Part shown: in pieces, positions 1 through 64,000 of the stretch
How positions within the stretch are numbered: the first letter of the stretch is position 1
Layout of the letters: every line of letters starts with the position of its first letter
Assembly (NCBI RefSeq): GCF_003086775.1
Contig: NZ_CP026001.1
Span: forward strand, 2,568,407-2,632,406
DNA: 64,000 bases
Origin: Stenotrophomonas sp. ZAC14D1_NAIMI4_1
Lineage (GTDB): Bacteria; Pseudomonadota; Gammaproteobacteria; Xanthomonadales; Xanthomonadaceae
Direction: 5' to 3'
The notes under the pieces: model-generated
The model's input: only the letters and a program-made list of their open reading frames with translations
What the model was told of the DNA's origin: nothing
Database searches by the model: none
Made by a program: the position numbers and the translations under genes

Positions 1-845
1 CATGGCTGGCCTGGTCCGGTACCGGCGCCGCAGCGCGGCATGCCAACCAGGTCGCACGGCGCCTGGCCAGCCCGCGCCCGGACCCCTTGGCGCCGTTGGA
101 CCCGGCGCAGGAAGCACCGCGTGAACTATGGCCGGCGGTGGAGGCCTACAACGCGTTGCTGCAGCGGCTGGATGCGATGCAGGCGGCGCAGCGGCGCTTT
201 GTCAGCAACGCTGCACACCAGTTGCGCACGCCCTTGGCCGCGATGCAGGTGGAGCTGGAAAGCTCGTTGAGGCAGCAGGATCCACAGGCACAGCAACTGG
301 CGCTGTCCGGCACGCTGGCCGGCCTGTCGCGGCTGCAGCACCTGGTCAACCAGCTGTTGCTGCTCAGCCGCTCGGAGGATGCACAGGGCAGCGCCTTGCC
401 GTTGCAGACGCTGGACGTCGCCGTGCTGGCACGTGGCGTGGTCGAGCGCTACGCCGACCGTGCGCTGGCGGCTGGCGTGGACCTGGGTTACGAAGGGCCG
501 GATGACGGCGTGCCGGTTGCAGGCGATGCGCCGCTGCTGCGTGAAGCGTTGGGCAACCTGCTGGACAACGCGCTGCGGTACGGCGCCGAGCAAGGGGTAA
601 TCACGCTGGCGGTGCAGCGGCGCGACGACGGCGTGCAGCTGTGGGTGGATGATGATGGTGCCGGCATCGACGCGACTGAGCGCGGTCGCGTCACGGAACG
701 CTTCTACCGCGCCAGCAGCCAAGGCGATGGCTGTGGCCTGGGCTTGGCCATCGTGGCCGAGATCGCGCAGCGGCATGGCGCCGCGCTGGACATCGGCAGC
801 GCTCCGATGGGCGGCGCGCGGGTGGGATTGCGGTTTTCTACCTGA
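1..845 (+). CDS. sensor histidine kinase, C-terminal part (5' end outside window)
   Basis: The frame is open to the left edge, so only about 280 C-terminal residues are present. They hold the end of a HAMP-like linker, a phosphoacceptor H-box (AAHQLRTPL, His near visible residue 72), an N-box (NLLDNALRYG), a G1 box (DDDGAGI) and a G2 box (GCGLGLAIV). This is a HisKA/HATPase_c kinase of the TctE/QseC type, which autophosphorylates on His and passes the phosphate to a response regulator that should be encoded just upstream. The ligand-sensing half is missing, so the stimulus cannot be read. The stop codon is followed directly by SMAG-like repeats. Family call is firm, subfamily is inference. 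Confidence 0.9.
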   Translation, partial: WLAWSGTGAAARHANQVARRLASPRPDPLAPLDPAQEAPRELWPAVEAYNALLQRLDAMQAAQRRFVSNAAHQLRTPLAAMQVELESSLRQQDPQAQQLALSGTLAGLSRLQHLVNQLLLLSRSEDAQGSALPLQTLDVAVLARGVVERYADRALAAGVDLGYEGPDDGVPVAGDAPLLREALGNLLDNALRYGAEQGVITLAVQRRDDGVQLWVDDDGAGIDATERGRVTERFYRASSQGDGCGLGLAIVAEIAQRHGAALDIGSAPMGGARVGLRFST

Positions 846-948
846 CCGTAGAGTCGAGCTTGCTCGACTGCAGGCGGACTCTGCAGAGCCGAGCCCATGC
901 TCGGCTGCTTCTTGCGCGGTGTCTGAGCCGAGCATGGGTTAGGCCCTG
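846..948. repeat. SMAG-like palindromic repeat cluster
   Basis: A GTAG-initiated palindrome (848-868, GTCGAGC/GCTCGAC arms) starts three bases after the kinase stop. It is followed by a second palindrome (CCGAGCCCATGCTCGG, about 889-904) and an inverted partial copy (about 926-940). The arrangement matches SMAG elements of S. maltophilia, which often sit 3' of genes and may act as RNA hairpins. Confidence 0.8.
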
Positions 949-1042
949 CAAGATCTAGGCAGCGGACAGTGTCAGCCGCCACGTGTCATGCCCCCGCATT
1001 GCTACGCTGATTCAGTCCCTCCAGAACTGATCGGTGCTTTCA

Positions 1043-2011
1043 ATGTCGCCTCTTCGATCCGCACTTCTGAAATGCCTTGTGCCAACAGCGTTTCTACTGA
1101 CCGCTTGCCAAGGTCCTACGCCGAAAAAGCCCCACACGCTCTCTCCTGAGCTCACCGCGCGCGTCGAAGCGTTGTCGCAAAAGACCAAAAAAGACCTCGT
1201 GGAGGTGGAAGGCGGCACCTTCATCATGGGCGACTTCGGCCCCATCGACCCGCGCGCAAAGATGCCATACAGCAGTGACCGCAACGATGACGTGCTGCGC
1301 GAGGTAACGCTGAGCAGCTACGCACTTGGTGCCAAGAAGATCACCTACGCCGACTTCGACGTCTACACCGATGCCACGGGGCAGCCCCGAACGGCACAGT
1401 ACCCGATGGATCTGGAGTACAGGAACCTGCCAGACGACCTGCCGGTCGGCGTGAGCTGGGAAGCCGCGCAGCAGTACTGCGGATGGGTGGGAAAACTGAT
1501 CGGGCGGAAGATGGAGCTGCCGACGGAGGCGCAGTGGGAGTATGCGGCGCGTAACCGGGGCCAGTTCGTAATATGGCCCACCGATGATGGCAGCGTCGAC
1601 AATGGTCGCAATGTTGGTGACTACAAGACGCTCCGAGCGTATGCGTCCAAACATGGCTACACGGTCGGCCCAACTCCTCTTGGCCAGTACCCGCCCACCC
1701 CACTGGGTCTGTATGACATGATCGACCATGGATATGAGTGGGTCTTTGACTGGTATAGGGATCCTTACGACATTTCCGACACACAAGACCCCCGCGGGCC
1801 GGCACATGGCGATGAAAAAGTCCAGCGAAGCCACACCAATCAGGGCGGAAGCGCGCTTTTCATCGTATCTATGACGTTCACTCGTTTTAGAAACGAACCT
1901 GACCCTGGTCCCGACCCCCTTCTCTCGGAAGAAGGGAGGCGCATATTCAATCCCAACGGCTTCAACCGATTCCGCTGCGCAGGAGCCGCGCTCCCGCCTC
2001 CTTTGGCATGA
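1043..2011 (+). CDS. FGE-sulfatase-fold lipoprotein, copy 1 of a tandem pair
   Basis: This is a 322-residue protein with a lipoprotein signal (hydrophobic segment ending in a lipobox LLTAC, Cys near residue 22), so it is probably tethered in the periplasm. The rest is a formylglycine-generating-enzyme/SUMF1-like fold: EGGTFIMGDFG, an insertion-rich middle, then PVGVSWEAAQQYCGW, LPTEAQWEYAARNRG and a C-terminal NRFRCA. The paired catalytic cysteines of true FGE are not apparent, so sulfatase activation is unlikely. ATG 1043 is preferred over the in-frame GTG at 1034 because the signal peptide starts there. The second copy follows 66 bp downstream, with about 30 bp of upstream sequence duplicated too. 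Lower-GC codon use than the core genes suggests transfer. Proximity to vgrG suggests an immunity role, which is inference. Confidence 0.8.
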   Translation: MSPLRSALLKCLVPTAFLLTACQGPTPKKPHTLSPELTARVEALSQKTKKDLVEVEGGTFIMGDFGPIDPRAKMPYSSDRNDDVLREVTLSSYALGAKKITYADFDVYTDATGQPRTAQYPMDLEYRNLPDDLPVGVSWEAAQQYCGWVGKLIGRKMELPTEAQWEYAARNRGQFVIWPTDDGSVDNGRNVGDYKTLRAYASKHGYTVGPTPLGQYPPTPLGLYDMIDHGYEWVFDWYRDPYDISDTQDPRGPAHGDEKVQRSHTNQGGSALFIVSMTFTRFRNEPDPGPDPLLSEEGRRIFNPNGFNRFRCAGAALPPPLA

Positions 2012-2077
2012 GTGTCGCCCACCGGTCGTGCTGTTGTTACGCTGACTCAGTCCCTCCAGAACTGATCGGTGCTTTCA

Positions 2078-3049
2078 ATGCGACCACTTCGATCCGCGCT
2101 TCTGAAATCCCTTGTGCCCACAGCGTTTCTACTAATCGCGTGCCAAGGCCCTACGCCAAAAAAGCCCCAAGCGCTCTCTCCTGAGCTCACCGCGCGCGTC
2201 GAAGCATTGTCGCAAAAGACCAAAAAAGACCTGGTAGAAATTGAAGGCGGCACCTTCATCATGGGTGACTTCGGCCCCATCGATCCGCGCGCAGAGATGC
2301 CGTACAGCAGTGACCGCAACGATGACGTGCTGCGCGAGGTGACACTAAGCAGCTACGCAATCGGTGCAAAGAAGATCACCTACGCCGACTTCGACGTCTA
2401 CACCGATGCCACGGGTCAGCCCCGAACGGCGCAGTACCCGATCGACCTGGAGTACAGAAACATACCGGACGAACTACCGGTCGGCGTGAGCTGGGAGGCC
2501 GCGCAACAGTACTGTGGCTGGGTAGGAAAACTGATCGGGCGGAAGATGGAGCTGCCGACAGAGGCGCAGTGGGAGTACGCAGCGCGAAACCGGGGCCAAT
2601 TTGTTATTTGGCCCACCGATGATGGCAGCGTCGACGATGGAAGGAATGTCGGCGACAACGAGACAATCTCACGCTACGCTTCACAGCACGGGTACACGAT
2701 CGGTCCAACCCCGCTTGGTCAATACCCGCCCACCCCGCTAGGCCTGTACGACATGATCGATCATGGGTTTGAGTGGATGTTTGACTGGTATCAGGATCCC
2801 TACGACATTTCCGAAACACGCGATCCGCGCGGACCTGCGCATGGTGAGGAGAAGGTGCAGCGAAGTCATAACAGTCGTGGCGGGGACTCGCTCTTCATCA
2901 CCTCTATGACGTTTACTCGATTCAAACGCCATCCAAATCCTGGCCCGAATCCGCTGCTCGAAGACAAGGACAAGCACCTCTTCAACCCCAACAGCCGAAA
3001 CAGGTTCCGATGTGCATCCCCCACTACACAAGGTGCGACGGATAGGTAA
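2078..3049 (+). CDS. FGE-sulfatase-fold lipoprotein, copy 2 of a tandem pair
   Basis: This is a 323-residue paralogue of the preceding gene with the same layout: lipobox LLIAC, EGGTFIMGDFG, PVGVSWEAAQQYCGW, LPTEAQWEYAARNRG and a terminal NRFRCA. By eye, residues 1 to about 190 are nearly identical to copy 1. Differences cluster after that, especially around residues 195-210 and in the last 70 residues. The region before the ATG (CCAGAACTGATCGGTGCTTT) is the same in both copies, so the duplication unit includes the upstream sequence. It is convergent with the large candidate cargo gene on the other strand (52 bp between stops). Function is not known. A lipoprotein immunity factor against the neighbouring cargo is the leading guess. 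Confidence 0.8.
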   Translation: MRPLRSALLKSLVPTAFLLIACQGPTPKKPQALSPELTARVEALSQKTKKDLVEIEGGTFIMGDFGPIDPRAEMPYSSDRNDDVLREVTLSSYAIGAKKITYADFDVYTDATGQPRTAQYPIDLEYRNIPDELPVGVSWEAAQQYCGWVGKLIGRKMELPTEAQWEYAARNRGQFVIWPTDDGSVDDGRNVGDNETISRYASQHGYTIGPTPLGQYPPTPLGLYDMIDHGFEWMFDWYQDPYDISETRDPRGPAHGEEKVQRSHNSRGGDSLFITSMTFTRFKRHPNPGPNPLLEDKDKHLFNPNSRNRFRCASPTTQGATDR

Positions 3050-3101
3050 TCGCGCGACTGTTCCTCATCGCACGCCTCAGCCATGAACTGATGCGTCGTG
3101 G

Positions 3102-6100
3102 TCAGGATGTGCTTTCGGACGTTCCAGCTCTAGCGGCTGCAGCGATGGCTCGCCGCTCATGATCAAACCGCTGGAGATAGTTTACATCGAGGCTCGCGAA
3201 GGTAGGGGCCTCCCTCCCGTCAAGCGCCAACAGTGTATCGACATCCATCACCTGCAGGTCCGCCAGCTCATACCCCTTGGGGAAGCTACCCAGCAATCTG
3301 TTGCGATGTGCAAGGAACTGTTCAAGGTAGCTATTTCCAAGTTGGCCCGAAGGCGCCTCACCCTCCGCATTAATGGGATCAATCACTTGGCCTTTTAGAT
3401 CACCGGACAACGAAACACCGTAGTTCAAAAATCTAATTACATCGCCCTCAAGCTTGCCTGGCTTTTCATCGCTGGGCTCGCCTTCAGCGGTCATGTGCTG
3501 AAACATGGCTTCCCACTCACTGGCGAGAGTGATGCCCTTTATCACACGGATCACAGCCTTTTTGTGATCAGGAAGGTAGTGCGCCTGGGGATCGATCACG
3601 CCCTCGACATCGGCTGGATTTTTCATATGAGTCATCCAGTTGTGGCGGGTTATCGCGTACAGAAGCATCCCACGAGTCATGGGTGTGGCGTACAAAAGCC
3701 ATGCCCCGTTGCCGCTGGACGGGCTCACTGCGACAGAGTTGATCCGCCGCACCAGCTCAGCCCTGCCTCCCGCCAAGTCATTATCGCGAATTATCGCCTT
3801 CACCTTCTCCTGGGCGTCATCAAGGCCACCAGTCAGGTACTCAGCGATGGAACCATCTCGGGAGAAAACCAGGTACACAACTTGGGAGAGATATTCCAGA
3901 GCCTCCCCCGCAACGAACAACAACTCTTTAAATCCCGCATGCGCCAACTGGTAATACACCCACTTGGCGAACTCCAGCATCCCCTCCACGCCCACCACGA
4001 AATCCAGCGACCCTCTGCAGCCAATGCCCAGGCACAACCGCGCACTGACTTTGATCCTGAACCTCCCGTCCGCGTAATACACATACAGCTGCGCCTTCGC
4101 CCCCGCCCCCGCAGAACCCGCCGTACCCAGGCTCAACTTCGCAAGCGTTACCGGCTTTCCCTGCTGCGGCGGCAGCCACTGCAGCTCGCCCGCAGGCGTC
4201 AGCCCAGCTTCAACACCCACAAACGCCTCGGCGTTCACCTGCATGCCATTCAGGCTCTTTGGCGGCTTCTCGCCCACCGCCGCCATCACGAAGCGCCCGG
4301 ACGGCTTGCCGTCCTTGTCCGGGGGATCGCCCATGTCAGCGCGGGGCATGCCACGCACGATGTCGAAGCTGGGGACGAAACTGTCATCACGATCGCGTGG
4401 CTGCGCCTCGACCTTCACAGCGCCGCGATCAATGGTCACGCCAACAGCACCCATCAAGGCACGCTTCACTCCGGCAAAGCCATGCAGCTCCAGCGACATC
4501 TGGAACACGATCGCACCCAGGTCGATGTCGCCGTAGCGCTGCATCCACCCGGTTCGCGACGGAATCGACCACGTATGCACGGCCTTTGTTTCAAACAGCG
4601 CCATTTTGTAATGCGCGCTTGCTTCGACCTTGGCGCTGACCTTGCGGTGCAGTGGGTCCCACTCGGCCTGGGCGCTGGCCCCGGCGCCTGCCACAAACCG
4701 CAACCACTGCGCAGAGGTCTCCAGCGAATAGGTCTCCGACTCGCGCACAAGGTCGGAGAACTGATTCCCACCCAGCTCGATCAGATCGAACTGGATGTTC
4801 GGCGCCTTGACGTTCCGGCCGATCTGGCCCTTGATCGTCATCAGCGACTCCTTGAACTTGCGTGAATCGAAGTTCTCGAAGGCCGAGCCTTTCTGGCGGG
4901 CGGCGCTGCCCGCAGACATCGTGCTGTCACCCGCCCGCGTCGTCACGCCCACGTCCACGTGGGTGGGCACGCCCATCAGCCGGCGGCCTTTGAATTCATC
5001 GTATTTGAAACGCGGCAGGTAGTTGCGGCGAAGGCCTACCTCCTGCTGTGGCTCGCCATCATCCTTGCGGCTGTAGCTTTCAATCGTGATCACTTCAACA
5101 AGATCGGCCTTCCGGGCAAAGTTGCCGTTGAGCATCGCCGCTGCACGGTCCTCGGCCATGCCCAGGTTCTTCTCGGCCTGGGCAATCGCTTCCAGGCTGC
5201 GGCCCGCAAGGGCCTCCTCCAGCTGCCAGCGGGCGCGCGGTACGGCGGATAGGCTGCCTTCGATGGAACGCGAGACCTCACGGAACTCCTCCCAGACCTC
5301 GGGTGTCAGCAGCAGAAATTCTTCGTCGGCCGCGTTCAGCAGCGCCGGCACACTGATCTTCCCAGCCAGCTCCAGTGTGGCACCTTCGCCCGGCCCGCTC
5401 ACAACAGCATGCATCTTCACCGGCACCACCGGCACCAGGCGGGTCTGCCCGACGACCCGTGGCTCGGACAGGCCGCTGCGCAGCTCGCTCCGGCTGCCCG
5501 GCAGCGTGAAGACCAGCCGCAGATCTGATTCGCAGAAGATGCGCGGCGTCATCCCCTGCAGGTCCGTTACGCCACGCACCACCTGTCCCTGCACGTCGCG
5601 GGCGATGACCTCCGCACCCTTGCTGTCGCGACGGTAGCCGACGAACGTGGCCCGCGGCACCGGTGTTGGCGGGCCCTGCCGCTGCAGCTGCAACTGGTGG
5701 AACGGCCGCAGCCGCAGCCGCCGCACCTGCAGTGCAGGCCGCATCGACGCGTCGGCCCGTGGATCCTCGCTCCACGGCCCCAGCTGCGCGGGCTCACGGC
5801 AGTCCGGGTGCAGCAGCGGATCGCTCCACTCGCCGCTGGCGTCATCGCGCACCTGCAGGTGGTACCGATGTTCACTCTGCGGCAGGAGCACGCCCTGCCC
5901 TGGGGCAGTAGCTGCCTCCTGCGCGTTGCGCCGTGGCCAGGGCAGCTTCAGGCCGGCTGGCCCGGCGCCGGGGTGCGGCCAGCCTTTGCGCCAGTCAGGG
6001 AGGACCGGTGGCGCCGGGGTGGGTGCGCGCTCCGGCAGTATCACCCGATCCGTATCGCCGTGGCTGTCGGTCCTGCCGGACGCCACGATGGCGAAGCCAT

Positions 6101-6194
6101 GCAGCACATCGCGGACGCGATAGGTGACGCCCGCACAGGGCACGACGTTGCCATGCCCGTCATGGCGAAACAGCGTGAACTTTCCAGAGCTCAT
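3102..6194 (-). CDS. large candidate type VI secretion cargo/effector of unknown activity
   Basis: This 1030-residue protein lies 27 bp downstream of vgrG on the same strand and has a good ribosome site (AAAGGAA, about 8 bases before ATG 6194). No signal peptide is seen. The first ~50 residues and a segment near 150-220 look like small beta-sandwich (transthyretin/carboxypeptidase-regulatory-like) modules with the pattern G-x-T-D-x-x-G-x-T, also present at the VgrG C-terminus. The middle is mixed alpha/beta. Near residues 728-785 is a hydrophobic, aromatic-rich stretch (including KWVYYQLAHAGF and QVVYLVF) that could insert in a membrane. No GxSxG lipase, nuclease or NlpC/P60 motif was recognised. 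The position fits a VgrG-loaded effector, perhaps membrane-acting like VasX, but the activity is undetermined. Confidence 0.65.
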   Translation of the reverse strand: MSSGKFTLFRHDGHGNVVPCAGVTYRVRDVLHGFAIVASGRTDSHGDTDRVILPERAPTPAPPVLPDWRKGWPHPGAGPAGLKLPWPRRNAQEAATAPGQGVLLPQSEHRYHLQVRDDASGEWSDPLLHPDCREPAQLGPWSEDPRADASMRPALQVRRLRLRPFHQLQLQRQGPPTPVPRATFVGYRRDSKGAEVIARDVQGQVVRGVTDLQGMTPRIFCESDLRLVFTLPGSRSELRSGLSEPRVVGQTRLVPVVPVKMHAVVSGPGEGATLELAGKISVPALLNAADEEFLLLTPEVWEEFREVSRSIEGSLSAVPRARWQLEEALAGRSLEAIAQAEKNLGMAEDRAAAMLNGNFARKADLVEVITIESYSRKDDGEPQQEVGLRRNYLPRFKYDEFKGRRLMGVPTHVDVGVTTRAGDSTMSAGSAARQKGSAFENFDSRKFKESLMTIKGQIGRNVKAPNIQFDLIELGGNQFSDLVRESETYSLETSAQWLRFVAGAGASAQAEWDPLHRKVSAKVEASAHYKMALFETKAVHTWSIPSRTGWMQRYGDIDLGAIVFQMSLELHGFAGVKRALMGAVGVTIDRGAVKVEAQPRDRDDSFVPSFDIVRGMPRADMGDPPDKDGKPSGRFVMAAVGEKPPKSLNGMQVNAEAFVGVEAGLTPAGELQWLPPQQGKPVTLAKLSLGTAGSAGAGAKAQLYVYYADGRFRIKVSARLCLGIGCRGSLDFVVGVEGMLEFAKWVYYQLAHAGFKELLFVAGEALEYLSQVVYLVFSRDGSIAEYLTGGLDDAQEKVKAIIRDNDLAGGRAELVRRINSVAVSPSSGNGAWLLYATPMTRGMLLYAITRHNWMTHMKNPADVEGVIDPQAHYLPDHKKAVIRVIKGITLASEWEAMFQHMTAEGEPSDEKPGKLEGDVIRFLNYGVSLSGDLKGQVIDPINAEGEAPSGQLGNSYLEQFLAHRNRLLGSFPKGYELADLQVMDVDTLLALDGREAPTFASLDVNYLQRFDHERRAIAAAARAGTSESTS

Positions 6195-6221
6195 GTTCCA
6201 GATTCCTTTCTTCCAACGTGA

Positions 6222-9029
6222 TCAGTTATCGCCTGCGTCGCGCAGGTAGCCCTCGTGCCGTTCGTCATCCACGAACAGGCCCACCTTCTCCGGTCCGTCG
6301 GTGACAACTTCCTGGGTAAACCCGTTGCCATCGGTCGTTCCGCTCAACCAGCGGCCATCCGGCAGCTGCATCGAATAGGCCGCCCCCGCCAGCGGGGCAC
6401 CTGCGTGATCGCGAACAAGGAAGCGGGCGCGGCAGGGTGCAATACCCAGCGTGCGTAGCGGATAAGCAAGGGACGCCGGGCCGATGAAGCTGTGCTGGCC
6501 CGCATGCACGGTGAGGGTTCCCGGGCAGCTGAACTGCAGGTTGCCCCCCTCCATGCGCAGGCTGGCGCCGCCCGCTACCTGTACGACCAGTGCACCTCCA
6601 GCGGCCAGTTCTACCGCCGCATGCGCGCTGGACAGGCGCTGTGACTGCCGAGACTGCAGCTTCACCGCGTCGCCCTGCGCCTGGATCTCGATAGGCTGCT
6701 CACCGGCGGCGATGGTCAGGCCGGACGGACGGCCCGATGTCGAAGTGGCGGCCGACGCCAGGACGCCGACTGACTGTGCCGCGTGCAGGCGCACATGGCC
6801 CATGACTACCGCGTGTGCAGCACCGCCGGCACCCAGGACCAGGCTCTGCCCTGCCTGCCAGAACAGTCCCTGCCCCGCCACCACTGCCTGCAGCGGCGCA
6901 ACCATGCCCAGCAGCGGTGCCGTGCTGTGGGGAACGCCACCGGCGGTATCACCGGTGGCGGCGCACGCACGGGCGAAGCCATCGGCCGCGACCACGCCCG
7001 CTGCCGCTTGCCGCAGCGGTGCCAACGCAGGCGAGGCATGCAACCCTCCGGTGCCGTGCAGCACAGCGCTCTGCCCGAACGCAGCGGCCATCGCCCCACA
7101 CTGGGCCAGCAGCGCACCTGCCTGCGCCGCCGTACCCGCCGGTTGGCCAGGCCCTGCCGGATGGGCACCGAGCCACAGCCCGCGCTCGCTGCGCACCACG
7201 CCCGCTGCATCGCTGCGCAGCTCGAAGCCCTGCCCACGCAGGCTGCCGCGATGATTGCCGCGCTGGTGGATGACGTGGCCCAGGTTCAACTGGCTGGCCG
7301 CCTGTGTCGTCGCCAACTGCAGGCGGAGCTGGTCGTCCGTGTCGTCGAACTGCAGGGTGGAGCCACCCTCACCGCCCCATTCGCGGGAGCTGAAACCCCA
7401 GAGCGCACCGGGATGGCGATGCGCTTGCGGGCCATCACCCGCTGCGTGCCAGGCCGGTGCGTTGCCACCGGCAAGGTTGCCGGTACCGCCGACGCGCGTA
7501 TCGCTCGCCTGCGCATGCAGCGATGGATCGCTCTCGCCGCGCCCGTTGTAGAGGGCGCCCAGTACGATCGGGCGCTGCACATCCCCCTCCAGGAAGCCCA
7601 CCAGCACCTCCTGGCCCACGCGCGGCAGGAACTGGCTGCCCACGCCCGGACCTGCAAACCGCTGTGCAACGCGCAACCATGCGCTGTGCGCAGGCTTGCC
7701 CGCTGCATCCATCAGCGGAAAGCGCACGCGGATCCGCCCGAGTGAGTCGGCGTACACGCGACCGCCTTCGGCTGCTCCGCCGCCCTCATCGGCGCCAATC
7801 ACAATGGCCGTCTGCCGACCCACCACCTGGGCTTCGCCCGCCGGGTCTGGCGTGGATGGACGCCAGGGACGCTGGCGGTCAACAGCATGGAAGGCTGCGG
7901 CATAGCCGAGCTGCTGGGCATAGCGCTGCAGTTCGGCAGGCAGGAACCCGTCACTTTGCAGCGCCTCCACCCAACGATGCGGGAGCAGCCGATCTGGCAA
8001 GGTATTGGCGCCGGCATGCTCCAGCGAAGTGATCAGAAGTTCGGGCGTGTGTTGCGGCGACCATTGGCTGATGGCCGACCACCGGCCTGCGGCCAGGCCT
8101 CGCACTGTCGCAATGCCCTGCCACCCATGCCGATCCGCTTCGTGGCGCTCAACCGAAAGTACGGCGCGCCGCTCGCCTTCTGCCCGCGACTCGAAGCCCA
8201 GCGAGCCGCACGCAAGATACTCCTCGACAGACGAACTGCCACCGCCATCCACCGGCAACTGCACGGCCAGCGTGCGATCCTGCCGATAGTCATCGCTGAC
8301 CATGCTCAACCGGTGGGGGCCCAGCCGCACGCGCCTGGCCAGGTGCAGCACGCTGTCCTCCTGCTCGGTCGCGTCGCCGCGGTGGAAGCGCAGGGCACCG
8401 TCACTTGCCGAAACCGCGTGCTGTGGCAAGGCCACGCTATCGAAGAACAGTTCGATTCGATGCAGTGCGGGCGCCTCCGCATCTGCCTCGACACGCCAGC
8501 CAATGCCCTCTTCGGCCAGCAGGCCGGCGACAAAATCCATATCCGACTGGCGATACTGCACGCAGTAGTGACGCGGCGGCAGCGCGTCCAGGCAGGCCCG
8601 TGCATCGTCGCTCCAGCGCCAGCAGGCGAGCGACGGATGGCCGGCGAACACGGCATCCACGATCTGGCGGACGGTTGCATCACGGAAAACGCGACTGTTC
8701 CGTTGCTGCGCCAGCCACCACGTCCATGCCGCCAGGCGAATGCGATAGCGGGTGAAGCCGCGATCGCAGTCCAGCCGGTACACCTCGCGTACCAGGCCGA
8801 CCCGCCGGATGTCGCGCCCCTGCGCATCGCGGGTGGACAGCGTTGCGGGCCTGCCGAGCCACGCTTCGCAGGCAGGGTCCGCGTGGGGAGCGAGTACGTC
8901 GACGTGGTAGTCCAGTCCTTCGGACAACGCTTCGCGTCCGCGCCAGCGTTCGACCAGCAAAAGCCCTGCGCCGGGCAGTTCAAACCGGTGCAGCAGCGCT
9001 GCATCCTCATGCGCTTGCAACGTGTGCAT
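6222..9029 (-). CDS. vgrG: type VI secretion tip protein VgrG with DUF2345 and C-terminal extension
   Basis: This 935-residue spike protein of the contractile T6SS needle has a gp27/gp44-like N-terminal half (residues 1 to about 400), a gp5-like OB segment near 430-510 (GRIRVRFPL, GPGVGSQFLPRVGQEV, RPIVLGALYNG), then a long DUF2345 beta-helix region. The last ~70 residues (beginning around FLVRDHAGAPLAG) form a transthyretin-like tail of the kind that carries cargo. ATG 9029 is chosen because it starts the conserved N-terminus. A frame extension to 9062 adds 11 unlikely residues. No other T6SS structural genes are in the window, so this is an orphan vgrG-cargo locus. The family assignment is certain, cargo delivery is inference. 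Confidence 0.93.
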   Translation of the reverse strand: MHTLQAHEDAALLHRFELPGAGLLLVERWRGREALSEGLDYHVDVLAPHADPACEAWLGRPATLSTRDAQGRDIRRVGLVREVYRLDCDRGFTRYRIRLAAWTWWLAQQRNSRVFRDATVRQIVDAVFAGHPSLACWRWSDDARACLDALPPRHYCVQYRQSDMDFVAGLLAEEGIGWRVEADAEAPALHRIELFFDSVALPQHAVSASDGALRFHRGDATEQEDSVLHLARRVRLGPHRLSMVSDDYRQDRTLAVQLPVDGGGSSSVEEYLACGSLGFESRAEGERRAVLSVERHEADRHGWQGIATVRGLAAGRWSAISQWSPQHTPELLITSLEHAGANTLPDRLLPHRWVEALQSDGFLPAELQRYAQQLGYAAAFHAVDRQRPWRPSTPDPAGEAQVVGRQTAIVIGADEGGGAAEGGRVYADSLGRIRVRFPLMDAAGKPAHSAWLRVAQRFAGPGVGSQFLPRVGQEVLVGFLEGDVQRPIVLGALYNGRGESDPSLHAQASDTRVGGTGNLAGGNAPAWHAAGDGPQAHRHPGALWGFSSREWGGEGGSTLQFDDTDDQLRLQLATTQAASQLNLGHVIHQRGNHRGSLRGQGFELRSDAAGVVRSERGLWLGAHPAGPGQPAGTAAQAGALLAQCGAMAAAFGQSAVLHGTGGLHASPALAPLRQAAAGVVAADGFARACAATGDTAGGVPHSTAPLLGMVAPLQAVVAGQGLFWQAGQSLVLGAGGAAHAVVMGHVRLHAAQSVGVLASAATSTSGRPSGLTIAAGEQPIEIQAQGDAVKLQSRQSQRLSSAHAAVELAAGGALVVQVAGGASLRMEGGNLQFSCPGTLTVHAGQHSFIGPASLAYPLRTLGIAPCRARFLVRDHAGAPLAGAAYSMQLPDGRWLSGTTDGNGFTQEVVTDGPEKVGLFVDDERHEGYLRDAGDN

Positions 9030-9257
9030 ATGGCTTACGCCCTGTGCACCACCCTGGCGCACTTCTGTGCGCAGGAACCTAGCAAGGGGTTGGCCGAGGA
9101 AAAATCAGACGATTACGAGAATGACCTCGGGCAGCCAGAGAACATCATTGCGTCACGGATTGGCCCGCGAGTTGTATGGCCGAGACCTGACGTGCCGCCA
9201 GAAAGAGGTGCTGATTGCGACACGGAAGGTGGCACCTGCGCAGCGCGCATCGCTTTG

Positions 9258-9353
9258 GTAGAGCCGAGCCCATGCTCGGCTGCTTCTGTAATGCCTGAGC
9301 CGAGCGTGGGCTCGGCTCTACAGGTTCCGCCGCCGGGCATGGCCCGGCGCTAC
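9258..9353. repeat. SMAG-like repeats between vgrG and the GH92 gene
   Basis: Two GTAG/CTAC-bounded palindromes face each other (9258-9321: GAGCCGAGC arms), followed by a third of a different sequence class (about 9330-9353: CGCCGGGCATGGCCCGGCG, then CTAC). They fill the 3' side of the 327-bp gap between the vgrG start and the GH92 stop. The rest of the gap (9030-9257) holds no gene I can support and should carry the vgrG promoter. Confidence 0.8.
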
Positions 9354-9356
9354 CGG

Positions 9357-11711
9357 TTACGGTTTCGACATCGAATACGGTGCCTGCGCACCCTGCCCCG
9401 GCCATGCCTTGTTCGGCTCGGCCTGCATGGTGAAGGTCAGCTCGCCACCGGCCAGGATCTCGTCATGGCGCAGGAAGGTGCGCTGCAGCGGCTTGCCGTT
9501 GAGGCTGACGCTGCCCACGTAGGTGTGCTTGTCGTCCAGGCCGTTGGCCACGATGGTGAAGGTCTTGCCGTTCGGCAGGCGCATCGCGGTCTTCGGCAGG
9601 AACGGGCGGCCCAGGATGTACTCGCCCGAACCCGGTGCCACCGGGTAGAGGCCCAGCGCGGTGAACACGTACCACGCCGACATCTGGCCAACGTCATCGT
9701 TGCCGGCCAGGCCATCGGGGCGATCGGCGTACTGCGTGTCCATGATCTGCTTCAGGCGTGCCTGGCTGCGCCAGGGCTGGCCGGCATACGAGTACAGGTA
9801 GGCCACGTGGTGGCTGGGTTCGTTGCCGTGCGCATACCAGCCGATCAGGCCGGTGATGTCTTCCATGTGCTCGAAGATGGACGGATCCACCTTGGCGTTG
9901 AACACCTCATCCAGCCGCGCCAGCAGCTTGTCGCTGCCCCCATGCGCTGCCGCCAGGCCGGCCACGTCCTGCGGCACATACCAGGAATACTGCCAGGCGT
10001 TGCCTTCGGTGTAGTCGGTGCCGTAGCCGCTGGCGCTGGGGTCGAACGGCGTGCGGAAGCTGCCGTCACGCTTGCGCGCGCGCATGAAGCCGGTGTCCTT
10101 GTCGAACGCATTGCGCCAGTTGCCGGCGCGCTTGTCGAAGGTGCTGGCCACGTCGGCCTTACCCATGGCCTGCGCCATGCGCGCGATGGTCCAGTCGTCG
10201 AAGGCGTACTCCAGGGTCTTGCTGGCCGCCTCGCCTTCCTCATCGATGGGCACGTAACCCAGCTCGCGGTACTGCGCGATGCCATCGTAAGGGCCGTAGT
10301 TCGCCGTCTCGACCATCGCCTTCAGTGCCTTGTCGGCATCGAAGCCACGGATGCCCTTCACGTAGGCATCGGCGATCACCGGCACCGCGTGGTAGCCGAT
10401 CATGCACCAGTCTTCCAGGCCGTGGAACGACCACACCGGCAGCATGCCGTACGGGCTGTGGTCGTGGTGGGCCAGCATCGAGTTGATGAAGTCGCTGTTG
10501 CGCTTTTCCGGCTGCACCAGGGTCAGCAGGGGATGCAGGGCGCGATAGGTATCCCACAGCGAGAACGTCGAGTAGTTGGTGTAGCCCTCGGCCTTGTGCA
10601 CCGCATTGTCGGCGCCACGGTACTGGCCGTCGGCATCCATGAACAGCGTCGGGCCCAGCATGGTGTGGTAAAGCGCGGTGTAGGCGCTGCGCCGTGCATG
10701 CTCGGGCGCGTCGATGTCCAGCACCGACAGCGCCTGGGTCCACTCCTGCTTTGCCTGTGCGCGCACGCGGTCGAAATTGAAGTCGGCCACCTCCGCATCG
10801 AGGTTGGCGATCGCACCGGCCTCGCTGACCGGCGAGATCGCGACCTTGACGATCAGCGGCGCATCGAGCTTGCCGAAGTCGAACGTGCCGACCAGCTGCC
10901 GGCCCTCGATCTGCGCCCGCTGCGCCGGGTCCTTTTCGCCCGGGGGCGCGAAGCCCTTGTAGACGATGTCCTTCTCGGTGTTGTGCAGCTCGTGGCTGGC
11001 CAGCGGCCGCGAGAAGCGCATGGCGAAGTACAACTGGCGGCCCGCGGCCCAGCCCCGCGTTTCGCGGAAGCCAGTCACGGTGCCATCGTCGCGCACGCGC
11101 ACCCGCGACCACAGGATCTTGCCCGGGTAGTCGTACATGCTGGTGCGCATGTCCAGCAGCATCTTCGCGTCGGTACCCTTGGGGAAGGTATAGCGATGCA
11201 CGCCCACGCGGGCGCTGGTGGTCAGCTCGGCGCGTACCTTGTAGTCGTCCAGGGTCACGGCGTAGTAACCGGGCTCGGCCTTCTCGTCGTCATGGCGGAA
11301 GCGCGAGGCGTAGCCACTGCGCGGCTTCTCCGGGTCACCGCGCTCCAGGCCCGGTTCGCCGGTGAAGGGCATCACCAGGATGTCGCCCAGGTCGGAATGG
11401 CCGGTACCGGAGAAATGCGTATGCGAGAAGCCGACGATGCTGCTGTCGTCGTAGCGGTAGCCCGCTGCCCAGCCATAGGCCTTCTCGCGCGGCTGGATGC
11501 GGGTGTCCGGGCTGAGCTGGACCATGCCGAAGGGCACGGTGGCACCCGGGTAGGTATGCCCTTCCCCGCCGGTGCCGATGAAGGGGTCGACCGAGGCATA
11601 GGCCTTGTCGGCGGCGGACTTCGGCGTGGCGGCCGTGCCCACGCCGGAGGCGAGCATGGCGGTGGCGGCGACGGCGATCAGGAGGCGACGGTCCAGCAGG
11701 GGCATCGGCAT
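9357..11711 (-). CDS. glycoside hydrolase family 92 alpha-mannosidase
   Basis: This is a 784-residue exported enzyme. The N-terminus (RRLLIAVAATAMLASGVG, ending in TAA) is a cleavable signal peptide, so it acts in the periplasm or outside the cell. Family 92 hallmarks are present: DPFIGTGGEGHTYPGA at the start of the mature protein, GFSHTHFSGTG near residue 100, a long (alpha/alpha)6 catalytic domain, and NDDVGQMSAWYVF with GLYPVAPGSGEY near the C-terminus. GH92 enzymes are calcium-dependent exo-alpha-mannosidases acting by inversion, mostly on alpha-1,2 (also 1,3 or 1,6) linkages of N-glycans. ATG 11711 or 11705 both give the signal peptide; an upstream extension to 11822 is unlikely. It is monocistronic and bounded by SMAG repeats at its 3' end. 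Confidence 0.92.
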   Translation of the reverse strand: MPMPLLDRRLLIAVAATAMLASGVGTAATPKSAADKAYASVDPFIGTGGEGHTYPGATVPFGMVQLSPDTRIQPREKAYGWAAGYRYDDSSIVGFSHTHFSGTGHSDLGDILVMPFTGEPGLERGDPEKPRSGYASRFRHDDEKAEPGYYAVTLDDYKVRAELTTSARVGVHRYTFPKGTDAKMLLDMRTSMYDYPGKILWSRVRVRDDGTVTGFRETRGWAAGRQLYFAMRFSRPLASHELHNTEKDIVYKGFAPPGEKDPAQRAQIEGRQLVGTFDFGKLDAPLIVKVAISPVSEAGAIANLDAEVADFNFDRVRAQAKQEWTQALSVLDIDAPEHARRSAYTALYHTMLGPTLFMDADGQYRGADNAVHKAEGYTNYSTFSLWDTYRALHPLLTLVQPEKRNSDFINSMLAHHDHSPYGMLPVWSFHGLEDWCMIGYHAVPVIADAYVKGIRGFDADKALKAMVETANYGPYDGIAQYRELGYVPIDEEGEAASKTLEYAFDDWTIARMAQAMGKADVASTFDKRAGNWRNAFDKDTGFMRARKRDGSFRTPFDPSASGYGTDYTEGNAWQYSWYVPQDVAGLAAAHGGSDKLLARLDEVFNAKVDPSIFEHMEDITGLIGWYAHGNEPSHHVAYLYSYAGQPWRSQARLKQIMDTQYADRPDGLAGNDDVGQMSAWYVFTALGLYPVAPGSGEYILGRPFLPKTAMRLPNGKTFTIVANGLDDKHTYVGSVSLNGKPLQRTFLRHDEILAGGELTFTMQAEPNKAWPGQGAQAPYSMSKP

Positions 11712-12350
11712 TTGGATCGATTCAGGTGGTGACGGGATCGTAGCACCGGGCCAAGGCCTGCACATGCTGCGTTGCAACTGAACAGATGGAGACGCGACGA
11801 AAAGTGTCGCTTTCATATGCAACTTTTTGTATTCACCACCTCTGCCCCGGCGGACAGACTGGATCGGTAGCGGTGCCCGGCACCACTACGACGAGACCCG
11901 GCTGCAGACGTGCTGGCGCGCTTGCGACGTTTTTGGCGTTGTTTCGTGGCCCCGATGTGGATGCCGGCGGCCTGCCGTCCTGCTGGGGCTGAGCACCCGT
12001 GGGTAAGCGGAGTGTCGTGCGCTGGGCGCATTGCGCCATGTCGTGACGCATTCGGACCACTTGCAGGGGTGTGCATTCAAGCGCTCTTGGCGGCGCCGCA
12101 GATGAGGCAACGCGATGATGAAAAAGAAACTGGATCCGCTGCGATGGCGGAGTGCAGGATGGCGGCGCAGTGGCGTAACCGCTGCCGGGCGTGGAACCCC
12201 GAAATGAGTTGTGAGAGCTGCTTGCCGTGACTACGGCGGGCGGTGCGCGGCGGCCGCATGGCCCACCGGCTTTTTCTCACAGCTCAGCCGAAGTTCCACC
12301 CGCGTATCGCCCGCCACCTACGGGTGGCCCACTCTTGCAGGAGCCATCGC
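11712..12350. other. 639-bp gap with no supported gene; leader hairpin before the next gene
   Basis: No frame here has convincing codon usage or a recognisable product. The only structure noted is a short hairpin at 12313-12328 (GCCACC, loop TACG, GGTGGC) lying about 11 bases before the ribosome site of the small gene at 12351. The left part should hold the GH92 promoter. Confidence 0.4.
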
Positions 12351-12599
12351 ATGTCATCTGAAGCACCCACCATTACCAACGAAGTGGAATCGCTGTTTTT
12401 CCGGTTGGAACACGCGCTGTACACCGCCGAAGGCATGGCGACGATGATCAACGAGAACGAACCGCCGGACCCGGCGGCTCATGCCCGGCCGGGCTACAAC
12501 GTGCACAAGGTCAGCTCGGCCATCATTGCCGTCAGCCAGCGTGGCCGCCGGTTGCTGGGTGAACTGCGTGCACACCACGGCCCCATTACGCTGCATTGA
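12351..12599 (+). CDS. small hypothetical protein (82 residues)
   Basis: The start is chosen from a strong ribosome site (GCAGGAGCC, 6 bases before ATG 12351). The protein is soluble and largely helical in appearance, beginning MSSEAPTITNEVESLFF and with a segment SSAIIAVSQRGRRLLGELRA near the end. There is no signal peptide, membrane segment or cysteine. It resembles the small helical proteins of unknown role common in Xanthomonadaceae. I do not recognise a family. It is followed directly by SMAG-like repeats. Confidence 0.6.
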   Translation: MSSEAPTITNEVESLFFRLEHALYTAEGMATMINENEPPDPAAHARPGYNVHKVSSAIIAVSQRGRRLLGELRAHHGPITLH

Positions 12600-12610
12600 G
12601 GCCCGGTTGG

Positions 12611-12729
12611 GTAGAGCCGAGCCCATGCTCGGCTGCCCTCTCAGCCGAGCATGGGCTCGGCGCTACAGACACAGCAGTCCTGCATGGCTCGGCTCTACAG
12701 ACACAGCAGTCGAGCAAGCTCGACTCTAC
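12611..12729. repeat. SMAG-like repeat cluster (three units)
   Basis: A GTAG...CTAC inverted pair (12611-12666, CCGAGCCCATGCTCGG and its inverted copy) is followed by two single units ending in CTAC at 12698 and 12729. Two ACAGACACAGCAGT linkers separate the units. The last CTAC contains the stop codon (TAG on the minus strand, 12726-12728) of the next gene. Confidence 0.8.
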
Positions 12730-14717
12730 TGCAGGCCGTCGCTGACGCGCTCCAGCGCCTGCCGGTAGCGCCGGCTGCCGAACAGGCCGCGCTGCAGGGT
12801 CGTACGCAGCGCCAGCACGTCCTCATCGTCCGGCTGCTGCGCGCAGGCGCGCTCGGCCCAGAACACCGCCCGGTCGAACTCGTGCTCGCTGCGTGCGGCG
12901 TAGTACTGCGCCAGCATCCAGGCCGCCTGTGTCCACGCCTGGCCGCCCCAGAATTCGAGGGTCTCCAGCAGGCGTGGCAGGCGACCTTCGGCTATTACCT
13001 GCGTGCGCAGGTAATAGCCGACGCCGGCCACGCAGCTGCGCACCCGGCGCTGCAGGCGCTCACCCCATTCTTCTTCGGTCGCCGCCAGTTCCAGGCAACG
13101 CAGCTCGCAGGCGTTGGACAGGTGCACCAGTTCGTCCACACCCATGCCCGCAATGCCGCCCTCCTCCAGCCCGCGGTCGTAGACCAGGCTGAGGTTGTAG
13201 AGCGCGCGGCTACTGTCCTGCTCCGCTGCGCGGCGGTACCACTGGATGGCCAGCGCCGGATCGTAGGCCGGCACATGCTCGAAGTAGTGGTAGCCCAGCG
13301 CGGCCTGCATTTCCGGGAAGCCCAGCTCGGCACCGGCCTGCGCCATATGCAGCAGCGCGGTGTGCTGCAGCGTTTCGTCGAAGGCGTAATAGACGTCGTT
13401 GAACGGGCAGTCCGCGCCAGGCGCTGGCACCGCCATCAGCGCCGCCGCATGGCGATAGGCCGCCTCGGCCTGTGCTGCATCCGGCGCCACACCACACCAG
13501 CCGGTGTCGCGCAGTGCGCCCTGCATCACTGCGGCCCAGGCAGAATTGCGCCACTGCCGCGCTACGACCGGCGCCAGCCACTCGCCCATGCCGGTGGCGG
13601 CAGCCGCGTGCAGCATGCGCATCAACTGGGGGTCATCAAACCCGCGCGGCACGCTGGGGTCGACCGCCTGCGCATAATGCGCCGCGGCCATGCCGGTGTT
13701 GTCCACCCGCGATGCAAGCTCGGCCAGCTGCAGGTGGATGCCCGTGCGCTCCAGTGCCGACTGCGGCTGCGCCAGCAGCTCCATCCCGCGCGCGAACGCC
13801 TGCTGCACCGCGCCGCGGTTGCCGGTATCGATGCTGTCCACGTCGATGGCGTCCAGCCAGGCGATCATCCGCAGCTGGTTGCGCTGCGATGCGTCGAGGC
13901 CTTCGGCCAGGGGACCATCGGCCAGCGCCAGGATCTCGTCATGGCTGCCGCCCCAACGTGGCGTGCGCAGCCGCGCGTAGGTGTCCAGCAACGGCAGGCC
14001 ATGGCCGGCGGCCTGCAGGCCCATCTGCAACCAGGCCAGCGCGGGCTCCGGCGAAGTGCCGTGCCCCTCGATCGGGTCGCCCTCCTCGTCCAGCTCCGGC
14101 GGAATCGGGATCGCGGTCGCCCAGGAAGTGGGCAACTCTGCTGGCAGCGCCGGCAGGCGGGGTGCCTCGGCCATCCACGCACCCAGCAGCGCCTGCATGT
14201 CGCGCCAGGGGCCGGCGCCATCGGCAGGATGGAAGCCATCATGCATCCAGTCGCTCATCCACACGGGAACGCCGAAGGCCGCCACGCTTCGCATCAGCTG
14301 GTGCAGCAGCGGCCAGCACAGCGGCCCACGATCGGCCAGGGCGATCGCATGCACGAACAGCGCGGTCTGCGCGGCGTGCACGCTCGACCAGGCGCCCTCG
14401 CCCACTGAAGCAGTCCAGCCGGAGCCGCGCGCATCGACGGCGATGCGGTCCCAGACCAGCGCTGCCAGCAGCAGCGGCGCGTCGGCCTGCGGCGAGGCCT
14501 GCTGCCAGGCAGCCAGTGCCTGCCACAACGTGTTGATCGGCAGGGCCTGAGGCGGGGCCAGTAGGGTGAGCACGCGCGCACCGCCATCGGCGTCCTGCGG
14601 CGCGAGAAGTTCAGGCAAGGCGGACTCGATGGCCTCGAAGCGATGGGCGAGCAGGTCATCCCAGATCGCGGGCGCGGCAAGACGCCGCGGGGATTCAACG
14701 GAAAGCGGAGAGGTCAT
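12726..14717 (-). CDS. Sel1/TPR-like repeat protein of unknown function
   Basis: This is a 663-residue soluble protein, rich in Ala, Leu and Trp, with no signal peptide. The C-terminal half contains Sel1/TPR-like helical hairpins (for example AALGYHYFEH, AIQWYRRAAEQ, RALYNLSLVYDRG and AVFWAERACAQQPDDEDVL), which usually serve protein-protein interaction. The N-terminal half (with LLAALVWDRIAVDARG and a WMSDWMHDGFHP segment near residue 170) is reminiscent of DUF4034-type proteins, but I cannot confirm this. The stop codon lies inside the GTAG of a flanking SMAG unit. No operon partner: the next gene on the strand ends 100 bp upstream. The function is unknown. Confidence 0.75.
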   Translation of the reverse strand: MTSPLSVESPRRLAAPAIWDDLLAHRFEAIESALPELLAPQDADGGARVLTLLAPPQALPINTLWQALAAWQQASPQADAPLLLAALVWDRIAVDARGSGWTASVGEGAWSSVHAAQTALFVHAIALADRGPLCWPLLHQLMRSVAAFGVPVWMSDWMHDGFHPADGAGPWRDMQALLGAWMAEAPRLPALPAELPTSWATAIPIPPELDEEGDPIEGHGTSPEPALAWLQMGLQAAGHGLPLLDTYARLRTPRWGGSHDEILALADGPLAEGLDASQRNQLRMIAWLDAIDVDSIDTGNRGAVQQAFARGMELLAQPQSALERTGIHLQLAELASRVDNTGMAAAHYAQAVDPSVPRGFDDPQLMRMLHAAAATGMGEWLAPVVARQWRNSAWAAVMQGALRDTGWCGVAPDAAQAEAAYRHAAALMAVPAPGADCPFNDVYYAFDETLQHTALLHMAQAGAELGFPEMQAALGYHYFEHVPAYDPALAIQWYRRAAEQDSSRALYNLSLVYDRGLEEGGIAGMGVDELVHLSNACELRCLELAATEEEWGERLQRRVRSCVAGVGYYLRTQVIAEGRLPRLLETLEFWGGQAWTQAAWMLAQYYAARSEHEFDRAVFWAERACAQQPDDEDVLALRTTLQRGLFGSRRYRQALERVSDGLQ

Positions 14718-14760
14718 CAGGATTCAAGCAGAGCGACAGCACGCGCGGAGTATAGCGCTG

Positions 14761-14820
14761 CAGCCGAGCATGGCTCGGCTCTACCAGAAATCAGGAACAG
14801 TCGAGCACGCCCGAAGCTAC
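14761..14820. repeat. SMAG-like repeats, one clear and one degenerate
   Basis: A clear unit (AGCCGAGCATGGCTCGGCT followed by CTAC, 14761-14784) and a degenerate one (GTCGAGC..., ending CTAC at 14820). The second CTAC contains the stop codon of the thioredoxin-like gene on the minus strand (14817-14819). Confidence 0.7.
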
Positions 14821-15140
14821 GTCGGCAGCGCCGCCACCAGCGTGGACAGATCGGCGCTGTCCACCGGCCGCACTACGCGGGCCACTTCCTGGCCGTCGCG
14901 CAGCAGCACGACAGTCGGCCAGAGCTTCACCTGGAATGAGCGGCCCAACGGCTTGCCCTTGCCATCTTCAATTTTCCAGTGCGGCAGGTCATGCGCGTCC
15001 ACGAAGGCCTGCAGCGCCGGCTGCGCGGCCTGGCAGTGGCCGCACCAGGGCGCACCGAACTCGATCAGCAGCCAACCCGCCTGCGCATCGACATCGCTGC
15101 GGGCCGGCTCGACGGCCTGGTGGTCGCGCATGAACGGCAT
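14817..15140 (-). CDS. thioredoxin-fold protein
   Basis: This 107-residue protein has the thioredoxin active site WCGHC (Cys33, Cys36) after the beta strand GWLLIEFGAP and a cis-proline context KLWPTVVLLRDG. It has no signal peptide, so it should act as a cytoplasmic disulfide reductant. The lysine-free WCGHC is unlike the WCGPC of TrxA, so it is a Trx-like paralogue rather than the housekeeping protein. ATG 15140 begins 4 bases after the stop of the host-attachment gene, so the two are probably one operon; ATG 15131 is an alternative start. Confidence 0.85.
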   Translation of the reverse strand: MPFMRDHQAVEPARSDVDAQAGWLLIEFGAPWCGHCQAAQPALQAFVDAHDLPHWKIEDGKGKPLGRSFQVKLWPTVVLLRDGQEVARVVRPVDSADLSTLVAALPT

Positions 15141-15144
15141 GCGG

Positions 15145-15561
15145 TTACGCCGCCAGTGCGCGCTGGATGTCTTCCAGCGGCGCGTTGGTGAAGTTCTTGG
15201 CGAGATCATCCAGCAGTCGCGCCTGCGCTTCCTTGTGCAGCAGCGGGCGGATGCGGCCCAGGGTGATCGGGTCAGCCACCAGGATCAGGTGCGCATAGCG
15301 GTTCTTCAGCGCATCCTCGTTCAACTGTTCGGCGACCTGCTTGGCGAACGTGGCTTCGTTGAGCTGGGAAATGGACATGTCCTTCGGCACGGCACCGGAA
15401 GGGCCCTGGCCCGACACGCCCTGCTCGCTGATGTCCTGCAGGCGCAGCTCGCCCTCCTGCTTCAGCGTCAGCTGATGATCGGTGCCGACGTTGGTGAACA
15501 CGCGTGCCGAACCACCATCGGTGACGACGACAAGGGTACCTTCGGGAATGCGACGGGTCAT
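15145..15561 (-). CDS. host attachment family protein
   Basis: This 138-residue protein begins MTRRIPEGTLVVVTDGGSA, with a conserved middle (FAKQVAEQLNEDAL) and LILVADPITLGRIRPLL. These match the family named 'protein required for attachment to host cells' (Host_attach), related in fold to eRF1/baeRF-type domains. The family name comes from Agrobacterium work; the molecular role is not established. ATG 15561 has a ribosome site (CGGAGC). The gene leads the short operon with the downstream thioredoxin-fold gene. Confidence 0.8.
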   Translation of the reverse strand: MTRRIPEGTLVVVTDGGSARVFTNVGTDHQLTLKQEGELRLQDISEQGVSGQGPSGAVPKDMSISQLNEATFAKQVAEQLNEDALKNRYAHLILVADPITLGRIRPLLHKEAQARLLDDLAKNFTNAPLEDIQRALAA

Positions 15562-15928
15562 GCGATGCTCCGGTTGCGTTGGTTCGCCAACACCGTAAAG
15601 GCTGCGTTGTGAGCGAGGCGGCCACAGTGCGTCCACAGCATGTCATCACGGCACGCACATGAACAGGCACGCTGGAACACAGCGTCCGTGCGCGACCGCT
15701 TCGCTGCATGTTCACGCCGTAACCGTTATCATGAACGGATGATCGACACGACGTACTACGTGACAGGCACGCCTGTTACGTGGGAAGCACGGCCGACCGG
15801 CGTACCGCTTGCCACACCCGCTCCCACCCCGCCCTTCCTCCGCCGCGCGCAGGATCCGGGTGGATGACACCGCTCAGGCGTAGTTCTTCGCTGCTTCTCT
15901 CGATGTGCACCCTGCCCGCCTGAACTGA

Positions 15929-16121
15929 TCAGCCTGTGCTGATCGGCAGCAGCAGCCATCGCCGCTGGCCCGGATCCTCGATCTTCACCAGCCCTCGCCG
16001 ATCCACGGCGTAGTTTCCCGTGCGTGGTCTTTTCCCGTACGTCCTGGTCCAGCGTGGACCGCCCGCACCGATGCCCCTGCGCCAGTTGCGCCAGCATCGC
16101 CGTTTCCGATTCTCGGGACAC
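15929..16121 (-). pseudogene. possible small frameshifted gene
   Basis: The 609-bp gap between the host-attachment and proP genes has one stretch that looks coding on the minus strand. From GTG 16121 the frame reads VSRESETAMLAQLAQGHR... to about 16020 with GC-rich third positions. After one base of frame change it continues as NYAVDRRGLVKIEDP to a stop at 15929, again with GC-rich third positions. Joined, it would give about 63 residues. No family is recognised. It could be a decayed gene, a sequencing error or chance; the rest of the gap (15562-15928) shows no gene. Confidence 0.3.
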
Positions 16122-16170
16122 ACCACACCGCCTATTCCGCACTCCAATCCAAGAACAGAAAGGACGTCCC

Positions 16171-17658
16171 ATGCAGGACAACCCCGATGCCCATGCCCAT
16201 TTCGGCTGGTTCAAACGCCGCCGCCACCTGAAGGTTGACGAGATCACCGTCGTCGACAAGCCCATGCTCAAGCGCGCCGTCGGTGCCGCTGCACTGGGCA
16301 ACGCGATGGAGTGGTTCGACTTCGGCGTCTACGGCTACCTTGCCGTGACCATTGGCCAGGTCTTCTTCCCCTCCAGCAACCCCACCGCGCAGGTCATCGC
16401 CGCCTTTGCCACCTTCACCGTGGCGTTCCTGGTGCGCCCACTGGGCGGCCTGGTGTTCGGCCCGCTGGGTGACCGCTACGGGCGGCAGAAAGTGCTGGCG
16501 TTCACCATGATCCTGATGGCGCTGGGCACGTTTGCCATCGGCCTGATTCCCTCCTACGAGCGCATCGGCATCTGGGCGCCGGTCCTGCTGCTGCTCGCAC
16601 GCGTCGTGCAGGGCTTCTCCACCGGCGGCGAGTATGGCGGCGCGGCGACCTTCATCGCCGAATACTCCACCGACCGCAACCGCGGCCTGATGGGCAGCTG
16701 GCTGGAGTTCGGCACGCTGGGCGGCTACATCGCCGGTGCAGGCACCGTCACCGCGCTGCACATGCTGTTGAGCAGCGAGGACATGCTGGACTGGGGCTGG
16801 CGCATTCCGTTCCTGGTGGCCGGCCCGCTGGGCCTGCTCGGCCTGTACATGCGCATGAAGCTGGAAGAAACCCCGGCCTTCCGCGCCTTTGCCGAAGAAG
16901 CCGAGAAGCGCGAGCACGACCGCCCGGGCCTGGGTGACCTGTTCCGCGTGCATGGCCGCCAGCTGCTGGTGTGCATGGGCCTGGTGCTGGTGTTCAACGT
17001 CACCGACTACATGCTGCTGACCTACATGCCCAGCTACCTGAGCGTGACCATGGGGTATGCCGAGAGCAAGGGCCTGCTGCTGATCATCATCGTGATGCTG
17101 GTGATGATGCCGCTGAACATCGTCGGCGGGCTTTTCAGCGACAAGCTGGGCCGCCGGCCGATGATCATCGGTGCCTGCATCGCGCTGCTGGTGTTGGCCG
17201 TGCCCTGCCTGCTGCTGATCGGCAGCGGCAATGACTGGCTGATCTTCCTCGGCCTGATGCTGCTCGGCCTGGCCCTGGTGTGCTTCACCAGCTCGATGCC
17301 CTCCACGCTGCCGGCGCTGTTCTACACGCCGGTGCGCTACAGCGCACTGTCGATCGCCTTCAACGTGTCGGTCTCGCTGTTCGGTGGCACCACGCCGCTG
17401 GTCACCGCCTGGCTGGTCGAGCGCACGGGCGACCCGCTGGTGCCGGCCTACTACCTGATGGTTGCGGCGGTGGTCGGCCTGGTCACCATGATGTTCGTGA
17501 AGGAGACGGCGAACATGCCGCTGCGCGGTTCACCGCCGGCCGTGGCCAGCGACAAGGAAGCCGCTGCGCTGCTCAAGAGCGATGTACCGGTGACCGTGGA
17601 CCCGACCCTGCCGCCGCTGCCGGACGCCGGTGACGGCGAGGCACCCAAGCCTGCCTGA
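16171..17658 (+). CDS. proP: ProP-like proline/betaine MFS transporter
   Basis: This is a 495-residue, 12-helix member of the metabolite:H+ symporter branch of the major facilitator superfamily. Signatures are GNAMEWFDFGVYGY at the first helix, DRYGRQKVL in the helix 2-3 loop and GFSTGGEYGGAA in helix 5, the same as in ProP. It would import osmoprotectants such as proline or glycine betaine with protons. ATG 16171 is chosen because a ribosome site (GAAAGGA) lies 8 bases before it; a 49-codon upstream extension is implausible. The N-terminus is longer than in E. coli ProP and the long C-terminal coiled coil is absent, so osmosensing may differ. A hairpin follows the stop. Confidence 0.85.
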   Translation: MQDNPDAHAHFGWFKRRRHLKVDEITVVDKPMLKRAVGAAALGNAMEWFDFGVYGYLAVTIGQVFFPSSNPTAQVIAAFATFTVAFLVRPLGGLVFGPLGDRYGRQKVLAFTMILMALGTFAIGLIPSYERIGIWAPVLLLLARVVQGFSTGGEYGGAATFIAEYSTDRNRGLMGSWLEFGTLGGYIAGAGTVTALHMLLSSEDMLDWGWRIPFLVAGPLGLLGLYMRMKLEETPAFRAFAEEAEKREHDRPGLGDLFRVHGRQLLVCMGLVLVFNVTDYMLLTYMPSYLSVTMGYAESKGLLLIIIVMLVMMPLNIVGGLFSDKLGRRPMIIGACIALLVLAVPCLLLIGSGNDWLIFLGLMLLGLALVCFTSSMPSTLPALFYTPVRYSALSIAFNVSVSLFGGTTPLVTAWLVERTGDPLVPAYYLMVAAVVGLVTMMFVKETANMPLRGSPPAVASDKEAAALLKSDVPVTVDPTLPPLPDAGDGEAPKPA

Positions 17659-17676
17659 GGCATCGCAGGCGCCCGC

Positions 17677-17702
17677 GCATGGGTCGTGAAAGCGGCCCAT
17701 GC
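17677..17702 (+). terminator. hairpin after proP
   Basis: GCATGGG (17677-17683) pairs with CCCATGC (17696-17702) around a 12-base loop, 18 bases after the proP stop. There is no following T-run, so it may be a weak or Rho-assisted terminator. Confidence 0.45.
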
Positions 17703-17765
17703 CGGCCCTGCACTGGCGGATAACCGCAATCACGCATGCTGGCTTCATCCCTGATGGAGCCAACC

Positions 17766-18854
17766 ATGCGCCCGCTACTTTCCCCCGTTCCGTTCCATGC
17801 CGGCATGGAGCAGCCCGAGGCTGACGAAGCTGAGACCATCGATGCGTTGCGCGATGTGTTCCTGGACATGGCCCGCACGGTCGCCGCCGCTGAAGGCCAC
17901 GCGCATCGCGCCGTGCACGCCAAGGGCCAGGCCCTGCTGAAGGGAAAGTTGCAGATAGCAGACAACCTGCCAGAGGAGCTCGCACATGGACTGTTTGCCG
18001 CCCCGGGCGCGTATGAAGCGGTCGTGCGCTTCTCTTCCCCGCCTGCCGAGCAGCTGCCGGACACGGTGTCCACGCCACGTGCGATTGCGCTGAAGATTCT
18101 TGGCGTGCCGGGCGAGCGCGTGGCGGAAAGCGAAGAACAGCACAGCCAGGACTTCCTGATGGTCAACGGCCCGGCCTTCACCAGCCCGGGCCCCAAGGGC
18201 TTCCTCCGCTCCACCAAGCTGCTGGCGGCAACCACCGAGCGCATGCCGCGCACCAAGGCAGTGATTTCAGCCGCCCTGCGTGGCGGCGAGCGGCTGCTGG
18301 AAGCCGCTGGCGGCGGCAGCGGCAAGATCAAGGGAATGGGTGGCGAACCGCAGACCCACCCGATGGGCGAAACCTTCTTCAGCCAGGTGCCGTTCCGCTT
18401 CGGCCCCTACGTGGCCAAGTTCTGCCTTCGCCCCGTCTCAGCGACGTTGCAGTCGCTCAGCGGTGCGCCCGTGGAGAACAGCGAGGACAGCCAGCGCGAT
18501 GCCATCCAGGACGCGCTTGCCAGCGGCCGCACTGAGCTTGTCTGGGAACTGTGTGCACAGCTGTGCCGTGACGAGCAGACGATGCCCATCGAGGATGCCT
18601 CGGTGGAATGGCCGCAGGAGCAGAGCCCGTTCATTGCAGTGGCTACGCTGCACGTTCCACCCCAGGTGAGCTGGGACGACGCCGAGTCACCGGGCATCGA
18701 GGACCGCCTGGCCTTCAGCCCATGGCACGCACTGCAGGCGCACCGGCCATTGGGCGCTTTGAATCGGGCACGCCGCGTGGTGATGGCTGCTTCGCGCGCG
18801 CATCGCTCGCAGCACAATGGCTGCCCGCTGCATGAGCCGCTTCCCGGCGCGTAG
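17766..18854 (+). CDS. catalase-like heme protein (small, SrpA-type)
   Basis: This 362-residue protein belongs to the small catalase-like heme family. The distal histidine motif RAVHAKG is at residues 48-54, followed by VVRFSSP, RAIALKILG, HSQDFLMVNGPAF and a C-terminal FSPWHALQAHRPLGALNRAR. Full catalases have ~480 or more residues; the short form has peroxidase or weak catalase activity in characterised members. There is no signal peptide, so it is cytoplasmic. ATG 17766 is preferred over in-frame ATG 17736/17754 because GGAG precedes it at the right distance. The 17.7-kb hairpin separates it from proP. Confidence 0.85.
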   Translation: MRPLLSPVPFHAGMEQPEADEAETIDALRDVFLDMARTVAAAEGHAHRAVHAKGQALLKGKLQIADNLPEELAHGLFAAPGAYEAVVRFSSPPAEQLPDTVSTPRAIALKILGVPGERVAESEEQHSQDFLMVNGPAFTSPGPKGFLRSTKLLAATTERMPRTKAVISAALRGGERLLEAAGGGSGKIKGMGGEPQTHPMGETFFSQVPFRFGPYVAKFCLRPVSATLQSLSGAPVENSEDSQRDAIQDALASGRTELVWELCAQLCRDEQTMPIEDASVEWPQEQSPFIAVATLHVPPQVSWDDAESPGIEDRLAFSPWHALQAHRPLGALNRARRVVMAASRAHRSQHNGCPLHEPLPGA

Positions 18855-18868
18855 CCGGCCGCGACGCG

Positions 18869-20446
18869 TCAACCCGTTGCTGGTGCGTCGGTCTGCAGCA
18901 GGCTGTCCCGGTCCCGCAGCGGGAAACGGATGTGGGCATCCACGCCGTCGGCACGGAACAGCAGCTGTCCGCTGCCGGCCAGCTCGTAGGGCACCCGCTT
19001 CTCGATGAGCGAGCAGCCCAGCCCTCGTCGCTGCGGTGGCGACCAGCCGTCCACGGGCGAATGCCGTTCGCACCAGTGCAAGGCCAACCAGGGGCTGCTC
19101 CCCTCCTTCACTTGGACGGACCACGAAACGTCGATGCGGCCATCGCTGCGGATGGCCCCGTACTTGAGCGCGTTGGTCGCCAGTTCGTGCACGGCCAGCG
19201 AGAGGACCTCGGCAGCCTTCGGCGGCAGCAGCACGTCAGGGCCTTCCAGCAGATACTGGTCAGAACGGTGCACCTGCACCGATATTTCCTCGTCCAGCAT
19301 GCCGCGCAGGCAGACCCCCGCATTGTCACCGCGGGTCAGCAGCGCCTGCGTGCGGGCCAGTGACATCAACCGCCCGCACAAGCGCTCGGCATACTCCTCG
19401 ACGCTGCCCACGGTTTCCTGCGTGCGCCATGCAATGGCGTGGATCATTGCCATGATGTTGCGCACCCGGTGCTGCAGCTCGGCCAGCAGCACGGCCTGGC
19501 GCTCGGTGGCACGCTTCAGCGTATCGATGTCGATGGCGATGGCGAACACACCGGTGACTTCGCCCTGCGCATCCCGCAGCGGCGCTGCCGCGATGCGTGT
19601 CCACCGCACCTGTCCATCCTCGTGGGTGAACTGGAATTCCAGCCCCGGCACGACCGTGTCGCCGCGAAGCGCGCGCGCTACGGCGAAGTCTTCCGGGCCG
19701 ATCAGGCTGCCATCCTCATGCCAGCCCTGCCAGCGCGGCATGTTGCGGCTGTCGCGTGACGGCAGTTCGCCGCTGGGCAGGTAGGCGCGCATCTGCTCGT
19801 TGGACTGCAGTACCCGGCCTTCGGTATCGACGATGCACAGCCCCACCGGAAGCATCTGGAAGGCCAGTGACAGGCGCTCGTCACTCTGCCGCCTGCGCCG
19901 CTGTTCATGCTCGCGTGCAGCGTGCGCGGCATGCGCAGCGGTCGTCTCGAACATCGTGACTAGCACGCCATCGATACGGCCGCACGCATCACGGATGGGG
20001 CTGTAGGTAATGGTGAACCAGATGTCCTCCAGCACCCCCTGCCGGGCAAGCGGATACAGCTTGTCCTCGTAGGTGATGGTTTCGCCCTGCCATACCCGTG
20101 CATAGATGGGGCCGTTGATGTGCCACACCTCGGGCCAGCAGATGCGGGTCGCCTGGCCCAGGCCGTGCGGGTGCTTGTCGGCCAGGATCTCGGCGTAGCC
20201 ATCGTTGTACAGCTGGATCAGTTCTTCGCCCCACAGCACGATCATCGGGAAGCCGTGGGCCAGCATCAGGTCCACGGTCGCCCGCAGGTGCGGCGCCCAA
20301 TCGTTACGGTCCCCCAGCGGGGTGGCCGACCAGTCGTGCCCGGCGATCCGTTCGGCCATGCCACCGCGCATCGCGTGCAGCGGCGGCGACGTCGGCAGCA
20401 CAGGCGTCGTGGCGACGGGCGCGCTCAGCTCCATCCGGCTAGCCAT
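18869..20446 (-). CDS. PAS-containing HWE-family sensor histidine kinase
   Basis: This 525-residue soluble kinase has two PAS-like domains (about residues 40-175 and 195-320, the second with MLPVGLCIVDTEGRVL) and then an HWE-type core: H-box LAELQHRVRNIMAMIHA near residue 325, N-box HELATNALKYGA, the W-x-E signature in LHWCERH, and RRGLGCSLIEKRVPYEL. HWE kinases are often light, redox or general-stress sensors; nothing here shows a conserved flavin cysteine (NCRFLQ) so a LOV photosensor is unlikely. It lies 9 bases after the receiver gene on the same strand, so the two make a pair. There are no membrane segments. Confidence 0.9.
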   Translation of the reverse strand: MASRMELSAPVATTPVLPTSPPLHAMRGGMAERIAGHDWSATPLGDRNDWAPHLRATVDLMLAHGFPMIVLWGEELIQLYNDGYAEILADKHPHGLGQATRICWPEVWHINGPIYARVWQGETITYEDKLYPLARQGVLEDIWFTITYSPIRDACGRIDGVLVTMFETTAAHAAHAAREHEQRRRRQSDERLSLAFQMLPVGLCIVDTEGRVLQSNEQMRAYLPSGELPSRDSRNMPRWQGWHEDGSLIGPEDFAVARALRGDTVVPGLEFQFTHEDGQVRWTRIAAAPLRDAQGEVTGVFAIAIDIDTLKRATERQAVLLAELQHRVRNIMAMIHAIAWRTQETVGSVEEYAERLCGRLMSLARTQALLTRGDNAGVCLRGMLDEEISVQVHRSDQYLLEGPDVLLPPKAAEVLSLAVHELATNALKYGAIRSDGRIDVSWSVQVKEGSSPWLALHWCERHSPVDGWSPPQRRGLGCSLIEKRVPYELAGSGQLLFRADGVDAHIRFPLRDRDSLLQTDAPATG

Positions 20447-20455
20447 GTGGCACCT

Positions 20456-20857
20456 TCAACTGCCACCTGCGGTGGCGCGGCGGGCATGCACCAGTGTCTC
20501 CAGCTGCTGGGCCAGCGCCTGGATGTGGTAGGGCTTGGCGCAGCGAGGCGTATCGGCAAAGCGGCTTGGCACGTTGTCGTCGTAGCCGGACGTCAGCAGG
20601 AACGGGATGCCGGCGGCCGCCAGCCGATCCGCCAGGGGGTAGACCTGCTCGCCCCCCAGGTTGATATCCAGGAGGGCGACATCGATGGGCTGCTCGTCGA
20701 ACAGCCTGTTCAGCGCGGCGAGGTCGCCGGCGGGGCCCACGATGTGCACGCCCTTCAGTTCCAGATAGTCGACCAGGAACATGGCAATGGCGAATTCATC
20801 TTCCGCCACCAGCACACGCACCCCTTGCAGGCCCGGGTTATCAACGGCTCCCAACAC
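20456..20857 (-). CDS. single-domain response regulator
   Basis: This 133-residue CheY-like receiver has an acidic pair (Glu19/Asp20), the phosphoacceptor Asp64 (ALLDINLGG), Thr89/Ser90 and Lys108 (CAKPY). There is no output domain, so it acts by protein contact, as with many receivers paired to HWE kinases. It is the first gene of the two-gene unit with the kinase downstream. Confidence 0.92.
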   Translation of the reverse strand: MLGAVDNPGLQGVRVLVAEDEFAIAMFLVDYLELKGVHIVGPAGDLAALNRLFDEQPIDVALLDINLGGEQVYPLADRLAAAGIPFLLTSGYDDNVPSRFADTPRCAKPYHIQALAQQLETLVHARRATAGGS

Positions 20858-21005
20858 TTACAACGCTCCTGTCCAGGCGGCACCTCCGTCTGTTACAGGC
20901 AAAGGGTGGCCAATCGGCCTACAAGATCGCGTGACGACAGGGCGACGTACCGGTGCCGGGCCGGCGGCGGTACCATTTCCCGGCCTCCACTTTCCTGTGC
21001 CCCCA

Positions 21006-21404
21006 ATGGCCTACGCACGCATCACCTCCACCGCCGACAACTACCTGCACCACGTCAGCAACGGCACGTATTCCGTTGATGCCGACGAACCGGCGTCGCT
21101 GGGCGGCCAGGGCCGCGGCTTTGCCCCCTTCGACCTGTACCTGGCCTCGCTGGCCTCATGTACGGCCATCACCCTGCGCATGTATGCCCAGCGCAAGGGC
21201 TGGGAGCTGGGCGAGTTCCGCGCTGAACTGCGCTCGGAGCGCGACGCGGACGGTCGCCTGCATGTGCACCGGGTGCTGCACGCCAGCGCCGAGCTGAGCG
21301 ATGCGCAGTGGTCGCGGCTGCTGGAGGTGGTGGAAAAGACTCCGGTGACCCTGGTGATGCGCGAGGGTGCCCGCATCACCAGCGAGCGCGGGCAGGTGGG
21401 CTGA
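21006..21404 (+). CDS. OsmC/Ohr-family protein with one conserved cysteine
   Basis: This 132-residue protein has the OsmC fold: GFAPFDLYLASLASCTAIT with Cys52 as the expected first active-site cysteine, a helix LRMYAQRKGWEL, and a C-terminal segment EKTPVTLVMREG. In OsmC and Ohr hydroperoxidases the C-terminal helix has a second cysteine (CPV); here it is Thr-Pro-Val, so two-cysteine peroxidase chemistry seems absent. The start ATG 21006 fits the family N-terminus. It is divergent from the receiver gene across about 148 bp. Confidence 0.85.
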   Translation: MAYARITSTADNYLHHVSNGTYSVDADEPASLGGQGRGFAPFDLYLASLASCTAITLRMYAQRKGWELGEFRAELRSERDADGRLHVHRVLHASAELSDAQWSRLLEVVEKTPVTLVMREGARITSERGQVG

Positions 21405-21414
21405 GGGCCGCAGC

Positions 21415-21879
21415 TCAGAGCGGCAGCTCGGTGGTCTGCTTGATCCGCTGCATCGGGATCTCGGTCTTGGTGTTCTGCACGCCTGCAATGCGGTTCAGGT
21501 GCCGGATCTGGAACTGCCGGTACGCATCCAGGTCCGCCACCGCCACCCGCAGCAGGAAGTCACAGTCGCCCGCCATCAGGTGGCACTCGAGCACCTCGGG
21601 GAACGACTTGATGCTGTTGATGAAGTGGTTGGTGGTGTCCTCGTCCTGCCCGCGCAGCCACACCCGCACGAATACCGTGAAACCGCGCCCGACCTTGGCC
21701 GGGTTCAGCAGCGCCACGTAGCGGTCGATGTAGCCCCCCTCCTCCAGCAGCCGCACCCGGCGCAGGCAGGCCGATGGAGACAGCCCGACCTGCCGGGCAA
21801 GCTCCAGGTTCTGCAGCCGCCCGTCACGTTGCAGGGCATCAAGGATGCGGCGGTCCAGGCTGTCGAGCTCGTTCTGCAT
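21415..21879 (-). CDS. Lrp/AsnC-family transcriptional regulator
   Basis: This 154-residue regulator has an N-terminal helix-turn-helix (LDRRILDALQRDG, NLELARQVGLSPSACLRRV) and a C-terminal RAM domain (GDCDFLLRVAVADLDAY). It is divergent from azlCD with about 125 bp between starts, so it most likely controls branched-chain amino-acid export in response to an amino acid, as Lrp-like regulators do for AzlCD/BrnFE. The effector is not readable from sequence. Confidence 0.9.
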   Translation of the reverse strand: MQNELDSLDRRILDALQRDGRLQNLELARQVGLSPSACLRRVRLLEEGGYIDRYVALLNPAKVGRGFTVFVRVWLRGQDEDTTNHFINSIKSFPEVLECHLMAGDCDFLLRVAVADLDAYRQFQIRHLNRIAGVQNTKTEIPMQRIKQTTELPL

Positions 21880-22003
21880 GGGATTTCACTGGATTGGCGA
21901 AGGCGCGCACAGGATTGCAGATATTCGGATCATCACGGCATCAACGCAACCCGATTCGAGGGGCTGGCCGTTAGCATGGTCGTCCCCCACCTGCGATCGC
22001 TCC

Positions 22004-22738
22004 ATGGACGCCCGCACCACCCTGCCCCTGCCCGACCCCGCCTGCGACACCGCGCCCCGTGCCGAATTCCTGCGTGGCCTGCGCGCCGCCATTCCGGTGA
22101 TGATCGGCTTCCTTCCCTTTGCCCTGGTGCTGGGTGCCCAGGCCGCGCAGAAGGGCCTTGCCGCGCTGGAAGTGCCGCTGATGACCGGCCTCAATTTCGC
22201 TGGCGGCTCCGAATTCGCTGCGGTGGAACTGTGGACCTCGCCGCCGCACATTGCCTTGATCGTGGCCATCACCGCCCTGGTCAACAGCCGCCACCTGCTG
22301 ATGGGCGCCAGCCTCGCCCCATTGCTGCAGCAGCTGCCGCGGCGCCGGGTCCTGCCCGCGCTGTTCTTCATGTGCGATGAAAGCTGGGCGCTGGGCGTGG
22401 CCGATGCACGTCACCGTGGCCGGGGCTTCAGCCTGGCCTACTACCTGGGAGTATCTGCGGGCCTGTACACGGTCTGGGTGGTGTTCACCACGCTGGGCGC
22501 GCTGGTCGGGCCGTTGCTGGGCGACATCCACGCCTATGGGTTCGACATGGCCTTCCCGGCCGTGTTCCTGGTGCTGCTGCGCGGCATGTGGCAGGGCATG
22601 AAGGCCGCCCGCCCCTGGCTGGTCAGCCTGCTGGTGGCCGCAGGCACCTACCTGCTGGTGCCCGGCGCGTGGTACGTGGCCAGCGGTGCGCTGGCCGGGC
22701 TTGCCGCCGCCTGGCTGCTGGCGGAGGACGCGGCATGA
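22004..22738 (+). CDS. azlC: AzlC-family branched-chain amino-acid exporter, large subunit
   Basis: This 244-residue inner-membrane protein has about six hydrophobic helices, beginning after FLRGLRAAIPVMIGF and including the conserved NSRHLLMGASLAP segment. It pairs with AzlD as the two-component exporter family (YgaZH/BrnFE) that expels leucine, isoleucine, valine or methionine. ATG 22004 is chosen as the first Met after the Lrp promoter region. It shares an ATGA with azlD. Confidence 0.9.
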   Translation: MDARTTLPLPDPACDTAPRAEFLRGLRAAIPVMIGFLPFALVLGAQAAQKGLAALEVPLMTGLNFAGGSEFAAVELWTSPPHIALIVAITALVNSRHLLMGASLAPLLQQLPRRRVLPALFFMCDESWALGVADARHRGRGFSLAYYLGVSAGLYTVWVVFTTLGALVGPLLGDIHAYGFDMAFPAVFLVLLRGMWQGMKAARPWLVSLLVAAGTYLLVPGAWYVASGALAGLAAAWLLAEDAA

Positions 22739-23049
22739 TCCTCGGCGGACTGATCCACTGGACCTCGTTGCTGACCATCGTGCTGATGGCGGCCGTGACC
22801 TACCTCACCCGCATCCTTGGCTACCTGGCCCTGCGCAACCGAACCCTCAGCAAGCGCGCGGTCACGGTGATGGAAGCGGCGCCGGGCTGTGTGCTGATCT
22901 CGGTGATCGCACCGGACTTCGTTTCCAGCCATCCGGCCGATCTTGCCGCACTGGCGATCACCCTGCTGGCTGCCACGCGGTGGTCGATGCTGCCGACGGT
23001 GCTGATCGGTGTGGTTTCGGCGGGAGTATTGCGCTACGTGATGGGGTGA
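22735..23049 (+). CDS. azlD: AzlD-family exporter, small subunit
   Basis: This 104-residue membrane protein starts inside the azlC stop (ATGA, 4 bp overlap). It has the family pattern of three to four helices: TYLTRILGYLAL, a RAVTVMEAAPGCVL segment and a C-terminal helix. It forms the exporter with AzlC. It is the last gene of the operon; a SMAG-like palindrome follows. Confidence 0.9.
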   Translation: MILGGLIHWTSLLTIVLMAAVTYLTRILGYLALRNRTLSKRAVTVMEAAPGCVLISVIAPDFVSSHPADLAALAITLLAATRWSMLPTVLIGVVSAGVLRYVMG

Positions 23050-23053
23050 ACGG

Positions 23054-23078
23054 CCCGCCGGGCATGGCCCGGCGCTAC
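23054..23078. repeat. SMAG-like palindrome between azlD and glgX
   Basis: A CGCCGGGCATGGCCCGGCG palindrome is followed by CTAC. It lies between convergent genes, where it could form a bidirectional terminator-like hairpin. Confidence 0.75.
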
Positions 23079-23091
23079 TGATTCCACGCCA

Positions 23092-25212
23092 TCACCCTGC
23101 GCTGCTGGAGGCCAGCAGGCATAGGCTCCGCGCAGGCAGCGTCCACTGCCCTTCCTCGTCCATCTCTAGTGGCGCATCGTCGGTCTGCAGCACCACGCGA
23201 CGGAATGACAGGGTCTCGTCGGACGGCCTGAACCGCTGTGGCTGGTCACCCGGGTTCAGCAGCAGGGCCAGACTGACATGGCGCCCTGGCTCACGCAGCC
23301 CGCTGTCCGGGCTGCGTCCATCCAGCACGATCAGCAACGCCCGCTGCTCCGGGTTGTGCCAATCCCCCTCGCCCATGGGCTGCCCATCGGGCCTGCGCCA
23401 CTCGATATCGCGCATTCCAAGCGATTCGTCGTAGTCGCCGGTGAGGAAACGATTGCGGCGCAGCAGCCCGTAGCGGCGACGCAGTGCCAGTGCGCGCCGT
23501 ACGAAGGCCGCTTGCGCCTGCGGCCCCGGCTGCGCCGCACGCTCCCAGTCAATCCAGCTCAATGGATTGTCCTGGCAGTAGGCGTTGTTGTTGCCCTGCT
23601 GCGAATGACCAAACTCATCGCCCGCCAGCAGCATCGGCGTGCCCTGCGCGAGCAGCAGCGTACCGAGTAGATTGCGCATCTGCCGCGAACGCACGGCGAG
23701 GATGCACTCATCGTCCGTATCGCCTTCCACGCCGTGGTTGCACGACAGGTTGTGGAAATGGCCATCGCGGTTGTCCTCGCCATTGGCCTCATTGTGGCGG
23801 TCGTTGTAGCTCACCAGATCGTGCAGGGTGTAGCCATCGTGCGCGGTGACCAGATTGATGCTGGCCGACGGCCGGCGGCCGTGATGGTCGAACAGATCGG
23901 CAGAGCCGGTAAACCGCGCCGCGAACTCCGGCAACTGGCCGGCATCCCCGCGCCACAGCGCTCGGGTGGTGTCACGGAACCGGTCATTCCACTCGGCCCA
24001 TCCCGGCGGGAACTGACCCAGCTGGTAGCCGCCGGGCCCGATGTCCCACGGTTCGGCGATCAGCTTGACCTGGCTCAGCACCGGATCCTGGCGCACCGCA
24101 TCCAGGAAGCTGCCCGACGGGTCAAAGCCATGCCGCTCGCGGCCGAGGATGGTGGCCAGGTCGAAGCGGAAGCCATCGACGCGCATCTCGGTCACCCAAT
24201 ACCGCAGCGAATCCATCACCATGCGCAGCGCACCGGCATTGGTCAGGTCGAAGGTGTTGCCCGTGCCGGTATCGTTGATATAGAAGCGCCGGTCATCGGC
24301 CAGGCGATAGTAGCTGGCATTGTCGATGCCCTTGAACGAGAGCGTCGGCCCCAGTTCATTGCCTTCGGCGGTGTGGTTGTAGACCACGTCCAGGATCACT
24401 TCGATACCCGCGCTGTGCAGGCGGGCGATCATCTGCTTGAACTCGGCCACCGTCTCCAGCGACAGGTAGCGCGGCTGAGGCGCGAAGAAGCCGATGGTGT
24501 TGTAGCCCCAGTAGTTGCGCAGGCCGCGCTCCAATAGTTGCTGGTCGTCCACATAGGCGTGCACCGGCAGCAGCTCGATGGCCGTGACGCCCAGATGCAC
24601 CAGATGGTCCACCACCGCATCGTGCCGCAGCGCCGAGAACGTGCCGCGCTCGGCGTGGGGGACGCCGGGATGCTGCATGGTCAGGCCGCGCACGTGCGCC
24701 TCGTAGATGACCGAGCGATCCCACGGTGTAGCGGGCGCGCGCTCGCTGCCCCAGCTGAAGGCCGGGTCGATCACCGCGCAGCGCGGCATGTACGGCGCGC
24801 TGTCGCGGCGGTCGAAGCTCAGGTCGGCGTCGCGGTGTCCCAGCGTATAGCCGAACAGCTGCGGCGCCCACTTGATCTCGCCCACGATCTGCTTGGCATA
24901 CGGGTCCAGCAGCAGCTTGTTCGGATTGAAGCGATGTCCATCCTGCGGCGCATAGGGGCCATGCACGCGGTATCCATAGCGCTGGCCCGGGCGCACGTCC
25001 GGCAGGTAGCCGTGCCAGACCTCGTTGGTGTACTCCGGCAGGACGATGCGCTCGATCTCGCGGTTGCGCGCATCGAAAAGGCACAGCTCCACCTTGGTGG
25101 CATGCCGAGAGTACAGTGCGAAATTCACCCCCAGCCCATCCCAGGTCGCGCCCAGCGGGAACGGCCTGCCCTCGCGAACGCGCGAGCTCTGTGTCCACTT
25201 ACGGGTTGCCAT
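23092..25212 (-). CDS. glgX: glycogen debranching enzyme GlgX
   Basis: This 706-residue GH13 isoamylase-type enzyme hydrolyses the alpha-1,6 branches of phosphorylase-trimmed glycogen. It has an N-terminal CBM48-like domain (FPLGATWDGLGVNFALYS), then conserved region I (VVYNHTAEGNE), the nucleophile region GFRFDLATILGRE, the acid/base region LIAEPWDIG and TAHDGYTLHDLVSYN. It is the last gene of the operon. The start ATG 25212 overlaps the DUF2934 gene by 14 bp. Confidence 0.95.
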   Translation of the reverse strand: MATRKWTQSSRVREGRPFPLGATWDGLGVNFALYSRHATKVELCLFDARNREIERIVLPEYTNEVWHGYLPDVRPGQRYGYRVHGPYAPQDGHRFNPNKLLLDPYAKQIVGEIKWAPQLFGYTLGHRDADLSFDRRDSAPYMPRCAVIDPAFSWGSERAPATPWDRSVIYEAHVRGLTMQHPGVPHAERGTFSALRHDAVVDHLVHLGVTAIELLPVHAYVDDQQLLERGLRNYWGYNTIGFFAPQPRYLSLETVAEFKQMIARLHSAGIEVILDVVYNHTAEGNELGPTLSFKGIDNASYYRLADDRRFYINDTGTGNTFDLTNAGALRMVMDSLRYWVTEMRVDGFRFDLATILGRERHGFDPSGSFLDAVRQDPVLSQVKLIAEPWDIGPGGYQLGQFPPGWAEWNDRFRDTTRALWRGDAGQLPEFAARFTGSADLFDHHGRRPSASINLVTAHDGYTLHDLVSYNDRHNEANGEDNRDGHFHNLSCNHGVEGDTDDECILAVRSRQMRNLLGTLLLAQGTPMLLAGDEFGHSQQGNNNAYCQDNPLSWIDWERAAQPGPQAQAAFVRRALALRRRYGLLRRNRFLTGDYDESLGMRDIEWRRPDGQPMGEGDWHNPEQRALLIVLDGRSPDSGLREPGRHVSLALLLNPGDQPQRFRPSDETLSFRRVVLQTDDAPLEMDEEGQWTLPARSLCLLASSSAG

Positions 25213-25372
25213 CGTTCTCGTCCTTACCCGCATGAAGCGCTGCTATCTCTGCTTCCACCAAACGCTCGGCCATGTGCCAATGACGTTGTTCCTGCTCATC
25301 CGGGCGGCCCTCGGCCTCCCAGATCTGGTGCGCCAGCATTTCGATGCGGCGGCGTCGTTCACTGCTGTCCAT
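25199..25372 (-). CDS. DUF2934 small protein
   Basis: This 57-residue, highly charged helical protein has the DUF2934 pattern (RIEMLAHQIWEAEGRP, then RHWHMAERLVEAE). Such short proteins occur beside carbohydrate-metabolism genes in many proteobacteria; the function is unknown. It overlaps treY by 14 bp at its start and glgX by 14 bp at its end, so it is translationally embedded in the operon. It could be a small regulator or partner of the neighbouring GH13 enzymes, which is inference. Confidence 0.8.
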   Translation of the reverse strand: MDSSERRRRIEMLAHQIWEAEGRPDEQEQRHWHMAERLVEAEIAALHAGKDENDGNP

Positions 25373-27899
25373 CTGCCCCACTCCCCTGGCTGATCCACAC
25401 CGCCACGGGGCTGCCGGCAAACAGCAGCGCATCCGAGGCAGAACCGTTGAAAATCTCCGTGCGACCGTCCAGCACGTTGCGCATCGTTCGTTGCGGAACC
25501 CCAGTCACGCGCTGCTCCGCATCCTCTCTCCACGCAAGGGCAGGACCAGGGCATCGCGCTGCGCTCGCCCTGCGCACCGCCACCAGCAGCACCTGCCCTG
25601 CGTGCTCACGCACGAAGACCAAATCTGCCGAAGCGGGATCGGATAGGGCCTGCAGAGCGCCGTACCGGAACAACGCCGGATGCTCGCGCCGCAGTTGCAG
25701 CAGCCGCGACAGCAGGCGCATCTTCGGCGTTCCCTCATGCCAGTGCTGCAGCAACTCCGTCCACGCTCGATCATCAGCCAATGCCTGTGCGCGCCGTGCG
25801 AAATCCACGGGGCGTCGGTTGTCCGGATCGACCAGACTGAGATCCCAGAACTCGGTGCCCTGGTAGATATCGGGAACACCCGGCAGGCACAGCTGCAGGC
25901 ACAGCTGTACAAGCCCGTTGCTGGCTCCGGCGGCCGCCCGCGTCCTCACGAAATCAGCCAGTGCATCGCGCACGCCCTGCAGTTCGCTGTCGTGCATCAG
26001 GTCCTGCAGCCACTGCTGCGCGGCATCTTCAACGGCGAGCTCGGGATCGAGCCAGTTGCTGATCCGCTTGCCTTCGCGCAGCGCCTTGCGCAGCCACTGG
26101 TCCATGCGCTTCGGGAAGTCCGCGGCGGGCGCACCGTGCATCGGCCAGGCGCCGACCAGCGCCTGCCACAGTGCATAGCTTTCGGCAGCGGGCAATGGCA
26201 TCGGCATGGACGCAGCCGCGCACTGCCGCTCCCACTCGGCCAGCGCCGACTGCCATGCCCCGACGTCGGCGCTGATCAGCGCCAGGCGCGCACGCGAATC
26301 CGGGCCGCGTTTATGGTCGTGCGTGGCCAAGGCCAGCATCGCCAGGGGGTGCTGGCGCGCACGGGCCTGGGAGAGTTCAATCAGTGCATCGCTCCCAAGC
26401 CCGACGCGCTGCGGATCGCTGCCAACCTCGTTGCGCGACAGCGCACGGTAGTAGCGATAGAACGCCGTGTCTTCCACCGCCTTGGCATTGAGCGGTGCCG
26501 AGAGCTGGCCAAACCGCACGCGCAGTTCGTGGCCCTCGGGCGCCTGCAGGGCGCTGACCAGCAGGCTCACGGCCCCGCGCCCCGCAGCGTCGAGACCCTG
26601 CACGGCAGCCGCTTCGGCCTTGGCCAGGACATTCCGCTCGGTCGCCGTCTGCAGCGTATAGGGGCGATAGACAGGATAGTGTCTTAACAGCGCACAGACT
26701 GCCCGGCGCAACATCGCCTCGCTGATGTCGCCGAGGGCTGCTGCCTCACCCATTGTCTTCCGAACACAGACCAGCAGGCGCTGCAGGTCTGCGTGCAGCG
26801 ATCCATCCAGCAGTGCATCGCGGGCCGCCTGCTGCACCTGCTCGAGACTGCGCATATCGCCCGAGCGCGCCTGCCACTGCTCAGCCAAGGCCTGCGCCGA
26901 ATTCTGTTCGTGCAGCCATGCACCGGCCTGATCCATGAAGTCGTAGCCCGTAGTGCCATCGCACGCCCAGCCGGCGGGCAGAGCCTCACCCTCGGCGAGG
27001 ATTTTTTCTACGTGCAGGGTGATGTCCGCACCACGACGACCGCCTGCTTCAGCGGCGGCATCGAGATGTGCGCGCAGCCGCTGCAGGTAGCCGCCCGGAT
27101 CGGCCAGACCGTCGATGTGGTCGATCCTCAGGCCATCCACCCAGCCCTCGCGTACCAGCCGCAGCGGCAGCGCGTGCACGGCATCGAAGACGTCCTCGCG
27201 CTCGACCCGCAACGCGGCAAGCGAGGTGATGTCGAAGAAGCGCCGGTAGTTGATCTGGTCGCCCCCGGTGCGCCACCAGGCCAGTTGATAGTGCTGCCGC
27301 TGCAGGAGAATGTGCATGCGCTCCGCGGAGCGGTTGCAGCGCTCGATCCAACCCTGGCGCGCGCCAGGCTGCAACGGATAGCTGCGCGGAGACAACGGCA
27401 GGCGCAGATCATGATGGACCAGGAAAGGCTGATCCCCGATGTCCTCCACCCGCAGAACGCCCGCCTGGACGGCCTCCTGCAGCGGCCGGTCCAGCACCGG
27501 CAGCCACAGCCGTTCATCACCGTCGGCGGCGTCCCAGTCAATGTCGAACCACTGCGCGTACCGGCTGCGCCGACCGTGCATCAGCACATCCGACCACCAG
27601 GGGTTCTGCGGCGCGGCCGCCAGATGGTTGGGCACGATGTCCAGAAGCAGGCCCAGGCCGCGTGCGCGTGCCCGCTGTGCCAGCCGCAGGAAGCCGCCCT
27701 CCCCGCCCAGCTCTGGATTGATCAGGGTAGGATCGATGCCGTCGTAACCGTGGGTCGAGCCCGGCATCGAGGCTGCGATGGGCGAGAGGTAGAGGTGGCT
27801 GACCCCGAGGTCGGCGAAGTAGCCCACCTGTGCTGCCGCTGCGTCGAAATCAAAGCCCTTGTGCAGCTGCAGCCGCGCGGTCGCGCGCAACGCGGTCAT
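25359..27899 (-). CDS. treY: malto-oligosyltrehalose synthase TreY
   Basis: This 846-residue GH13 enzyme turns the reducing-end alpha-1,4 link of maltodextrins into an alpha,alpha-1,1 link, giving maltooligosyl-trehalose. Signatures include the N-terminal TARLQLHKGFDFD, SHLYLSPIAAS, GLLLDIVPNHLA and GLRIDHIDGLADPGGYLQRL. TreZ, two genes upstream in the operon, then frees trehalose. It shares the ATGA overlap with malQ (27896-27899). It is near the usual family length. Confidence 0.96.
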   Translation of the reverse strand: MTALRATARLQLHKGFDFDAAAAQVGYFADLGVSHLYLSPIAASMPGSTHGYDGIDPTLINPELGGEGGFLRLAQRARARGLGLLLDIVPNHLAAAPQNPWWSDVLMHGRRSRYAQWFDIDWDAADGDERLWLPVLDRPLQEAVQAGVLRVEDIGDQPFLVHHDLRLPLSPRSYPLQPGARQGWIERCNRSAERMHILLQRQHYQLAWWRTGGDQINYRRFFDITSLAALRVEREDVFDAVHALPLRLVREGWVDGLRIDHIDGLADPGGYLQRLRAHLDAAAEAGGRRGADITLHVEKILAEGEALPAGWACDGTTGYDFMDQAGAWLHEQNSAQALAEQWQARSGDMRSLEQVQQAARDALLDGSLHADLQRLLVCVRKTMGEAAALGDISEAMLRRAVCALLRHYPVYRPYTLQTATERNVLAKAEAAAVQGLDAAGRGAVSLLVSALQAPEGHELRVRFGQLSAPLNAKAVEDTAFYRYYRALSRNEVGSDPQRVGLGSDALIELSQARARQHPLAMLALATHDHKRGPDSRARLALISADVGAWQSALAEWERQCAAASMPMPLPAAESYALWQALVGAWPMHGAPAADFPKRMDQWLRKALREGKRISNWLDPELAVEDAAQQWLQDLMHDSELQGVRDALADFVRTRAAAGASNGLVQLCLQLCLPGVPDIYQGTEFWDLSLVDPDNRRPVDFARRAQALADDRAWTELLQHWHEGTPKMRLLSRLLQLRREHPALFRYGALQALSDPASADLVFVREHAGQVLLVAVRRASAARCPGPALAWREDAEQRVTGVPQRTMRNVLDGRTEIFNGSASDALLFAGSPVAVWISQGSGADGQQ

Positions 27900-29734
27900 G
27901 CCATGGCTCCATCACGGCCGACGCTGATGCGCTGCAGGCGCGCCTGCAACGCACGCTCATCCCACTGCAGGGGCAGCCGGCGGCGCCAGTTCGGATGGCC
28001 GCCGACGGTTCCCGGCAGATTGACCTGTGCGCGCAGGCCCAGCGCGTCCTCCAAGGGGAGCAGGGCCAAGCGCGATGGGGTGCTGGCCAGCAGGTCCAGT
28101 GCTTCGTCTTCCACGTCGTCTCCATCAATGATCTTTGCCAGTGCTGCCGCATCCTGCCGGCGCTTCGCCAGCGCTGCAGGCAGGTCGTCGAATTCGCCCA
28201 GGCGTGCCCGCCAGCGCAGGTCGCGTCCACGCAGCCATCCCCCGAGGGGCGGTAGATCGTGGGTGGACGGCATGGCGACGGCGTCGCGGCGCCAGCGTTC
28301 GGCAGGCAGGAAGCCCGCCGCATCGCGGGTGAACGGCAGCACATCCACGCCGAGGACGCCGCGCGCGGCCAGCTGCTGGCGGATACCTGCTGGCACCACG
28401 CCCAGGTCCTCGCCGATGACCACGCACCGGTGCCGCCACGATTCCAGCACCAGCAGGTTCAACAGGTCCTGCAGCGGGAACTGCAGATAGACGCCTTCAC
28501 TGGCGGGCGCGCCTTGCGGCAACACCCACAGCCGGTGCAGGCCAAGAATGTGATCGATGCGCACGCCGCCACGGCTGGCCATGACCGCCCGCAGCAGCGT
28601 GATGAAAGGCGCATAGCCCTGCCTGCGCAGCGCCAGCGGCGAGAAGCTGGTGATGCCCCATGCCTGGCCTTGGGTATTGAACGCGTCTGGTGGTGCACCC
28701 AGTTCCAGGCCGGCCAGCATGGCGCTGGCCTGCGAACGTGCTTCCGCACCGTCGGGTGCGCAGCCCACCGCGAGATCGGCAATCAGGCCAATGGCCGCGC
28801 CGTTGCTGCGGGCCTGCGCGTGCAGCTGCGTCCAGCAGCGCTGCGCCACCCACTGTGCGAATGCATGGTCCTGCGCGTCACCGCTGCGCGCGTCGGCCGC
28901 CAGGACACAGTAGTCCCGCAGCGCAGCGCCCGCGTCAGCCTGCCACTGGCAGGTCTCCGCCCACAGGTCGGGCTGCGCCTGCTGCAGATACTGCCGGGTC
29001 GAACGCAGCCAGCGCCACTTGAGGTCGGCCGCGCCAGGCCAGTCGATTCGACGCGCGGCGCTGGCCGCTTGCACGGAACGGGCCAAGGCAGAATCTTCCG
29101 CGAGTGCCGCGCGGGCTGCCTCCGGTACCGCCTGCACAAGCGATGCCTGCAGCGGGTCCAGCCAGCGACGGTCGCTGGGCGAATAGGGGCTGTAGCCGGC
29201 AGTGGGTGGCAAGCCGGCATGCATCGGGCTGAGTGCCAGCGCCTGCCCGCCGTGCTGACGCAGCCGCTGCAGCCAAGGCAGGCAACCCGCGCTGTCGCCA
29301 ATACCGGCATCGCCTTCGCTGCGCAGGCTGTAGACCTGCGCCGCCAGGCCCCAGCCACGGTCAACCTGGGAGGGCCACCATGCCTTCTCTGGCGCGACCG
29401 CAACCGCAATACGACGCTGCCCCTGCTGCCAATGCCAGTACCCGGGTTGCGAGGGTGCGCGCCAGCGTCCATCGCCCTCCTGGCGCGCCACGGACGCCTG
29501 CCCGGCTTCGTTCACCCAGCACGCCGCGCCCACAGCGCTGGGCAGGGCCACGGACTCCCCGCAGATGGCCGTGTGCAGCGGCCTGCCTGCGTCGGCCGCA
29601 TCCGGCTGCAGCGCCTGCAATACCGCGCGCAGCACCTCCGGCGCTACATCGCACTGGCGCCCGGAAACATCTTCCCACTGCGGCATCAGCCCGGCCGCGC
29701 GCGCGGCGGCCTGCAACGCTGCATCTCGGCTCAT
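27896..29734 (-). CDS. malQ: 4-alpha-glucanotransferase MalQ
   Basis: This 612-residue GH77 amylomaltase transfers glucan segments between maltodextrins, supplying substrates of suitable length for TreY and GlgP-type enzymes. Characteristic segments are YSLRSEGDAGIGD, SPYSPSDRRWLDPL, RIDHILGLHRLW and VVIGEDLGVVP. It overlaps treZ and treY by 4 bp on both sides, showing coupled translation. The N-terminal ~110 residues are a MalQ N-domain-like beta region. Confidence 0.95.
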   Translation of the reverse strand: MSRDAALQAAARAAGLMPQWEDVSGRQCDVAPEVLRAVLQALQPDAADAGRPLHTAICGESVALPSAVGAACWVNEAGQASVARQEGDGRWRAPSQPGYWHWQQGQRRIAVAVAPEKAWWPSQVDRGWGLAAQVYSLRSEGDAGIGDSAGCLPWLQRLRQHGGQALALSPMHAGLPPTAGYSPYSPSDRRWLDPLQASLVQAVPEAARAALAEDSALARSVQAASAARRIDWPGAADLKWRWLRSTRQYLQQAQPDLWAETCQWQADAGAALRDYCVLAADARSGDAQDHAFAQWVAQRCWTQLHAQARSNGAAIGLIADLAVGCAPDGAEARSQASAMLAGLELGAPPDAFNTQGQAWGITSFSPLALRRQGYAPFITLLRAVMASRGGVRIDHILGLHRLWVLPQGAPASEGVYLQFPLQDLLNLLVLESWRHRCVVIGEDLGVVPAGIRQQLAARGVLGVDVLPFTRDAAGFLPAERWRRDAVAMPSTHDLPPLGGWLRGRDLRWRARLGEFDDLPAALAKRRQDAAALAKIIDGDDVEDEALDLLASTPSRLALLPLEDALGLRAQVNLPGTVGGHPNWRRRLPLQWDERALQARLQRISVGRDGAMA

Positions 29735-31452
29735 GCCGGCAGCCAGCGCAGCTGCAGACCACCACCCGGCGGAAGCAGCGGCCCGTTCGGCAGGTCCAGC
29801 AGCCGTTCTCCATCAGGAAGGGAATGCGCCAGCTCGGCGGGGCCAGCGTTGATGGCAATCCACCACTGCCCCGCCGGCAACTGCCAACCCGCCTGCACCG
29901 CGCCCGGGCCCAGCACCTTTGCCCCCAGCGAACGTGCCTGCTCCAGGCCTGGCTGCAGGCAGCGCCGACGTAGGCTGAGCAGATCGCGAAGCCATGCAAG
30001 CGCCTGCTGCGAAGCAAAGCCGTCACCCGGTGGGGGCACGTACGAAGCCTGCAGTGTCTCGGGGTCATTCGGGTCGGGGATCCGGGCCCGTGATGCGGCG
30101 TCGGCAAATGCACTGAACCCCGCGAATTCGCGTCGGCGCCCTTCACGCACCGCTTCGTCCAACGGCGCCTGGTAATCGGTGAAGAACAGGAACGGCGCGG
30201 TGGCCTGCCATGGCTCACCCATGAACAGCATGGGCACCATGGGTGTGAGTACGGTCAGCGCGGTGGCCATGCGCAGCGCCTGCGGTTCCAGCAACTGGCT
30301 CAGCCGGTCGCCAAAGGCGCGGTTGCCCACCTGGTCATGGTTCTGCGCGAACACCACGAAACGAGACGGCGGCAGGTCGCCACTGGGCTCGCCGCGGGCT
30401 TCGCCCTGCAGGTCGGGCTCGCCCTGCCAGGCAAAGCCCTCGGCCAGGCAGCGCGCCAGCAACGCTTCGGCGCGCCCGGCGTAAGCGGCGTAGTAGCCCT
30501 CATGCTCGCCGGTGAGCAGCACGTGCAGGGCATTGTGGAAATCATCATTCCACTGCGCCTGATAGGCACCGCGCAGCCAACGGGCCTGGTTGCGCTCGTT
30601 TTCCAGCACCAGATGCGCATGCGGAACCTCGGCGCGGATCGTATCACTGAGCTGCTGCAGGAAGCGGTCATCATCGATGGCGTGCACCGCGTCCAGGCGC
30701 AGCCCATCAAACCGGTACTCCTGCAGCCACATCAGCGCATTGTCGATGAAGAAGCGCTGCACCCAGGGCTGCTCGAAGTCGATGGCTTCACCCCACGGGG
30801 TACTGCGGCCGCTGTGGAAGAAGCCCTTGGCATACTGCGCCAGATGGTTGCCCTGCGGCCCGAAGTGGTTGTAGACCACATCCAGCAGCACTGCCAGGCC
30901 GGCGGCATGCGCGGCATCGACGAATCGCTTCAGTGCTTCGGGTCCGCCATAGGCTTGTGCCGGGGCGTAGGGAAATACACCGTCATAGCCCCAGTTACGG
31001 CTGCCTGGAAACTGCGCCACCGGCATCAGTTCGATGGCGGTAATGCCCGTCGCCGCCAGCATAGGCAGCTGCGCCGTCAGCGCGGCAAATCCGCCGGCTG
31101 CCTCGACGTGCACCTCGTAGATCACCATGTCCGGCCAGGCCACGCCGCCCCAGTCCCGCGTCTGCCAGGCATAGGCATCCTCGGCCAGGACGGCGCTTGG
31201 GCTTTCAACGCCCTCGGGCTGCCAGCGCGAAGCGGGATCCGGCACCTCGCTGCCATCCGGAAGGCGGAAGCGGTAACGATCGCCCTGCGCCGCTGTCGTA
31301 CGGATCCAATGCACGCCGTCGGCCTGCCGAAGCATCGGCAATGCGGCGCCGCACAGCACCAGCTCCACCTGGTTGATATCAGGCGCCCACAGCCGGAACT
31401 CCACCATCCCCGCGCCCGTTGGCCACGCACCCAGACGACCGGGAGCGGTCAT
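29731..31452 (-). CDS. treZ: malto-oligosyltrehalose trehalohydrolase TreZ
   Basis: This 573-residue GH13 enzyme cleaves trehalose from maltooligosyl-trehalose. It has an N-terminal E-set domain ([17 protein letters not shown]), then [12 protein letters not shown], the nucleophile segment [21 protein letters not shown] and [17 protein letters not shown], followed by [16 protein letters not shown] 31452 gives the normal N-terminus; an in-frame extension would lie inside glgB. It overlaps glgB by 4 bp. Confidence 0.95.
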
Positions 31453-33680
31453 GCGACAACCTGCAGGTACAGCGTCGACATCGGCGGCAGAGTCAGCCGC
31501 AGTGATTGCGCGTGCCCGTGCATCGGTCGCGCGTCGGTCGCCACCGCCCCCAGGTTGCCGGCGTTGCCGCCTGCATAATGGTGGCTGTCGGTGTTCAACC
31601 GCTCCGACCAAAAGCCGGACTCGGGTACGCCAACGCGGTAGCCTTCGCGCAGCACGGGAGTGAAATTGCTGACCACCAGCATCGCGGGCGCGACGCCTGC
31701 CGGGTCCTGGCGGATGAAGGCGTACACGCTGTTGCGGTTGTCGTCGGCGACGCTCCAGGCAAACCCTCGCTCGTCACGCTCGTCCCGATGCAGGACAGGC
31801 TGCTGCAGCTGTGCGTTGAGGTCACCGACAAGGCGCATCAGCCCTCCCCCCTCGGCCGTCCCGGCCTGATCCCATTCCAGCGCCCGCTGGTGCGCCCATT
31901 CGCCGCGCTGGCCGAATTCAGCGCCCATGAACAGCAGTTTGCTGCCCGGGTGGGCCCACATGAAGGCGTAGTAGGCACGCAACTGGGCAAACTGCTGCTC
32001 GCGGTCGCCCGCCATCTTGTTCAGCAGCGAGCCCTTGCCATGCACCACCTCGTCATGCGAAAGCGGCAGCACGAAGCGCTCGGAAAAGGCGTAGACCAGG
32101 CCGAAGCTGATTTCGCTATGGTGGTGCAGGCGATGCACCGGATCGCGCTGCAGGTAGTGCAGCGTGTCGTGCATCCATCCCATGTTCCATTTGTGGGTGA
32201 ATCCCAGCCCGCCGTCGGCAACCGCGTTGGTGACGCCCGGCCACGCCGTGCTCTCCTCGGCGATCACCAGTACATCCGGGAAGCGCTCGCGCAGGGTCTG
32301 GTTCATGCGCTGCAGGAACGACACCGCTTCCAGGTTCTCGCGGCCGCCCTGTGCGTTGGGCACCCACTGCCCCTCGGGACGGCTGTAGTCTCGGTACAGC
32401 ATGGATGCCACCGCATCCACGCGCAGCCCATCGATGTGGAAGCGCTCGATCCACTCCAGCGCGCTGCCCAAAAGATAGGCAGACACCTCGTTGCGACCGT
32501 AGTTGTAGATCAGCGTGTCCCAGTCGGCATGCTTGCCTTCGCGCGGGTCGGCGTGCTCGTACAGCGCTGTGCCATCGAAGCAAGCGAGGCCATGGGCATC
32601 GTCAGGAAAATGCGCACTGACCCAATCGACGATCACGCCCAGGCTGGCCTGATGGCAGCGGTCGACGAAGCGGGCGAATGCCTCCGGGGTGCCGTAGCGC
32701 GCGGTTGGCGCGTAAATGCCCAGCGGCTGGTAGCCCCAGGAGCCACCAAAGGGGTGCTCACTGATGGGCAGAAGTTCGATGTGGGTGAATCCCAGGCCGG
32801 TGACGTGGGGAATCAGGCGATCCGCCAGCGCGTCCCAGTCGAGCACGCTGCCGTCCTCGGCACGTTGCCAGGATCCCGCATGCACCTCGTAGATGGATAG
32901 CGGCGCAGTGATGCCCAGCTGGCTGCGGCGCTGCAACCACGCCTGGTCGTTCCACTGCAGAGGCGCGGAGGCGACCACCCGCGACGCTGTGGCAGGCGAG
33001 CGCTCGGCCCAGCGCGCCATCGGGTCCAGCTTGTCGGGCAGGCTCTGGCCGTCAACGCCGATCACACGGAACTTGTAGCAGTCGCCCGGTTTCACCCCGG
33101 GAATGAACAGCTCCCACACGCCGGCGGCGTGCCGCAGTCGCATTGGGTGCCGGTGGCCGTCCCAGCCATTGAAGTCACCCACCACCGCCACACGCCGGGC
33201 ATTTGGTGCCCATACCGCGAAACGAACGCCCTCGACATCCTGCACGGTCATCTGCGTTGCGCCCAAGGCGCGGACCGCCTCAGCGTCCCCCTGATGGATA
33301 CGCTGCAGCAGCGCTTCATCCAGCAGCGGGCCGAATGCATAGGCGTCGTGCACCTGCTCGATGCCCTCGGGGAAGTGCAGCGTGAGCAGCGGGACCCCAT
33401 CCGCGCCTGCAGGCCCCTCATAGAGCCCCGGCAGGGCGGTAGCACACAGGTCCCAGCGGCTGCCCGTTGACTCGACCACCTCGACCCGCTGCGCGCCCGG
33501 CACCAGCACGCGCAGGCGGCGGCTACCACTGCCATCAGCATGCGGGCCCAGCCAGGCAAAGGCATCGGCCGGGCCACCCTGCACCAGCGCCTGCAGTTCG
33601 TGCGCGACCGGCGTGGCCGCATCGCGCTGCTCTACGTCTTCGTACCCGAACGCCACCACACCCCGTCCTTCGTCATTCAT
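31449..33680 (-). CDS. glgB: 1,4-alpha-glucan branching enzyme GlgB
   Basis: This 743-residue GH13 enzyme makes the alpha-1,6 branches of glycogen. It has tandem N-terminal E-set domains (the second with [25 protein letters not shown] broken over residues ~135-160), the nucleophile segment [17 protein letters not shown], acid/base [12 protein letters not shown] and [18 protein letters not shown] 33680 overlaps the glgA stop (ATGA). It is of ordinary full length for the long-N-terminus class. Confidence 0.96.
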
Positions 33681-35221
33681 GCAGCCACCTGGCAGGTCTG
33701 CTGGTACAGCGCCAGGTAGGCCTTGCCGGCCGTTTCCCAACCGCCCGGACGCAGCATCGCCGCACGTCGCATCGCATGCATCAGTGCAGGCAGGCGGAAA
33801 GTGCGCATCGCCCGTTCTACGCAGCGGCGCAGCCCATCGGCATTGGCGCCATGGAACAGGAAGCCGGTCACGCCGTCCTCGACCGTGTCGACCAAGCCAC
33901 CGGTGGCATGGGCCACGGGCAGGCAGCCAAAGCGTTGCGCGTACATCTGGCTGAGGCCGCAGGGTTCGAAGCGCGAGGGCATCAACAGGAAGTCGGCGCC
34001 CGCGAACATCTGCCGCGCCAGGCCCTCCTCGAAGCCGATGAAGGCGCCGACCCGCCCGGGGTAGCGCTGTGCCAGTGCCTGCACCTGCGCTTCCACCTGC
34101 GGCTCGCCACCGCCGATCACCACCAGCTGGCCCCCGGCTGCCACGATCTGCGGGGCAACGTCACAGGTGATGTCCAGGCCCTTCTGATGGACCAGCCGCG
34201 AGACCACTGCGAACAGCGGCCCCTGCGAGGGCTTCAGGCCGAATGCCTGGCGCACCGCCTCGGCATTGGCTTCGCGCCCTGCGCACTGGCCGATGCTGAA
34301 GCGGGCCTTGAGGTGAATGTCTCGGCGCGGATCCCAGCTGGCGTCGATGCCATTGACGATCCCGCTCAGGTGGCCACCGGCAGCGCGTCGCGCCAGCAGT
34401 TCGTGCAGCCCACAGCCATCCTCGGCGGCAGTGATCTGCTGCGCATAGCGCAGGCTGACCGTGTTCAGGCGGGTAGCATTGGCAATGCCGCCCTGCAGGA
34501 AGGACATGTGGCCATGGAAATGCAGTTCGTCCAGATGCTCCGCAGGCACGCCGAGGGTCGGCGCCAGGGCAAACGGAAACAGGCCCTGGTAGGCCAGGTT
34601 GTGGATGGTCAGCAGGGTCGGCACCGCAGTGCGATCCCAGCGCACATAGGCAGCCGCCATCGCCACTGGCCAGTCGTTCAGGTGCAGCAGTTGCGGCGTC
34701 CAGTCCAGCCCGGCACGACCGGCGGCCAGTTCCGCAGCGGCATGCGACAAGGTGGCAAAACGCACTGCGTTGTCCTGCCATTCGCGGCCCTGCGCGTCCA
34801 CATAGGGCGAGCCCTCGCGTTCATACAGCGCGGGCGACAGCAGCACATAGATCGGAAGACCATCGGCCTGGAGCGCCATGGCCACGGTGCAGGCCGGCAG
34901 ACCGGCACGCCCGGCGACGCGACCTACTTCACGCAGGTGCGGCAGGCGCTGCAGCACTTCAGGGTAGCCCGGCAACAGCACGCGTGCATCACAACCGGCG
35001 CGGACCGCCCGCGGCAGGGCCGCCGCAACATCACCGAGGCCACCGGCCTTGATGAAGTCCGCCATTTCGGTCGCCACGAACAGGACCCGCTGCACCAGCT
35101 CCGGCAGTTCAATCGGCTGTGACGGGCCACGGCGGGTGCCGATGGGCACCAGGTCGAGGGCGGGCAGGACAGTCTCTGCAACGGGATCGTGCAGGGAATC
35201 GGCGACGAGGTCGAGGGCCAT
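33677..35221 (-). CDS. glgA: glycogen synthase GlgA
   Basis: This 514-residue GT5 transferase elongates alpha-1,4 glucan from ADP-glucose (or UDP-glucose). The donor-site motif [13 protein letters not shown] is near residue 60, followed by [10 protein letters not shown] and a C-terminal [17 protein letters not shown] with TGGLVDTV. It is the promoter-proximal gene of the operon. ATG 35221 has a ribosome site (AGAGAAG) six bases upstream; in-frame starts at 35266 and 35341 are less likely. glgC is not in the window, so the donor must be made elsewhere. Confidence 0.95.
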
Positions 35222-35566
35222 GGTGAACTTCTCTGAATCAGTCAGGCAGACGCCAGCCGCGCCCATATGGGCGCCAGGTCTGGGAAGGAAGTCGTCGCGG
35301 AACGTGGGGGACGTTTGCGTAGGCTCTACCCGAATGTGCACTGTTCCATATCAAACATCCGTGAAGCGACGGCGATTTCTTTGTGACAGCGCGGCATCAG
35401 CTCAGTACGCATCGTTGGATGCGCACCGCTGTGAGCCCCCTGCGTCACCTGGTCGCAGGGCTTCACGCAACTGCAGTTGACCAATATCAATCCGCGCCGC
35501 GTGCCGTGCGCGTATCTCTATGCAGGAACCCCAACGCCGGCGTCACCGGCATCCAAAGGACCTGCG
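35222..35566. promoter_or_regulatory. 345-bp divergent promoter region glgA / PAS gene
   Basis: No gene is supported here. It should carry the promoter of the glucan operon on the left and that of the PAS-flavoprotein operon on the right, where an FNR/Anr-like box is seen (see separate entry). The rest shows no clear repeats. Confidence 0.6.
35477..35490 (+). promoter_or_regulatory. FNR/Anr-like box upstream of the PAS-flavoprotein operon
   Basis: TTGACCAATATCAA matches the FNR consensus TTGAT-N4-ATCAA in 9 of 10 fixed positions. Its centre is about 83 bases before ATG 35567, so a class II promoter would start about 40 bases before the gene. An FNR-type regulator gene lies at 46.9-47.7 kb. 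Confidence 0.6.
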
Positions 35567-35995
35567 ATGAGCTACTCCCCCGACAACGCCCAGCTGCTGA
35601 ACGCCATGCAGAACGTCATGGTGATCTCCACCACCGACCTGCAGGGCAACATCACCTATGCCAATGACCTGTTCTGCACGCTTACCGGGTTCGCGCGCGA
35701 GGAGCTGATCGGCCAGCCGCACAGCATCGTGCGCCACCCTGACGTGCCCAAGGCCGTCTACAAGGACATGTGGGACACCATCAAGGCCGGCAAGACCTGG
35801 ACCGGCATCGTCCCGAACCTGGGCAAGGGCGGCGTGCTCTACGTGGTCGACACCACCGTGCAGCCGCTGTTCGATGCCGAAGGCAACATCACCTCGTACA
35901 TCAGCATCCGCCGCGTGGTGAACGACCTGATGCAGAACTACGACCTGGTCGAGTTCAGCAAGGAAAAGTTCGACGACTTCTACGAGGCCGCGTGA
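35567..35995 (+). CDS. stand-alone PAS domain protein (Aer-type)
   Basis: This 142-residue protein is almost entirely one PAS domain of the type in Aer receptors: STTDLQGNITYAND, FAREELIGQPHSIVRHPDVP, DMWDTIKAGKTWTG and TSYISIRR. Aer PAS domains bind FAD and sense redox state, so a flavin here is plausible but not shown. The start has a strong ribosome site (AAAGGAC). The stop overlaps the GTG start of the diflavin reductase (GTGA), so they are translated together and probably work together. Confidence 0.9.
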   Translation: MSYSPDNAQLLNAMQNVMVISTTDLQGNITYANDLFCTLTGFAREELIGQPHSIVRHPDVPKAVYKDMWDTIKAGKTWTGIVPNLGKGGVLYVVDTTVQPLFDAEGNITSYISIRRVVNDLMQNYDLVEFSKEKFDDFYEAA

Positions 35996-37521
35996 ACGCC
36001 CTCCCGACCAGTACGTCCTTCAGCCGCCTGCTGGTGGGCTTCGCGTCCGAGTCGGGCAATGCCCGCGCCCTGGCCCAGCGCCTGGGCGCGGAGCTGCAGC
36101 CGCACGCGCCGCAGGTCCTTCCGTTCAACGACATCGACGTGGCCAGCCTCGGCCACGGCGACGTGCTGCTGGCCATTTCCAGTTCGTTCGGCGACGGCGA
36201 ACCGCCCGCAAATGGCGAGCAGTTCTTTGAAACGCTGCGCCAGACCCCGATGCTGAGCGGCCTGCGCTACGCCGTGTTCGGCCTGGGCGATACCGGCTAC
36301 CCCAGTTTCTGTGGCTTCACCAAGGCGCTGGACGCCGCACTGAGCGAGCGCCAGGCGCAGCCGCTGCTGCACCGCGTGGATGCCGATCTCGGCTACGAGC
36401 AGTTCTTCCAGCAATGGCAGCCGGTGCTGGGCCAGGTGTTGCAGGGGAACCTCGCCGCCGGCCAGGACCTGCGCCTGCAGGTCACCGCCTACGGCGAAGA
36501 CAATGCCTTTGCCGCGCCCATCGTTGAGCGCCGCCGCTTGAACAGCAGCGACCCCGCTGCGTGGCACGTGCAGCTCGACATTGCCGGCAGCGGCATGGCC
36601 TACCGTGCCGGCGACACCCTGCACGTGGTCCCGGACAACGATCCGTCGCTGCTGCAGGCACTGGCAACGTGGTACGGCGATCCCGCGGCAGTGACGGCGC
36701 TGCAGGACCGCGAGCTGCGCCTGCCCAGCAAGAGCGTGCTGCGCGAACTGGCCCGCCTTGGCGGCAGCGAAACGCTGAAAGGCCTGCTCAAGGTCAGCCA
36801 GAAGCGCGAACTGGACGCGTACCTGCACGGCCTGGATGTGCTGGACCTGCTGCAGGACCATGCCACGCCGGACAGCGTCCCGCTGGACCGGCTGTGCAGC
36901 ATCCTTTCGCCGCGCCTGCCCCGCGCCTACTCCATTGCCTCGCACCCCGGCGACGACCAGGTAAGCCTGTGCGTGCGCGAGGTGCGATACCACCTTCGCG
37001 GCCGCGAGCGTTTTGGCACCGCCACCGGCAGCCTGTTGCACGGTGCCGGCCAAGCACGCGTGTACTGCCGGTCCAACCCGGGCTTCCACCTGCCCGACGC
37101 TGCTGATGCGCCGCTGCTGATGGTCGGCACCGGTACCGGCATCGCGCCGCTGATGGGCCTGATGCAGGAACTGCAGGCCGGCACGCGCGCGCGCGACGTG
37201 CACCTGGTGTTCGGCGAGAAGCACCGGCAACACGATTACCTGTACCGCGAACAATTGCAGGACTGGCACGCACAGGGGCTGCTGTCCGGCCTGCATACCG
37301 CCTTCTCGCGTGACGGCACCGGAAAGGTCTACGTGCAGCATGTGCTGCAGCAGCGCGCCGATGAAGTGCGTGATCTGCTGGCACGTGGTGGCCACCTGTA
37401 CCTGTGCGGCAACAAGCGGCACCTGGAAGCAGCGGTGCGCGAGGCCATCGATGCGATCGGTGGCGAGGGGCGCTGGGAGACGCTGCGCGGTGAAGGCCGC
37501 ACCCACTGCGAGCTGTATTGA
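35992..37521 (+). CDS. CysJ-like NADPH diflavin reductase
   Basis: This 509-residue flavoprotein has a flavodoxin FMN domain (GFASESGNARALA, SSFGDGEPPANGEQF, VFGLGDTGYPSFC), a FAD domain (RAYSIAS and TATGSLL) and an NADPH domain (MVGTGTGIAPLMGL, HLYLCGNKRHLE), ending in a C-terminal aromatic residue as in CysJ/P450 reductase. It moves electrons from NADPH through FAD and FMN to an unknown acceptor. No cysI is adjacent, so sulfite reduction is not indicated. The GTG start at 35992 is supported by the GTGA overlap with the PAS gene. A SMAG-like palindrome follows the stop. Confidence 0.9.
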   Translation: MNALPTSTSFSRLLVGFASESGNARALAQRLGAELQPHAPQVLPFNDIDVASLGHGDVLLAISSSFGDGEPPANGEQFFETLRQTPMLSGLRYAVFGLGDTGYPSFCGFTKALDAALSERQAQPLLHRVDADLGYEQFFQQWQPVLGQVLQGNLAAGQDLRLQVTAYGEDNAFAAPIVERRRLNSSDPAAWHVQLDIAGSGMAYRAGDTLHVVPDNDPSLLQALATWYGDPAAVTALQDRELRLPSKSVLRELARLGGSETLKGLLKVSQKRELDAYLHGLDVLDLLQDHATPDSVPLDRLCSILSPRLPRAYSIASHPGDDQVSLCVREVRYHLRGRERFGTATGSLLHGAGQARVYCRSNPGFHLPDAADAPLLMVGTGTGIAPLMGLMQELQAGTRARDVHLVFGEKHRQHDYLYREQLQDWHAQGLLSGLHTAFSRDGTGKVYVQHVLQQRADEVRDLLARGGHLYLCGNKRHLEAAVREAIDAIGGEGRWETLRGEGRTHCELY

Positions 37522-37536
37522 CGGCGGGATCGATTC

Positions 37537-37559
37537 CGCCGGGCATGGCCCGGCGCTAC
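37537..37559. repeat. SMAG-like palindrome after the diflavin reductase gene
   Basis: CCGCCGGGCATGGCCCGGCG followed by CTAC, between convergent genes (diflavin reductase and modE). Same class as the units at 9.33 and 23.05 kb. Confidence 0.75.
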
Positions 37560-37588
37560 CAACCGTGGGGCGCTGCTGCCCTTCGCCG

Positions 37589-38395
37589 TTACATCGGCAC
37601 GCCGACAATCACGCTCGATGCCTTGAACAGCACCGTCGCCGGGCCGCCTTCCTGCAGCCCCAGTGCGCGGGTGCTGGTGCGGGTGATGATCGCCACCACG
37701 GTGCAGCCATGGCCGATATCCACCACGATCTCATCATTCACCGCGCCTTCGGTGATGCGCTCGACCGTGCCACTGAACTGGTTGCGTGCCGAATAGCGCG
37801 TGCCATCGCCCTGCGCCACGATCACCGAGGACGCCTTGACCAGCGCATACGCCGGCACCCCCACGGCCAGGCCCAGCGATTCCACGCTGCCGTGGGTGAT
37901 GGTGGCGACCACCGCCACGCCGGGCGCGACCTCAATCTGTACTTCGTCGTTGACGGCGCCGTTGGCCAGCGCGCTGACGCGCCCGTGGAACTGGTTGCGT
38001 GCACTGGTGATCATGCCGATTCTCCGGATCAGGGCCAGATCCTCGTCCAGCCCGGGGGTGGCCTGCAGCGACTGCAGGAATGCGCGGTGCGCACGCTCGA
38101 CCTGTTCAAAGCGCGCGATCAGCTGCCGGCCACGCTCGGTCAGGCGCGCACCGCCACCACCGCGACCGCCCACGCTGCGCGCGACCAGCGGTTCGCCGGC
38201 CGCGGTGTTCATCGCGTCCACCGCATCCCAGGCGTTCTTGTAGGTCATACCCATGCGCTTGGCGGCCTGGCTGATCGAACCGCAGGCGTCGATCAAACCC
38301 AGCAGGGCGAAGCGCCCGCCTCCGCCCAGGTTCTGCCCGGCAATGCTCAGCCACAGGTTGCCCTGCAGTTCCAGGGTGGGGTCGGCCTCGCTCAT
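37589..38395 (-). CDS. modE: molybdate-responsive regulator ModE
   Basis: This 268-residue regulator has an N-terminal LysR-like winged helix (GSISQAAKRMGMTYKNAW, ARSVGGRGGGGARLT) and two C-terminal TOBE/Mop domains (SARNQFHGRVSALANGAVNDEV and SARNQFSGTVERITEGAVNDEI, split here at about residues 138 and 210), each ending VKASSVIV or FKASSVIV. ModE binds molybdate and then its operator, repressing uptake and activating some molybdoenzyme genes. ATG 38395 is chosen for its ribosome site (GGAG). It is divergent from the TonB-receptor operon, with a ModE-type operator and an FNR box in the spacer. Confidence 0.95.
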   Translation of the reverse strand: MSEADPTLELQGNLWLSIAGQNLGGGGRFALLGLIDACGSISQAAKRMGMTYKNAWDAVDAMNTAAGEPLVARSVGGRGGGGARLTERGRQLIARFEQVERAHRAFLQSLQATPGLDEDLALIRRIGMITSARNQFHGRVSALANGAVNDEVQIEVAPGVAVVATITHGSVESLGLAVGVPAYALVKASSVIVAQGDGTRYSARNQFSGTVERITEGAVNDEIVVDIGHGCTVVAIITRTSTRALGLQEGGPATVLFKASSVIVGVPM

Positions 38396-38459
38396 CGTGC
38401 TCCGTTCCATGCCGCGCGTGCGGGCCCCCAGTGTAAGGCGTCGCTGCACCGCACCGGCC

Positions 38460-38473
38460 TTGATATGAATCAA
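38460..38473. promoter_or_regulatory. perfect FNR/Anr box between modE and the TonB receptor
   Basis: TTGATATGAATCAA is an exact TTGAT-N4-ATCAA, and the symmetry extends two further bases each side (CC/GG). The centre is 112 bases before the receptor ATG and 71 bases before the modE ATG (opposite strand), so a class II start would suit either gene; a modE start near 38425 would leave a 30-base leader. It lies 62 bases left of the ModE operator. Confidence 0.7.
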
Positions 38474-38535
38474 GGTGCCCATTCACCGCACCGCCGACAC
38501 TACCCCGGTCGGTCATCAAGTTGACCCCTGCCAAC

Positions 38536-38559
38536 CGTTATATCATCGTGGATATAACG
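38536..38559. promoter_or_regulatory. ModE-type operator upstream of the TonB receptor operon
   Basis: Perfect inverted repeat CGTTATAT-N8-ATATAACG ending 19 bases before the receptor ATG. This has the same half-sites and spacing as the E. coli modA operator. Bound ModE-molybdate here would block transcription, so the operon should be on when molybdate is short. Confidence 0.85.
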
Positions 38560-38578
38560 AACCCGAGGACTCGCGAGG

Positions 38579-40564
38579 ATGCGTACCTGTCGTTTCGTTC
38601 TACCCCTGTCGGCCCTGCTGCTCCCTCTCTCCGCACATGCCCTCGAGGCGGCCGCGCCGCCCCCGGTATTCACCCTGGGCACGGTTGACGTGCACGCCAC
38701 CCGCGGCACGTCGGCCACCGTGGCCGAGCGCCGCCTGGATGCAGAACGCATCCAGCAGCTGGACCGCAACACCGTCGGCGAGGCCGTCAGCGTGCTGCCC
38801 GGCGTCAGCCTGGCCCGCAACTCGCGCAATGAGGACATGGTCTACCTGCGCGGCTTCGATGCACGCCAGGTGCCGGTGTTCCTGGATGGCATCCCGTTGT
38901 ACGTGCCCTACGACGGCTATGTGGATTTCGGCCGCTTCACCACCTTCGATCTCGCCGAGATCCAGGTCGCCAGCGGTGGCGCCTCGCTGCTGTATGGCCC
39001 CAACATCCTCGGCGGTGCGATCAACCTGGTCAGTCGCCGCCCCGACCGTCCGTTCGAAGGCGATGTGCGCCTGGGCATCGCCGATGGTGGCGAGCGCAAG
39101 GCGGCCTTCAACCTTGGCGGCCGCCAGGGCGACTGGTACTACCAGCTGGGCGCATCGATCCTGAAGGCCGATGAGTTCCCGCTGCCCGACGGCTTCGTCG
39201 ATTACAAGCGCGTACCCACCGACACCGGCAGCGAGCGCCAGAATGCCCAGCGCGAAGACCGTCGCCTGTCGTTCAAGCTCGGCTACACGCCGCGCGAAGG
39301 CGATGAGTACGCCATCGGCTATGCACGCCAGGACGGCGAGAAGGGCAACCCGGTCTACACCGGCACCGCGCGCAGCGGCATCCGCTACTGGCGCTGGCCC
39401 TGGTGGGACAAGGACAGCCTGTACTTCATCGGCAACACCGCCCTGGGCGAACACACCACCCTGCGCACGCGCGTCTACCGCGATACCTACGGCAACGGCC
39501 TGGACGCCTATACCGATGGCACCTACCAGGTGGCCATGGACAACGCCAGCTTCCCCAGCATCTACGACGACCGCACCGTCGGTGGCTCGGTCACCCTGGC
39601 CACTACCGTGCTGCCGCGCCAGGAACTGCAGCTGGCCGTGCACTACAAGGAAGACAAGCACAGCGAGAGCAACCCGCATTCGCCGACCAAGGAGTACCGC
39701 GATGTCACCACCTCGGTGGCCATCGAAGACCGCATCGCGCTCACCGATACCTCGCACCTGCGCGTGGGCATCGGCCACGACCGCCGCGAGGCCAAGCGCG
39801 TGTACTTCTGGCCGACCGGCAGCACCGACGCCACCAACGGCGTGGTCGAGTACGTGCAGCAGATGGCGCCGGACCAGCAGTGGTACGCCAGCGTCGCGCG
39901 GCGCACGCGCTTCCCGACCATCAAGGACCGCTATTCGGCGCGCATGGGTGCGGCCCTGCCCAACCCGGACCTCGCCCCCGAGCACGCCACCCATTTCGAA
40001 CTGGGCCTGCGCGGGCGCTGGTGGGAAGGCGGCCAGCTGCAGGCCGCGCTGTTCCAGAGCCGCATCGATGACCTGATCCAGACCGCTATCGTGGCCTCGA
40101 CCGACTGCGGCGGCAGCACCTGCAACCAGGCGCAGAACATCGGCAAAGCCCGCCACCAGGGCGTGGAACTGGGCCTGCAGCAGCGCTTCGGTGATGACTG
40201 GAACCTGCAGGGCAGCTACACCTGGCTGCGCCGCACCAACCTGCAGAACCGCGACGTCGCCCTGCTCGACAGCCCGCGGCAGCGGCTGTTCATGGCGGTT
40301 GGCTGGCAGATGCTGCCGCAGGTCAAGCTGCAGGCCACGGTGGAAGCCGAACAGGGGCGCAAGGTCAGCTACGCCGACACCGCGCGCCCGGTACGTGCCC
40401 TGCCCGGCTACGGCATCGTCGGCCTGAAGGCCAGCTGGGCCCCGCGTGACGCCTTGGATTTCGACGTCGGCGTGCGCAATATCGGCGACAAGTGGTATGA
40501 GCTGGCCGATGGCTACCCGATGCCCGGCCGCACCTGGTTCGCCAACGCCAACTGGAGGTTCTGA
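38579..40564 (+). CDS. TonB-dependent outer-membrane receptor, ModE-controlled
   Basis: This 661-residue receptor has a signal peptide (ending SAHA), a plug domain (GEAVSVLPGVSLARN, DGIPLYVPYDGYVDFGRF broken at about residues 90-125, GASLLYGPNILGGAINLVSRRP) and a 22-strand barrel ending in an aromatic residue (NANWRF). It is FecA/FepA-like in type, so it takes up a chelate or large solute with TonB energy. The substrate is unknown; the ModE operator and the following permease genes point to molybdate, tungstate or their chelates. Two bases separate it from the DUF2478 gene. Confidence 0.9.
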   Translation: MRTCRFVLPLSALLLPLSAHALEAAAPPPVFTLGTVDVHATRGTSATVAERRLDAERIQQLDRNTVGEAVSVLPGVSLARNSRNEDMVYLRGFDARQVPVFLDGIPLYVPYDGYVDFGRFTTFDLAEIQVASGGASLLYGPNILGGAINLVSRRPDRPFEGDVRLGIADGGERKAAFNLGGRQGDWYYQLGASILKADEFPLPDGFVDYKRVPTDTGSERQNAQREDRRLSFKLGYTPREGDEYAIGYARQDGEKGNPVYTGTARSGIRYWRWPWWDKDSLYFIGNTALGEHTTLRTRVYRDTYGNGLDAYTDGTYQVAMDNASFPSIYDDRTVGGSVTLATTVLPRQELQLAVHYKEDKHSESNPHSPTKEYRDVTTSVAIEDRIALTDTSHLRVGIGHDRREAKRVYFWPTGSTDATNGVVEYVQQMAPDQQWYASVARRTRFPTIKDRYSARMGAALPNPDLAPEHATHFELGLRGRWWEGGQLQAALFQSRIDDLIQTAIVASTDCGGSTCNQAQNIGKARHQGVELGLQQRFGDDWNLQGSYTWLRRTNLQNRDVALLDSPRQRLFMAVGWQMLPQVKLQATVEAEQGRKVSYADTARPVRALPGYGIVGLKASWAPRDALDFDVGVRNIGDKWYELADGYPMPGRTWFANANWRF

Positions 40565-40566
40565 GC

Positions 40567-41106
40567 ATGGGCACCACCCCGACACCGCGCATCGCCGCGA
40601 TCGTGCATGACCACAGCGGCGAACCCGATGGGCTGCTGGCCGCGTTCGCCGCGCGCCAGCTGGCTGCCGGGGTGCGCGTGCGCGGGCTGGTGCACCTGCC
40701 ACACGAACCCACTGCCAACGGCAAGCGCATGGCCCTGATGGACGTGACCGACCCCGGCTCACGCTACCCCATCAGCCAGGCGCTCGGCCCGGCGTCGTGC
40801 GGCTGCAATCTGGACCCGGGCGGCATCGCCGATGCCAGCGTCGTACTGCGTCGTGCCCTGCAGGAACCTGCCGAGCTGGCCATCGCCAACCGCTTCGGCA
40901 CGCTGGAATCGGAAGGCGGCGGCATGGCCGACGAACTGCTGGCGCTGATGATGGCCGACATTCCCGTGTTGACCGCAGTGAAGCTGCCCTATCTGCAGGC
41001 CTGGCGCGAGTTCACCGGCGGGCTGGCCGCCGAACTGCCCGCCGACGCCGATGCACTGGAGCGCTGGTGGAAGGCCTGCCGCAGCGCACCGGTGGCGGCG
41101 GCATGA
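40567..41106 (+). CDS. DUF2478 family protein
   Basis: This 179-residue protein matches the DUF2478 family, which is recurrently linked to molybdenum transport genes. Segments include IAAIVHDHSGEPDGLLA, GLVHLPH, SRYPISQALGPASCGCNLDPG (split near residues 60-80) and NRFGTLESEGGGMADEL. The fold is thought to be a P-loop-like NTPase relative but no intact Walker A is visible. It starts 2 bases after the receptor stop and overlaps the binding-protein gene by 4 bp. The biochemical role is unknown. Confidence 0.8.
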   Translation: MGTTPTPRIAAIVHDHSGEPDGLLAAFAARQLAAGVRVRGLVHLPHEPTANGKRMALMDVTDPGSRYPISQALGPASCGCNLDPGGIADASVVLRRALQEPAELAIANRFGTLESEGGGMADELLALMMADIPVLTAVKLPYLQAWREFTGGLAAELPADADALERWWKACRSAPVAAA

Positions 41107-42140
41107 GGCGGCGTGCGCTGCTGCAGGCCTTCGCGCTGGCACCCTTGCTGGCCGCCAGTGCAGAACTGCTGGCGATGCCCGCCCAGCGCGTGCTGCGCCT
41201 GGGTGCGCCGAAGGCCACCCCCAGGCGTGTGTTCGCCGCCGGTCCGCCGGCCGCCGTGCTGATCGCCGCCGTGGCGCCGGACCGCCTGCTCGGCTGGCCG
41301 ATGAAGGTTTCGCCGGATGCCCTGGCGCAGTTACCGGCATCGCTGCGCACCCTGCCCGTGGTCGGCCGCCTGGCCGGCCGTGGCAGCACCGTCAGCCTGG
41401 AACGCCTGTTGTCGATGCAGCCGGACCTGGTACTGGACGCCGGGGATTTCGATGCCAACTATCGCGACGGCGCCGAGCGCGTCTGGAAGCAGACCGCCAT
41501 CCCCTTCGAGTTGATTGCAGGCCGGCTGCCCGACCATCCCGCGCAGTTGCGCCACGTCGGCACACTGCTGGGCGTACCTGCGCGCGGCGAAGCGCTGGCC
41601 AAGGCCGCAGAGGCACAACTGGCACTGGTGCGCGAGGTGCTGGCCGCGCGTCCGCCCGCATCCCGCCCCACTGTCTACTACGGCCGCGGCAGCGATGGCC
41701 TGGAGAGCGGCTTGTCCGGCTCCATCAATACCGAGGTGATCGAATTCTGTGGCGGCCGCAACGTGGCGGCGAGTGCCGGCAGCGGAGGCTTGGCGCGCGT
41801 GTCGTTCGAGCAGCTGCTGGCCTGGGACCCGGACGTGATCCTGACCCAGGATGCCGGCTTTGCTGCACGCGCCGTACAGGATCCGCGCTGGCGCGCCCTG
41901 CGCGCGGTACGCGAGGGGCGCCTGCACTGCGCGCCGGTGCTGCCGTTCGGCTGGCTGGACGGTCCACCGGGCATCAACCGCCTGCCGGGCCTGCCCTGGC
42001 TGCTGTCCAAGCTGCACCCCGGCGCAGCGCCGGCACTGGCACCGGCCGCACTGCGCGCGCGGCTGGCTGCACTGCATCTGCTGCTGTGGGGCCAACCGTT
42101 GCCCGCCGACATCGCACGCCACCTGGACACGCGCAGCTGA
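41103..42140 (+). CDS. periplasmic metal/chelate binding protein of a BtuF/FecB-type ABC importer
   Basis: This 345-residue protein has a signal peptide beginning MRRRALLQAFALAPLLAAS (a twin-arginine could make it a Tat substrate) and two Rossmann-like lobes of the class III solute-binding family: SLERLLSMQPDLVLDAG in lobe one and FEQLLAWDPDVILTQD in lobe two. Relatives such as MolA of Haemophilus bind molybdate and tungstate, others bind iron chelates or cobalamin. Operon position suggests molybdate or a molybdenum chelate. It overlaps DUF2478 by 4 bp and the permease start by 1 bp. Confidence 0.88.
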   Translation: MRRRALLQAFALAPLLAASAELLAMPAQRVLRLGAPKATPRRVFAAGPPAAVLIAAVAPDRLLGWPMKVSPDALAQLPASLRTLPVVGRLAGRGSTVSLERLLSMQPDLVLDAGDFDANYRDGAERVWKQTAIPFELIAGRLPDHPAQLRHVGTLLGVPARGEALAKAAEAQLALVREVLAARPPASRPTVYYGRGSDGLESGLSGSINTEVIEFCGGRNVAASAGSGGLARVSFEQLLAWDPDVILTQDAGFAARAVQDPRWRALRAVREGRLHCAPVLPFGWLDGPPGINRLPGLPWLLSKLHPGAAPALAPAALRARLAALHLLLWGQPLPADIARHLDTRS

Positions 42141-43156
42141 TGCGGCGTCCGCTTCCTGGTTGGGCCTGGCATGTGGGTGGCTGGGCATTGTTGCTGGCGA
42201 TGCTGCTGGCGGCGTTCTCGGTCGGCCAGTTCCCCGTGCGGCCCGGAGCGCTGCTGCAGGCCATCGGCTGGCAGCTGTTCGGCATCGGCGAGCCCAGTCC
42301 TCCGGCAGTGCAGGCCGCGCTCTGGCATATCCGCCTGCCGCGCGTGCTGGCCGCGGTGCTGATCGGCGCGGTGCTCTCTGCTGCCGGCGCGGCTTACCAG
42401 GCCATGTTCCGCAACCCGCTGGTCTCGCCGGACATCCTTGGCGTCTCCGCTGGTGCCGGCCTCGGCGCTTCGCTGGGCCTGTTCCTCGGCCTGCCGATGC
42501 TGCTGGTCCAGGGCATTGCCTTTGCGGGTGGGCTGGGTGCGGTCGGCCTGGTCTGCATGGTGGCCGCGCTGGTGCGCCGGCATGATCCGGTGCTGGTGCT
42601 CGTGCTGACCGGCGTAGCGGTTTCCGCACTGCTGGGCGCGGGCATTTCGCTGCTGAAGCTGCTGGCCGATCCGTACACCCAGCTCCCATCCATCACGTTC
42701 TGGCTGCTGGGCGGCCTCAACGCGGTGGTCACCGATGATCTGCGGGTAACCGCGCCGCTGCTGCTGATCGGCGTGCTGCCGCTGCTATTGCTGCGCTGGC
42801 GGGTCAACCTGCTCAGCCTGGGCGACGAGGAAGCCAGCGCACTGGGCGTGGCGGTGACGCCGCTGCGCTGGACCTTGATCGCGGCGGCCACGCTGTGCAC
42901 CGCCGCGGCGGTTTCACTGGCGGGCATCATCGGCTGGGTCGGGCTGGTGGTTCCGCACATCGCCCGCCTGCTGGTCGGCGCGGACTTCCGCCGCCTGCTG
43001 CCGGCCAGCCTGCTGCTGGGCGCCAGCTTCCTGCTGGCGGCCGACACGCTGGCACGCATCGTGGCGCCGATCGAACTGCCGCTGGGCATCCTCACCGCCT
43101 TCGTCGGTGTGCCCTGCTTCCTGCTGGTCCTGGCGCGCAGCGAGCGTCGCGCATGA
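42140..43156 (+). CDS. FecCD/BtuC-type ABC permease
   Basis: This 338-residue membrane protein has about ten helices, with the family motifs RLPRVLAAVLIGAVLSAAG near residue 60 and FRNPLVSPDILGVSAGAG near residue 95. Two copies would form the channel of a type II importer that moves chelates or metals. It is MolB-like in architecture. The TGATG junction with the binding protein and the ATGA junction with the ATPase indicate coupled translation. Confidence 0.93.
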   Translation: MRRPLPGWAWHVGGWALLLAMLLAAFSVGQFPVRPGALLQAIGWQLFGIGEPSPPAVQAALWHIRLPRVLAAVLIGAVLSAAGAAYQAMFRNPLVSPDILGVSAGAGLGASLGLFLGLPMLLVQGIAFAGGLGAVGLVCMVAALVRRHDPVLVLVLTGVAVSALLGAGISLLKLLADPYTQLPSITFWLLGGLNAVVTDDLRVTAPLLLIGVLPLLLLRWRVNLLSLGDEEASALGVAVTPLRWTLIAAATLCTAAAVSLAGIIGWVGLVVPHIARLLVGADFRRLLPASLLLGASFLLAADTLARIVAPIELPLGILTAFVGVPCFLLVLARSERRA

Positions 43157-43923
43157 GCCCGGCCCCGTCGCTGCTGAATGCAGACGCCCTGGTGATCGGC
43201 CATGCCGGGGTGGCACTGGGCGCACCGTTCGCGCTGTCGGTGCAGCCGGGCGAAGTGATGTGCCTGCTCGGCCCCAACGGCTGCGGCAAGACCACCCTGT
43301 TCCGTACCCTGCTCGGGCTGCTGCCGCCGGTAGCCGGCGAGGTACGCCTGCTGGGCCAGCCGCTGCGCGGGCTTGACCGCGCCACACGCGCGCGGCGAAT
43401 GGGTTACGTGCCCCAGGCCGCGCCACTGCCGTTTGCCTGGTGCGTGCGCGACGTGGTGGCGATGGGTCGCGCTGCGCACCTCGGCCTGCTGGCCGCACCC
43501 GGCCGCGCCGATGAAGCGATCGCCGAAGACTGCCTGCGCGAACTGGGCCTGCAGGCGCTGGCCGACCGCACCGTGACCACCCTCAGCGGGGGCGAACGGC
43601 AGCTGGTGCTGATCGCCCGCGCCCTGGCCCAGCAGGCGCAGCTGCTGGTGATGGACGAACCCACCGCCAGTCTCGATTTCGGCAACCAGCTGCACATCCT
43701 CGATACCGTGCGCCGCCTGGCCGGGCGCGGCATCGGCGTGCTGCTGTCCACCCATCAACCGCAGCACGCGCTGCAGGTGGCCGATCGCATCGCGCTGATG
43801 TCGGCGGGCAGCCTGACGGCGCTCGGTCGCGCGCAGGAGATCGCCACGCCCGCGCGGCTGGCCGCCCTCTATGGCGTCGATGCTGCCCGTGTCGCCGCCG
43901 CACTTCCCGCTTCTGGAGCATGA
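43153..43923 (+). CDS. FecE/BtuD-type ABC ATPase
   Basis: This 256-residue ATPase has Walker A GPNGCGKTT, a Q-loop region YVPQAA, the signature LSGGERQLVLIARALAQ, Walker B LLVMDEPTASLD and the switch histidine STHQP. It powers the importer formed with the permease and binding protein just upstream. It overlaps the permease by 4 bp and the methyltransferase by 4 bp. Confidence 0.94.
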   Translation: MSPAPSLLNADALVIGHAGVALGAPFALSVQPGEVMCLLGPNGCGKTTLFRTLLGLLPPVAGEVRLLGQPLRGLDRATRARRMGYVPQAAPLPFAWCVRDVVAMGRAAHLGLLAAPGRADEAIAEDCLRELGLQALADRTVTTLSGGERQLVLIARALAQQAQLLVMDEPTASLDFGNQLHILDTVRRLAGRGIGVLLSTHQPQHALQVADRIALMSAGSLTALGRAQEIATPARLAALYGVDAARVAAALPASGA

Positions 43924-44726
43924 TCGTGAACACCCCGCTTCCCGCGCCCATCGACCACAGTGCCCGCTACCGCCAGCACCTGCTGGCCTGCGGCTTCCAG
44001 CCCAAGCCCGCCAGCGCCTGGGACGCGCGGGCGGCACAGTCCAGCTGGAAGCGCCGGCATGATGACTACAGCGAGGCCTTCCTCGCCCGGCTCGATCTCA
44101 CTGGCATTGCCACCGTGCTGGACGTGGGCTGCGGTCCCGGCCTGCTCAGCCTGCCCATCGCCGCGCAGGTGGAGCAGGTGCATGCGCTGGACTACAGCAG
44201 CGGCATGCTCGATGGACTGCGCGCGGCCATCGCTCGCGACGGCGTGGGCAATGTCACGCCGTGGCCGCTGTCCTGGACCGATGACTGGCAGGCCGTGCCG
44301 CGCTGCGGCCTGGCTATTGCCTCGCGCTCGCTGATGGTGCCGGACCTTGAAGCCGCACTGCGCAGGCTGGATGCACATGCACTCCAGCGCGCCTGCATCA
44401 CCTTCGCCACCGGCCCGCGCGCCGGTGTCACGGAACTGGCCGAGCTGCTGGGCCGCGAATGGGTGCCGATGCCCGATCACCGTTACCCCATCAACATGCT
44501 GCTGGACATGGGCCGCGAGCCGCAGGTGGACTACCTGCCCGAATCGGTGCGCGACGTGGACCAGGATGCCGATGGCCTGGTGCGCCAGGCGGTTGACCTG
44601 TTCGGTGTGCTGGATGAGGACGAGCAGGAGCGCGTGCGCGCCTGGCATGCGCGTTCGCCGCAGCATCGGTTCGGCATGGCACCGACACGGCGCTGGGCCT
44701 TCATCCAGTGGGCGACGGACTGCTGA
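43920..44726 (+). CDS. SAM-dependent methyltransferase of the Mo-uptake operon
   Basis: This 268-residue class I methyltransferase has the SAM motif VLDVGCGPGLLSL near residue 67 and a downstream acidic ALDYSSGML. The target is unknown. It is the last gene of the operon and overlaps the ATPase by 4 bp, so it is unlikely to be there by chance. It could modify an organic ligand of the imported oxyanion, or be used to release the metal; both are inference. Start: ATG 43920 (or GTG 43926). SMAG-like repeats follow. Confidence 0.85.
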   Translation: MIVNTPLPAPIDHSARYRQHLLACGFQPKPASAWDARAAQSSWKRRHDDYSEAFLARLDLTGIATVLDVGCGPGLLSLPIAAQVEQVHALDYSSGMLDGLRAAIARDGVGNVTPWPLSWTDDWQAVPRCGLAIASRSLMVPDLEAALRRLDAHALQRACITFATGPRAGVTELAELLGREWVPMPDHRYPINMLLDMGREPQVDYLPESVRDVDQDADGLVRQAVDLFGVLDEDEQERVRAWHARSPQHRFGMAPTRRWAFIQWATDC

Positions 44727-44729
44727 CCG

Positions 44730-44797
44730 GTAGCGCCGGGCCATGCCCGGCGGTTATCCACCGCGCTACGCGCTCGCCGGGCGTGGCCCGGCGCTAC
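44730..44797. repeat. SMAG-like repeats between two convergent operons
   Basis: A GTAG-started unit (44730-, GCCGGGCCATGCCCGGC arms) and a CTAC-ended unit (to 44797, CGCCGGGCGTGGCCCGGCG) face each other. They fill nearly all of the gap between the methyltransferase stop and the modC stop, so they may terminate both transcripts. Confidence 0.8.
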
Positions 44798-44801
44798 CGG
44801 G

Positions 44802-45470
44802 TCAATCGCTGACGATGCGGCCGTCAACGACGCGGGCCACCTGCTGGCCGAATACTTCGACATCGCGCGGGTCGTGGCTGATCAGCAGCAGCGGAATGCC
44901 CGTCTCATCCAGCACCGCTTCCAGCTCCTGGCGCAGGTGCTGGCGCAGATCGTGGTCCAGTGCAGCGAACGGTTCGTCCAGCAGCAGCGCCTGCGGCTGG
45001 GTCACCAGCGCCCGTGCCAGCGCCGTACGCTGACGCTGGCCGCCAGATACCTGCGACGGCAGCAGATCGGCCACGTGGTCGATGCGGAAGGCCTGCAGCC
45101 AACGCTCCACCGCATCATTGCGTACGGCGCGGCGAGGATTGAGCCAGCCGCGGTGCAGCCCGAACGCCACGTTCTGCCGCACACTCAGGTGCGGGAACAG
45201 CGCGTAATCCTGGAACACATAGCCCAGCCGGCGTTGCTGCGGTGGCAGGTTCACCCCCGCGGCACTGTCGAACAACACCTGGCCCTGCAGCCGCACGTGG
45301 CCGTGCCAAGGCCGCAGCAGGCCTGCCACGGCCTTCAGGGTCAGGCTCTTGCCCGCACCGGACGGGCCGAACAGCACCACCTGGCGCTGCCGGCACTGCA
45401 GCGCCACGTCCAGCACGAACTGCGGGCTGGCCGCCTGCATCGGCCGGTGAACCTGCAGATCAAGCCACAT
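44802..45470 (-). CDS. modC: molybdate ABC ATPase ModC, short form
   Basis: This 222-residue ATPase has Walker A GPSGAGKSLTL, the signature VSGGQRQRTALARALV, Walker B ALLLDEPFAALD and switch LLISHD. It drives molybdate import with ModB. Classical ModC has about 350 residues, with a C-terminal TOBE/Mop regulatory domain; here the protein ends right after the switch region (VDGRIVSD), so molybdate inhibition of transport through that domain is not expected. It overlaps modB by 11 bp. Confidence 0.9.
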   Translation of the reverse strand: MWLDLQVHRPMQAASPQFVLDVALQCRQRQVVLFGPSGAGKSLTLKAVAGLLRPWHGHVRLQGQVLFDSAAGVNLPPQQRRLGYVFQDYALFPHLSVRQNVAFGLHRGWLNPRRAVRNDAVERWLQAFRIDHVADLLPSQVSGGQRQRTALARALVTQPQALLLDEPFAALDHDLRQHLRQELEAVLDETGIPLLLISHDPRDVEVFGQQVARVVDGRIVSD

Positions 45471-46143
45471 CGCGCAGCTCCTGCCGGCGCCCGCCTACCA
45501 GGCGCGCGGCCAGCAGCAGGATCACGATGCACACCACCGAGGTCAGGATCACCAGCGCATTGGCCTTGCCATCCTGCCCGGCCTGCACCGCTTCATAGAT
45601 CGCAATCGAGAGCGTCTGCGTGCGGCCGGGAATGCTGCCCGCCACCATCAACGTCGCACCGAACTCGCCCATCGCCCGCGCGAACGCCAGCAGCAGGCCG
45701 GCCAGGATGCCGCGCCAGGCCAGCGGCAAGGTGATGCGGAAGAACACCGCGGCCTCGGACACGCCCAGCGTGCGTGCCGCATTCTCGAGCTGGCCATCCA
45801 CGCCTTCGAACGCGGCGCGGGCCGGCTTGAACACCAGCGGCAGCGAGGCCACCGCTGCGGCTATCACCGCCGCCTGCCAGGTAAACACCAGATTGATGCC
45901 GAACCACGACTGCAGCCACACGCCTATCGGACCGTTGCGGCCGATCAGCACCAGCAGGTAGTAGCCCAGCACCGTGGGCGGCAGCACCATCGGCAGGGTC
46001 AGTATCGAATCCAGCAGTTCACGGCCAGGGAAGCGCCTGCGCGCCAGCAGCGCACCCAGCGCAACGCCCAGCACCAGGTTGATCGCGGTGGCCCAGCCGG
46101 CCACCTTCAACGACAGGCCCAGGGCGCTCCAATCCAGATCCAT
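45460..46143 (-). CDS. modB: molybdate ABC permease ModB
   Basis: This 227-residue inner-membrane permease has about five helices and the EAA-type coupling motif (ENAARTLGVSEAAVFFRITLP, split around residue 125) plus LAFARAMGEFGATLMVAG. It forms the channel for the ModA-delivered molybdate. There are 3 bases between the modA stop and this ATG, and 11 bp overlap with modC. Confidence 0.95.
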   Translation of the reverse strand: MDLDWSALGLSLKVAGWATAINLVLGVALGALLARRRFPGRELLDSILTLPMVLPPTVLGYYLLVLIGRNGPIGVWLQSWFGINLVFTWQAAVIAAAVASLPLVFKPARAAFEGVDGQLENAARTLGVSEAAVFFRITLPLAWRGILAGLLLAFARAMGEFGATLMVAGSIPGRTQTLSIAIYEAVQAGQDGKANALVILTSVVCIVILLLAARLVGGRRQELRDVA

Positions 46144-46146
46144 GCC

Positions 46147-46893
46147 TCAGGGCTTGCCGAATCCGTGCTTGACCAGGATCGCCTGGCCCTGCGGCGAGCG
46201 CACGAAGGCCGTGAAGCGCTTTGCTTCGGCCGGCTGCGTGCTGGCCTGGACCACCGCCAGCGGATAGGCGATGCGACCGGCGACCGGCACTTCAAACGCG
46301 CGGCGCACGCGGTCGGGCATGGCCTGCGCATCGGTGGCGTAGACGAAGCCCGCATCCACTTCACCGCGCGCCACGTAATCCAGCGACTGGCGCACGTTCT
46401 GGGTGGTGATGGCCTTGCCCTGCACCGCCGGCCACAGCCCCGCCTTTTCCAGCGCACCCTTGGCATAGCGGCCCACCGGCACGCTGTCAGGGTTGCCCAG
46501 CGCGATGCGCTGCACGCTGCCGCCCGCCAGATCCTTCAGGGCACGCGGGGCGGCCTTGGCCTGCGGCGGCACCACCACCCACAGCGCGTTCACCGCAAAC
46601 ACCTCGCGGGTGCCGGGCGCCAGCAGCTTCTGCTGTTCGGCCTGGTCCATCGTGGTCTCGTCGGCCGACGCAAACACATCCACCGGCGCACCGCGGCTGA
46701 TCTGCTGCAGCAGCACCCCCGACGCGGCGAAGTTGAAATCAACCTTGGTGCCCGGGTGCGCCTTCTCGTAGGCCGCGCCCAGTTCGCGGAAACTCTCGGT
46801 CAGGCTCGACGCCGCCGACACCGTCAGGTCGGCGGCCCATGCCGGCAGTGCGGCCAGCAGGCCCAGCAACAACAGTCCAGCACGTTTCATCAT
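46147..46893 (-). CDS. modA: molybdate-binding periplasmic protein ModA
   Basis: This 248-residue exported protein has a signal peptide (LLLLGLLAALPAWA) followed by LTVSAASSLTESFRELG, the ModA N-terminus, with the oxyanion-contact segments FNFAASGVL, GAPVDVFASADE and VDAGFVYATDA. It binds molybdate or tungstate in the periplasm for ModBC. It starts 16 bases after the stop of the FNR-type gene, so it may be transcribed with it. Confidence 0.95.
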   Translation of the reverse strand: MMKRAGLLLLGLLAALPAWAADLTVSAASSLTESFRELGAAYEKAHPGTKVDFNFAASGVLLQQISRGAPVDVFASADETTMDQAEQQKLLAPGTREVFAVNALWVVVPPQAKAAPRALKDLAGGSVQRIALGNPDSVPVGRYAKGALEKAGLWPAVQGKAITTQNVRQSLDYVARGEVDAGFVYATDAQAMPDRVRRAFEVPVAGRIAYPLAVVQASTQPAEAKRFTAFVRSPQGQAILVKHGFGKP

Positions 46894-46909
46894 CGGCTCC
46901 CGTCAGGAT

Positions 46910-47686
46910 TCAGTCTGGTTCGGATTCGTCGGCCACCGCCAGGGCGGCCAGACGCTCAGGTTGCAGCAGCAGGATCTCACGCTGTTTGACCGCGATCACA
47001 CCGTCGTCGCTCAGGCGCCGCAGCACGCGGCTGGCAGTCTCCGGCGCCATGCGCAGGTAGTTGGCGATCTCGGTGCGGGCCATGGTCAGGTTGAAGCGCG
47101 TGGCGGAAAAACCACGGCGCGCGTAACGCTCGGACATGTCCAGCAGGAACGCGGCCATGCGTTCCTCGGTGCGGTGGTTGGCGGCCAGCGTGGCGACCTT
47201 GCCGATCTCCGCGCTGAGCAGGCTGAACAGTTTGGCCTGCAGCCCGGGCATGCGCGTGGCCAGCAGGCTCAGCTTCGGGAAGGAGATGCGGCACAGGTGC
47301 ACCGTGTCCAGCGCTACGGCATTGCAGGGGAAGCGCGAACCATGAATGGCATTGAGGCCGATCACTTCGCCGGGCAGGCTGAAACCGAGCACCTGCTCGT
47401 TGCCCTGGCTGTCATCGACGAAGGTCTTGACCATGCCCGCGCGCACCGCGGCGATCGAATCGAACTGTTCACCGGCACGGAAGATGTAATCACCCGCGTG
47501 GAACGGGCCGACATGATCCACCAGCACGTGCAGGTCACCCAGCGCGGTCTTGTCGTAGCCCTGCGACATGCAGGCATCGGAAAACGCGCAGGTGCTGCAG
47601 AAATGCAGGGCGTCGCCATCATCGGCGGCGGCGGGGTTCGGCGTGGCCTGGCCGAGGCGGCCGCGGGAAGGCGGAGTCAAGGACAT
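46910..47686 (-). CDS. fnr: FNR/Anr-type oxygen-sensing regulator
   Basis: This 258-residue Crp/FNR regulator has the four cysteines expected for a [4Fe-4S] cluster: Cys30, Cys33 and Cys39 in the N-terminus (FCSTCAFSDAC) and Cys132 (VHLCRISF). A cyclic-nucleotide-fold domain follows, then a helix-turn-helix whose recognition helix carries the FNR signature E-x-x-S-R (APETASRVL). It should bind TTGAT-N4-ATCAA sites, several of which are in this window. ATG 47686 is chosen over an upstream in-frame extension as it starts the usual N-terminus. It lies 11 bases after the HemN-like gene and 16 before modA. Confidence 0.93.
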   Translation of the reverse strand: MSLTPPSRGRLGQATPNPAAADDGDALHFCSTCAFSDACMSQGYDKTALGDLHVLVDHVGPFHAGDYIFRAGEQFDSIAAVRAGMVKTFVDDSQGNEQVLGFSLPGEVIGLNAIHGSRFPCNAVALDTVHLCRISFPKLSLLATRMPGLQAKLFSLLSAEIGKVATLAANHRTEERMAAFLLDMSERYARRGFSATRFNLTMARTEIANYLRMAPETASRVLRRLSDDGVIAVKQREILLLQPERLAALAVADESEPD

Positions 47687-47697
47687 CGAAGCGACAC

Positions 47698-48921
47698 TCA
47701 AGCGATGGCGGCCGCCGGCCGGAAACATGCCGCCATCATACGCCACAGCAGGTGCCCTTCTTCGGCCAGGCGCAGGACGCGCCCGTCCCAGTGGGCCCAG
47801 CCGCGCGCCAGCAGCGGATCCAGGGCCGGCAGTGCATCGGCGAAGCACGCATCAAACGCGACGCCATTGCGCCATTCAAACGCCGCGGCATCGACGGAAT
47901 GGTCGCAGGCGATGCTCTGCGCCACCTCGGACGACAGTCGCTCCTGTTCAGACAGGATCAGGCCAGCCGTCACCCCCATCTGTCCAGACTGCAGGCGCGC
48001 CTGCCAGGCCTGCAGGTCGTCTTCCAGCCGGTAGAACACCTCGCCGATCTGGCTGCAGGCCGCCAGGCCCAGGCCGACGAAGTCGCTGCGGTCACGGCGT
48101 GGCACGCCGGCCAGGTCGCAATGGCGCTGCCCATCGCCCGGCCCGTTCGGGTCCGGCAGGTCGCCGCGCTGGTAGTGGTCACCGCCGATGGCCACGTAGC
48201 CGGCGTCGCGCAGCAGCCGCCAGGTCTGCAGCCACGCATCGGCAGCGGGCCGTTCGGGCACGGCACACGGTGCCGGCAACAGGATGCGTTCCGGTGCCTC
48301 GGCCAGGACTTCATGCACGCGCTCGATGAAGCCACCATCCTCCGCCGACGGCACGCGGAACTGGTAGTAGCGCGCAGTGAACCCGACCTGGCGCGACTGT
48401 GCCAGCAGGGTTGGACCCGGCGCATCAGCACGGTCGATCACGTTGAAACGGGTGCAGCCCACGGCGCGGAGCTGCGCCGGTGCCAGCGTGCTGCCGGCAT
48501 CCACGCGGACTTCCACCTGCGGCCGGGCCACGGTGCGCAGCTGCTGTGGCACCGCATCCAGCAACTGGCCCAACGCCACCGGCACCAGCACCTCGGCCAG
48601 GCCGAGCTGCAGCACCATGGCCACCACCTCGCGATCATCGGCCAGTGCATCGGCCTGGCGCCGCAATGCGGCCAGCAGGGTATCCAGATAGCCGGACGCG
48701 GCTGCCGCCTGCCCTGCCCGACCGGCCTGGAAGCCCAGGGTCAGCCCGCGCGGGATCAGGTGCTCGTTGCTGGCGCGCAGGGCGCCGCGCCATCCACTTT
48801 CGCCGAAGCCGGCACTGAACTGGTCGGCCGCCGGGAACAGCACGTGGCCGGGTTGCCGCAGCAATGCTGCCTGCAGCGCGGTGTCCTCACTCGGGTCGAC
48901 GTGGAAGCTCATGGCAGACAT
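47698..48921 (-). CDS. HemN-like protein lacking the radical-SAM cluster motif
   Basis: This 407-residue protein aligns along its length with oxygen-independent coproporphyrinogen III oxidase HemN: N-terminal FPAADQFSAGFGE, a C-terminal GGDHYQRGDLPDP, DFVGLGLAACSQIGEVF and a HemN C-terminal domain. The segment that should hold the radical-SAM C-x3-C-x2-C reads RGLTLGFQAGRAGQ, with no cysteine, and the GGGTP motif is also missing. It should not catalyse the HemN reaction. It might bind heme, porphyrin or another protein as a decayed paralogue. It is upstream of fnr on the same strand and an FNR-like box precedes it. ATG 48912 is an alternative start. Confidence 0.8.
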   Translation of the reverse strand: MSAMSFHVDPSEDTALQAALLRQPGHVLFPAADQFSAGFGESGWRGALRASNEHLIPRGLTLGFQAGRAGQAAAASGYLDTLLAALRRQADALADDREVVAMVLQLGLAEVLVPVALGQLLDAVPQQLRTVARPQVEVRVDAGSTLAPAQLRAVGCTRFNVIDRADAPGPTLLAQSRQVGFTARYYQFRVPSAEDGGFIERVHEVLAEAPERILLPAPCAVPERPAADAWLQTWRLLRDAGYVAIGGDHYQRGDLPDPNGPGDGQRHCDLAGVPRRDRSDFVGLGLAACSQIGEVFYRLEDDLQAWQARLQSGQMGVTAGLILSEQERLSSEVAQSIACDHSVDAAAFEWRNGVAFDACFADALPALDPLLARGWAHWDGRVLRLAEEGHLLWRMMAACFRPAAAIA

Positions 48922-48947
48922 CTTCGGGCGTCCCTCTTCGCGTTGCC

Positions 48948-48961
48948 CTGATTGAAATCAA
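48948..48961 (-). promoter_or_regulatory. FNR/Anr-like box upstream of the HemN-like/fnr/mod genes
   Basis: Read on the minus strand the site is TTGATTTCAATCAG, differing from TTGAT-N4-ATCAA only in the last base. The centre is 33 bases before ATG 48921 and 42 before ATG 48912, so a class II start would fall at or near the start codon; the true start codon or promoter class needs checking. Confidence 0.55.
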
Positions 48962-48983
48962 GCGTGGTGCATCGGTGGATACA

Positions 48984-49035
48984 TGCCGGCCAGCAGCCGG
49001 CATGCGCACCCGGCAGTGCCGGCCGCTGGCCGGCA
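48984..49035. terminator. paired palindromes downstream of the second narK
   Basis: Two hairpin-forming palindromes: TGCCGG...CCGGCA (48984-49002) and TGCCGGCC-GCT-GGCCGGCA (49017-49035). They end 8 bases before the narK stop and could terminate the nar transcript on the minus strand. There is no T-run. They share the TGCCGG core but are unlike the SMAG units. Confidence 0.5.
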
Positions 49036-49042
49036 AACCCGG

Positions 49043-50374
49043 CTACCTGCCACGCGAACGATCGGCCGCAGCCGCATCGATGGCTTCGGGCAGATCGGTC
49101 TCGCGGTCGATCTGCGGGAAGTGGCGACGCTCCATCCGGCGGATCGCGAAGTGCATCCATGCCAGCGCCGTGGCCACCAGCACGAACAGCAGCATGAAGC
49201 AGCTGCTCCAGATGCCCAGCGCATCGTTGAGCGCGCCGAACACGATCGGCAGGATGAAGCCACCCAGCCCACCGATCATGCCCACCACACCGCCTACCGC
49301 GCCCACATGGTGGGGGTAGTAGACCGGAATGTGCTTGTAGACCGCTGCCTTGCCCAGCGACATGAAGAAGCCCAGCACGAACACCAGCACGGTGAACATC
49401 ACCACGCCGATGGCCAGGTGGAAATGGATCGGGCCATGGATGCCCTTCACCACGTATTCGGTATCCGGGTAGGCCAGCAGGAAGGTGCAGATGGCCGACA
49501 CGCCGAAGGTCCAGTACATCACCCGCCGTGCGCCGATCCGGTCCGACATCCAGCCACCGACCACTCGGAACAGGCTGGCCGGGATGGAGTAGCAGGCCGC
49601 CAGCATGCCCGCATGGCCCACGTCCATGCCGTAGGCACCCACCAGGTAGTGCGGCAGCCACAACGCCAGCGCCACGAAGCCACCGAACACGAAGAAGTAG
49701 TACAGCGAGAACCGCCAGACCTGCAGGTTCTTCAGCGGAGCCATCTGCTCGGCGAACGGCACCGGCTTGACGCCGTCGCGGCGGCGCTGCTCGAGCGAAG
49801 GATCTTCCTTGCTGAACAGGAAGAACAGAATGGCGGTGACCGCCAGGGCCACCGCCCAGACCTTGGCCACCATGGTCCAGCCGGCCGCCACCATCACCAG
49901 CGGCGCCAGCAGCTTGGTCACCGCGGCGCCGATGTTGCCGGCGCCGAAGATGCCCAGCGCCGTACCCTGCTTGCTGGCCGGGAAGAAGCGCGAGACATAG
50001 GCCACGCCCACCGAGAAGTTGCCGCCGGCAATGCCCACGCACAGCGCGGCGAACAGGAACTGGGGGTAGGTGTGGGCGTAGGTCAGCATCCAGGTCGCCA
50101 CCGCGCCACACAGCATCACCAGTACCATCACCTTGCGGCCGCCGAACTGGTCGGACCAGATGCCGAGGAAGACCCGGCTGATGGAACCGGTCAGCACCGG
50201 GGTGGCGATCAGCAGGCCGAACTGGGTGTCGCTCAGTCCCAGCTGCTCGCTGATCTGGATGCCGATGATGGAGAAGATCATCCATACCGCGAAACACACG
50301 GTGAAGGCGAACGTGCTCAGCCACAGCGCACGCTGCTGCTGCCCGGCACTGGCGGGGGCGAGGACCTGGTTCAT
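49043..50374 (-). CDS. narK: second NarK-type nitrate/nitrite transporter
   Basis: This is a 443-residue, 12-helix transporter of the nitrate-nitrite porter family: ISEQLGLSDTQFGLLIATPVLTGS near residue 45 and GIAGGNFSVGVAYVSRFFP near residue 115, with FGAGNIGAAVTKL at helix 5, the nitrate signature region. It is of the shorter NarK1/NasA-like class, expected to import nitrate with protons. It ends the nar operon; the first transporter of the operon is the other NarK type. Confidence 0.9.
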   Translation of the reverse strand: MNQVLAPASAGQQQRALWLSTFAFTVCFAVWMIFSIIGIQISEQLGLSDTQFGLLIATPVLTGSISRVFLGIWSDQFGGRKVMVLVMLCGAVATWMLTYAHTYPQFLFAALCVGIAGGNFSVGVAYVSRFFPASKQGTALGIFGAGNIGAAVTKLLAPLVMVAAGWTMVAKVWAVALAVTAILFFLFSKEDPSLEQRRRDGVKPVPFAEQMAPLKNLQVWRFSLYYFFVFGGFVALALWLPHYLVGAYGMDVGHAGMLAACYSIPASLFRVVGGWMSDRIGARRVMYWTFGVSAICTFLLAYPDTEYVVKGIHGPIHFHLAIGVVMFTVLVFVLGFFMSLGKAAVYKHIPVYYPHHVGAVGGVVGMIGGLGGFILPIVFGALNDALGIWSSCFMLLFVLVATALAWMHFAIRRMERRHFPQIDRETDLPEAIDAAAADRSRGR

Positions 50375-50398
50375 GCAATCTCCTTTCTCAAGGGTCGG

Positions 50399-51304
50399 TC
50401 AGCCGTTCCCGGCTTCGGCTTCGGCTTCGATCTCGTCCAGCCCGCGCACCGGGTAACGTTCCTGCAGCTGCAGCAGGTAGGCCTGCACCTCGCGCTGGCG
50501 CACCTGCAGTTCCAGGTAGTCGCGGATCTGCGGCAGCACCGCCTCGAAAGGCTGCGGCTGGCCGTCCTCACGGGCGTCGATGCAGACCACGTGGTAGCCC
50601 CAGCGTGATTCCACCGGGAACCCCGCCAGGCCCTCGCGCAGGCGGAACACCTGGCGGTCGAACTCCGGCGTGGTCTGCCCGCGCTGCAGCCAACCAAGGT
50701 CGCCACCATCGCTGCTGGAGGGGCACCGCGAGTGGCGCAGGGCGAAATCAGCAAACAGGTGCGGGGCCTGCTTCAACTCCGCCACCAGCCGCTCGCCTTC
50801 GTTGCGTGCGTCCAGCCGCCCGGCCACGTCGTCAGCCGGTGCCGCCAGCAGGATATGGCGCAGGCGCACGCGGTCTGGCGAGCGGAAACGTTCGGGGTTC
50901 TGTTCGAAATAGCGCTGGCAGTCCTCGTCGGTGGGTACGCGGTCTTCGATCGCGTCCTCGATCAGCTGCTGGATCAGCACTTCCTCGTCACTCACCCGGC
51001 CGCCCTCCTGCGCCTGCAGGCCCAGCCGCCGCACCTCCAGGCGCAGCAGCTCGCGCACCACCAGCGCACGCGCCGCCTCGGCCCGCGACTGCTCCGGGCG
51101 CATCGCCCGGTGGTGCTGCATCTCGCGGGCGATGTCGGCCTCGCTGATCGCGGTCTCGTCCACGTACAGCCGGCACGGCGCCGGCTGCCCGAGCGAGCGC
51201 GGCCCCTGCTCCGCTGCGTCGTGGTGGTGCGAATGGGCCTCGGCCGGAACCGGGGCATTGGAGTCGATCACGGTGATCGGCAGGAACTTCGGCAGGCTGC
51301 CCAT
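50399..51304 (-). CDS. parvulin-type peptidylprolyl isomerase in the nar operon
   Basis: This 301-residue protein has a SurA/NifM-like N-terminal helical region (residues 45 to about 150) and a PpiC rotamase domain near 140-250 (RLRHILLAAPADD, ALRHSRCPSSSDGGDLGW, GFPVESRWGYHVV). No signal peptide is seen, so it would be cytoplasmic. It resembles the isomerases beside narI in other proteobacteria, whose likely role is folding of nitrate reductase; this is inference. It is 3 bases after narI and 24 before narK. Confidence 0.87.
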   Translation of the reverse strand: MGSLPKFLPITVIDSNAPVPAEAHSHHHDAAEQGPRSLGQPAPCRLYVDETAISEADIAREMQHHRAMRPEQSRAEAARALVVRELLRLEVRRLGLQAQEGGRVSDEEVLIQQLIEDAIEDRVPTDEDCQRYFEQNPERFRSPDRVRLRHILLAAPADDVAGRLDARNEGERLVAELKQAPHLFADFALRHSRCPSSSDGGDLGWLQRGQTTPEFDRQVFRLREGLAGFPVESRWGYHVVCIDAREDGQPQPFEAVLPQIRDYLELQVRQREVQAYLLQLQERYPVRGLDEIEAEAEAGNG

Positions 51305-51307
51305 GGC

Positions 51308-52015
51308 TTACTCCCGCGGACCGTAGCGCAGCGGGGCCTGGCGGCGGCGCACCACCTGGTACGGCCGCCACAGGTAGCTGATCGGAATGCTCCACACGTG
51401 CACCAGGCGGGTGAACGGTGCGATCAGGAACAGGGTCAGGCCCAGGAAGATGTGCATCTTGTAGACCCAGCTGACGCCCTCGATGTAATCGGCGGCGCCG
51501 GCACGGAAGGTGACGATGTGCTGTGCCCATTCGGCCAGCTGCACCATCACGCCCCCGTCCAGGTGGCCGGACGAGATGCGGATGCTGTACAGGCCCAGGC
51601 ACAGCTGGGCGAACAGCAGCACCAGCACCAGCGTGTCACCGAAGCTGCCGGTGGCCCGCACGCGCGCGTTGAACAGGCGGCGCACCAGCAGGATGCTGAT
51701 GCCGATGAAGCAAAGCGCACCGAACACGCCGCCCACCACCATCGCCAGCATCTGCTTCTGTGAGGAGGTGATGAAGTGCTCGTACACCGCATGCGGGGTC
51801 AGCAGGCCCACCAGGTGGCCACCGAGAATGGCCAGGATGCCGATGTGGAAGCAGTTGCTGCCGATCCGCATGCCCTTGTCCGACAGCATCTGGCTGGAGC
51901 CGGTGCGCCAGGTGTACATGGCCTTGTCGTAGCGGGCCCAGCTGCCGATCAGCAGCACTGCCACGGCGATGTACGGGTAGTACTGGAAGGCGAATTGATG
52001 AAGGTAGTAGTTCAT
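51308..52015 (-). CDS. narI: respiratory nitrate reductase gamma subunit NarI
   Basis: This 235-residue cytochrome b subunit has five membrane helices and the conserved histidines for two hemes (FHIGILAILGGHLVGL and the C-terminal MHIFLGLTLFL and FTRLVHVWSIP). It takes electrons from quinol and passes them to NarH. It overlaps narJ by 4 bp. Confidence 0.95.
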   Translation of the reverse strand: MNYYLHQFAFQYYPYIAVAVLLIGSWARYDKAMYTWRTGSSQMLSDKGMRIGSNCFHIGILAILGGHLVGLLTPHAVYEHFITSSQKQMLAMVVGGVFGALCFIGISILLVRRLFNARVRATGSFGDTLVLVLLFAQLCLGLYSIRISSGHLDGGVMVQLAEWAQHIVTFRAGAADYIEGVSWVYKMHIFLGLTLFLIAPFTRLVHVWSIPISYLWRPYQVVRRRQAPLRYGPRE

Positions 52016-52692
52016 GGCTGGACCTCACGGTGCACGGGACGCCCGGGCGAGCGCGTCGGTGGCTTGCAGTCTTCGGCAGGGGCTTCGGCGCCGAAGCGCA
52101 CCGCCTCCTCTTCCCACAACCGGTCCATCGCCTCGGCCGTGTCGTCGCGGGGTTCTTCGCTGGCGCGCTGCCGCAGCGCCTCCAGGTTGACCTTGCCGTC
52201 GCCGGCCTCCACCAGGATCTCCAGCAGCGGTACGTGCGGCAGCGTGCGTTCGGCCGCACGCGCGGCCAGCATGCCGGCGATATGGCCGATATGGTGCAGC
52301 CATTCGCGGGCCTCCTCCTGTGGCCGGTGGGCCAGGAATTCCAGCAGCAGCGGCAGGTAATCCGGCAGCTCGCGCGCATCCAGCTCGAAGCCGGCACGGC
52401 GGTAGGTTTCCACCAGATCGACCATGGCCTGGCCGCGGTCACGCGATTCGCCGTGGATGTGTTCGAACAGCAGCAGGCTCATCGAACGGCCCCGGTCGAA
52501 CGTCGCCAGCCAGGCCGCCTGCGCGTCCAGCGGGTCACTGTCCAGCAGTTGCTGCACGAAGCCGCGCAGCTGCTGGCGGCGGGCGGCGGGGAGTGCCGCC
52601 TGGTCACAGGCAGCCAGCAGTTCGTCGCCGTGCTGCCAGAGTTCATCACGGGGGTAGTCCAGCAGTACCCCGACCAGCTTGAGGACGCTCAT
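52012..52692 (-). CDS. narJ: nitrate reductase assembly chaperone NarJ
   Basis: This 226-residue, mostly helical TorD-family chaperone (LVGVLLDYPRDELW, SLLLFEHIHGESRDRG, LPDYLPLLLEFLA) helps insert the molybdopterin cofactor and FeS cluster into NarG before membrane docking. It overlaps narH and narI by 4 bp each. Confidence 0.94.
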   Translation of the reverse strand: MSVLKLVGVLLDYPRDELWQHGDELLAACDQAALPAARRQQLRGFVQQLLDSDPLDAQAAWLATFDRGRSMSLLLFEHIHGESRDRGQAMVDLVETYRRAGFELDARELPDYLPLLLEFLAHRPQEEAREWLHHIGHIAGMLAARAAERTLPHVPLLEILVEAGDGKVNLEALRQRASEEPRDDTAEAMDRLWEEEAVRFGAEAPAEDCKPPTRSPGRPVHREVQP

Positions 52693-54242
52693 TCCACCAC
52701 CTCCTTGCGGCGCCGGTGGTTGGGCCCGTTGTTGACCACGAAGGTGGTGGCCTTGCGCTGCCCGAACAGGTCGGCCGGGCTGTCACCGTTGCAGCCGTTG
52801 CCGAAGGTGAAGCCGCAGCCACCACGCTCACCGAAGGCGTCGTTGGCATACTCGCGGTGGCCGGTGGGAATCACGAAACGATCCTCGTAGTTGGCGATGG
52901 CCAGGTAGCGGTACATCTCCTCCACCTGGGCGATGCTCAGCCCCGCCTGGTCCAGCACGGCGGTGTCCTCCACGCCGTCCACGTTCTTGGCCCGGCGCCA
53001 GGCGCGCATCGCCATCAGCCGTTCCAGCGCACGCACCACCGGGGCTTCGTCGCCGGCCGTGAGCATGTTGGCCAGGTAGCGCACCGGAATGCGCAGCGAC
53101 GCCACGTCCGGCAGCTCGCCGCTCATGCCGATGCGGCCGCGCTCGGCGGCGGACTGGATGGGCGACAGCGGTGGCACGTACCAGACCATCGGCAGCGTGC
53201 GGTATTCCGGGTGCAGCGGCAGGGCCAGCTTCCAGTCGATGGCCAGCTTGTACACCGGCGACTGCTTGGCCGCTTCCAGCCAGCTGTCCGGGATGCCTTC
53301 CGAGCGCGCAGCGGCGATCACCGCCGGGTCTTCGGGGTCCAGGAAGATGTCCAGGTGGGCCTGGTACAGGTCCTTCTCCGCAGCCACCGAGGCGGCCTCG
53401 GCGATGCGGTCGGCGTCGTACAGCATCACGCCCAGGTAGCGGATGCGGCCCACGCAGGTTTCCGAGCACACCGTCGGCTCACCCATCTCGATGCGCGGGT
53501 AGCAGAAGATGCACTTCTCGGATTTGCCGCTCTTCCAGTTGTAGTAGATCTTCTTGTAAGGACAGGCCGACACGCACATGCGCCAGCCACGGCACTTGTC
53601 CTGGTCGATCAGCACGATGCCGTCTTCCTCGCGCTTGTAGATCGCACCGGACGGGCACGCCGACACGCACGCCGGGTTCAGGCAGTGTTCGCACAGGCGC
53701 GGCAGGTACATCATGAAGGTCTTCTCGAAGGCGCCGTAGATCTCCTTCTGCACCTCGTTGAAGTTGTAGTCGCGCGAGCGCTTGCTGAATTCCGAGCCGA
53801 GGATCTCCTCCCAGTTCGGGCCCCACTCGATCTTCTGCATGCGTTCGCCGCTGATCAGCGAACGCGGCCGCGCGGTGGGCTGGTGCTGGCTGTCCTTGGC
53901 GGTGTGCAGGTTCTGGTAGTCGAAATCGAACGGCTCGTAGTAGTCGTCGATCTGCGGCAGGTCCGGGTTGGCGAAGATCTTGGCCAGCATCCGCCAGCGC
54001 CCGCCGGCACGCGGCACCAGCTTGCCGGCGCGCGTGCGCACCCAACCGCCGTTCCACTTGTCCTGGTTCTCCCACTCCTTCGGGTAGCCGATGCCCGGCT
54101 TGGTTTCCACGTTGTTGAACCAGGCGTATTCGACGCCCTCGCGCGAGGTCCAGACGTTCTTGCAGGTGATCGAGCAGGTATGGCAGCCGATGCACTTGTC
54201 CAGGTTCAGCACCATCGCGATCTGTGCACGGACTTTCATCAC
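52689..54242 (-). CDS. narH: nitrate reductase beta subunit NarH
   Basis: This 517-residue iron-sulfur subunit has the four cysteine groups of NarH: CIGCHTCSITC near residue 16, CEHCLNPACVSACP near residue 185, CRGWRMCVSACPYKK (the Trp-containing group of the [3Fe-4S] centre) and CIFCYPR. It wires electrons from NarI to NarG. It begins within the narG stop (ATGA), ATG 54242; ATG 54239 is an alternative. Confidence 0.97.
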   Translation of the reverse strand: MMKVRAQIAMVLNLDKCIGCHTCSITCKNVWTSREGVEYAWFNNVETKPGIGYPKEWENQDKWNGGWVRTRAGKLVPRAGGRWRMLAKIFANPDLPQIDDYYEPFDFDYQNLHTAKDSQHQPTARPRSLISGERMQKIEWGPNWEEILGSEFSKRSRDYNFNEVQKEIYGAFEKTFMMYLPRLCEHCLNPACVSACPSGAIYKREEDGIVLIDQDKCRGWRMCVSACPYKKIYYNWKSGKSEKCIFCYPRIEMGEPTVCSETCVGRIRYLGVMLYDADRIAEAASVAAEKDLYQAHLDIFLDPEDPAVIAAARSEGIPDSWLEAAKQSPVYKLAIDWKLALPLHPEYRTLPMVWYVPPLSPIQSAAERGRIGMSGELPDVASLRIPVRYLANMLTAGDEAPVVRALERLMAMRAWRRAKNVDGVEDTAVLDQAGLSIAQVEEMYRYLAIANYEDRFVIPTGHREYANDAFGERGGCGFTFGNGCNGDSPADLFGQRKATTFVVNNGPNHRRRKEVVE

Positions 54243-57200
54243 ACCACCTCCTTCGCAGCCGCAGGAACAGCCTCACCATCCAGCCAGTCGATCTTGTCCA
54301 TCTTGCGGACGATCACGAACTCGTCGCGGTTGGTGCCGCAGGTGCCGTAGTAATTGAAGCCGTAGGCCAGCTGCGCGTAGCCGCCGATCATGTGGGTGGG
54401 CTTGAGCACGATGCGGGTCACCGAGTTGTGGATGCCGCCACGGGTGCCGGTGATCTGCGAACCCGGCACATTGATGATGCGTTCCTGGGCGTGGTACATC
54501 ATCGCCATGCCCGGCATCACGCGCTGGCTGACCACCGCGCGCGCCGCAATCGCACCATTGACGTTGAACAGCTCGATCCAGTCGTTGTCGACGATGCCGG
54601 CACTGCGCGCGTCATCCTCGCTCAGCCACACTATCGGACCGCCGCGCGACAGCGTCTGCATGATCAGGTTGTCGCTGTAGGTGCTGTGGATGCCCCACTT
54701 CTGGTGCGGGGTGATCCAGTTCAGCACGATCTCCTTGTTGCCGTTCGGGCGCTGGTTCAGCAGCGGCTCCACCGTGCGCGTGTTGACCGGCGGGCGATAG
54801 CTCATGAACGCCTCGCCGAAGTCGATCATCCACTCATGGTCCTGGTAGAACTGCTGGCGGCCGGTCACCGTGCGCCACGGGATCAGCTCGTGCACGTTGG
54901 TGTAGCCCGCGTTGTAGCTGACGTTGTCGTCCTCCAGGCCCGACCAGATCGGCGAGGAGATGATCTTGCGCGGCTGCGCCTGGATGTCACGGAAGCGGAT
55001 CGCCTCGTGTTCCTTGCCGACCGCCAGGTGGGTGTGCTCGCGGCCGGTGAAGCTGCCCAGCGATTCCCAGGCCTTCACTGCCACGTGGCCGTTGGTTTCA
55101 GGCGCCAGGTGCAGGATGACTTCGGCTGCGTCGATGGCGGTGGAAATGGCCGGACGGCCCTGGCTGACCCCCTCGTCGAGCACGGTATGGTTGAGCTTGC
55201 CGAGGAAGTCGATCTCGTGCTTCGTATCCCAGTTCATGCCCTTGCCGCCGTTGCCCAGCTTGTCCAGCAGCGGGCCCAGCGAGGTGAACTTGCGGTACAG
55301 ATTGGGGTAGTCACGCTCGACCACGGTCATCGACGGCATGGTCTGCCCCGGGATGGCCTCGCACTCGCCCTTCTTCCAGTCGGCCACGCCGAACGGCATG
55401 CCCAGTTCGTTGGGCGTGTCGTGCAGGGTCGGCACCAGCACCAGGTCCCTTTCAACGCCCAGCACGCCCGGTGCCATGTCGCTGAGGGTACGCGCCACGC
55501 CCTTGAAGATGTCCCAGTCGCTGCGCGATTCCCAGGCTGGGTCCACCGCCTTGGACAGCGGGTGGATGAACGGGTGCATGTCCGAGGTATTGAGATCGTC
55601 CTTCTCGTACCACGTCGCCGTCGGCAGCACGATGTCCGAGTACAGCGCCGTGGTGCACATGCGGAAGTCGAGCGTGACCAGGAGGTCGAGCTTGCCTTCC
55701 GGCGCCTCGTCGTGCCACTTCACTTCCTGCGGCTTGATCGCGCCCATCTCGCCCAGGTCCTTGCCCTGCAGGCCGTGGCGCGTGCCCAGCAGGTGGCGCA
55801 GCATGTATTCATGGCCCTTGCCCGAGGAACCGAGCAGGTTCGAGCGCCAGATGAACATCATCCGCGGGTGGTTCTGCTGCGCATCCGGGTCGGCGAAGGC
55901 GAAGTCCAGCGAGCCATCCTTGAACTTGCCCAGCGCGTAGTCGGCCGGGGCCACGCCGGCCGCCTCGGCCTCGCGCACCAGCTGCAGCGGGTTGCGGTCC
56001 AGCTGCGGGGTGCTGGGCAGCCAGCCCATGCGCACCGCGCGCAGGTTGAGGTCGGCCAGGCTGCCGCTGTACTTGCTGGCATCGGCCAGCGGCGAGAGCA
56101 GCTCATCCACCTGCAGCTTCTCGTAGCGCCACTGCCCGGTGTTGAAGTAGAAGAACGACGTGCCGTTCATGTGCCGCGGCGGGCGGCTCCAGTCCAGGCC
56201 GAAGGCCAGCGGCTGCCAGCCGGTCTGCGGGCGCAGCTTTTCCTGGCCCACGTAATGCGCCCAGCCGCCACCGGTCTGGCCCACGCAGCCGCACATGATC
56301 AGCATGTTGATCAGGCCGCGGTAGTTCATGTCGTTGTGGAACCAGTGGTTCATGCCCGCGCCGACGATGATCATCGAACGGCCGTGGGTCTTGTCGGCGG
56401 TGCGGGCGAACTCACGGGCGATCTCGATCACCTCGGCACGCGACACGCCGGTGATGCGCTCCTGCCAGGCCGGGGTGCCCGGCACCATGTCGTCGAAGCT
56501 GGTGGCCACGTTGCCGCCGCCGAAGCCACGGTCCACGCCGTACTGGGCCAGCAGCAGGTCGTAGACCGTGGCCACCAGGGTGTCACCGCCTTCGGCCAGG
56601 GCCAGGCGACGCACCGGGATGTTGCGTTCAAGCACCTCCTCGGCCGGGGCTGCGGTCCAGCCGTCGGTCTCGATGCCGCCGAAGTACGGGAAGCTGACCG
56701 CTTCGATACCCTCGTGGCCGTCGGCCAGGCTCAGCCGCAGGCGCGTATCGGCGCCGTTGCTTTCCTTTTCCTCGATGTTCCACTTGCCCTTCTCGCCCCA
56801 GCGGAAGCCGATCGAGCCGTTGGGCACCACGATCTGGCCGCTGCTCTCGTCGTAGGCCAGGGTCTTCCAGTCGGGATTGTTGGCTTCGCCCAGGCCACCC
56901 AGTTCGCTGGCGCGCAGGAAGCGGCCCGGCACCAGCCGGCCATCCTCGCGGCGCTCCAGGCGCACCAGCATCGGCATGTCCGAGTACTGGCGGCAGTAGT
57001 CCTGGAAGTACTGCGAGGGCGAATCGACGTGGAACTCGCGCAGGATCACGTGGCCGAAGGCAAACGCCAGCGCTGCATCGGTGCCCTGCTTGGGGTGCAG
57101 CCAATGGTCGGTCAGCTTGGCCAACTCGGAATAGTCCGGGCAGATCGCCACCGTCTTGGTGCCGTTGTAGCGCGCCTCGGTGAAGAAGTGCGCATCGGGC

Positions 57201-57982
57201 GTGCGCGTCTGCGGCACGTTCGAGCCCCAGGCGATGATGTAGCGGCTGTTGTACCAGTCGGCCGATTCGGGCACGTCGGTCTGTTCGCCCCAGATCTGCG
57301 GCGAGGCCGGCGGCAGATCGCAGTACCAGTCATAGAAGGACAGGCAGGCGCCGCCCAGCAATGACAGGTAACGCGCGCCGGCCGCATAGGACACCATCGA
57401 CATCGCCGGAATGGGCGAGAAACCGACGACGCGGTCCGGCCCGTACTGCTTCACCGTGTACAGGTTGGAGGCGGCGATGATCTCGTTGGCCTCTTCCCAC
57501 TGCAAGCGCACGAAGCCGCCCATGCCGCGGCGGGTCTTGTACGAGCGCGCCTTTTCCTTGTCCTCGACGATGCTGGCCCAGGCATCCACCGGGGCCTTGC
57601 TCCTGCGGGCTTCGCGCCACAGGCGCAGCAGCGTGCCGCGGATCAGCGGGTACTTCAGGCGGTTGGCGCTGTACAGGTACCAGGAATAGCTGGCGCCACG
57701 CGGGCAGCCACGCGGTTCATGGTTGGGCAGGTCCGGGCGCGTGCGCGGGTAGTCGGTCTGCTGGGTTTCCCAGGTCACCAGGCCGTTCTTGACGTAGATC
57801 TTCCAGCTGCACGAACCGGTGCAGTTCACCCCGTGGGTGGAGCGGACGATCTTGTCGTACTGCCAGCGCTGGCGGTAACTGTTTTCCCAGTCACGGCCCT
57901 CGCTCTTGGCAAAACCATGGCCATCGGCAAAGGTTTGGGGTTCACGCTTGAAGAACTGCAAGCGATCGAGGAAATAACTCAT
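54239..57982 (-). CDS. narG: respiratory nitrate reductase alpha subunit NarG
   Basis: This 1247-residue molybdo-bis-MGD catalytic subunit reduces nitrate to nitrite on the cytoplasmic side. The N-terminal FS0 cluster ligands are visible (His50, Cys54, Cys58, Cys93: STHGVNCTGSCSW and RGCPRGAS), followed by family segments ILPTATWYEKDDLNTSD (split), LIMCGCVGQTGGGWAHY and GIHSTYSDNLIMQ. It has the usual full length. It is the second gene of the operon, 87 bp after narK, and needs the Moa/Moe/Mob enzymes encoded to the right. Confidence 0.98.
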   Translation of the reverse strand: MSYFLDRLQFFKREPQTFADGHGFAKSEGRDWENSYRQRWQYDKIVRSTHGVNCTGSCSWKIYVKNGLVTWETQQTDYPRTRPDLPNHEPRGCPRGASYSWYLYSANRLKYPLIRGTLLRLWREARRSKAPVDAWASIVEDKEKARSYKTRRGMGGFVRLQWEEANEIIAASNLYTVKQYGPDRVVGFSPIPAMSMVSYAAGARYLSLLGGACLSFYDWYCDLPPASPQIWGEQTDVPESADWYNSRYIIAWGSNVPQTRTPDAHFFTEARYNGTKTVAICPDYSELAKLTDHWLHPKQGTDAALAFAFGHVILREFHVDSPSQYFQDYCRQYSDMPMLVRLERREDGRLVPGRFLRASELGGLGEANNPDWKTLAYDESSGQIVVPNGSIGFRWGEKGKWNIEEKESNGADTRLRLSLADGHEGIEAVSFPYFGGIETDGWTAAPAEEVLERNIPVRRLALAEGGDTLVATVYDLLLAQYGVDRGFGGGNVATSFDDMVPGTPAWQERITGVSRAEVIEIAREFARTADKTHGRSMIIVGAGMNHWFHNDMNYRGLINMLIMCGCVGQTGGGWAHYVGQEKLRPQTGWQPLAFGLDWSRPPRHMNGTSFFYFNTGQWRYEKLQVDELLSPLADASKYSGSLADLNLRAVRMGWLPSTPQLDRNPLQLVREAEAAGVAPADYALGKFKDGSLDFAFADPDAQQNHPRMMFIWRSNLLGSSGKGHEYMLRHLLGTRHGLQGKDLGEMGAIKPQEVKWHDEAPEGKLDLLVTLDFRMCTTALYSDIVLPTATWYEKDDLNTSDMHPFIHPLSKAVDPAWESRSDWDIFKGVARTLSDMAPGVLGVERDLVLVPTLHDTPNELGMPFGVADWKKGECEAIPGQTMPSMTVVERDYPNLYRKFTSLGPLLDKLGNGGKGMNWDTKHEIDFLGKLNHTVLDEGVSQGRPAISTAIDAAEVILHLAPETNGHVAVKAWESLGSFTGREHTHLAVGKEHEAIRFRDIQAQPRKIISSPIWSGLEDDNVSYNAGYTNVHELIPWRTVTGRQQFYQDHEWMIDFGEAFMSYRPPVNTRTVEPLLNQRPNGNKEIVLNWITPHQKWGIHSTYSDNLIMQTLSRGGPIVWLSEDDARSAGIVDNDWIELFNVNGAIAARAVVSQRVMPGMAMMYHAQERIINVPGSQITGTRGGIHNSVTRIVLKPTHMIGGYAQLAYGFNYYGTCGTNRDEFVIVRKMDKIDWLDGEAVPAAAKEVV

Positions 57983-58069
57983 CGTGGATCTCCCTTTGCG
58001 GACATCGGCATCGTGGCTGGGGTGTTCATTGGCTTCGGTGCATTGCTCGGGTTGTCAGCGTGGCTGCCC

Positions 58070-59488
58070 CTAGCAGGGGGTTTCAGCACCGCGCCGGTAG
58101 TACCACCACCAGGTCACGGCCAGGCAGGTGAAGTAGAAAGCGATGAATCCGTACAGCGCCATGTCCGGGCTGCCGGTCAACGTGATGGACGAGCCGTAGC
58201 TCTTGGGAATGAAGAAGCCGCCGTAGGCACCGATTGCGCCGGAGAAACCGACCACGGCGGCCGACTCGATGCTGGCCTGGTGCCCGGCAGCGGCCTTGCC
58301 CTCGGCGCTGTCATTGGCCGCCCAGCGCTCGTGCAGGGTGCGGAAGATCACCGGGATCATGCGGAAGGTGGTGCCGTTGCCGATGCCACTGAGCACGAAC
58401 AGCGCCATGAAGCTGAGCAGGAAGCCGTTGAAGTTGCCGCCCTGGCCGTCGCTGGGCAGGAAGTGCAGCACGCCGAACACCGCAGCGATCATCAGCGCGA
58501 ACACCCAGAAGGTCAGGCGTGCGCCGCCCCAGCGGTCAGCCATGCTGCCGCCGACCGAGCGCATCAGCGCGCCCAGCAGCGGGCCGATGAAGGCGTAGGT
58601 CAGCGGATTCACCTCCGGGAACTGGCTCTTGACCAGCATCGGGAAGCCGGCCGAGAAGCCGATGTAGGAACCGAAGGTGCCGATGTACAGCCAGCACATC
58701 AGCCAGTTGTGCTTGCGGCGGAAGATCACCGCCTGCTCGGCGAAGGATGAGCGCGCACTGGTCAGGTCGTTCATGCCGAACCAGGCCGCGACCGCGCAGA
58801 CGATGATGGCAGGCACCCAGATGAAACCGGCGTTCTGCAGGTACAGCGCCGCGCCCCCGTCCACCACCGGCTGCGGTGCGCCACCCAGCGCACCAAACAC
58901 GCCCACGGTGATGACCAGCGGCACGACCGCCTGCGCCACCGACACGCCCACGTTGCCCAGCCCGGCGTTCAGGCCGAGCGCCAGGCCCTGCTTCTGCTTG
59001 GGGTAGAAGAAGGAGATGTTGGACATCGAGGAGGAGAAGTTCGCCCCGCCGAAGCCACAGAGGATGGCGATGACCACGAACACCCAGTACGGGGTGGCCG
59101 GGTTCTGCACGGCAAACCCCAGCCAGATCGTGGGCGCCAGCAGCGAGGCGGTGGACAGCGCCGTCCAGCGGCGGCCACCGAAGATCGGGATGACGAAGGA
59201 ATAGAAGATGCGCAGCGTGGCGCCGGACAGGCTGGGCAGCGCCACCAGCCAGAACAGCTGGTCGGTGCTGAAGGGGAAGCCGATCTTAGGCAGGCTGATG
59301 GTCACCGCCGAGAACAGCACCCAGACCGCGAAGGCCAGCAGCAGCGAGGGGATGGAGATGACCAGGTTGCGGGTGGCGACCCGCTTGCCGGTGCGTTCCC
59401 AGTAACCGGCGTCTTCCGGCATCCAGTCGCTGATGACGCGGCCGGATCGGGCAGTGCTGGGGACAACAGGATCGCTACCGACGGTCAT
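58070..59488 (-). CDS. narK: nitrate/nitrite transporter NarK
   Basis: This 472-residue, 12-helix transporter closely follows E. coli NarK in its N-terminal half: GKRVATRNLVISIPSLLLAFAVW (split), PSLSGATLRIFYSF, FGGRRWTAL, CGFGGANFSSSMSNISFFYP and GLGNVGVSVAQ. It exchanges nitrate for nitrite, removing the reaction product. ATG 59488 has a ribosome site (TTGGAGCC). It opens the operon; a perfect FNR box lies 102 bases upstream. Confidence 0.95.
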   Translation of the reverse strand: MTVGSDPVVPSTARSGRVISDWMPEDAGYWERTGKRVATRNLVISIPSLLLAFAVWVLFSAVTISLPKIGFPFSTDQLFWLVALPSLSGATLRIFYSFVIPIFGGRRWTALSTASLLAPTIWLGFAVQNPATPYWVFVVIAILCGFGGANFSSSMSNISFFYPKQKQGLALGLNAGLGNVGVSVAQAVVPLVITVGVFGALGGAPQPVVDGGAALYLQNAGFIWVPAIIVCAVAAWFGMNDLTSARSSFAEQAVIFRRKHNWLMCWLYIGTFGSYIGFSAGFPMLVKSQFPEVNPLTYAFIGPLLGALMRSVGGSMADRWGGARLTFWVFALMIAAVFGVLHFLPSDGQGGNFNGFLLSFMALFVLSGIGNGTTFRMIPVIFRTLHERWAANDSAEGKAAAGHQASIESAAVVGFSGAIGAYGGFFIPKSYGSSITLTGSPDMALYGFIAFYFTCLAVTWWWYYRRGAETPC

Positions 59489-59583
59489 ACATGGCTCCAA
59501 GGCTGTGGAATGACGTGGGTACTGCTTTCAAGTTGTAACCCGTCGTCACGCAGCCATTAGGCCGGGCATTGCCCTCGACGGGG

Positions 59584-59597
59584 TTGATCTGGATCAA
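59584..59597 (-). promoter_or_regulatory. perfect FNR/Anr box of the nar operon
   Basis: TTGATCTGGATCAA matches TTGAT-N4-ATCAA exactly. Centre 102 bases before the narK ATG, so a class II start would be near 59549. It lies in the 144-bp gap between narK and the molybdopterin cluster, and should make nar expression depend on oxygen shortage. Confidence 0.8.
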
Positions 59598-59632
59598 TCA
59601 GGGGCCGGTATCCACCCTGCCCCTGACAAATG

Positions 59633-60001
59633 TCAAACCGGTGACCCGGAACTGCTGCGGCGGCTCACGCCGCGCTGGCGCACGCTGTCGCGCACATCCA
59701 CATCGAACTGCAGCTGCAGCGTGGTGCCGTCATCAAGGTACAGCGGGAAGGCCAGCCCGTCACGGCACGGCAGGCGCCCGGCCAGCGCTTCGACCGCCTC
59801 GCGCGGCAGTACCAGCCGGCAGTAGGTGCCACCGTCGAGCAGCACGGCCTGGTCGCCGCCATGCAGGGACACTGCCGTGCCCCAGCCCCCATTGCCGCCG
59901 AACCGGGTCAGGTTCTCGACCGATTCGCCGGCCAGCAGCCGGGCCAGTTCGGCCTCGTCCAGGCGTAGTCGCATGGCTTGATCCTGCAGCTGCACCTTCA
60001 T
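59633..60001 (-). CDS. hypothetical protein of the molybdopterin operon
   Basis: This 122-residue, cysteine-poor protein begins MKVQLQDQAMRLRLDEAEL, like the small DUF7009-type proteins (M-K-[IV]-R-x-x-x-x-S-[IV]-R-L-R-L), and is rich in beta-strand pattern. It starts in the mobA stop (ATGA, 4 bp overlap) and is the last gene of the operon. The function is unknown. Being in this operon suggests a role with the cofactor or nitrate reductase. The last residues (RSSSGSPV) look disordered. Confidence 0.7.
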   Translation of the reverse strand: MKVQLQDQAMRLRLDEAELARLLAGESVENLTRFGGNGGWGTAVSLHGGDQAVLLDGGTYCRLVLPREAVEALAGRLPCRDGLAFPLYLDDGTTLQLQFDVDVRDSVRQRGVSRRSSSGSPV

Positions 60002-60546
60002 GAGGCGACATCCTCCCATTGGGCGGGCGTGTTGCAGTTGACCAGGGCGCTTTCGTCGGCGTGGGCCAGGCGCACGGTGTGTGCGCCCAGGCGATGTTGC
60101 AGGGCCTGCAGGGAACGCGGGCCAAGGGGATCGTGGATCATGCTTTCAAGGACTGTACGGCTTTCATTGTCCACATTAAACAGCATTGGGAGCGGATGGC
60201 CGTCATAGATCGTGCAGCGGCCAGGATGGGCATCACGCAACTGCTGGAGCAGCCGGGGGGTGAGGCGTGGCGTATCCACCGGCACCACCCACGCCGGGCC
60301 GTCAGGCATCTGCAGGGCGACGCTGTACAGCCCGCCCAGCGGACCGCAGCGGGCCACCCGGTCGGGGATGCCATCAAACGCCGGGTAGTGGCCACTCACC
60401 CAGACCCGGTCCGCGCCTGCCAGCATCAGCAGGCCGCGCATGTGTTCCAGCAGCGTGCGCCCCTGCCAGGGCAGCATGGCCTTGTCGCGGCCCATGCGGC
60501 TGGACAGCCCGCCGGCCAGCACGATGCCGGCCATCGGCGCGTTCAC
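59998..60546 (-). CDS. mobA: molybdopterin guanylyltransferase MobA
   Basis: This 182-residue enzyme joins GMP to Mo-molybdopterin to make the bis-MGD form needed by NarG. It has the nucleotide site LAGGLSSRMGRDKAML at residues 10-25, PLGGLYSVAL and VPVDTPRLTP. The start ATG 60546 lies 24 bases after the moaE stop. It overlaps the following small gene by 4 bp. Confidence 0.94.
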   Translation of the reverse strand: MNAPMAGIVLAGGLSSRMGRDKAMLPWQGRTLLEHMRGLLMLAGADRVWVSGHYPAFDGIPDRVARCGPLGGLYSVALQMPDGPAWVVPVDTPRLTPRLLQQLRDAHPGRCTIYDGHPLPMLFNVDNESRTVLESMIHDPLGPRSLQALQHRLGAHTVRLAHADESALVNCNTPAQWEDVAS

Positions 60547-60570
60547 CTGCGCGCTCCGGGCACGCGCCCA

Positions 60571-61065
60571 TCACGGGTGGTGGGCGTGGTCATGGTCATG
60601 CACCGGGGTGTCGTCGGCGTGGCACAGGCTGCAACCCTCGGTCCACTCGCTGTCACCGTCCTGGTAATGCTCCTGCTTCCAGATCGGGCACTGGTGCTTG
60701 ACCGCCTCGATCAGCTGCCGGCATGCACGGAAGGCTTCGTCACGGTGCGGGCTGCCTGCGGCCACCACCACCGCCACCTCGCCCACCGCCAGGCGGCCCT
60801 TGGCGTGGGCCACGTACAGCTTCAGCTTCGGCCCGTAGGCGGCCTGCACCTCGGCCGCCAGCCGCTGCACCTCGTTCAGCACCAGCGGCTCGAACAGGTC
60901 GTAGCTGATACCCAGCACCGGCCGGCCCTGGTTGAGGTCGCGCACCTTGCCGATGAATACGTCGATGCCGCCGAAACCGGGATCGGATACCGCCGCAATG
61001 CCTTCGCCCGGATCAATCGCCGCCTGTGCGCGGTCGACCACCTTCGCGATCGTGGGATGGCTCAT
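60571..61065 (-). CDS. moaE: molybdopterin synthase catalytic subunit MoaE, with His-rich tail
   Basis: This 164-residue subunit of molybdopterin synthase adds sulfur from MoaD to cPMP. It has GKVRDLNQGRPV, LYVAHAKGRLAVGE, SPHRDEAFRACR and the lysine region WKQEH. The family usually ends near here; this protein continues with CSLCHADDTPVHDHDHAHHP, a Cys/His-rich tail that could bind a metal. It starts 1 base after the moaD stop. Confidence 0.93.
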   Translation of the reverse strand: MSHPTIAKVVDRAQAAIDPGEGIAAVSDPGFGGIDVFIGKVRDLNQGRPVLGISYDLFEPLVLNEVQRLAAEVQAAYGPKLKLYVAHAKGRLAVGEVAVVVAAGSPHRDEAFRACRQLIEAVKHQCPIWKQEHYQDGDSEWTEGCSLCHADDTPVHDHDHAHHP

Positions 61066-61066
61066 C

Positions 61067-61330
61067 TCAACCCCCACTGACCGGTGGCAGGATCGCCACG
61101 CGGCCGTCGGCCGGCAGCGCATCGTGGTCGCGCAGCACCCGTTGCTGGTCGGCGAACGCCGAGTAGTCCAGCAGGCCGGCACGGAAATCCGGCCAGCGCA
61201 CCGGCAGCAGCTCGCGCAGCGCCTGGCGCAGATCGGCAATGGTCGCCCCGGCAACGTCAACCGCGATCTCGCGGCTCGCATCCAGGTCGGAAAACGCACC
61301 AAACAACTGCAGGTTCACCTGTTTCATCAT
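61067..61330 (-). CDS. moaD: molybdopterin synthase sulfur carrier MoaD
   Basis: This 87-residue ubiquitin-fold protein (VNLQLFGAFSDL, DGRVAILPPVSGG) ends in Gly-Gly, the thiocarboxylated carrier terminus. It delivers sulfur to MoaE. It overlaps the moeA stop (ATGATG), so ATG 61330 or 61327. Confidence 0.95.
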   Translation of the reverse strand: MMKQVNLQLFGAFSDLDASREIAVDVAGATIADLRQALRELLPVRWPDFRAGLLDYSAFADQQRVLRDHDALPADGRVAILPPVSGG

Positions 61331-62580
61331 GATTCCTCGCTTACCAGCTGCACCGGTTCGTGGTGACCCCAGCCCTGCACCCGCACATAGGTCCCGGCCG
61401 GCGCGAGGTTGCCCTCGGCCTCCAGCACCACCCAGGCGTTGGCCCGCAGCATGGACATCAGGCGGAACGACTCCTGGCCGGACAGCACGCGCGCGCTCAA
61501 CCGTCCCTGCGCGTCCACCTCCACCCGCGCACGGGCATGGAAGCGCAGGCCTTCGGGCTTGCGCACGTCGGCCTGCAGCGGCAGCTGCAGCGGCGTCTCC
61601 GGGGCCAGCCCCAACAGGCGGCGCAGCACCGGCTCGACGAAGAAGCGCTGTCCCACCGCGGCCGACACCGGGTTGCCCGGCAGGCCGAAATACAACGCGC
61701 CACCAGGCAGTACCGCGAACAGCAGCGGCTTGCCCGGGCGGATCGCCACCTTGTGGAAAATGATGCGGGCGCCGCGCTCACGCAGGGCGTCCGGCACGAA
61801 ATCGTAGCGCCCGGCCGACACGGCACCGGTGCTGATCAGCAGCTGCGCCCCGGCGTCCAGCGCCTGGTCGAGCACAGCATTGAAGGCGGCCACCTCGTCG
61901 CCCACCGTGCCCTGCCAGACCACCTCGGCGCCGGCCGCCTGCAGGCGACCCACCAGGTAGGGCCGGTTGCTGTCACGGATCTGCCCGGACTGCAGCGACT
62001 GCGCGGCCTCGGTCACCAGTTCCTTGCCGGTGGCGATCACCGCAGCCTTCGGCCGCGCGACCACCGCCACCTCGCCGACGCCGATGGCGTGCAGCAGGGT
62101 GCGGGCGTTGATATCCAGTACGTCGCCGGCACGCAGCACGCGCTCGCCCTCGCTGACGTCCTGGCCGCGCAGGCGCACATGCTGGCCGGGGCTGACGTCC
62201 GCGCGCAGCGCGATCCGGGTCGGGCGGCCTTCGTGGCGCTGCAGGATCTCCACCTGCTCCACCGGCACCACCGTATCCAGGCCGGTCGGCATGCGCGCAC
62301 CGGTCATGATTTCCCAGGCGCCCTCGCCGCCCACGGTGCCGTCATCGCCGGCGGCCTGCCAGCCCTGCACCGCAAATTCGGTACCACTGGCGAAGGGCGT
62401 GCCATCGGCGCGCAGCGCGAATCCATCCATCGCCGAGTTGTCGAACGGCGGCAGCGACTGTGCGCTGATGATGTCGCTGGCCAGGGTGCGCCCGCCCGCA
62501 TCGTGCAGGCGCAGGCGTTCGGCCGGCAGCGCCGAGGCCGCCTCCAGCAGGTGCTGTAGTGCTTCGCTGTAGGCAATCAT
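61327..62580 (-). CDS. moeA: molybdopterin molybdotransferase MoeA
   Basis: This 417-residue enzyme inserts molybdate into adenylylated molybdopterin. The N-terminal domain begins MIAYSEALQHLLEAA, with LPPFDNSAMDGFALR near residue 45, the central domain has AVIATGKELV and LISTGAVSAGRYDFV, and a C-terminal domain IV follows. The usual motif is TGGVS; here it reads TGAVSAG. It overlaps the moaC-moaB gene by 4 bp (ATGA) and moaD by 4. Confidence 0.95.
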   Translation of the reverse strand: MIAYSEALQHLLEAASALPAERLRLHDAGGRTLASDIISAQSLPPFDNSAMDGFALRADGTPFASGTEFAVQGWQAAGDDGTVGGEGAWEIMTGARMPTGLDTVVPVEQVEILQRHEGRPTRIALRADVSPGQHVRLRGQDVSEGERVLRAGDVLDINARTLLHAIGVGEVAVVARPKAAVIATGKELVTEAAQSLQSGQIRDSNRPYLVGRLQAAGAEVVWQGTVGDEVAAFNAVLDQALDAGAQLLISTGAVSAGRYDFVPDALRERGARIIFHKVAIRPGKPLLFAVLPGGALYFGLPGNPVSAAVGQRFFVEPVLRRLLGLAPETPLQLPLQADVRKPEGLRFHARARVEVDAQGRLSARVLSGQESFRLMSMLRANAWVVLEAEGNLAPAGTYVRVQGWGHHEPVQLVSEES

Positions 62581-63602
62581 GCCGCGCCCCCCTGGCCGTG
62601 GCCACCGCCATCGACCATCGCCAGGGCATGCCCAAGTACCGGCGCCAGGATGTCCAGGCACTGTGCGGCGGCGCGCGGGCTGCCCGGCAGGGCAAACACC
62701 AGCAGGTTGCCCAGCTGCACCACTTCGGCCCGGCTCAGCCAGGCCATCGGCGTGTGCTGCGCACTCAGCGCGCGCACCATCTGCGCCAGCCCATGCACCG
62801 GGCGCGCGTCCAGCGAACGCAGCGCTTCCGGGGTCAGGTCGCGCGGGCCCAGGCCCGTACCGCCGGTGCATAGGCACAGGCGCACGCCACTGCCGGCCAG
62901 CGCGCGCAGGCGGCTGGCCAGCGGCTCGATGCCATCGGCCAGCACCTCGGCCGCCACCACCTCGCCGCCCAGCGCCTGCAGGCCCGCCACCAGCTTCGGG
63001 CCGGATGCATCGGCATAGGTGCCATCACTGGCCCGGTCGCTGAGGGTGATCACCGCGCACGCCGCGCCTTCCAAACCCTTCGGCGCACGTGGCTTGAAAC
63101 GGGCGCGCTCGGCCTCGTCCATGCCATCGGGGTGCAGCCAGACGCCGCGCTTGCCGCCTTCCTTGAACAGCAGGCGGATGCCTTCGATGCGCAGCGCCGG
63201 TTCCACCGGCTTGCTCAGGTCGTACAGGGTCAGCAGGGCCGCGTTCACCCCTGCCAGCGCCTCCATTTCCACGCCGGTGCGCGCCTCGCTGGCGCACTCG
63301 CACCAGACGCGGATCGCCTGCCGTTCCGGCACTGGTGCGCAGAACACCTGCACCAGTTCCAGCGGCAGCGGGTGGCACAGCGGCATCAGCATCGACGCCA
63401 TCTTCGCGCCCTGCAGGCCGGCAATCTCAGCCATCACCAGCGCATCGCCCTTGGGCAGGCGGCGCTCGACGATCAGCGGGTAGGCCACCGGCCCGGCATG
63501 CAGTTCGCCCACGGCCACCGCGCGGCGGCGGGTGATGCGTTTGTCGCGGACATCGGCCATGTGGAAGGCCGCGTTCAATTCCCCGGTCATGGTGTTGCTC
63601 AT
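62577..63602 (-). CDS. moaCB: MoaC-MoaB/MogA fusion protein
   Basis: This 341-residue protein joins two enzymes. The N-terminal ~155 residues are MoaC (cyclic pyranopterin monophosphate synthase): HMADVRDKRITRR, AGLQGAKMASMLMPLCHPLPLE and TLYDLSKPVEP. The C-terminal ~175 residues are MoaB/MogA (molybdopterin adenylyltransferase): VITLSDRASDGTYADASGP, CTGGTGLGPRDLTPEAL and FALPGSPRAA. Together they cover an early and a late step of cofactor synthesis. It overlaps moaA and moeA by 4 bp each. Confidence 0.94.
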   Translation of the reverse strand: MSNTMTGELNAAFHMADVRDKRITRRRAVAVGELHAGPVAYPLIVERRLPKGDALVMAEIAGLQGAKMASMLMPLCHPLPLELVQVFCAPVPERQAIRVWCECASEARTGVEMEALAGVNAALLTLYDLSKPVEPALRIEGIRLLFKEGGKRGVWLHPDGMDEAERARFKPRAPKGLEGAACAVITLSDRASDGTYADASGPKLVAGLQALGGEVVAAEVLADGIEPLASRLRALAGSGVRLCLCTGGTGLGPRDLTPEALRSLDARPVHGLAQMVRALSAQHTPMAWLSRAEVVQLGNLLVFALPGSPRAAAQCLDILAPVLGHALAMVDGGGHGQGGAA

Positions 63603-64000
63603 CCTCCGATCGAGGCCAGGTGCGGGGTCAGCCCGGTCTGGCCCTGGTGCAATCCGTGCCCGGCCGCTTTCAGGCCAAGCTGGGTGGTGATGCGTGCCAG
63701 CAGTGCGTCGTGGTCGTCGTCGCTCTGCAGCAACGGGCGCAGCGGCACGCCGAATTCGCCGAACAGGCACAGCCGCAGGTCGCCCTTGGCGGTCACCCGC
63801 AGGCGGTTGCAGCCCTTGCAGAAATCGCGCGAGTACGGCGCGATGATGCCCACCGTGCCGCGGTGCTGCGGGTGGCCGAACTCGCGCGCGGGGCCGGCAT
63901 CGGCCGCACGCGGGCGCTCCTGCCAGCCAGCCGCCAGCAGCTGTTCGATCACCACGTCAGCGCGCAGGTGGTGGCGCTGGAAATAGGCTTCGTTGTCGCC
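63599..64000 (-). CDS. moaA: GTP 3',8-cyclase MoaA, C-terminal part (5' end outside window)
   Basis: The frame is open to the right edge. About 133 residues of the C-terminus are seen: YSRDFCKGCNRLRVTAKG and DLRLCLFGEF carry the three cysteines of the second [4Fe-4S] cluster, and the protein ends SIGG, the double glycine needed for MoaA activity. The enzyme turns GTP into 3',8-cH2GTP with MoaC following. It leads the moaA-moaCB-moeA-moaD-moaE-mobA operon as far as can be seen. Confidence 0.93.
   Translation of the reverse strand, partial: GDNEAYFQRHHLRADVVIEQLLAAGWQERPRAADAGPAREFGHPQHRGTVGIIAPYSRDFCKGCNRLRVTAKGDLRLCLFGEFGVPLRPLLQSDDDHDALLARITTQLGLKAAGHGLHQGQTGLTPHLASIGG

What the first reader, a model, noticed from the sequence alone, without database searches (positions are those of the whole stretch)
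38395..44726. ModE- and FNR-controlled outer-membrane uptake operon: candidate chelated-molybdate/tungstate import system
The operon holds a TonB receptor, DUF2478, a class III binding protein, a FecCD permease, an ATPase and a methyltransferase, all overlapping or nearly so. Upstream is a perfect CGTTATAT-N8-ATATAACG palindrome (38536-38559), 19 bases before the receptor ATG, and modE is divergent. Classical molybdate uptake has no TonB receptor because free molybdate passes porins. A receptor together with MolABC-like parts suggests import of a complexed oxyanion. The genome also has modABC, so this may be a scavenging system for severe molybdenum shortage or competition.
Basis: partly seen in the sequence, partly recalled or inferred. 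Interest (0 to 1): 0.8.

Follow-up and report, generated by a model that had tools for sequence, protein, structure and literature searches.

The report
Outer-membrane molybdenum import operon
A Stenotrophomonas-type bacterium carries an operon that looks like a dedicated gate for bringing molybdenum through the outer membrane, switched by the cell's molybdenum sensor; a related operon occurs in many E. coli, where it is labelled as an iron system.

Summary
A six-gene operon (TonB receptor, DUF2478, class III binding protein, FecCD permease, ATPase, methyltransferase) lies beside modE and modABC. The palindrome at 38536-38559 has the half-sites and spacing of the one before E. coli K-12 modA and is the only match at up to 3 mismatches in the genome. 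A conserved FNR-type box lies at 38460-38473.

Comparison supports a molybdenum or tungsten role. In 91 genomes of the genus all 15 with the receptor have modE and narG; one more has modE, at a contig end. The one narG genome without modA has this operon. 20 of 32 receptor clusters have a ModE-like site within 400 bp upstream (0.44 expected; reversed-pattern control 5). 19 of 33 have modE, modD or modB nearby; 0 of 20 control receptor regions do. A related operon is in 2102 of 5426 E. coli genomes, with a ModE-type site in the 5 sequences checked.

Free molybdate or a chelate: open. Binding, transport and regulation are inferred, not shown.

The parts
37589..38395 (-). modE, molybdate-responsive regulator, divergent from the operon (start taken at M30 of the longest ORF)
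   Evidence: HTH_1 and 2 TOBE stretches; NCBIfam Mop 130.7 bits over cut-off 55, ModE_repress 95 vs 98.5, just below; 12 of the 15 other genus matches align from residue 1, 4 or 7 of this shorter form or nearer
38460..38473 (+). FNR-type box TTGATATGAATCAA
   Evidence: 0 expected in shuffles; FNR-like box in 13 of 13 aligned Stenotrophomonas promoters, 10 of 13 with exact TTGAT-N4-ATCAA
38536..38559 (.). ModE-type operator CGTTATATCATCGTGGATATAACG
   Evidence: only match at up to 3 mismatches in the genome; 1 mismatch to the E. coli K-12 palindrome before modA, same spacing; kept with 0-2 mismatches in 13 of 13 aligned promoters
38579..40564 (+). TonB-dependent receptor, 661 aa
   Evidence: Plug and barrel domains; AF2 pLDDT 88.4; member of a 41-row clade with 100/100 support
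40567..41106 (+). DUF2478 protein, 179 aa; predicted fold like THEP1 NTPases, no Walker A motif seen
   Evidence: PF10649; AF2 pLDDT 90.4, Foldseek best 2i3b and 1ye8; alignment
41103..42140 (+). class III substrate-binding protein, 345 aa
   Evidence: PF01497; 4pag E 6.4e-55, MolA 3psa E 1.2e-25 by profile
42140..43156 (+). FecCD/BtuC-type permease
   Evidence: PF01032 E 6.8e-84
43153..43923 (+). ABC ATPase
   Evidence: PF00005 E 3e-32
43920..44726 (+). class I SAM-dependent methyltransferase
   Evidence: PF13649 E 6.1e-9
44802..46893 (-). modC, modB, modA, facing the operon; no ModE-type site at up to 3 mismatches near them
   Evidence: TIGR02141 and TIGR01256 over cut-off; TIGR02142 is modC's best family but below its cut-off; genome-wide site search
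46910..47848 (-). fnr-type gene directly upstream of modABC (longest ORF; true start not fixed)
   Evidence: CRP-type domains; best NCBIfam family Fnr, 181.5 bits vs cut-off 228 (run on 46910-47650)

Best explanation
It is an accessory molybdenum (or tungsten) uptake operon. When oxygen runs short, an FNR-type regulator switches it on through the box at 38460-38473, just when nitrate reductase creates a demand for molybdenum. When cytoplasmic molybdate is sufficient, ModE-molybdate binds the 24-bp operator before the receptor gene and shuts it off. Under shortage the TonB receptor moves a molybdate species across the outer membrane, the class III binding protein takes it in the periplasm, and the FecCD/ATPase pair imports it. 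DUF2478 and the methyltransferase would act in the cytoplasm on the imported species or its carrier. Shown here: the genes, the two boxes, their conservation and the linkage to molybdenum genes. Inferred: binding of the boxes, transport, substrate and the roles of the two cytoplasmic proteins. I lean slightly to a small molybdate complex over the free anion.
For: Operator matches the palindrome before E. coli modA in sequence, spacing and distance to the start codon and is unique in the genome. Of 16 genus genomes searched, 15 have a site with 0-2 mismatches at this locus (12 perfect) and 1 has none. Receptor and modE: 15 of 91 genomes have both, none the receptor alone, one modE alone, and there the contig ends beside the operator. 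All 15 receptor genomes have narG; 25 of the 76 others do. modA is in 62 of 91, 47 of them without modE, so modE tracks the receptor, not modABC. Upstream sites in 20 of 32 receptor clusters vs 0.44 expected; with a stricter pattern taken from the K-12 palindrome 15 of 32 vs 0.26. modE, modD or modB near 19 of 33 clusters, 0 of 20 control regions. L032 has modABC, receptor, DUF2478, class III ABC, methyltransferase, DUF364, modD and modE in one run. A P. aeruginosa plasmid receptor lies by moaA and narGHJI with a site at 0 mismatches to the degenerate pattern.
Against: No experiment. 12 of 32 clusters lack a close site, and the reversed pattern still hits 5 of 32, so AT-rich promoters give some false sites. 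25 narG genomes of the genus lack the operon. G024 has a diverged receptor (63%) and no site at 3 mismatches (one at 2 mismatches to the degenerate pattern within 1300 bp). Genus counts are not phylogenetically independent. 7 of 33 clusters have none of modE/D/B, DUF2478 or a class III ABC in the fetched stretch; of six plasmid loci inspected, the Azospirillum one has neither site nor molybdenum genes and the Bartonella one has no site. Nearest folds are generic: OprC, then siderophore receptors and BtuB. MolA is only a distant relative of the binding protein.
Confidence: 0.78

Rival explanations
1. The cargo is a molybdate chelate (own or stolen metallophore); methyltransferase, ModD, DUF364/DUF4213 and DUF2478 take the chelate apart or recycle it inside the cell.
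For: TonB receptors with class III importers usually carry complexes (general knowledge). modD and DUF364 ('putative heavy-metal chelation') stand in the same runs in several clusters. The genome has one condensation-domain match, which reads by eye as the start of an NRPS (partial frame), about 50 kb from the receptor.
Against: No metallophore genes in the operon; the only ModE-type site of the genome at 3 mismatches is at the receptor, not at the NRPS. No substrate data.
Confidence: 0.45
2. The cargo is free molybdate or tungstate; the receptor simply raises the periplasmic concentration under extreme shortage or competition.
For: TonB receptors for single ions are known (general knowledge); the best Foldseek match is the copper receptor OprC. 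Haemophilus MolA binds molybdate and tungstate (PMC4031551, passages).
Against: Siderophore receptors score almost as well in Foldseek. Does not explain the methyltransferase or modD.
Confidence: 0.35
3. It is an iron, haem or cobalamin uptake operon that merely lies next to modE.
For: Public annotation calls the E. coli relatives iron transporters. Distant similarity of the receptor to siderophore, haem and B12 families.
Against: The 25 NCBIfam families shown all miss their cut-offs; no Fur-like box better than background, best 9 of 19 mismatches; no Rfam match; molybdenum genes as neighbours across lineages.
Confidence: 0.07
4. The cargo is molybdenum bound to a pterin or cofactor scavenged from outside.
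For: In six Thermomonas/Dokdonella-type loci and on a P. aeruginosa plasmid the receptor gene is next to a small protein (PF00174 molybdopterin-binding fold in the two tested, the rest by tblastn) that begins with what reads as a signal peptide.
Against: No such gene in the operon of the window; these proteins may be ordinary molybdoenzymes.
Confidence: 0.06

Closest known systems
MolBC-A of Haemophilus influenzae (class III molybdate/tungstate importer)
   Same: Peripla_BP_2-type binding protein with a BtuC/FecCD-type permease; MolA detected by profile, E 1.2e-25
   Different: MolA is only the third-best solved relative; the passages read name no TonB receptor and describe low affinity (PMC4031551)
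ModABC/ModE of Escherichia coli
   Same: Operator with the same 8-8-8 layout, 1 mismatch, same 19 bases to the start codon
   Different: Here it fronts a receptor operon; modABC has no such site and sits behind an fnr-type gene
T6SS-ModA-IcmP molybdate delivery in Pseudomonas aeruginosa
   Same: An outer-membrane step in molybdate acquisition (PMC8602904, passages; PMC11734730, passage)
   Different: [quoted passage not shown] no class III importer is named in those passages
E. coli chromosomal operon between treA and ymgE, annotated as iron ABC transporter, ModD and TonB-dependent receptor
   Same: Binding protein, FecCD, ATPase, methyltransferase and a receptor of the same clade (33% identical); site with 0 mismatches to the degenerate pattern, 24 bases before the first gene, in the 5 E. 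coli sequences checked
   Different: Receptor gene last, modD added, no DUF2478; in 2102 of 5426 genomes
Copper receptor OprC
   Same: Best Foldseek hit, TM 0.74-0.78 to the model
   Different: 15-17% identity; other TonB receptors score almost as well

Membership tests
ModE-controlled operon | Operator with the half-sites and spacing of the E. coli modA palindrome at the promoter | tested here: met
ModE-controlled operon | Molybdate-dependent ModE binding and repression | not testable with these tools
   needs gel shift and RNA-seq
FNR-controlled operon | FNR box in the promoter, conserved | tested here: met
FNR-controlled operon | Oxygen-dependent expression through FNR | not testable with these tools
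   no expression data
MolABC class III molybdate importer | Class III binding protein, BtuC/FecCD permease and ATPase | tested here: met
MolABC class III molybdate importer | Binding protein closest to MolA | tested here: not met
   4pag and 4ovk score better than 3psa
MolABC class III molybdate importer | Binds molybdate or tungstate | not testable with these tools
   no ligand data
TonB-dependent receptor | Plug plus large beta-barrel | tested here: met
   Pfam, model and Foldseek; strands not counted
Known siderophore, haem, cobalamin or copper receptor families (NCBIfam) | Score over the curated cut-off | tested here: not met
   best 140.5 vs 223.5 bits; the 25 of 31 families shown are all below
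Active THEP1-type NTPase (DUF2478) | THEP1 fold | tested here: met
   predicted model; Foldseek 2i3b E 1.2e-5, 1ye8 E 4.0e-4
Active THEP1-type NTPase (DUF2478) | Walker A GxxxxGK[ST] | tested here: not met
   not seen by eye in the alignment of 17; motif recalled

The most novel reading that the evidence does not exclude
A widespread, unrecognised clade of TonB receptors imports chelated molybdate (a molybdophore route) together with a class III importer and a cytoplasmic set (methyltransferase, ModD, DUF364/DUF4213, DUF2478) that frees the metal, under ModE control from Stenotrophomonas to E. coli.
Probability: 0.35. Interest if true: 0.88.

Novelty: new variant of a known kind. Interest (0 to 1): 0.7.

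Why it matters
The usual picture of molybdate uptake has no TonB-driven outer-membrane step (general knowledge; the one outer-membrane route I met in print is T6SS-ModA-IcmP). A receptor clade tied to ModE would add molybdenum to the metals fetched by TonB, would suggest roles for modD, DUF2478 and DUF364, and would re-label an operon now called 'iron' in 2102 of 5426 complete E. coli genomes. It makes the question whether bacteria use molybdophores testable with single gene removals.

Tried and rejected
Iron/cobalamin receptor: rejected as the leading idea for lack of a Fur-like box, an Rfam match or a family match. Chance palindrome: rejected. modABC as the ModE target in this genus: not supported. 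Fold search to name the substrate: uninformative. DUF2478 in the literature: one paper, a table entry (passage).

Literature: 10 searches in one open-licence PMC library. I saw there no paper on a ModE-controlled TonB receptor for molybdate, but for most hits I saw only the listing. Regulon databases and subscription papers were not searched. Passages seen: PMC9674854, PMC5343134 (the 'ModE' hits shown were other words), PMC8594446 and PMC8600466 (the first lists modD, modE and two TonB transporters called iron-associated in the Zymomonas nif cluster, a lead not followed), PMC4031551, PMC3528336, PMC3056050, PMC11734730, PMC8602904. No paper was read whole.

Mistake: I first read the binding protein in a wrong open frame (41105-42139). 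Its results are void; done again in the right frame. The homologue search was one of 3 allowed.

Pattern choice: CGNTATRT-N8-AYATANCG was fixed after I had seen some of the sites; the stricter pattern based on the K-12 palindrome was a check. Row left out of the site count: L038, too little sequence upstream.
Full report
Setting. The window is part of a 4,702,461-base single-contig genome (G000). The nine named loci with 81-91% identical receptors are Stenotrophomonas, so the source is taken as that genus. The window also carries modABC, an fnr-type gene and a narK-type transporter; narG lies at G000:C1:2622684-2626385, inside the window range.

The operon. Six genes run from 38579 to 44726 with overlaps or a 2-base gap. 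Domains: TonB receptor (Plug, barrel), DUF2478, Peripla_BP_2 binding protein, FecCD permease, ABC ATPase, methyltransferase. modE is divergent. The receptor matches 31 NCBIfam families at E <= 0.001; the 25 shown are all below their curated cut-offs, the best being 140.5 against 223.5 bits. The window has no Rfam match at gathering threshold.

The control region. CGTTATATCATCGTGGATATAACG (38536-38559) is unique in the genome at up to 3 mismatches, while the genome has 71 Plug matches. E. coli K-12 has CGTTATATTGTCGCCTACATAACG before modA, also with 19 bases to the start codon. In 13 aligned Stenotrophomonas promoters the palindrome is kept with 0-2 mismatches. All 13 have an FNR-like box, 10 the exact TTGAT-N4-ATCAA; in 12 it starts 118-123 bases before the receptor start (the thirteenth, L079, was cut differently). 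If the box acts at -41.5, transcription would start near 38508 and the ModE site would lie just inside the transcript (inference). No Fur-like box stands out: best 9 of 19 mismatches, against a mean of 9.98 in 300 random stretches of the window.

Genus-level test. In 91 genomes the receptor is in 15 (E <= 1e-100), modE in 16, narG over cut-off in 40, modA in 62. Receptor and modE: 15 both, 0 receptor only, 1 modE only, 75 neither (Fisher p 3e-16). Receptor and narG: 15 both, 0 receptor only, 25 narG only, 51 neither (p 7e-7) (not corrected for shared ancestry). The modE-only genome, G066, has the operator at bases 640-663 of a contig with modE from 802, so a receptor gene would run off the contig. 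It is a draft of about 140 contigs. DUF2478 is in 8 of 61 relatives, 7 of them among the 37 of the genus.

Wider test. They fall into 33 clusters at 78% identity. Within 400 bp upstream, 20 of 32 testable clusters have a site with at most 2 mismatches to CGNTATRT-N8-AYATANCG; other windows of the same loci predict 0.44; the reversed pattern hits 5 of 32. Within 1300 bp the numbers are 24 of 32, 1.14 and 6. In five of the six Thermomonas/Dokdonella-type loci a site stands before a small PF00174-type gene that precedes the receptor gene; L030 shows none at 4 mismatches. With the K-12-based pattern: 15 of 32 at 2 mismatches (0.26 expected), 20 of 32 at 3 (0.36). Neighbours, by tblastn thresholds of my choice: modE, modD or modB in 19 of 33 clusters, class III binding protein plus permease in 16, DUF2478 in 12, any of these in 26; none in 20 control regions around other TonB receptors of the own genome, taken from the top 26 of the 71 Plug matches. 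One of those 20 stretches has a site at 2 mismatches somewhere in its 20 kb. In a tree of 52 proteins the 41 receptors form a clade with 100/100 support apart from 11 control receptors, ten of which the program flags for long branches.

L032, a Burkholderiaceae MAG, has modABC, the receptor, a protein with a weak SBP_bac_11 match (below cut-off), DUF2478, the class III ABC, the methyltransferase, DUF364/DUF4213, modD (over cut-off) and modE in one run. A P. aeruginosa plasmid has the receptor beside a PF00174 protein, moaA and narIJHG.

E. coli. A plasmid copy led to an operon of binding protein, FecCD, ATPase, methyltransferase, ModD and receptor. Matches are in 2102 of 5426 complete genomes, 2094 covering at least 80% of the query; 2097 places are chromosomal and 8 on plasmids; type strain ATCC 11775 is one. 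In the 5 E. coli sequences I checked, a site with 0 mismatches to the degenerate pattern ends 24 bases before the first gene. This receptor is 33% identical to the window's, hardly more than two other receptors of the own genome in their best aligned piece (30-32%), but it falls inside the clade.

Mechanism. Parts and controls fit a system that is on when oxygen is short and molybdate is low. DUF2478 folds like THEP1 NTPases in prediction (pLDDT 90.4; Foldseek 2i3b E 1.2e-5, 1ye8 E 4.0e-4) but shows no Walker A motif by eye, so it may be a binding or chaperone protein (inference). The binding protein's conserved PFGWLDGPP-x2-NR stretch aligns with PFNWTDRPP in 4pag but has no such match in MolA, which may mean a different ligand from MolA's (inference). 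The receptor model is nearest to OprC by a small margin.

What stays open. Free anion or complex, molybdate or tungstate, and the roles of the methyltransferase and DUF2478. The genome has one condensation-domain match about 50 kb from the receptor and outside the window (partial frame read), a possible metallophore source without a ModE-type site at 3 mismatches.

Noticed in passing
L080:1643-1666 (G035; like sites in G076, G008, G001): A second palindrome, CGTTATATAGCACTTGCTATATTG (3 mismatches to the ModE pattern), lies before another TonB receptor in G035 (720 aa, weakly similar to the operon's receptor); near-identical sites occur in three more genomes, whose neighbours were not looked at.
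   Followed up: partly
L026-L031 and L099; partial in L078: A small PF00174-type protein that begins with what reads as a signal peptide, with a Cys kept in the three translated, is encoded next to the receptor gene.
   Followed up: partly
window 47698-48921 (-): HemN-like ORF with a HemN_C match, no radical-SAM domain hit and no CxxxCxxC motif by eye.
   Followed up: no
window 46893-46910: An fnr-type gene ends 16 bases upstream of modA on the same strand, so molybdate import may be co-transcribed with it.
   Followed up: no
G030:C2:95025-97010 (L052): The receptor gene is reported with one internal TGA.
   Followed up: no
window 38510-38530: A block around GTCATCAAGTTGACCCC between the FNR and ModE boxes is conserved in many of the aligned Stenotrophomonas promoters; role unknown.
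   Followed up: no
L036:6217, 9554, 9898, 13811: A Pseudorhodoplanes MAG has four ModE-type sites with 1-2 mismatches around one such cluster.
   Followed up: no
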